Part shown: positions 1 through 22,343 of the stretch, piece after piece
Layout of the letters: each line of letters begins with the position of its first letter
How positions within the stretch are numbered: position 1 is the stretch's first letter
From: a virus
Reading direction: 5' to 3' (one strand)
DNA length: 22,343 bases
IMG/VR virus record: IMGVR_UViG_3300028044_000085
Coordinates: 1-22,343 of that record
Program-made: the position numbers and the translations under genes
The notes under the pieces: generated by a model
The model's database searches: none
What the model was told of the DNA's origin: nothing
Seen by the model: the letters and a program-made list of their open reading frames with translations, nothing else

Positions 1-8
1 GACGAGCG

Positions 9-115
9 GGGCACCAAGCTCTCCCACGGTCTTTGAAGACCCAGGGACTTTCGGACACCCGCCCGTCACCGCAACTCGAACAATATCCGAGTCGCGGGAT
101 TCCAAGTTACAAGGG
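9..115. repeat. Left arm of 107-bp perfect terminal inverted repeat
   Basis: This arm is the exact reverse complement of 22237-22343, with no mismatch found by eye over 107 bp. It ends 5 bp before the stop codon of the last GTA gene. The arm contains a short inverted repeat (GGTCTT/AAGACC) and a second one (ACTCG/CGAGT), so it could fold as RNA. The right copy runs off the end of the window, so the true repeat may be longer. It may be a dispersed genomic repeat at which a contig ends, or a real pair flanking the cluster. Confidence 0.9.
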
Positions 116-120
116 AGTTT

Positions 121-3100
121 TCAGAGGGTTGCGAGGGCGGGGGCGCCGGGGCCGAAGCTTGCGGAGAGTTGGGTTAGCCGGACCGCTACGCTCTGTTGGG
201 GGCTGCCGAAGTCTGCGGTCTGGTCGGCGGCGGTGTAGGTGAGCGAGGGGCTGGTCGTGATGAGGGTGCGTTTGACAGACGAGCCGTCGAGGATGTCGGC
301 CTGGTAGCGTTCAGCGTCTTCGCTCAATGGGACGTCGGGGGTGTCCCAGGTGTCGCCGCCGGAGCGGGTGCGGCGGACCCAGGTGACTGTGAGGTCGCCG
401 TTTGCGGCGCGGCGACCGCGCACGTGGACGGGGGAAAGTGGCCGCAGGGCAAGGGCTTGGAAGGTGTGGGTTGCGGCGGCGTAGGTGGCGTCGCCTATGG
501 CGCGGGAGGCAGGGCCATAGCGCCAATAGAGCGGCAGGCGCGTTTCGGCAGAGGTCAAGGGGACGGCGGTGATCGCCTGATCGATCAGGACGAAGCGGCT
601 TCCAGCCGGGATGACGGTCGTGACGGCGGCATCGGTGCCAGCCTGGCCGCGCAGGAGGCCGGTCAAGGTGTAGGTGCGCGGGGCCGTCAGCGCGACGGTC
701 GCGAATTGGATGAGTTCCCAGTTGCCGGACGGCGTTTCGATCGCGGCGATGTTGGCGCCGGCAAAAACTTGCAGGGGAGAGGCGGATGCGAGCGCGCCTA
801 ACCCGAGGGTGACTTGCAAGGCATTGGCGCGGTCCCAGCGGCCAGACGGGGCGGCGGGGAGCGCGGTGAGTGTTGCGCCCAGCGTCGCTGGAGTGGCGGC
901 GATGGCTTTGAGGCGGAAGCTGGTCAACTCGGGCGAGGCGTAGATTGCAACACCGCCGGGCCAGGGGGTCTGGAGGGCGGCGATAAAGCCGTTGGTGGGC
1001 GTTTCGTCGCCGCGCAGGAGCGGCAGGTCGAGGAAGGCCAACGCGGGTTGGCCAGAAATCACTGGATCGCTGGTGCGGCCATGACGGGCAGGAGCTGGCG
1101 TTGCGCCGTAAACGCCGACATCAATCGAGCGGGCCTCGATTTCACGCGTGCCGTGTTCGCCGATTTCGGTGATGCGGAAGGTGCGGCTATCGGCACCGGC
1201 GTTGAGGGCGACAATGTCGCCGGGCTCCAGCGCCAAGGCAGACGGCGGCAGCAGGAACGAGGCGCGCTCACGGGCGGCCCAGGCATCAAACAGCCAGCTA
1301 TCGGCGATGGATCCCGCCTGCTCGGCGTCCATGACGATGGCGAGGTCGGCCTGGGACACGCGGCCCGATGCGCCGGTGAGGCGGCGGCTTTCGGCGACGG
1401 CCTGGCGGTAGTCGGCGCTGGCGGCGATGTAGCGGATTTTTGCTACGGCAGGGAGTTCGGTTTCCTGACCGCGCGTCAGGCTGAGCAGGGACTGGCTGGG
1501 TTTGGTTTCGACTAGATCGGAAGGGCCGAGCGTCAAAAGCGGTGGGGAGGTGCCGCGCTGGCGGAAGGCGAGTTTGCCGCCGGTTTCGACGGTGTCGATA
1601 AAGTAGGCGAGTTCGAAGGCGCTCAAGGCTTCGCGGGCCGACATCACGCGGTCGATGGCGTAGCCGGTGACGGTTCCAGCAAGGTTCGACACGTCGCATA
1701 ACGTAAAGCCGTAATCGTCAAGGATGGCAGCGATGGTTTCCGACAGGGGGGCGCTGGCGAGGCGACCGTTCAGCCAGTGGCCGAGGTGCCAATTGTCGCC
1801 GTCGCCCCAGAGCTGCGTGTTGGTTGGGAAGGCCGGGAAAGGCCGTGCGTCCCAAGCGTATATGTGGATGCGATCCAGGGCCACCATGCGTTCGCCGGTC
1901 AGGGCAGAGACGGGGTTGGTGCCGGTGACGTAGCCGGTTGCTGCTGGATCGAAGGCTTCGATCATGGCGCGCAAGACGCGGCGCTGGATCAGGTCGTCAC
2001 GGGCGCCATTGGAAAAGTATGGCAGGGCGTTTTCGGAGCTTTTGGGGTCGACGAAGACATTGGGCTGGTTGGACGCCTTGTCGGCGGCCGCGCAGCCAAT
2101 TTCCATCATCCAGAATGGTTTGGATTGTGGGACCCAGGCCGTTGGGGTCGGGCTTTCAATGCCCGCGACGCGATTGTAATGCGGATTTTGCCACCATGAG
2201 CGAATGTCCTTGTAGCGATAGACCCAGGGCTTACCGAGACCGTCGGTGATGGGGGCGCGGATCTGGGCTGAGCGGGCGGCGTCTGAGGCATAGTACCAGT
2301 CGAAGCCTTCGCCGCCGGTGACGTTGCGTTTGAGGTAGGCCAAGTCGTAGATCTGACGGGTGCCTGAGACGGCGTCGAGGTGGGTGTGGCCGTCGCGCCA
2401 GTCGGACAGGGGCCAGTAGACGTCCATGCCGATGGCGTCGATGTTGGACGACGACCAGAGCGGGTCGAGATGGAAGGTTACATCGTTCGAGCCGTCTGCG
2501 GGCTGGTGGCCGAAGTATTCCGACCAGTCGGCGGCGTAGGTGACTTTGACTGCGGGGCCGAGGATCGACTTGACGTCGGCTGCCAGCGCTACGAGGGCTG
2601 CAACGAATGGGTAGGCGTTGGCGGTCGCGCGGACAGTTGTGAGGCCACGCAGTTCGGTGCCGATGATGAAGGCGTCGATGGGGCCTGCGGCTTTGGCGAG
2701 CATGGCCTGATGGAGGACCATGCGACGGTAGGACCATTCGTTGGCTGGACCGGAATAGATGACCGTGTCGCCGTCGAGGGCGAAATGCGCAGGCGTTACG
2801 GTGCCAACGAACGCTGCGATCTGGGACGCGGCGGCGGCGGTTTTGTCGGGCGTTCCGGGTTGGCCGGGGGCCGGTGTAACTGTGATGCGGCCGCGCCAGG
2901 GAAAGGCTGGTTGGGTTGCGCCGCCATAGGGGTTGGGGAGGGTGTTACCGGCGGGTACGTCCATCAGGATGAAGGGCGTGAGCGTTACGCGCTTGCCGCG
3001 TGCCGTGAGGTCGCGGATGGCTGCAATCACGGAGGCGTCGGAGGGTGTGCCACCGTAGGCGGGGCGGCCGTCGCGCTGGCTGACGGTGTAGGCGGTGGCG

Positions 3101-4074
3101 CGGGTCGCGCCTGCGACGGACCAGAAGACCGGTGCTGTCTGCTTGTCGCGGCGCTCGATGCCGGGGACGATCTGGCAGGAACCCGCGCGCAAATCGGTGC
3201 CGAACCAGGAGACAATCAATGAGACCGAGTTTGTATTCGGCAGAGTTGTGGCAAGCTGGTCCAACGAGACCGACCAATCGGTACTGCCGAGCCGGGTGTG
3301 GACGTTCTCAGACGCTGACGCGCCGTAGCCGGTTGACTGGGTGACGGGCTCGGTCGCGTAGACGAATTCGCCCGAGCCGGGGATGACGACGACGGCTTGG
3401 ATGGCCTGGGCGAAGGGCTCCGTCGCGCGGTAGATTTCAAAGGAAAGTTGGGGCAAGCGGTTGCCAAAATCGGCAAGGGCCAAGCGCTCGAAGACAATGT
3501 AGGCCGTGTCGCGGAAGGCTGGTGTTTGGCCTGCGCCTTGATGGGCTTCGATGAGGCTATCGGGGGCTTGGGTCGCGCTGCCGGTGTAGAGACGGGTCGT
3601 GATCTGGGAGAGGTCGATTTCCTGGCCATTGGCCCAGACGCGGCCGATGGCGGAGATCTGGCCCTCGGCCAAGGCTACAGCAAAGTTGGCGTAGTAGCGG
3701 TAGGTCGTCGATGTCGCGCTGCCGCCGCCACCGATGCCTTTGCCCGCGCCGCCCGCGTCCTGGGTGACGGCTTCTTCCTCGAAATCGGTAGCCCAGATGA
3801 CCTGGCCGCCGCTGCGGACCCGGCCATAGACGCGGGGGATGGCCGCGCCTTCGGTGGATGCGGTGACATGCAGGTCGGACAGGCGCGGGCCTTGGACATT
3901 TTTTGAGCCGCCAGAGGCGCCGAACAGGGCTTGGTCGAAATAGGAGCCTGCGAGAGCGCCGATCTGGGTGCCGATGGCGGCCCCTGAAAGCGTCGCGCCA
4001 AGGACGGCAATGCCGGAGGGTAGGAGCGCGCTGCCGACAGCGGCACCAGCGGCGGCAAGAGCGAGGGTGGCCAT
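121..4074 (-). CDS. GTA host-specificity / tail-fibre protein with TIM-barrel domain (RcGTA gp15-like)
   Basis: This 1317-residue protein is close in size to RcGTA gp15, which forms the distal baseplate and contacts the recipient. The start at ATG 4074 gives MATLALAAAGAAVGSALLP, a glycine/alanine-rich hydrophobic N-terminus typical of this family. An open frame continues upstream to 4266, but that stretch covers a hairpin element and looks non-coding. The middle part (roughly residues 350-750) matches the GTA TIM-barrel glycoside-hydrolase-like domain: it contains GTELRGL and WMMEIGC, whose glutamates sit where barrel hydrolases keep catalytic acids. The C-terminal half is the putative phage-tail domain. 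It is the last gene of the operon, 88 bp after the NlpC/P60 gene. The family assignment is very secure. Enzymatic activity is inferred only. Confidence 0.95.
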   Translation of the reverse strand: MATLALAAAGAAVGSALLPSGIAVLGATLSGAAIGTQIGALAGSYFDQALFGASGGSKNVQGPRLSDLHVTASTEGAAIPRVYGRVRSGGQVIWATDFEEEAVTQDAGGAGKGIGGGGSATSTTYRYYANFAVALAEGQISAIGRVWANGQEIDLSQITTRLYTGSATQAPDSLIEAHQGAGQTPAFRDTAYIVFERLALADFGNRLPQLSFEIYRATEPFAQAIQAVVVIPGSGEFVYATEPVTQSTGYGASASENVHTRLGSTDWSVSLDQLATTLPNTNSVSLIVSWFGTDLRAGSCQIVPGIERRDKQTAPVFWSVAGATRATAYTVSQRDGRPAYGGTPSDASVIAAIRDLTARGKRVTLTPFILMDVPAGNTLPNPYGGATQPAFPWRGRITVTPAPGQPGTPDKTAAAASQIAAFVGTVTPAHFALDGDTVIYSGPANEWSYRRMVLHQAMLAKAAGPIDAFIIGTELRGLTTVRATANAYPFVAALVALAADVKSILGPAVKVTYAADWSEYFGHQPADGSNDVTFHLDPLWSSSNIDAIGMDVYWPLSDWRDGHTHLDAVSGTRQIYDLAYLKRNVTGGEGFDWYYASDAARSAQIRAPITDGLGKPWVYRYKDIRSWWQNPHYNRVAGIESPTPTAWVPQSKPFWMMEIGCAAADKASNQPNVFVDPKSSENALPYFSNGARDDLIQRRVLRAMIEAFDPAATGYVTGTNPVSALTGERMVALDRIHIYAWDARPFPAFPTNTQLWGDGDNWHLGHWLNGRLASAPLSETIAAILDDYGFTLCDVSNLAGTVTGYAIDRVMSAREALSAFELAYFIDTVETGGKLAFRQRGTSPPLLTLGPSDLVETKPSQSLLSLTRGQETELPAVAKIRYIAASADYRQAVAESRRLTGASGRVSQADLAIVMDAEQAGSIADSWLFDAWAARERASFLLPPSALALEPGDIVALNAGADSRTFRITEIGEHGTREIEARSIDVGVYGATPAPARHGRTSDPVISGQPALAFLDLPLLRGDETPTNGFIAALQTPWPGGVAIYASPELTSFRLKAIAATPATLGATLTALPAAPSGRWDRANALQVTLGLGALASASPLQVFAGANIAAIETPSGNWELIQFATVALTAPRTYTLTGLLRGQAGTDAAVTTVIPAGSRFVLIDQAITAVPLTSAETRLPLYWRYGPASRAIGDATYAAATHTFQALALRPLSPVHVRGRRAANGDLTVTWVRRTRSGGDTWDTPDVPLSEDAERYQADILDGSSVKRTLITTSPSLTYTAADQTADFGSPQQSVAVRLTQLSASFGPGAPALATL

Positions 4075-4117
4075 GCGGGGGACCTTGTCGGATGGAGGAG
4101 GCGAGGGCGCTTCGCGC

Positions 4118-4170
4118 GTGGGCTCCTGCCCACACCCGGTCGGGAGCACAGCTCCCGAACCCTCAGTTTT
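4118..4170. repeat. Double-hairpin element, copy V (gp14/gp15 junction)
   Basis: Hairpin 1 is GTGGGC-TCCT-GCCCAC (4118-4133). Hairpin 2 is CGGGAGC-ACA-GCTCCCG (4141-4157). They are followed by AACCCTCAG and TTTTCTTGTGA. The T-run end is used as coding sequence for the last residues (SQEN) of the NlpC/P60 gene on the minus strand. The order, loop sizes and T-run match copies at 11110, 12667, 14763 and 18701. The T-run follows the stem on the plus strand, so any terminator activity would act on transcripts antisense to the GTA operon. Confidence 0.7.
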
Positions 4171-4615
4171 CTTGTGACTTTGGTGCTGCGGGGAATTCGA
4201 AGACGGCGGCGATGCGGCGACGCCACCAAGGGTTGAGGCTGACTTCGCAGGCAGGGACCCCTTCAATGGCGTGGATCATCGTCGCGGGCGTGGCCATGAT
4301 GGCGGCGTGCTTGGCGACGGTATCGGCACGCAGGCGGAAAATAAGGACGTGGCCGGGACGGGCCTGGGCTATCGCGACAGGCATCAGATGGCGGGCGGCG
4401 GCGTCGAGCATGGTTTCAATGCTGCGCGCTTCGGCCCAATCGCGCGAGTAAGCCGGCGGGGTTTCGGGGTCGAGGCCGGTCACCTCACGGTAGACGCCAC
4501 GTACGAGGCCGAGGCAATCGCAACCTATCCCGCGCACGCTCGCCTGATGGTGGTAGGGCGTGCCGATCCATCGGCGGGCGGCGGAGACGATGGCAGGCGA
4601 TGGCGATTTGCACAT
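4163..4615 (-). CDS. NlpC/P60 cell-wall peptidase of GTA tail (RcGTA gp14-like)
   Basis: The 150-residue protein has the NlpC/P60 signature. WIGTPYHHQ is followed by GCDCLGLVRGVYRE, with catalytic Cys34, and by KHAAIM with catalytic His103. In RcGTA this protein is a peptidoglycan-degrading component of the baseplate that helps DNA cross the recipient envelope. I chose ATG 4615 because homologues begin only a few residues before the first helix (IVSAARRWIG). A TTG at 4648 would add 11 residues. No strong ribosome site is visible for either start. The gene is divergent from the small plus-strand gene at 4716, so it can no longer be a simple downstream cistron of the hub gene unless transcription runs through the antisense gene. 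Confidence 0.93.
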   Translation of the reverse strand: MCKSPSPAIVSAARRWIGTPYHHQASVRGIGCDCLGLVRGVYREVTGLDPETPPAYSRDWAEARSIETMLDAAARHLMPVAIAQARPGHVLIFRLRADTVAKHAAIMATPATMIHAIEGVPACEVSLNPWWRRRIAAVFEFPAAPKSQEN

Positions 4616-4715
4616 GATTTCAACAACAGTTTCGTTTGATTGGAGCAAACTTTCGCCGAATCAGCCTACTTTTTTCGGATGCTATTGTGCTTAGCGATGT
4701 CAACGAGTGAAAATC

Positions 4716-4928
4716 ATGGCGATCACGCAACACGATTTCACGCTCTCCTCAGAGCCGTTCGCCGACGGCCTGAAGCCAGACGCCAGACCGCGATTGGCCG
4801 ACCAATTTCGGGGGATGTTGTTGACCCTGTCCGGCATGGTAGCGGACTTCGCTTTTGATATTCAACACACGCTTGCCCGCCTTGAGGCTGAGATCGACTT
4901 GTTTCTCGACCACTGGCAGCGGGACTGA
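4716..4928 (+). CDS. Small hypothetical protein inserted antisense between gp13 and gp14
   Basis: This 70-residue protein (MAITQHDFTLSSEPFADG...) starts at ATG 4716. GTG 4707 in the same frame is an alternative start. I do not recognise the family. The middle is predicted helical and amphipathic (LADQFRGMLLTLSGMVADFAFDIQHTLARLEAEIDLFLDHW, given here as residues 30 to 67 in outline), without signal peptide or clear membrane segment. It lies opposite to the GTA genes. Its stop is 15 bp from the stop of the hub gene, and its start is 100 bp from the start of the NlpC/P60 gene. The convergent/divergent placement and the uninterrupted frame in a true intergenic gap support a real gene, but a short ORF in GC-rich DNA could be chance. 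Confidence 0.55.
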   Translation: MAITQHDFTLSSEPFADGLKPDARPRLADQFRGMLLTLSGMVADFAFDIQHTLARLEAEIDLFLDHWQRD

Positions 4929-4943
4929 GATGTCAGCGGGGAC

Positions 4944-5795
4944 TTATGGGCCGGAGACGAGGAAGTCGTTGCCGGGCATGTGGGGGAAGCCACGAAAGTT
5001 CGCCGCGTTGGCAAATTTCGACGCGCAGGTTCTCAGGTGCTTGTCGCAGCCCGCCGTGATGACGAAGGTTTGGTTCGCGATCAGGGGGAGGCGGGCTGCA
5101 GACCAGAGTTCGATCGAGACGGTGCCGGCGGTCATCGTGTGTGACTTGACTTCGATTTGCTGGCCGACGGCTGCTCCTGAGGTGAAGGTCAGCAGGCCGC
5201 GCGTGAACCACCCGGTTGCATAAGTTGAGAGGCCGTACGCCGTGAACTGGCGGGCGCTCGTGACGGCGAGGACGGTGCCGAGACCTTGGAAGGTTGGCGC
5301 TTTGGCATTCACGGCGCAGCGGGCGTCGCCGAGGCTGGCGTCGCATGTGTATTGGAACAGGCGGCCTTTGGGCTGCTGGAGGTAGTGGGCGAGGCCGCGC
5401 ACTTCGGCGGAAAACGCTATGCCGGAGCGGCGGACTTCACCCAGCGAACCAGAGCGCATCAGGGCACGTTGGGCGGGGTCGGACCAGTTCACGCGGAAGA
5501 TTTCGACAGCGGCGTCGTCGTAGTACCCAGCGGCGAGGTCGGCTTCGACGAGGGCATCGGATGTGATGGCGCTTGTGACTTCCAGGTTGTCGACGGCAAG
5601 GCCAACGGTGTCTTTGATCTCGCTGGCGGTGAAGCCGGAGGCGGCTTCGAACGTGGTTCCATCGAAGATGAGCTGCCGGTCGTGGTCAGTGAATCCGAGA
5701 TGGGTGCCGTCACGGCGCGTCAGGCGCCAGCACCAGCACAGGGTCGTTGCGCCCGAGGCAAGGTGGGCGGCGAACTGCGGGGAGAGGGTTTTCAT
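4944..5795 (-). CDS. GTA baseplate hub protein, DUF2163 (RcGTA gp13-like)
   Basis: The 283-residue protein begins MKTLSPQFAAHLASGATTL and has the DUF2163 features: LGFTDHDR near residue 34, SGFTASEIKDTVGLAVDNLEV at residues 53-73 (shown in outline), and a C-terminal FRGFPHMPGNDFL. Four cysteines are retained, Cys151 and Cys160 (TCDASLGDARC) and Cys250 and Cys257 (GCDKHLRTC). The RcGTA hub structure carries an iron-sulfur cluster, and these cysteines are the natural ligands here. The length is close to that of RcGTA gp13. An AAGG lies 4-5 bases before ATG 5795. The gene is separated from gp12 by the plus-strand GYF gene, so it probably has its own promoter in 5796-5945. Confidence 0.94.
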   Translation of the reverse strand: MKTLSPQFAAHLASGATTLCWCWRLTRRDGTHLGFTDHDRQLIFDGTTFEAASGFTASEIKDTVGLAVDNLEVTSAITSDALVEADLAAGYYDDAAVEIFRVNWSDPAQRALMRSGSLGEVRRSGIAFSAEVRGLAHYLQQPKGRLFQYTCDASLGDARCAVNAKAPTFQGLGTVLAVTSARQFTAYGLSTYATGWFTRGLLTFTSGAAVGQQIEVKSHTMTAGTVSIELWSAARLPLIANQTFVITAGCDKHLRTCASKFANAANFRGFPHMPGNDFLVSGP

Positions 5796-5945
5796 GGGGC
5801 CTTACAAATCTGGAGACGACTGTGTCACAGCAACGTTATCGCCACTGGCACGATCATTGGCGTCTCAGCCTGACTGAATGCACTTCTCAGCCTTCTCATA
5901 AGTGAGTAGTGTGCTGCATATTGTTTTCGGAGCGGGGGCTGCGTC
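5796..5945. promoter_or_regulatory. Divergent intergenic region between gp13 and GYF_2 gene
   Basis: This 150-bp gap separates the start of the hub gene (leftward) from the start of the GYF_2 gene (rightward). By position it should hold promoters for both, including one for the distal gp13-gp15 block. On the plus strand GGAG at 5929-5932 lies 13 bases before the proposed TTG start. I see no convincing -35/-10 pair and no known operator, so the assignment is positional only. Confidence 0.35.
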
Positions 5946-6956
5946 TTGTCCCACCATACTTTGAATAATTGGCCGAACGTAAATTCAACTGGATCGCATA
6001 CGGACCGGCCTTGGATCGTAGAACGTCGCGGGCAACAGCTTGGCCCGTTTTCGACGGTCGAACTTGCGCTGGCAGCCAAAAATGGACTGCTCGCCGAGGA
6101 TGATCTTATATGGAAATCTGGCCTGCTGAACTGGGTTCGCGCAGGCGAGGTCGATGGACTGCTGCCACCAAAGGAAAAAGCAGCGCAGTTCGGCTCTCAC
6201 AAAGCAGCCTCAACAGGCCATGAGCAGACCAACCTCTTGCAACATTATTCAGCGGCATTTTCCGCCAGAAAAGGCGCTGCCATTGAACAGCGCACTGTCC
6301 AAGCACAGCATGCGCCGCGCCCGCAAATGCCAGTCGTCGTTCGGCACGACCTGCCCGGTCGGACTTACAGAGACATGGGGCGTCACGAACCAAGGCTAGC
6401 CGACATTAACACAAATCGCCAAACCGACGTTCAAGCCACGGCTCGACCACCTGCCGTTCTGCCAGCTCAATCCGTCGGCGTCACGTCATCACCCCTGGTC
6501 GACGCATCTAAGGCGCACATGTTCGCGGACAGGATTGCGCGGGAAATCATTCTCATGCTCGATCGTTACGATATCAAAACGATTGATGACCTCGCCTCAA
6601 ACGACCGGCTTCGTCAAATGGCTGGGTTCACGTTCGACGCGTTGCCCACCACCGTGCGGCTGCCGTTATCAGGCTTCGTGGGCAGGGCATGGGTCGAAGC
6701 GCATATTTTTGACGCGTTGCTGCGATTACGGGCTGCATTATTGCGGCCGGAGTATCAATCGTTGGATCTGCGCCAGATTGCCTTAGCGCAAGTACCAGCG
6801 ATCGCCTTAGCCCTCGATACTGCAATCGCTCAGACGGCGAACGGCATGGGATCGCTTGTTTCATCGAATTGGAATGCCGTGTCAGGAGCGATCAAGGGTT
6901 TGCAGTCGCAAATCGCGGGTCAGTCTCCGTTGCAGGTGTTCGCTTCGGCGAAATGA
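5946..6956 (+). CDS. GYF_2 (DUF4339) domain protein inserted antisense in the GTA operon
   Basis: The N-terminus contains a GYF_2/DUF4339 domain at about residues 22-75. It shows PWIVERRGQQLGPFSTVEL, then LLAEDDLIWKSGLLNWVRAG, which is the family pattern of W-x-V...G.Q.GPF...DD..W..G...W..A. Residues 80-190 are low in recognisable structure and rich in Gln/His/Pro. Residues 190-336 are helical and not recognised. The start is uncertain: TTG 5946 is the first candidate and no ATG precedes the domain. GYF_2 domains are thought to mediate protein-protein contacts, and their bacterial role is poorly known. The gene is 336 codons, has visibly less GC-biased codon use than the GTA genes, is convergent with gp12 (3 bp between stop codons), and is divergent from gp13. 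A host gene captured into the cluster is likely. Confidence 0.85.
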   Translation: MSHHTLNNWPNVNSTGSHTDRPWIVERRGQQLGPFSTVELALAAKNGLLAEDDLIWKSGLLNWVRAGEVDGLLPPKEKAAQFGSHKAASTGHEQTNLLQHYSAAFSARKGAAIEQRTVQAQHAPRPQMPVVVRHDLPGRTYRDMGRHEPRLADINTNRQTDVQATARPPAVLPAQSVGVTSSPLVDASKAHMFADRIAREIILMLDRYDIKTIDDLASNDRLRQMAGFTFDALPTTVRLPLSGFVGRAWVEAHIFDALLRLRAALLRPEYQSLDLRQIALAQVPAIALALDTAIAQTANGMGSLVSSNWNAVSGAIKGLQSQIAGQSPLQVFASAK

Positions 6957-6959
6957 TGG

Positions 6960-7595
6960 CTAGAGGCGGATTTCGATGATGGGGATGTTGGGGATTGCGC
7001 CGTGGGTGAAGCCTTGCAGGGAGATGTCGAGTTTGTCGGTATCGAAGCGGACGGGGACATCGAACTCGAAGCCGGCGGTGATGGTGGAGCCAGCCGGTGG
7101 GATGTGGCCTGCCAGAAAGGTGACGAGGCCGGTCGCGGGGTCGATGGCGACGCTCGTTGACGGCTTCGGGGTGGCGTTGACCGCGATCAGGACTGTGCCG
7201 GCGACGGGTCTTGCGATGGTGCGGACCCAAGGCGCGAACGCGCTGCCGTAGGTTTTGGTCAGCTGGAACGTCGCGCGCGTGCCGTCGCCGGTGCCGATGG
7301 TTTGGTCGGTGGCCGTTGGCACCTGGGTGGGTGGACAGGATTTCCAGTCGGCATGGTCGCGCCAGCGAAAGCCCGTCAAGCGGCCACGGCGTTCTTCGAA
7401 GAAGGCGATCACGGCGTGGAGGTCGTCGATGGATTTGACGCCGTAGCCCGCGTTGTATGAGCGGCGGCTATCGGCCCAGCGGGCGTTGCGCTCCTCAAAG
7501 CCGGAACCGAGGGTGACAACGTCTGTGCGCCGTTCGGGGCCGCCCTGGCTTGCGCGCGAGATGGCGGTCGGGAAGCGGATTTCGTGGAAAAGCAT
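6960..7595 (-). CDS. Distal tail protein, DUF2460 (RcGTA gp12-like)
   Basis: The 211-residue protein starts MLFHEIRFPTAISRASQGGPER, as GTA gp12 proteins do, and carries the DUF2460 core. This core has RRTDVVTLGSGFEERNARW, then YNAGYGVKSIDDLHAVIAFF and GFRWRDHADWKSC, followed by a beta-rich domain ending NIPIIEIRL. In RcGTA it forms the distal tail ring that joins the tube to the hub. It lies 109 bp after the tape measure gene. That gap is filled by a degenerate copy of the 89-bp repeat family. The stop lies 3 bp from that of the convergent GYF_2 gene, so the proximal GTA transcript must terminate here or read through an antisense gene. Confidence 0.95.
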   Translation of the reverse strand: MLFHEIRFPTAISRASQGGPERRTDVVTLGSGFEERNARWADSRRSYNAGYGVKSIDDLHAVIAFFEERRGRLTGFRWRDHADWKSCPPTQVPTATDQTIGTGDGTRATFQLTKTYGSAFAPWVRTIARPVAGTVLIAVNATPKPSTSVAIDPATGLVTFLAGHIPPAGSTITAGFEFDVPVRFDTDKLDISLQGFTHGAIPNIPIIEIRL

Positions 7596-7615
7596 TTTTG
7601 GATCTCATGCTGGCT

Positions 7616-7690
7616 GATCCTCGCTTTCGCTCGGGCCAGCTCCGATGGGGCGCGCGACGGCGCGCGGGTCGCGTTGCTCCCGGCCCAGGC
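7616..7690. repeat. Degenerate copy of the 89-bp repeat family (gp11/gp12 junction)
   Basis: The stretch follows the order of the 53-bp constant half of the arrays: CCTCGC, GCTCGGG, GCTCCG, GCGCGCGACGGCGCGC, GGGTCGC, then GCTCCC. It has a perfect GCGCGC-GACG-GCGCGC inverted repeat. It is a single, diverged unit. Confidence 0.55.
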
Positions 7691-7704
7691 GGGCAAGGAA
7701 TAGG

Positions 7705-8274
7705 TCAGAGGTTGCGTTGGCCGAGAGCGACGGTGCGGGACAGCATGGCGGCGATTTGGGTTTGGCTGCGGGCGAAACTTTCGGCGTCGGTGGCTTGGAC
7801 GTTGAAGGTGACGTTCATGCCCGATGCGGCCGGGGCCACGCCCGAACGGGCATCCGTGCCGCCCGCGAGGGGCGCAATGGTTGCGGCGACACGTCCGGCT
7901 TGGCCTGCGCTGACGGGAAAGGCTGCCGGGCTTTGGATTAAGCCATTGCTGGCGAAGGGCGACGGCAGACCGGTCGCGAGCGCGCTGCCGGTGGACAGGC
8001 TACTGCCGCTGCCGAACAGCCCTGTTACGATGCTGCCGAGACCGTCCGTCAGCGGCTTGAAGGCGGCATTGAGGACCATCTTCGACAGGCTGAGCGCAAG
8101 GGTGGCGAAGACATCGTTGAGGCTTTTGCCTTTGAGCACTAGGCCGTCGAGCGCGGTGGTGAGGGAGGCTGAGAATTGCCTGCCGGAGAGCTGGACCTGC
8201 TTGAGCTGGTCTTCGAGGCCCGACGTGTCGGCGTCGATGGCGACCGTCCAGGTTTCGAGGGGGGCGTTTTCCAT
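7705..8274 (-). CDS. Short tail tape measure protein (RcGTA gp11-like)
   Basis: The 189-residue protein starts at ATG 8274 (MENAPLETWTVAIDADTSGL). Its N-terminus has the helical pattern SLNDVFATLALSLSKMVLNAAFKPL, and the middle is Gly/Ser-rich. It is similar in length to RcGTA gp11 (about 219 residues), in keeping with the short GTA tail, because tape measure length sets tail length. It ends with VTFNVQATDAESFARSQTQ, the family's usual C-terminal block. The open frame continues upstream into the last repeat unit, where a GTG would add 18 residues (RRPAGAPSAREAKERPS). I reject that start because those residues come from the repeat. Confidence 0.9.
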   Translation of the reverse strand: MENAPLETWTVAIDADTSGLEDQLKQVQLSGRQFSASLTTALDGLVLKGKSLNDVFATLALSLSKMVLNAAFKPLTDGLGSIVTGLFGSGSSLSTGSALATGLPSPFASNGLIQSPAAFPVSAGQAGRVAATIAPLAGGTDARSGVAPAASGMNVTFNVQATDAESFARSQTQIAAMLSRTVALGQRNL

Positions 8275-8290
8275 GCTGGGTCTTTCTTTG

Positions 8291-9047
8291 GCCTCCCGCG
8301 CTGAGGGCGCTCCGGCGGGGCGGCGCACGAGCGCCAGGTCGCAACGGTGCTCCCTAAACCCTGCGGGTTTGGGTGAATAGCCTCACGCGCTGAGGGCGCT
8401 CCGGCGGGGCGGCGCACGAGCGCCGGGTCGCAACGGTGCTCCCTAAACCCTGCGGGTTTGGGTTAATAGCCTCACGCGCTGAGGGCGCTCCGGCGGGGCG
8501 GCGCACGAGCGCCGGGTCGCAACGGTGCTCCCTAAACCCTGCGGGTTTGGGTGAATAGCCTCACGCGCTGAGGGCGCTCCGGCGGGGCGGCGCACGAGCG
8601 CCGGGTCGCAACGGTGCTCCCTAAACCCTGCGGGTTTGGGTTAATAGCCTCACGCGCTGAGGGCGCTCCGGCGGGGCGGCGCACGAGCGCCGGGTCGCAA
8701 CGGTGCTCCCTAAACCCTGCGGGTTTGGGTGAATAGCCTCACGCGCTGAGGGCGCTCCGGCGGGGCGGCGCACGAGCGCCGGGTCGCAACTGTGCTCCCT
8801 AAACCCTGCGGGTTTGGGTGAATAGCCTCACGCGCTGAAGGCGCTCCGGCGGGGCGGCGCACGAGCGCCGGGTCGCAACTGTGCTCCCTAAACCCTGCGG
8901 GTTTGGGTGAATAGCCTCACGCGCTGAAGGCGCTCCGGCGGGGCGGCGCACGAGCGCCGGGTCGCAACTGTGCTCCCTAAACCCTGCGGGTTTGGGTTAA
9001 TAGCCTCACGCGCTGAAGGCGCTCCGGCGGGGCGGCGCACGAGCGCC
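8291..9047. repeat. 89-bp tandem array, eight full units plus a partial ninth
   Basis: Unit starts at the CGCGCTGA motif fall at 8297, 8386, 8475, 8564, 8653, 8742, 8831, 8920 and 9009, exactly 89 bp apart. Each unit is a 53-bp constant half, containing the inverted repeat GGCGCTC/GAGCGCC, plus a 36-bp half containing GCTCCCT and the hairpin AAACCC-TGC-GGGTTT. Units differ by single changes that are graded along the array: CTGAGGG becomes CTGAAGG from 8831 onward, and CGGTGC becomes CTGTGC from 8742 onward. GTGAATAG and GTTAATAG alternate in the first units, pointing to duplication as dimers. 89 is not divisible by three, so the array does not encode a repeat protein. It fills the gap between gp10.1 and the tape measure gene. 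Confidence 0.97.
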
Positions 9048-9081
9048 CATGACGCTGGCGCGTCGGGGTGATGATGCGGTG

Positions 9082-9249
9082 TCAGTCGGGGAACTGGATC
9101 ATGAGGGCTTTGAGGCTGGCGCGGGTTGGGCGGTCGGCAGAGGCGGCGGCGGGGCCGAGAACAGCGCGCGCGGCGGCGGCGAATTCGCGCGGCGTCAGAG
9201 CCCAGAACGCACGGGACTCTAATCGCAGGATGCCAAGGCCCAGCGCCAT
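9082..9249 (-). CDS. Tail assembly chaperone-like small protein (RcGTA gp10.1-like)
   Basis: This 55-residue protein reads MALGLGILRLESRAFWALTP, then REFAAAARAVLGPAA, and ends MIQFPD. The block of W-x-L-T-P-R-E and the C-terminal LM..FPD are the hallmark of the phage tail assembly chaperone family found beside GTA gp10. The start codon overlaps the stop of gp10 (TGATG sharing base 9249), which indicates translational coupling. The gene is short enough to be missed by routine ORF cut-offs. The 89-bp array follows 35 bp after its stop. Confidence 0.93.
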   Translation of the reverse strand: MALGLGILRLESRAFWALTPREFAAAARAVLGPAAASADRPTRASLKALMIQFPD

Positions 9250-9647
9250 CACCTCGTCCCAGGGAAAGGGACGGCTGCGGGCACCTCGCTGTCTTGGTGT
9301 TCGGTTTGCTGCCGCCCCTCACCCCGTGAAGGACGGGCAGAGGGGGTAAAGGTTGCGATCAGCAGGCGGGCGACGATGTCGATGAAGCCGGGGATGCCGT
9401 TGGGTGTGTGCATCCGGGCGACGGTGGCATCGTCAATGTCATGACCCGCACCGCGCAAGCCTGCTCCGACGATGCGGACGCAGTCGCGGGCGGAGAGTTT
9501 GCCGCCTTCGAAGCGTTGGGCGAGGGCGAGCATGTTTTCGTCGCCAAATGCTGCCTCCAGTTCGGCAAGCGCGCCGAGGGTGAGGCAGAGCGTGTAGGGC
9601 GTGCCGTCGAGGATGCCCTCGATTTCGCCGCGATGAAGATTGGGCAT
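9249..9647 (-). CDS. GTA gp10 family tail protein
   Basis: The 132-residue protein starts at ATG 9647 (MPNLHRGEIEGILDG). The core TLGALAELEAAFG, LAQRFEGGKLSARD and VRIVGAGLRGAG is characteristic of the GTA-gp10 family, a tail assembly component encoded directly after the tail tube gene. The last 35 residues or so (TFTPSARPSRGEGRQQTEHQ and onward) do not look like the family. They are encoded by a GC-rich palindrome-like segment (9300-9345) resembling dispersed intergenic repeats, so the original C-terminus seems to have been replaced or extended by a repeat insertion. The gene is coupled to gp10.1. Confidence 0.92.
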   Translation of the reverse strand: MPNLHRGEIEGILDGTPYTLCLTLGALAELEAAFGDENMLALAQRFEGGKLSARDCVRIVGAGLRGAGHDIDDATVARMHTPNGIPGFIDIVARLLIATFTPSARPSRGEGRQQTEHQDSEVPAAVPFPGTR

Positions 9648-9666
9648 GATGTGTCTCACGGTTGCT

Positions 9667-9738
9667 GTTCCTGCGCTGCGCTCCGGGCAACCTGCGACGG
9701 CGCGCGGGTCGCGTGGCTCCCTCGCCGCTGCGCGTCGC
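9667..9738. repeat. Degenerate copy of the 89-bp repeat family (gp9/gp10 junction)
   Basis: The segment contains GCGCTGCGCTCCGGGC, GCGACGGCGCGCGGGTCGC and GGCTCCCT in the same order as the constant half of the arrays. A weak hairpin follows (CGCCGC-TGC-GCGTCG) and then CTTC. It is a single unit and diverged. Confidence 0.6.
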
Positions 9739-9745
9739 TTCAGTT

Positions 9746-10159
9746 TCAAGCCGCAGTGAAGGTGATTTCGCCGGCGGATTCGAGGGCGATGTCGAAGGCG
9801 ACTTCGCCGTCGTGTTTGCCGCTGAGGTCGAAGCTGTTGATCTGGAACGGGCCTTGAACGGTGCCAAAACCTGGGATCACGATTTGCCAGGGTGCAATGG
9901 TGCCGTTGAAAACGTGCGTGCGCACGATTGCATCTGAGGCGGCGTTCTTGAAGATTCCCGAGCCGGTGAGGCCAGCGGATTTGCCGCCGCCTCCGGCCAG
10001 GAGTTCGCGCCAAAGGCCTGCGGATTCCGATGAGGTTACATCGACGGTTGCCAGATTGAAGCTGATCTTGCGTGAGCGGATGCCAGCCACGGTCGTGTAA
10101 ACGCCGGTGCCGTTCGCATCGACTTTGAGCAGAAGGTCTTTGCCTTTTTGTGCGGTCAT
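9746..10159 (-). CDS. Major tail (tube) protein, TP901-1-like (RcGTA gp9-like)
   Basis: The 137-residue protein begins MTAQKGKDLLLKVDANGTG and includes VAGIRSRKISFNLATVDVTS, WRELLAGGGGKSAGLTGSG and a final DIALESAGEITFTAA. These are the conserved blocks of the GTA/TP901-1 tail tube family. The length is practically that of the RcGTA protein. The mRNA should need high expression, since the tube is built from many copies. The gene is flanked on its upstream side by a five-unit 89-bp array and on its downstream side by a degenerate unit, so structured RNA brackets this cistron. Confidence 0.95.
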   Translation of the reverse strand: MTAQKGKDLLLKVDANGTGVYTTVAGIRSRKISFNLATVDVTSSESAGLWRELLAGGGGKSAGLTGSGIFKNAASDAIVRTHVFNGTIAPWQIVIPGFGTVQGPFQINSFDLSGKHDGEVAFDIALESAGEITFTAA

Positions 10160-10179
10160 TATTTATCTCGCTTTGTTAT

Positions 10180-10653
10180 GCCTCACGCGCTGAGGGCGCT
10201 CCGGCGGGGCGGCGCACGAGCGCCGGGTCGCAAATTTGCTCCCTATCGGCTTCGCCGATGTCATTTTTGCCTCACGCGCTGAGGGCGCTCCGGCGGGGCG
10301 GCGCACGAGCGCCGGGTCGCAAATTTGCTCCCTATCGGCTTCGCCGATGTCATTTTTGCCTCACGCGCTGAGGGCGCTCCGGCGGGGCGGCGCACTAGCG
10401 CCGGGTCGCAAATTTGCTCCCTATCAGCTTCGCCGATGTCATTTTTGCCTCACGCGCTTAAGGCGCTCCGGCGGGGCGGCGCACGAGCGCCGGGTCGCAA
10501 ATTTGCTCCCTATCGGCTTCGCCGATGTCATTTTTGCCTCACGCGCTTAAGGCGCTCCGGCGGGGCGGCGCACGAGCGCCGGGTCGCAAATTTGCTCCCT
10601 CGACGCCTATGGCGTCGCTTTTGTGTGCCTCGCGCGCTGCGGCGCGTGAGGCC
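10180..10653. repeat. 89-bp array with five units and inverted ends
   Basis: Unit starts fall at 10186, 10275, 10364, 10453 and 10542, exactly 89 bp apart. The 53-bp constant half is shared with the array at 8291. The 36-bp half differs in sequence but keeps the length and layout: GCTCCCT, the hairpin ATCGGC-TTC-GCCGAT, and a T-run. In the last unit this half is replaced by another 36 bp with the hairpin CGACGCC-TAT-GGCGTCG. The array starts with GCCTCACGCGC (10180-10190) and ends with its reverse complement GCGCGTGAGGC (10642-10652), like the ends of a mobile element. It fills the gp8/gp9 gap. Confidence 0.96.
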
Positions 10654-10654
10654 A

Positions 10655-11068
10655 CTAAATAGGTTCGGTGACGGCGCGGAAGCGGACAAGGGCGCGGTAG
10701 GTTTCGTTGTCGGGTTCGCGGCGGGCTTCGGTAAATTCGTGGCGCAAATTGATGAGGCGATGGCCGTCCAGGGTGAGGGCCGACTGATGGAGCGTAGCGC
10801 GGACGAGGGCTGCGATGTCGTGGACTTGTTTGCGTCCCGGCATGCGGGACCAGACATGGAGCGTCAGCGTGTGCTCGCGGCCATCGTCGCTGCCCGTTGA
10901 CCAGTCGCGCTCGATGGTTTGGCCGAGCGACAGGTATGGGTAGGGCGTTTTAGGCGGCACGTCGTCGTAGACGCGTGCGGTGCCACCCGTTGCGGTGGTG
11001 AGCGCGGCGTTTGCGTTCAGGGCCGCCACAACGGCGGATTGCAGGGCAAGGCTGGCGCTTGCGGGCAT
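10655..11068 (-). CDS. Tail terminator, DUF3168 (RcGTA gp8-like)
   Basis: This 137-residue protein has the DUF3168 pattern: an N-terminal helix (SLALQSAVVAALNANAALT), YDDVPPKTPYPYLSLGQT, HTLTLHVWSRMPGRKQVHDI and a C-terminal YRALVRFRAVTE. The family caps the tail tube and joins it to the neck. GAGGG lies upstream of ATG 11068 at somewhat long spacing. It follows a 281-bp gap filled by composite hairpin element X and precedes the 89-bp array at 10180. Confidence 0.95.
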   Translation of the reverse strand: MPASASLALQSAVVAALNANAALTTATGGTARVYDDVPPKTPYPYLSLGQTIERDWSTGSDDGREHTLTLHVWSRMPGRKQVHDIAALVRATLHQSALTLDGHRLINLRHEFTEARREPDNETYRALVRFRAVTEPI

Positions 11069-11109
11069 GGTGGGAGTTCCCTCTGAGGCATGGCGTGTTT
11101 GAATGACAC

Positions 11110-11314
11110 GGGGCTATCGCCCCGGACCCCATTCGAGGGGGACACCCCCTCGAACTCTCCCCGTTTTTTGTGACGAAGAAAAAGTCATGGGTCCAGGGAC
11201 GCGTCCCTGGCCGGGGTGTCCGAGGGGCGGGGAGCCCCTCGGCTTTGTAAGGCTGGGATGGGCTTCGAGCTTGTGGCTACCCCACCCCTAACCCCTCCCC
11301 GCAAGGGGGAGGGG
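11110..11314. repeat. Composite palindromic element X (double hairpin plus three further modules)
   Basis: The modules, in order, are GGGGC-TATC-GCCCC (11110-11123); TTCGAGGGGG-ACA-CCCCCTCGAA (11132-11154); CCCCGTTTTTTGTGACGAA; CCAGGGAC-GC-GTCCCTGG (11193-11210); CCGAGGGGC-GGGGA-GCCCCTCGG (11220-11242) followed by CTTT; and CCCCTCCCC-GCAAG-GGGGAGGGG (11292-11314). The same modules occur in the same order at 12667-12868. No ORF of the GTA type crosses this 281-bp gap between the small gp7.5 ORF and gp8. Confidence 0.85.
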
Positions 11315-11349
11315 AATCCGGTCGGAACGAGCGTCACCGCTAGGGCCAG

Positions 11350-11523
11350 TTATGACGTGCGGATGGTGGTGATGAGGGGGAGTGGGGACGGGTCGTCGGG
11401 AGATGCCGGGCGGAGGGTGGCCAGCTTTTCAGCGGTGCGGGCGAGGGCCGTTGCGAGGGCTGCTTCGACCGTGCGGGAGCGGCTAGCGGCGGCGCCGATG
11501 CGAAAGGTGAGGCGGGGGATCAT
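11350..11523 (-). CDS. Small hypothetical protein coupled to gp7
   Basis: The 57-residue ORF MIPRLTFRIGAAASRSRTVE begins at ATG 11523, which overlaps the TGA stop of gp7 (ATGA). This is the same coupling seen between gp6 and gp7. I know no RcGTA gene at this position and do not recognise the sequence. The first half could be one helix, and the end is PITTIRTS-like and beta-prone. Its position between head-tail adaptor and tail terminator suggests a small connector or a truncated tail-completion protein. The codon coupling supports it, the lack of a recognised family weakens it. Confidence 0.6.
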   Translation of the reverse strand: MIPRLTFRIGAAASRSRTVEAALATALARTAEKLATLRPASPDDPSPLPLITTIRTS

Positions 11524-11858
11524 GTGACGGTTTCCTCGCAGCGGCATTCGAGGAAGCGCTGGCGGCCAGTATGATCGAGCACGGTGCGGATCTCGAATAT
11601 GCGGGTTCCCAGGCGCAGGCGGTGATCGAGGGTCAGGCCGTCGCGGTGGCGAAGCCAGATGGTGTGGGTGATACGGCCCGCCAGCCGGTCGGCGTCGGCG
11701 GATTCGGTGCCGCCGGTGGCGTTGAGCGAACCCCAGACTTCGGCTGCGAGCGCATAGGTCAGGCTAGCGCCACCTGCGCCATCGCTGGTGCGAACGGGGG
11801 CTTCCAGTGCGAAACGGTGGAACAGGTCGCCGATGGTGGGTGTGGATTTCGAGGTCAC
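11520..11858 (-). CDS. Head-tail adaptor (RcGTA gp7-like)
   Basis: The 112-residue product starts at GTG 11858 (VTSKSTPTIGDLFHRFALEA). The GTG overlaps the TGA of gp6 (GTGA), and GGAGG lies 8 bases upstream inside the end of gp6, which fixes the start. The core (W-x-SLNATGGTESADADRLAG, then HTIWLRHRDGL, LGTRIFEI and LECRCEE) is the head-tail joining fold typical of SPP1 gp16/HK97 gp9-like adaptors. The length equals that of RcGTA gp7. A longer open frame upstream to 11957 lies inside gp6 and is rejected. Confidence 0.93.
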   Translation of the reverse strand: MTSKSTPTIGDLFHRFALEAPVRTSDGAGGASLTYALAAEVWGSLNATGGTESADADRLAGRITHTIWLRHRDGLTLDHRLRLGTRIFEIRTVLDHTGRQRFLECRCEETVT

Positions 11859-12427
11859 AGGCGTGGCCTCCGGTAGGGCATCAGGAGATCGGATACGGCT
11901 TTGGGGATGGCGGTCTGAGGCTCGCCGATTTCGATGGGGTCGCGGTGCTCGTACCAATGGGCGACGAGCAGGAGCAGGGCCTGGCGGATGGGGGCGGGAA
12001 CGTCTTCGGCGGTCGGGCCAAAGCCTGCCGTGAACGTGATTGCGATGCCGTTTGCTGGCGCGGTGACCACGGGCCAGAGTTGGCTGACGTTGACGACGCG
12101 GGCGGGTGGGCCAGGATCGAGGACGGTTGCGGATGGAGCGAGCGTGGTGGAGGCGCCGTTGGCGGAGACGGTTTTGACCAAGGTGACGGCACTGACGGGA
12201 TGAAGCGGGAGCGGGACGGCATTGCCCTTGGGCCAGGCATTGAGGGTGAGTTGCCAGGACTGCGTAATCAGCGCGAGGCCGAGGGCTGCCTCGATGTGGA
12301 GCCGCGACGTGAGGATCAGGCTGGAGATGAGGATGTCTTCGTCCATCGTATCAACGCGAAGGTGCGCCTTGGCTTTCGCGAGCGTGATCGGTTCCGTTAG
12401 CGGGCCGGCGGTTAGGACGAGCGCCAT
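11855..12427 (-). CDS. Head-tail connector (RcGTA gp6-like, phage gp6/gp8 family)
   Basis: The 190-residue protein starts at ATG 12427 (MALVLTAGPLTEPITLAKAK), with AAGG 8 bases upstream. The pattern P-x-T...AK.HLRVD..DEDILI..LI..SR..IE, then LINTWP-like LTLNAWPKG, and a C-terminal PAPIRQALLLLVAHWYEHR is the signature of the phage DNA-packaging/head-completion family (gp6-like) used by GTAs. The last codons hold the ribosome site and GTG start of gp7. The gene is preceded by a long structured gap of 446 bp that separates it from the capsid gene, unusual within a GTA head module. Confidence 0.94.
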   Translation of the reverse strand: MALVLTAGPLTEPITLAKAKAHLRVDTMDEDILISSLILTSRLHIEAALGLALITQSWQLTLNAWPKGNAVPLPLHPVSAVTLVKTVSANGASTTLAPSATVLDPGPPARVVNVSQLWPVVTAPANGIAITFTAGFGPTAEDVPAPIRQALLLLVAHWYEHRDPIEIGEPQTAIPKAVSDLLMPYRRPRL

Positions 12428-12597
12428 GGGTTCAGCCTTGCGGTTAGGGGTTGCTGGGTCGTGGATGAGAGAGGTGGCGGGACTGCTGTTCGCGGAACCG
12501 GGTGGATGAGGTCCGGTGCTGGCGCGTCTCGACGCACTGGCGGCTAGCAGCGGAGGGCGGCGCGCGGGCAACTGGCGGAGGGAGCAGTCCCGCCTGA

Positions 12598-12870
12598 CCT
12601 CGCAAGCGGAGGAGGGACACTTGCGAGGTGTGGGGATGGGTATGTAGGTAAAGAGGCGCTACGCGCTTGGGCTGCCGCCCAAACCCGCTTGAGAGGGACA
12701 CCCTCTCAAACTCGCCCGCTTTTTTTGGGGGACGAAAAAAATAGAACGGGTCCAGGGACAAGTCCCTGGCCGGGGTGTCCGAGGGGCGGGGAGCCCCTTG
12801 GCTTCGTGCAGTAAAGGCGGAGGTTGTGGCTACCCCCACCCCTAACCCCTCCCCGCAAGGGGGGGGAATC
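12598..12870. repeat. Palindromic gap between capsid and gp6: 9-bp hairpin plus composite element Y
   Basis: CCTCGCAAG (12598-12606) and CTTGCGAGG (12620-12628) form a 9-bp stem with a 13-base loop. Element Y then repeats the modules of X: TTGGGC-TGCC-GCCCAA (12667-12682), TTGAGAGGG-ACA-CCCTCTCAA (12689-12709), a run of seven T, CCAGGGAC-AA-GTCCCTGG (12752-12769), CCGAGGGGC-GGGGA-GCCCCTTGG, and CCCCTCCCC-GCAA followed by a G-run. The stem bases of the first two hairpins differ from X on both sides, so pairing is kept. From 12428 to 12597 I see no gene and no clear structure. Confidence 0.85.
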
Positions 12871-12873
12871 CGC

Positions 12874-14085
12874 TTACACTCCGAACTTGAGGAGCTTGAT
12901 GGCGTCGAAGTCGGCGACGCCGCCGCCGACACGTTTGGTGGTGTAGAATAGGACGTAGGGCTTCGCGCTGTAGGGGTCGCGCAGGACGCGGATGCCGACG
13001 CGGTCGACGATCAAATAACCGCGCGAGAAGTCACCAAAGGCGATCGAGAACGAGTTGGCCGCGATGTCGGGCATGTCTTCGCTTTCGGCGACGGGATAGC
13101 CGAGCAGGGTCGGCATCTGGCCGGGCTGGTAGGACGGCTGCCAGAGGTAGTTGCCGTCGACGTCCTTGAATTTGCGGACGGCGCTTTGAGTAGCACGGTT
13201 CATGACGAAATGGGCCGAGGCGCGATAGCCGGCTTTGACCGCATAGATGAGGTCGATCAGTTTGTCGGACGGATTGGTGGCCGGAAAGGCTCCGGCGACG
13301 CCGGTTGCGAGCGTGCCGAGTTTGCCCCAGACCCAGGCCGAGTTGGCGACGGTATCGTAGGCGAGGAAGCCTTTGGGTTTGTTAACGCCGTCGCCGGTGA
13401 CGAAGGCTTTGCCTTCTTGGGTTGCGAAGGCGATCTGGACTTCTTCCGACAACCACTGATCAATGTTGACGGCACTGTCGTCGAGGAGGGTCGATGTGGC
13501 GGCCGGCATGGCATAGAGTTCCATGGTCGGGAAAACGGTGGCGGCCAGCGTGGGGGTGACCGTCTGGGGGCGGGCTGCGGTTTCGCCAACCCAGCCGGTG
13601 TCGAAGCCGGTCGTTGCGTAAGGGCGCTTATAGACCGAGCTTGAGACCTGGCGGACACCGGCGATGGCGCGGATCGGCGAGATGTTGGTCAGCGAGCGGT
13701 TGATGTTTGCTTCGAGTTCGGCAGGGACGAGATAGCCGCCGTCCGGGTCGGAGGAGGCGGACAGGGCTTTGGATTCCAGCGAGCGGAGCGTCGCGGTGTC
13801 GCCCTGGCGGACGTAACCGTCAAACGCCGACTTGTGGGCGAGACCGGTTGCCGATTGCGGGGCGCTGCCGCCGATGGCGGGTCGGGCAGACTTCAGGGCC
13901 ATCTCGTCCATGGCACGTTCGATGCGGGCGAGCTTTTCGGTGGTGACAACGTCCGTCGACTGGCGGGCGGACAGTTCGGCCAGGCGCTGTTCGTTGGTGG
14001 CTTTGAACTCGTCGAAGGCGCGCATCATGTCGGCGATGCTGTCGGTTTCGACCGATTTGGTTTCAATCGTTGGGATTTCGAGCAT
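12874..14085 (-). CDS. HK97-fold major capsid protein (RcGTA gp5-like)
   Basis: This 403-residue protein begins MLEIPTIETKSVETDSIADM, with AAGGA five bases before the ATG. Residues 1-105 are the helical scaffolding delta domain. The mature part starts around LESKALSASSDPDGGYLVP (residues 103-120), the expected prohead-protease cleavage area. The rest has HK97-fold hallmarks, such as GWVGETAARPQTVTPTLA, ATQEGKAFVTGDGVNKPKG, LLGYPVAESEDMPDI and a final FDAIKLLKFGV. Size and order match RcGTA gp5. The gene lies 19 bp behind the protease gene, the only head junction with neither overlap nor hairpin. Confidence 0.97.
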   Translation of the reverse strand: MLEIPTIETKSVETDSIADMMRAFDEFKATNEQRLAELSARQSTDVVTTEKLARIERAMDEMALKSARPAIGGSAPQSATGLAHKSAFDGYVRQGDTATLRSLESKALSASSDPDGGYLVPAELEANINRSLTNISPIRAIAGVRQVSSSVYKRPYATTGFDTGWVGETAARPQTVTPTLAATVFPTMELYAMPAATSTLLDDSAVNIDQWLSEEVQIAFATQEGKAFVTGDGVNKPKGFLAYDTVANSAWVWGKLGTLATGVAGAFPATNPSDKLIDLIYAVKAGYRASAHFVMNRATQSAVRKFKDVDGNYLWQPSYQPGQMPTLLGYPVAESEDMPDIAANSFSIAFGDFSRGYLIVDRVGIRVLRDPYSAKPYVLFYTTKRVGGGVADFDAIKLLKFGV

Positions 14086-14104
14086 AGGGGTCCTTTTCGG
14101 GTTT

Positions 14105-14695
14105 TCAGGTGTTGGCGCGAATGGAAGCGGTCAGGGTCTGGATGCGGCGGGAAAGGGGCGTTTGCGCTGATGAGGTGGCGGTACGGGGTTGCGCCTTTAC
14201 CGACGTGACGCGAGCACCGGGCAACATGGGGAAGGTGACGACTGAGATTTCCCACAGGTCGATTTTGGTCAGACGGCGGAGGCCGCCTTTCGAGATGCGG
14301 TTCGCGCTGGTGGCGCGGAAGCCGATGGAGAGGCCGTCGAGCGCGCCGGAACGGAGCAGGGCGAGGATGTCGCGGGCCTTGGAATTATCGACGCTGAGTT
14401 GGCCTTCGGCGTAGAGGCCGCGCGCATCTTCGCGCAGGGTTTTCCAAACGCCGATGGGTTGGGCCGGGTCGTGCTGGAACAGGAGCTTGACGCCGCGCGG
14501 GCCGCGCCGTGCGAGGCTCTCGGCGAAGGCGCCGGGCGCGATGATGTCGTTGCCCATATCGGGGGTGTCGAACAGGCTCGCGTAGCCGGTGAAGGTGCCG
14601 TCGGTGGCGAGCGCCATGCTGGCGGGCACGAGGGTTGGTTGCGGCGCGCGCGGGAGCGGGAGCGCGACCGCTGGGGAGGAGCGGGGCGTGGGCAT
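14105..14695 (-). CDS. HK97-family prohead protease (RcGTA gp4-like)
   Basis: The 196-residue protein (from ATG 14695, MPTPRSSPAVALPLP) has the U35-type prohead protease pattern. It shows FTGYASLFDTPDMGNDIIAPGAF in outline at residues 35-57, LLFQHDPAQPIG with catalytic His75, and DGLSIGF with catalytic Ser123, followed by DLWEISVVTFPM. It should cleave the capsid delta domain during maturation. No good ribosome site is seen at 14695. ATG 14614 is a shorter alternative that would still precede the conserved core. The open frame upstream to 14974 crosses a hairpin element and the portal pseudogene in the wrong frame and is not coding. Confidence 0.92.
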   Translation of the reverse strand: MPTPRSSPAVALPLPRAPQPTLVPASMALATDGTFTGYASLFDTPDMGNDIIAPGAFAESLARRGPRGVKLLFQHDPAQPIGVWKTLREDARGLYAEGQLSVDNSKARDILALLRSGALDGLSIGFRATSANRISKGGLRRLTKIDLWEISVVTFPMLPGARVTSVKAQPRTATSSAQTPLSRRIQTLTASIRANT

Positions 14696-14762
14696 GGCAG
14701 GAGGGGTCCATGGTGGTGGGGGGACGCGCGTTCGCTGGGACACGCGCCATCGGAAAGAAAGC

Positions 14763-14816
14763 ATGGGGCTCTGCCCCATTACCCCGCCTAAAGCCTGAGG
14801 CCTTAGGAAACCCGTT
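14763..14816. repeat. Double-hairpin element, copy Z
   Basis: ATGGGGC-TCT-GCCCCAT (14763-14779) is followed by TACCCCG, then CCTAAAGCC-TGA-GGCCTTAGG (14787-14807, one mismatch) and AAACCCGTTTTTGGG. The layout is the same as in copies V, W, X and Y, with different stem sequences. It sits between the portal pseudogene and the protease gene. Confidence 0.75.
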
Positions 14817-14862
14817 TTTGGGTAAGCGCGGGTGGCTTTGTTGCTTGCGATGCTCCGCATCG

Positions 14863-15207
14863 ACCGGGATGACGGTGTTGCGCCAGAAGGTGCGGTTGGC
14901 TTCCTGGTCGTTGGAGAAGGTGTTGTCGCCGGGGATGCGTCACCGCAGAGCGGTGCTCCGCACCGACGCAGCATGGGGGGAACGCCGAGGGCTAATGCGA
15001 TTTCGCGGGCGGCGGCGTGTTTGGTGTTGACGAAGTCGAGTTCGGCGGGGGTCAGCGACAGCGGTTTCCAGTCGAGGCCGCCTTCGAGAAGGAGAGGACG
15101 GCCGGCTTACTCCGTTAATGGTCATGCTTCGCATGAACGCACCCTGGAAGCCTTCCTGGAGTTCGTTCTTCAGGCGCTCGAATTGTTCAGGGCTGAGGCG
15201 GCCTTAT
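14863..15207 (-). pseudogene. Decayed duplicate of the central portal coding region
   Basis: On the minus strand this stretch matches the portal gene at about 17645-17940, nearly base for base over long blocks. It covers portal residues about 240-335 (from RLSPEQFERLKNELQEGFQ to TFWRNTVI). Two indels break the frame. One (around 14948-14970) inserts sequence with the hairpin CGGTGC-TCC-GCACCG. The other (15104-15142) inserts sequence with TCATGC-TTC-GCATGA. Just beyond its end is a third hairpin of the same form, CGATGC-TCC-GCATCG (14848-14862). The fragment begins 4 bp after the immunity gene at 15214, so it looks like the portal part of a further displaced portal-toxin copy. Confidence 0.9.
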
Positions 15208-15213
15208 GAATTA

Positions 15214-15456
15214 CTACTCCATAAACTGCGGTGGCAACTCAACTCCATTTGAACGAACGGTTGCTATTCCGCCACAGTAAATGATCAAACTGTCCTCAAT
15301 GCACTCCAATTCAATAACCTCGGAATCTGGCTGTTGCTCGATATAAACCTCAACAACTGATCCGGGCACAACGTCAAAAATGTGTGCCATCGGCTCCAGA
15401 ATTAGGCTTAATGTGTTTTCACGCGAGTTCTTAACCAGAAACGAATTCGTTTTCAT
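15214..15456 (-). CDS. Candidate orphan immunity protein C
   Basis: The 80-residue acidic protein (MKTNSFLVKNSRENTLSLIL...) starts with an ATG that overlaps the TGA of the toxin remnant at 15453 (ATGA), the coupling expected of a toxin/immunity pair. It is predicted mostly beta (EPMAHIFDVVPGSVVEVYIE, then VIELECIEDSLIIYCGG). Small proteins of this style, with an N-terminal FxVxNxSxxTLxLxLEP, occur beside contact-toxin modules, but I cannot assign a Pfam family. GC content is clearly lower than in the GTA genes, consistent with recent arrival. Its partner toxin is now only a C-terminal remnant, so it may protect against siblings carrying the full toxin. Confidence 0.75.
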   Translation of the reverse strand: MKTNSFLVKNSRENTLSLILEPMAHIFDVVPGSVVEVYIEQQPDSEVIELECIEDSLIIYCGGIATVRSNGVELPPQFME

Positions 15457-15605
15457 TTGCTCAACTCCAAAAATCTCTTCAAGAACTGCAACCTCGCTGC
15501 TGCTGCTTGATTGGCTGGATTTCTCACCAATTCATTAGCGTAAAGATTCCGCCATTGCTCGGCCAGATCTTTTGTGAACCCACCCACCTGCAATTGATCG
15601 ACCTC
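15453..15605 (-). pseudogene. C-terminal remnant of a third toxin module
   Basis: Right after the TAA of immunity gene B, and in the same frame, an open stretch of about 50 codons reads EVDQLQVGGFTKDLAEQW, then RNLYANELVRNPANQ and LQFLKRFLELSK before a TGA. It has no start codon of its own in a likely place and no upstream domain. The helical, conserved-looking sequence, ending in ATGA overlap with a small gene, looks like the tail of a toxin whose front was lost when module B replaced it. It is too short to name a toxin class. Confidence 0.65.
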
Positions 15606-15866
15606 TTATCCTAGACGCGCGGCTAACTGAGCTTCTTGCTCAGCACTTAACGGCTGCCCCATAAAAAGCTCAGCAATTTCTTTGTCTGCTCCTTTTGGTA
15701 GCGCACTCGACAATCGTGAATACACGTCTAAGTCGATTTGTCCCCATTCATAGAGACCAGCCAAATATCCTTGCCAAACGTGGATAACGGTTGCCTTGTC
15801 AGAACTCCATGCAAGCTGCTTAGCGACGCGATCTGCTAGCTCTTGCTCCGTGGGCTTTGAAGTCAT
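15606..15866 (-). CDS. Candidate immunity protein B
   Basis: The 86-residue helical protein (MTSKPTEQELADRVAKQLAW...) begins 2 bases after the TAG of toxin module B. A perfect AGGAGG ribosome site is embedded in the last codons of the toxin (CCTAGGAGGAAATAG), 8 bases before the ATG, so synthesis is tightly linked to the toxin gene. The protein is acidic, has no signal peptide and no membrane segment, as expected for a cytoplasmic inhibitor of a nuclease. I do not recognise the family. The role rests on position and size. Confidence 0.78.
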   Translation of the reverse strand: MTSKPTEQELADRVAKQLAWSSDKATVIHVWQGYLAGLYEWGQIDLDVYSRLSSALPKGADKEIAELFMGQPLSAEQEAQLAARLG

Positions 15867-15868
15867 AA

Positions 15869-16603
15869 CTATTTCCTCCTAGGTGCGGAAACACTGCCTG
15901 CGGGTGTTAGAATGGTGATGCTTTCAATTTTTGAACCAAGTCTGTTATCAGTTCCGTAGGCGCGCACTATCGCGCGATCTGCAGCATCTGTCGTCATTCC
16001 TACTTGACTTCGCGCATCGACGATAATGTGGCCTGATTGACCGCGTCCATCCATGATGCGACTAGAAATAGCAGATGACAAACCATCATTGTCTGTCTTT
16101 TGGATGCCGGAAACGGTCTTTAGTTCATGCAGTTGCCCATTAATTTTGAAATCGGGGGTCCTGCCTTCACCGGTCGGCACGATCTCGATGTCGTTTCCCA
16201 GGTCGCGCATTTCATTTGCGAATGCTTTCTCCGCCGGTGTCAACTTGTCAACATTGCCAGTGATTTTACCGCTGCCAGGCTTCTTGGAAAGGAAGTCGGG
16301 TTTTGGAGCAACAGGTTTGACTGTCGGCGGCGTAGCAGCCGTTGCCGGAGCAGGAGGCTTGGGTGGTTGAGGGGGGCGGGGGCGGTAGGCGATGGGCGTT
16401 AGGCCGCTGCCGCCACCAGGGCCGGAGGTGAATTGGCCGTTTGAGGGGTCGTGGTTGGGGTTGAATTTTGTGAGGGGTTTGGGGCCGTAGCCGGCGGCGG
16501 AGCGCTTTTCGTCGTCGGTGAGGAAGGATGCTTTTTCGAGGCGGGTCCAGAGGGCTTCGCGTTCGGGGGATAGGGCTTCGATCTGGTCGGGGCCGCGTTT
16601 CAC
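15869..16603 (-). CDS. Orphan portal-tail / PD-(D/E)XK nuclease toxin module B
   Basis: The 244-residue product starts at GTG 16603, overlapping the stop of immunity gene A (GTGA). Residues 5-40 (DQIEALSPEREALWTRLEK and onward to AAGYG) copy the end of the portal (portal residues 364-397). Next come FNPNHDPSNGQFTSGPGGG, a Pro-rich linker (70-105) and a C-terminal domain from about 118. That domain has TPDF, then HELKTVSG: Pro150-Asp151, eight residues, Glu160-x-Lys162. This is a textbook PD-(D/E)XK nuclease site. Similar domains end CdiA-type contact toxins that cut tRNA or DNA. The exact substrate cannot be told here. Without the rest of the portal it is an orphan module that could be expressed after recombination onto the portal or by translational coupling. 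Confidence 0.85.
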   Translation of the reverse strand: MKRGPDQIEALSPEREALWTRLEKASFLTDDEKRSAAGYGPKPLTKFNPNHDPSNGQFTSGPGGGSGLTPIAYRPRPPQPPKPPAPATAATPPTVKPVAPKPDFLSKKPGSGKITGNVDKLTPAEKAFANEMRDLGNDIEIVPTGEGRTPDFKINGQLHELKTVSGIQKTDNDGLSSAISSRIMDGRGQSGHIIVDARSQVGMTTDAADRAIVRAYGTDNRLGSKIESITILTPAGSVSAPRRK

Positions 16604-16989
16604 TCGACCTTTACGAACGTCGGGAATTTGGGGTTTGGGCGAGCAAACCAGACGCCGCCGACCTGGACGAATGGATCATCTGGCATGGTGAGCCATTCCG
16701 CAATGATTGCTTCTGTCATCGCATTTTTTTCCGCACCATATTGCTTCTGCCCAATCCAATCGTAGCCCGAACCAGGTCCACCGCGCACGGGAATTGCACC
16801 TGCATCGAGCAGCGCATGGATAGAGTGGCGAATAAAATCGACAAGACTGGAACCGGACAGATGATATTCATTTCGACCAGCAGGCACAATCTGCCAAAGC
16901 CCGACCGCATCGCGATGGAGCTCACCTGGAAATGAAGCAATATACTCGTCCATAGTTGTGCCTTCGTCATTTACTAGTACTTTATTCAT
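16600..16989 (-). CDS. Candidate immunity protein A
   Basis: The 129-residue protein starts at ATG 16989, overlapping the TGA of the portal-toxin gene by four bases (ATGA), with AAGGTG about 10 bases upstream inside the toxin end. The sequence is MDEYIASFPGELHRDAVGLW, then IVPAGRNEYHLSGSSL and ALLDAGAIPVRGGPGSGYDW, ending VWFARPNPKFPTFVKVE. It looks like a soluble mixed alpha/beta protein with many aromatic residues. I do not know a family name with confidence. The strict coupling to a variable toxin-like tip is the main argument for immunity. Base composition is more AT-rich than the portal core. Confidence 0.78.
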   Translation of the reverse strand: MNKVLVNDEGTTMDEYIASFPGELHRDAVGLWQIVPAGRNEYHLSGSSLVDFIRHSIHALLDAGAIPVRGGPGSGYDWIGQKQYGAEKNAMTEAIIAEWLTMPDDPFVQVGGVWFARPNPKFPTFVKVE

Positions 16990-18656
16990 TTTCTGTGCAC
17001 CTTAAAATTATCTTTAATTCCTGAAGCGCCATTCTTCATCACCTCGATTGTCGGTCCGTAAGCCAGGCTATTTCTAAGACCAAAGATCGTCCCATCTTTT
17101 CTGGAGAACCACTTTCCGCCGTACGAAACAGGCGCATCGACCTCTTGTGCACCATTAAGCAGATCCCCCAGAAGTTGGTCAAAATCAGCCGACGCGACTT
17201 CTCGAATCCGAGAGTTTGCCCCACGCTCACCGATATACCGGCCTTCAGGCTTTAGGATGTCTTCAAGCGTTTTGGGAGGGGTGTCGGCCACAGGAACAAG
17301 GTTGGGATTGTTCCAGGTGGGCCACTCAGAGGGGTCGGCTTGTGGGGACTCGCCGCCGCCGTCGCCGCTTGTCCATTGGCCTTGGTCGTCGCGGGGTTGG
17401 TCAGGGCTGTATTTTGGGCGGATTGGTGGGCTAAACTTTAGCTGGTCGCCACCTCGAGCATGTCCATAGCCTGCAGCTTGGCGCTTTTCGTTGGGGGTCA
17501 GAAATGAGGTCTTTTCCAGACGAGTCCAGAGGGCTTCGCGTTCGGGGGCGAGGGCTTCCACTTGATCGAGGTCTGGCTTTAGGCAGAGACCGCCACCGAA
17601 TGCAGCGCCGAGCCAATTTGAGATTGCTGCTGCTGATCTCGTGGCGAGCGGGATGACGGTGTTGCGCCAGAAGGTGCGGTTGGCTTCCTGATAGTTGGAG
17701 AAGGTGTTGTCGCCGGGGATGCCGAGCAGCATCGGGGGGACGCCGAGGGCGAGCGCGATCTCGCGGGCGGCGGCGTGTTTGGCGTTGACGAAGTCGAGTT
17801 CGGCCGGGGTGAGCGAGAGCGGTTTCCAGTCGAGGCCGCCTTCGAGCAGGAGGGGGCGGCCGGCGTTTTTCGCGCCTTGGAAGCCTTCCTGGAGTTCGTT
17901 TTTCAGGCGCTCGAATTGTTCCGGGCTAAGGCGGCCTTCGCGGGCGGCGTAGACGAGGGCGCCGGAGGGGCGGGCGGCGTTATCCAGCAGGGCCTTGTTC
18001 CACTTGGAGGCCTGGTTGTGGATGTCGATGGCGACGGCTGCGGCTTCGATGGGGGACATGCCGTAGTGGTCGTCCAAGGGGTGGAACAGGCGCATGTGGA
18101 GGATGGGGCGGACGCCGGGGACGACGTCTGCGCTGAAGCGGACGGAGCCGCCGGCGGCCGTGTACTCATAGCCCTCGGGCCAGCCGGACAGGCCGGGGAT
18201 GACCGTCATGCGGTCGGGGCGCAGCGCATAGAGTTCGCGCAATTCGCCGTTCAGGGCGACGGCCTCGACGTAGCTGTTGCCGGAGACGAGGAGGTAGCCG
18301 ATGAAGCTTTCGAGAAAGTCGGTGCCGGTCTGGTGGGGGCTGGGGCTGGCGAGCAGGGACAGGAGCGGGTGGTCTTCGAGCTCGTTTGCGCCCTCGTAGA
18401 GCAGCAGGGGGACTGAGGCTGCGGCTTCGGAGATCATGCGGACGCAGCGGTAACAGATCGCGTTTTGCATGAAGCCTTCACGCGAGAAGGCTGCGTAGTC
18501 GCGGCCCGACCAGACGGGTGCGCCGAGGCTCTCGTAGGCGATCAGCGGGCCGGTGCGGGTGGCTTTTTGTTGCGCGGGGCGTGTGAGGGCGTGGGCCCAG
18601 GCGGGGATTTGCGCGCGGGTTGGCAGCAGGCGCGCCAAGGCGTCCGGGATGTTCAT
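16986..18656 (-). CDS. GTA portal protein with C-terminal toxin-like domain (RcGTA gp3-like fusion)
   Basis: Residues 1-400 are an HK97-type portal: FSREGFMQNAICYRCVRMIS (58-77), SGNSYVEA (125-132), HPLDDHYGMSPIEAA (192-206), KWNKALLDNAARPSG and LGVPPMLLGIPGDNTFSNY (304-321). RcGTA portal ends near here, about 400 residues. This protein goes on to 556. After AAGYGHA comes a linker with YSPDQPRDDQGQWTSGDGGG (416-435) and a compact domain (about 465-556) with RYIGERGANSRI, SYGGKWFSRKDGTIFGLRN, GPTIEV and a final KDNFKVHRK. This is the style of polymorphic toxin tips, and the closing K-x-H is reminiscent of small RNase folds, but I cannot name the family. Portal C-termini face the capsid interior, so the domain could be packaged in the particle. 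The stop overlaps candidate immunity gene A. Confidence 0.93.
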   Translation of the reverse strand: MNIPDALARLLPTRAQIPAWAHALTRPAQQKATRTGPLIAYESLGAPVWSGRDYAAFSREGFMQNAICYRCVRMISEAAASVPLLLYEGANELEDHPLLSLLASPSPHQTGTDFLESFIGYLLVSGNSYVEAVALNGELRELYALRPDRMTVIPGLSGWPEGYEYTAAGGSVRFSADVVPGVRPILHMRLFHPLDDHYGMSPIEAAAVAIDIHNQASKWNKALLDNAARPSGALVYAAREGRLSPEQFERLKNELQEGFQGAKNAGRPLLLEGGLDWKPLSLTPAELDFVNAKHAAAREIALALGVPPMLLGIPGDNTFSNYQEANRTFWRNTVIPLATRSAAAISNWLGAAFGGGLCLKPDLDQVEALAPEREALWTRLEKTSFLTPNEKRQAAGYGHARGGDQLKFSPPIRPKYSPDQPRDDQGQWTSGDGGGESPQADPSEWPTWNNPNLVPVADTPPKTLEDILKPEGRYIGERGANSRIREVASADFDQLLGDLLNGAQEVDAPVSYGGKWFSRKDGTIFGLRNSLAYGPTIEVMKNGASGIKDNFKVHRK

Positions 18657-18682
18657 GACGGGTGTTCCTGATGGATACGAGA

Positions 18683-18766
18683 TGACCGCTTACGCGGTCA
18701 GCCGTCTCGTGACGGCGGCACGCCGGAGGAGCGCAGCTCCCCGGACCCCTCAGTTTTTTGTTCGTG
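18683..18766. repeat. Hairpin cluster, double-hairpin element copy W
   Basis: TGACCGC-TTAC-GCGGTCA (18683-18700) and GCCGTC-TCGT-GACGGC (18701-18716) lie in tandem. They are followed by GGAGC-GCA-GCTCC (near 18727-18742), CCGGACCCCTCAG and TTTTTTGT, matching the end of copy V almost exactly (GCTCCC-GAACCCTCAG-TTTT). The cluster occupies the 110-bp gap between large terminase and portal. The T-run again faces the plus strand. Confidence 0.75.
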
Positions 18767-20098
18767 TCAGAGCGATCTGATGGTTGGGTCGCCTTTGGTG
18801 TTGAGGAGGAGGCTGGTGAGGGCCCAGACGAGGGCGTCGAGGCGGTCGGGGGAGCGGCCGGAGGCTAAGCCGTCGGCACCGAAAGCGCACATCTGGTCTT
18901 CGAGTTGGGGGTAGAGGCCAACGTGGGAGACCCGGCCTTCGGCGTAGAGGGCTGCAACTGGTTCGGCGCGCAGCCACTTGCCGCGCGTGGCCCGGACCTT
19001 TTGGACCGCAACGCCGGGGTCGATCTGGCGGAGGACGGAGACGACGAGGTCGCCGCCCTGGTTGATTTCGGCGACGATGCGGTCGGCCTCGAAGTCCTGG
19101 TAGGCGGAGACGGCGGCGCGGGCCCAGATGTGGGGTTCGCGGCCTTGGACGGTGCGGTCTGAGATGACGTAGGCGCGGTTGTCGGGGCCGATGCCGACGA
19201 CCATGATCCCGCAGGCATCCGAGGACGCTGTCGCGGTGACGGGCGGGTCGACGGCGACGACGATGGATTTCAAGTCGGGGCAGGCGTTGACGCGGTGGGC
19301 GTCGATCCAGTCGCGCCGCCACAGGCTGCCAGCGCGCATGTCGATGATTTCGCCGTCGAGTTCCTGGCGGGCCAAGGCGGTATCTTTATAGCGGCGGGTG
19401 ATTTCGCGGATGAAGGCCGGGGCGAGGTTGGCCGCGTTGTCGGTGGTTTTGGACCGCGTCACGACGGTCGAGGGGTCGGCCATGATGGTCTTCAGCAGCG
19501 GCAGCGCTTTGGGCGTCGTCGTGACGACCATTTGCGGGGGATCGCCGAGGCGGAGGCCGAACTGAAGCATGTCCCAGCCGCGTTCGGGTTCGCGCCATTT
19601 GGCGAGTTCGTCGACCCAGGCGGTGTCGAACTGGGGGCCGCGCAGGGACTCGGGGTTGTCGCCACCAAAGACTTGCGCGATGGCGCCGTTGGGCCAGGTG
19701 AGCTGCATTTTGGACGGCTCGAAACGGGGGCGTTCGTCGCCGGAGTGGATGGCGAGGAGACCGGAGATACCTTCGATCATGACGTGGCGGACGTCGCCGA
19801 TGGTTTCGCCGACGAGGGCGATGCGGGCGGAGGGGGCCTGTGTGAACGGGGGGAGGCCGAGCGCTTTGGCGCGAATCCATTCGGCACCAGCGCGGGTTTT
19901 GCCAGCGCCGCGTCCGCCGAGGATGAGCCAGACGCGCCAGTGGTCATCGGCTGATTGCTCCGGGGGGAGTTGATCGTCTCGGGCCCAGATGTGCCAGTCG
20001 GCGGCGAGGAAGGCTAAGTCAGCGGGGGAAAGTTCAGCCAGCGTTTCCGGAAGTGTTCCCCTTGCCCATGATGCGCTCAAGGCGCTGCGCAATGTCAC
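18767..20098 (-). CDS. terL: Large terminase (RcGTA gp2-like)
   Basis: The 443-residue packaging ATPase/nuclease has Walker A GGRGAGKT (residues 61-68), FDTAWVDELAKW with the Walker B/DE pair, a coupling motif VVTTTPKALP, and a C-terminal RNase H-like nuclease with VVAVDPP and RLDALVWALTSLL. In GTAs this motor packages host DNA by headful. GTG 20098 is preferred because GGAG lies 10 bases upstream and the protein length then fits the family. It overlaps the small terminase gene by 65 bp. The frame stays open to GTG 20158, which would overlap by 125 bp and has no ribosome site. Confidence 0.95.
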   Translation of the reverse strand: MTLRSALSASWARGTLPETLAELSPADLAFLAADWHIWARDDQLPPEQSADDHWRVWLILGGRGAGKTRAGAEWIRAKALGLPPFTQAPSARIALVGETIGDVRHVMIEGISGLLAIHSGDERPRFEPSKMQLTWPNGAIAQVFGGDNPESLRGPQFDTAWVDELAKWREPERGWDMLQFGLRLGDPPQMVVTTTPKALPLLKTIMADPSTVVTRSKTTDNAANLAPAFIREITRRYKDTALARQELDGEIIDMRAGSLWRRDWIDAHRVNACPDLKSIVVAVDPPVTATASSDACGIMVVGIGPDNRAYVISDRTVQGREPHIWARAAVSAYQDFEADRIVAEINQGGDLVVSVLRQIDPGVAVQKVRATRGKWLRAEPVAALYAEGRVSHVGLYPQLEDQMCAFGADGLASGRSPDRLDALVWALTSLLLNTKGDPTIRSL

Positions 20099-20669
20099 GG
20101 CGTAGCTGCTCCGCGCTGGCGGGGCTTGTGGCCGCGTTGGCGAAGTCTCCGCTGTCACGGCTGGCGTCAGCTGCGGGAGTTGGAGGGGGGCTGCCGTTAC
20201 GGCCTGAGCGGGCGGGAGAGGTGAGGTCAGCGTTCAGCTCCGTGACGCGTTCGAAGTTGCGGATCAGGCCGGTCAAAGCGCGGGTTTCACGCTCATGGTC
20301 GGCGGACGTGGTCGGTTTTTCGGGGGCGGGTTCGGTCATGAGTTTTTCCATCTGGGTCAGTTTGAGATCGATTGCGTTGTAGAGGCGCAGGATCAGCGCC
20401 GCGCGGGTGGCGCGCGACGAGGCTGCGTGAGATTTGGCAGGGGACGCCACGCCAGTGCCGGGAGCTACTGGAGCTTCAGCTTTAGGACGTGTGCGCTTGG
20501 CGGATAGCGCTGCGGGTTGGGTGCCGCGCAAGGGCCAACCTTCCTGGATGCGCCGCTTGTAGAGCGTCCCCGAGGTCAGTTCGAATTTCGCGCAGATAGC
20601 GGTGATGGAGATTTCGTTGGCGATGTAGGCAGCGCGCACCTGCGCCCAGGTGGCGTCATCAATAGGCAT
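20034..20669 (-). CDS. Small terminase-like DNA recognition protein (RcGTA gp1-like)
   Basis: This 211-residue protein starts at ATG 20669 (MPIDDATWAQVRAAYIANEI), with GAGG just upstream. Residues 9-45 are a helix-turn-helix of the transposase/terminase type (ISITAICAKFELTSGTLYKR and EGWPLRG). A basic, Ala/Pro-rich linker and a helical middle (ALILRLYNAIDLKLTQMEKL) follow, then ERETRALTGLIRNFERVTEL and a C-terminal RRDIAQRLERIMG. It is the first gene of the operon and would form the ring that loads DNA onto the large terminase. In RcGTA gp1 has lost specific cos/pac recognition. Whether that holds here cannot be seen. Confidence 0.88.
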   Translation of the reverse strand: MPIDDATWAQVRAAYIANEISITAICAKFELTSGTLYKRRIQEGWPLRGTQPAALSAKRTRPKAEAPVAPGTGVASPAKSHAASSRATRAALILRLYNAIDLKLTQMEKLMTEPAPEKPTTSADHERETRALTGLIRNFERVTELNADLTSPARSGRNGSPPPTPAADASRDSGDFANAATSPASAEQLRRDIAQRLERIMGKGNTSGNAG

Positions 20670-20841
20670 GAGACCTCGTGTGTGGTGGGGTCGCAAAGTC
20701 GTGAGGGATCGCCTCAACGCTGGCTTGCTGGGTCCGGCGCAACGCCTGTCTGACGACAAGATTTTGGGAGGCGGAGCGAGTAGCCCCCTGGCTCATAGGT
20801 CTTCGCTGCGCAACGCACGGCATGACAACCTGAGTGTTGCC
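20670..20841. promoter_or_regulatory. Upstream region of the GTA operon
   Basis: By position this gap should contain the main GTA promoter, reading leftward. I find no convincing sigma-70 pair, no CtrA-type TTAA-N7-TTAA site and no clear inverted operator. Only the ribosome site next to ATG 20669 is evident. Confidence 0.3.
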
Positions 20842-20940
20842 CCGCTGGGCTCTTGTCATACGTTCCGGGTTATATCTTTTTATACGTCACGAGCGGTTCG
20901 GTGTCAAAGGGTAATTTAGATTTTTGTGATATTTTTCAAT
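20842..20940. repeat. Direct repeat copy 1, upstream of the secreted protein gene
   Basis: This 99-bp AT-rich stretch (CCGCTGGGCTCTTGTCATACG ... TTGTGATATTTTTCAAT, shown in outline) recurs at 21482-21579 in the same orientation with roughly eight differences and one single-base indel by eye. Each copy contains TATATCTTTTTATACGTCA and GAGCGGTTCGG. Both lie upstream of plus-strand genes, so they may be duplicated promoter regions. TTGTGA could serve as a -35 element, but the -10 is not convincing. Confidence 0.85.
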
Positions 20941-21077
20941 ATGTTATGTCTATTTTGGCTGCCAACCTAACAGTATGCATCAGCGGGCGGAGACGGGGAT
21001 AAGTTGGGCGTAGACCCGAGCGATCGGGAAGGCTAGCCTATCGGCGTACGGACGTTCCAACTGGCAAGGAGTTTGGT

Positions 21078-21428
21078 ATGTTTTCGATTATGCGATCAAA
21101 GCGGTTCGTGACCATTTCCATGGCGGCGATTTTGTCCGTGCTGATTTGTTCGCTGCCAGCGGCGGCCAGCGAGGAAACTCCGGTCAGCAGCAAGGTGTTT
21201 CTGGTGCCCAAATCCACCAACGTTTACGTCACACTTTCGGGCCGAGGCGCTTTGGATTTGTACAACGCCATGACAGCGAAAGCCCGCAACGATGCTTGCC
21301 GGGAAGGCCGCAAAATCAAATGGAGCGGGAACCTTTATTGCTCACTGGCGAAAGATGGCAAGTCCGCCGATTGTAGTTTCGGGTTGAACCATAAGACGGG
21401 AAAATCCTCGCCGGGTCAGCCGTGCTGA
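21078..21428 (+). CDS. Small secreted hypothetical protein
   Basis: The 116-residue protein begins MFSIMRSKRFVTISMAAILS and has a clear signal peptide: basic n-region, hydrophobic core to about residue 28, and LPAAASEE with likely cleavage after AAA-S (about residue 30). The mature part of about 86 residues has cysteines in DACREG, LYCSL, ADCSFG and the C-terminal GQPC, so two disulfides are possible in the periplasm. AAGGAG lies 6-7 bases before the ATG, a strong site. The family is not recognised. It is divergent from the GTA operon and bracketed by two copies of a direct repeat, which suggests duplication or movement of the gene with its upstream region. Confidence 0.85.
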   Translation: MFSIMRSKRFVTISMAAILSVLICSLPAAASEETPVSSKVFLVPKSTNVYVTLSGRGALDLYNAMTAKARNDACREGRKIKWSGNLYCSLAKDGKSADCSFGLNHKTGKSSPGQPC

Positions 21429-21481
21429 CAGTTTGACCGGGCCGCCTCGCTCCGCTCTCTCAACAGGAGTTTGGGAGAGTT

Positions 21482-21579
21482 CCGCTGGGCTCTTGTCATA
21501 CGTACCGGGCCATATCTTTTTATACGTCAGGAGCGGTTCGGCGTCAAAGGGTCATCTTGATTTTGTGATATTTTTCAAT
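21482..21579. repeat. Direct repeat copy 2
   Basis: This copy matches 20842-20940 at an offset of 640 bp. It ends in TTGTGATATTTTTCAAT, followed by TATTTATATG, which gives a passable -35/-10 pair (TTGTGA, 17 bases, TATGTT). The next gene begins 264 bp downstream. From 21580 to 21843 I see no gene with good support. Confidence 0.85.
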
Positions 21580-21843
21580 TATTTATATGTTTTTATCGGG
21601 TAACCGTCCCGTATGCGGCAGACGCGACGGAAAGGCCCAACGATTGCCGCAATATCACGTTTAATTGGAGGCCCGGCGTTGGATCGAGATGCCGGTTTGC
21701 AATGCGACCGGACCAAGAAAGGCAAGACATGACCCGCAGATAGCAGCTCGCGCTCCTTGCGATTTGAACCAGCTCACGTGCGTTCGCGTGCGCGGCTGCC
21801 CGGCAATTGGGCCGGAATTCAAATCTGCGGAGGAACGAGTGTC

Positions 21844-22197
21844 ATGTCGAAAGTGCGCAAGCCGGATTGCGAAACGGGCACGGCCCAGACGAATTTTCAT
21901 AGATCCAGAATGCCGGGAACGCCCCAGTCCAAGCCAGCGGGGGCTGGGCCCGCGCTAACGCCGGAAAGCCTGGCCCGTAGTGTTTTCGGTCGCGCGTATT
22001 GGGGGAAGCGGCAACAGACCGATCTCGTCAATCTGAGTGCTGCAGCGGACGTCCGTATGGCGGCGCAGCGTAAAGAGTGGAAGGCCCGGCATCGCGATCA
22101 GCTCGACGCGATTGCCAAGGAGCAGCGGCGCAAAGCGCGGGCGGCACGGGCGGCACGGGCGGCACGCGGCAAGACGGACCAAAGCGAAGCCGACTGA
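21844..22197 (+). CDS. Basic hypothetical protein with Ala/Arg-rich tail
   Basis: The 117-residue protein starts at ATG 21844 (MSKVRKPDCETGTAQTNFHR), with GGAGG 10 bases upstream. The frame is open further upstream to 21757 but without a ribosome site. The first 45 residues look disordered. Residues 45-75 contain LTPESLARSVFGRAYWGKRQ, and the C-terminal third is a charged helix ending in a run encoded by a 9-bp tandem repeat (GCACGGGCG, about three units giving ARAARAARAAR). A nucleic-acid-binding tail is possible. The family is not recognised. The stop is 39 bp from the right inverted repeat. Confidence 0.65.
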   Translation: MSKVRKPDCETGTAQTNFHRSRMPGTPQSKPAGAGPALTPESLARSVFGRAYWGKRQQTDLVNLSAAADVRMAAQRKEWKARHRDQLDAIAKEQRRKARAARAARAARGKTDQSEAD

Positions 22198-22236
22198 CGA
22201 TGACCCGTCGCAGCCTGCAGCCGCCCCTCACCCCGA

Positions 22237-22343
22237 CCCTTGTAACTTGGAATCCCGCGACTCGGATATTGTTCGAGTTGCGGTGACGGGCGGGTGTCCG
22301 AAAGTCCCTGGGTCTTCAAAGACCGTGGGAGAGCTTGGTGCCC
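22237..22343. repeat. Right arm of 107-bp perfect terminal inverted repeat
   Basis: This is the reverse complement of 9-115 without a mismatch. The window stops inside or at the end of the repeat. The left copy has at least 8 more bases (positions 1-8) that may or may not continue here. Confidence 0.9.

Follow-up and report, generated by a model that had tools for sequence, protein, structure and literature searches.

A tandem array between gene transfer agent genes as a probable local amplification of a dispersed, structured intergenic repeat of Hyphomicrobiaceae

An array between two gene transfer agent genes

What is the tandemly repeated DNA that fills the gap between two gene transfer agent (GTA) genes, and how might it have come to be there? 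The window analyzed here, a 22.3-kb IMG/VR contig (22,343 nucleotides), carries an RcGTA-like GTA cluster on the minus strand, with genes for terminase, portal, prohead protease, HK97 capsid, tail completion, tail tube, GTA-gp10, DUF2460, Gp84/BR0599, NlpC/P60 and the GTA_TIM tail protein. The closest relatives of its capsid among GTDB genomes, at up to 70% identity, are mostly from Hyphomicrobium and other Hyphomicrobiaceae. The array in question, array B, occupies the gap between a gp9-like tail tube gene (9746-10159, minus strand; PF06199, E 1.1e-41), whose start codon lies 20 bp to its left, and a gp8-like tail completion gene (10655-11068, minus strand; PF11367, E 2.8e-39), whose end lies to its right.

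A preliminary description of this locus had recognized a tandem array, and TRF bears this out, with an 89-bp period from 10180 (10179-10600, 4.7 copies, 98% match). Read on the plus strand, four 89-bp units starting at 10180, 10269, 10358 and 10447 fill 10180-10535; their P5 helix is ATCGGC-TTC-GCCGAT, with ATCAGC in place of ATCGGC as a stem mismatch in the third unit, and their linker is GTCATTTTT (covariance model matches at 10200-10257, 10289-10346, 10378-10438 and 10467-10524). A fifth unit on the same strand (10536-10626; match at 10556-10616) has a different P5 helix, CGACGCC-TAT-GGCGTCG, and is 91 bp long because this stem has seven pairs. The equal 36-bp second halves described previously are therefore found in the four 89-bp units but not in the last one, whose second half measures 38 bp. 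We propose, with a probability of about 0.78, that array B arose where one copy belonging to a dispersed family of structured intergenic repeats of the Hyphomicrobiaceae was amplified locally, head to tail.

Anatomy of the element

The element is about 90-110 bp long and reads, on the plus strand, CTCAC, P1, TCCG..GGGG, the P3 hairpin, GGGTCGC..GCTCCC (P4), the P5 hairpin and a linker. CTCAC, TCCG, GGGTCGC and GCTCCC are almost fixed across copies, while P1, P3 and P5 vary in their letters and keep their pairing. In unit 1 of array B (plus strand), P0/P1 (GCCTC..GGGGC around GCGC..GCGC) covers 10180-10210 in the minimum-energy fold, with P1 covarying family-wide; the P3 hairpin GGCGC-ACGA-GCGCC lies at 10211-10224 (covariation, fold); the near-invariant P4, GGGTCGC-AAATTT-GCTCCC, at 10225-10243 (covariation alignment, fold and family pattern); and the last segment, 10245-10268 (sequence, covariation and fold), consists of the P5 hairpin (10245-10259) and a 9-nt local linker (10260-10268). 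The minimum-energy fold of a single unit sets P0/P1, P3, P4 and P5 in line, and its energy is not unusual relative to dinucleotide shuffles (z -0.9 to -1.8).

Array A, in the gap between two other GTA genes, repeats the same element 8.5 times at 89 bp per unit (8291-9047, plus strand; TRF and covariance model), with the P5 helix AAACCC-TGC-GGGTTT. A single diverged copy lies in another GTA gap (7641-7695, plus strand; covariance model E 9.7e-6), and sequence comparison places a degenerate copy, with GGGTCGCGTGGCTCCC at 9706, in the gp9-gp10 gap (about 9670-9735, plus strand, boundaries approximate). Arrays A and B have the core up to GCTCCCT in common, save for a few bases after GGGTCGC, and the number of matches to the core expected from shuffled sequence is 0; in a sister strain the two arrays share even AAATTTGCTCCCT. 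The shared half noted earlier is thus present in both arrays, but its natural boundary is GCTCCCT, at about 65 bp instead of 53 bp. Three parts make up the variable 36-bp half, namely the 3' end of this conserved core, helix P5 and the 9-nt local linker; each locus has its own P5 and linker, hence the appearance of a "different 36-bp half". As previously described, each of the three second halves (those of array A, of the four array B units and of the last unit) has, after GCTCCC, a stem closed by a 3-base loop.

Both arrays in the window have an 89-bp period because each combines the common core with a 6-3-6 hairpin and a 9-nt linker, and this is no general rule: tandem periods in other genomes range from 86 to 181 bp, and the proposed constraint on unit length is not supported. 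Variable unit lengths together with the lack of a stem had been named as the observation that would count against the earlier reading; lengths do vary elsewhere, but the stem is present. Within an array in those genomes P5 is usually the same or nearly so, and between arrays it differs. A regular period with a variable part is also what a CRISPR-like array of repeats and spacers would offer, but here the "spacers" within one array are the same hairpin, with no unique sequences, and we exclude this explanation.

A dispersed family in the Hyphomicrobiaceae

The covariance model R1 was built from 14 sequences of other genomes, none of them from the window, with a seed limited to 6-3-6 hairpins (a first MAFFT alignment had P5 off by one column). 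It matches every unit in the window (E 2e-7 to 5e-5) and has matches in 63 of 103 Hyphomicrobiaceae genomes, with up to 57 copies per genome; among 288 other Alphaproteobacteria there was one weak match in one genome. BLAST with a 65-mer core found matches in 35 of the 103 genomes, and the pattern GGGTCGCN{1,6}GCTCCC occurs 51, 22, 21 and 21 times in single genomes versus 0-4 times for a reversed control (51 versus 4 in G070). No Rfam family matched the element above its gathering threshold or in a permissive search, plasmid and phage collections contained no match, and the literature outside subscription papers yielded no description of a Hyphomicrobium repeat or of a repeat linked to tRNA or SRP RNA genes. 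The element thus represents a so far unlisted family of folded DNA repeats that lie between genes and are spread across the Hyphomicrobiaceae.

The Rhizobium-specific intergenic mosaic elements (RIME) and Brucella Bru-RS are mosaic palindromic intergenic repeats of about 100 bp. The present element resembles them in these features and occurs in the same order of bacteria, but model R1 had no match in 16 genomes of Rhizobium (several species), Brucella (one) and related groups; it is this model search, and not the RIME sequence itself, that sets the families apart. PMC2873474 cites RIME.

The GTAG and CGTC REPs (PMC3733652) are likewise short palindromes between genes that form tandem clusters, a likeness that would fit a REP/BIME-type element mobilized by a REP-associated Y1 transposase (RAYT). 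The element shares with E. coli BIMEs and the GTAG/CGTC REP families (PMC3733652) a short, palindromic form, intergenic and dispersed placement, restriction to a lineage, and tandem clusters that include flank. Unlike them, it is a multi-helix unit with fixed single-stranded motifs, covarying helices and direct orientation within arrays, and it keeps a fixed distance to the 3' ends of stable RNAs. It is built of three to four helices and is no single 20-40 bp palindrome with a GTAG or CGTC tag. Moreover, Y1_Tnp (PF01797) was found in just 3 of 24 genomes and is lacking from most high-copy genomes, among them those best suited to the comparison, G070 (57 copies, complete chromosome) and G028 (22 copies, complete). 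We regard mobilization by a RAYT as very improbable.

On two complete chromosomes the element shows a chromosome-wide strand bias, with 52 of 57 copies (G070 C1) and 18 of 22 copies (G028 C1) on one strand. Replichore bias was considered as the cause of this orientation and rejected as inconsistent; the bias does not track the GC-skew halves of either chromosome. On G028 C1 (4.47 Mb; loci L312-L331), the GC3 strand difference has the same sign in 19 of the 20 stretches of 20 kb that were sampled and nowhere clearly inverts, a pattern that would suit a single-replichore chromosome or a misassembly. In G028 and G029, many copies contain within their P3 loop a second palindromic repeat, CAACACTCGGCAAGCCGGTGTTG or a near relative (L220, L226, L229, L232 and L241; about 1370-1610).

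Covariation of the helices

The preliminary description held that structure is constrained while sequence varies in the second half, and this extends to the whole family. In an alignment of 133 distinct copies fitted to the model, 95.9% of cells are paired versus 81.0% after shuffling, and two-sided changes occur at 13 pairs in 296 cells. Covariation, which it had been proposed to test, was scored against shuffles and gave 0.347 versus 0.107, a value reached in 0 of 500 shuffles, in a comparison that does not model the relatedness of the copies; the signal collapses when the partner register is slid by one column.

Since this alignment was model-fitted, P1, P3 and P5 were also examined by fixed position. 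P1, which lies outside the model, has a mean of 4.0 of 5 Watson-Crick pairs; exchanging arms among copies lowers this mean to 2.48 (at most 2.91 over 200 swaps). P5 has a mean of 5.18 pairs versus 3.43 in shuffles. Among 95 well-paired copies there are 39 distinct 6-nt P5 arms, mostly closed by 3-nt TNN loops (TGC, TTC, TCC and similar). At one orthologous place, between the SRP RNA gene and a dnaX-like gene (13 rows, 4 of them read by eye), the P1 and P5 arms vary jointly between genomes, with co-changes such as GCCCG/CGGGC, GGGCG/CGCCC, GAGCG/CGCTC and GGGCC/GGCCC. P1, P3 and P5 change sequence yet keep their pairing, and the evidence for this, not corrected for phylogeny, is strong. Base-pair covariation of this strength in a dispersed bacterial repeat would mean that something reads the folded form.

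Mispairs bear on which molecule folds. With registers set by Watson-Crick pairs only, G-T outnumbers A-C by 21:4 in P5, 3:1 in P3 and 7:6 in P1; a stronger G-T excess appears only in the alignment fitted with G-U allowed. The excess leans toward RNA of the plus strand as the folded molecule and does not prove it.

Position after stable RNA genes

In the 22 genomes with no more than four model matches, one copy was inspected in each; 12 copies follow the SRP RNA gene, seven a tRNA-Ser, two a tRNA-Ala and one a protein gene, such that 21 of 22 lie directly 3' of an SRP RNA gene or tRNA. Across the loci examined, which were chosen for the element and so give no genome frequency, the element directly follows 27 of 63 distinct tRNAs, and in most of these cases CTCAC starts 7-10 nt past the tRNA 3' end. 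Sixteen of the 27 are tRNA-Ser, with four anticodons. Of 37 tRNA-element pairs, 34 have the element on the 3' side, 31 of them on the same strand.

The surplus of G-T over A-C mispairs, and the sense orientation of the element right behind tRNA and SRP RNA genes, lead us to suggest that the structure may act in plus-strand RNA, where it could mark or protect transcript 3' ends; a role of this kind at stable RNA genes is the weaker part of our proposal. The element is not a required terminator, since low-copy genomes have only one to four copies for many tRNAs. As regards an intrinsic terminator, array B has a T run after P5 on the plus strand, with the GTA genes on the minus strand, and other copies have AAG there. 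A bolder reading, which we consider doubtful, is that the element represents a new structured RNA class of the Hyphomicrobiaceae, placed at a constant distance downstream of SRP RNA and tRNA genes and acting on transcript 3' ends, that escaped from there to become an amplifying interspersed repeat. If true, it would be a bacterial parallel to RNA-gene-derived SINEs. The near-constant distance of low-copy members from SRP RNA and tRNA genes, together with their multiplication in some genomes, makes a testable case of a structured site turning into a repeat.

The same precise position, 7-10 nt after tRNA ends, could instead point to remnants of site-specific integration at tRNA and SRP RNA 3' ends, in which the element would have been inserted together with a stretch of tRNA 3' end, comparable to attL/attR or to the E. 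coli tyrT repeats. Some copies are indeed followed by a tRNA 3'-like stretch ending in CCGCCA (L124, score 15; L347, score 12; L241 and L250, by eye). Over the 27 tRNA copies, however, downstream similarity to the own tRNA end is 7.56, barely higher than the 6.90 for other isotypes and 6.67 for shuffles, and no repeat of the tRNA-end type was seen at the SRP RNA copies; we judge such integration unlikely. Duplication of the tRNA 3' end was likewise set aside as a general feature, with a few convincing cases only. Stretches resembling tRNA 3' ends (GTTCGAA ... CCGCCA) were observed after the element at several tRNA-Ser and tRNA-Lys genes (L124, L241, L250, L260, L274 and L347).

The 178-bp tyrT repeats of E. 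coli (rtT RNA) are tandem units downstream of a tRNA gene, in some cases with a piece of the tRNA 3' end. The element is like them in all of this. They form one locus, whereas the element belongs to a dispersed family without an Rfam match to rtT or others.

Copy number and possible growth of the arrays

Related contigs offer a view of how the arrays change. In L013, which is 99.9% identical to the window, array A is exactly one 89-bp unit shorter; in sister contigs about 89-92% identical to the window it has two (L009) or three (L011) units, with AAATTT after GGGTCGC in both. The gp8-gp9 junction holds one matching and one diverged unit in the sister strain versus five units in the window, and in L009 both units there have the CGACGC-type P5, as does the last unit of array B. 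The GTA-cluster arrays thus differ in copy number by one unit between near-identical contigs, although differences between contigs could be due to assembly collapse.

These comparisons also bear on whether array B is a non-autonomous, MITE-like transposon bounded by GCCTCACGCGC and GCGCGTGAGGC, as the inverted 11-mers at its two ends might suggest and as the preliminary description had it in likening the array ends to element termini. GCGCGTGAGGC, at the right end, pairs with GCCTCGCGCGC directly to its left, forming the local hairpin GCCTCGCGCGC-TGCG-GCGCGTGAGGC at 10627-10652, and since L009 has the same hairpin without the array, it is not an array terminus. The outer flanks of array B carry no duplication, the sister strain differs in the number and type of units and not in the presence or absence of a block, and repeats between upstream and downstream flanks come mainly from tandem copies and shared mosaic modules. 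Array B is not an element bounded by paired termini, and a MITE-like origin seems to us highly improbable. A search for target-site duplications, as had been proposed, gave nothing in support. Long duplications were rejected as well: same-strand flank similarity averaged 18.6 versus 8.5 for swapped pairs, but the top cases are array units or mosaic modules.

Expansion in place is the simplest account of array B, in line with what the sister strain shows. Slippage, or unequal recombination between identical cores, may lengthen and shorten arrays, and recombination or conversion through the core could yield mosaics with the same core and a new P5 and linker. The ATCGGC-type P5 would then have been brought in through the shared core, beside the fifth unit, whose P5 type is that found at the same junction in the sister strain.

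Other features of the GTA cluster

The element copies of the window run antisense to the GTA genes, possibly as passengers; another Hyphomicrobium has a sense copy directly after the GTA capsid gene. Between the portal and protease genes of the window, an ORF with a CdiA C-terminal domain (PF18451, E 2.8e-9; 15869-16603, minus strand) adjoins a duplicated piece similar to the portal region (14861-15205 versus 17645-17938, 91-96%), which suggests an inserted module. The contig ends (9-115 and 22237-22343) are perfect inverted copies of each other over 107 bp, probably representing a genomic repeat that stopped the assembly. A further pair of 85-bp intergenic repeats, 85% identical and with adjoining 47-bp repeats, lies in GTA gaps at 11164-11248 and 12723-12807.
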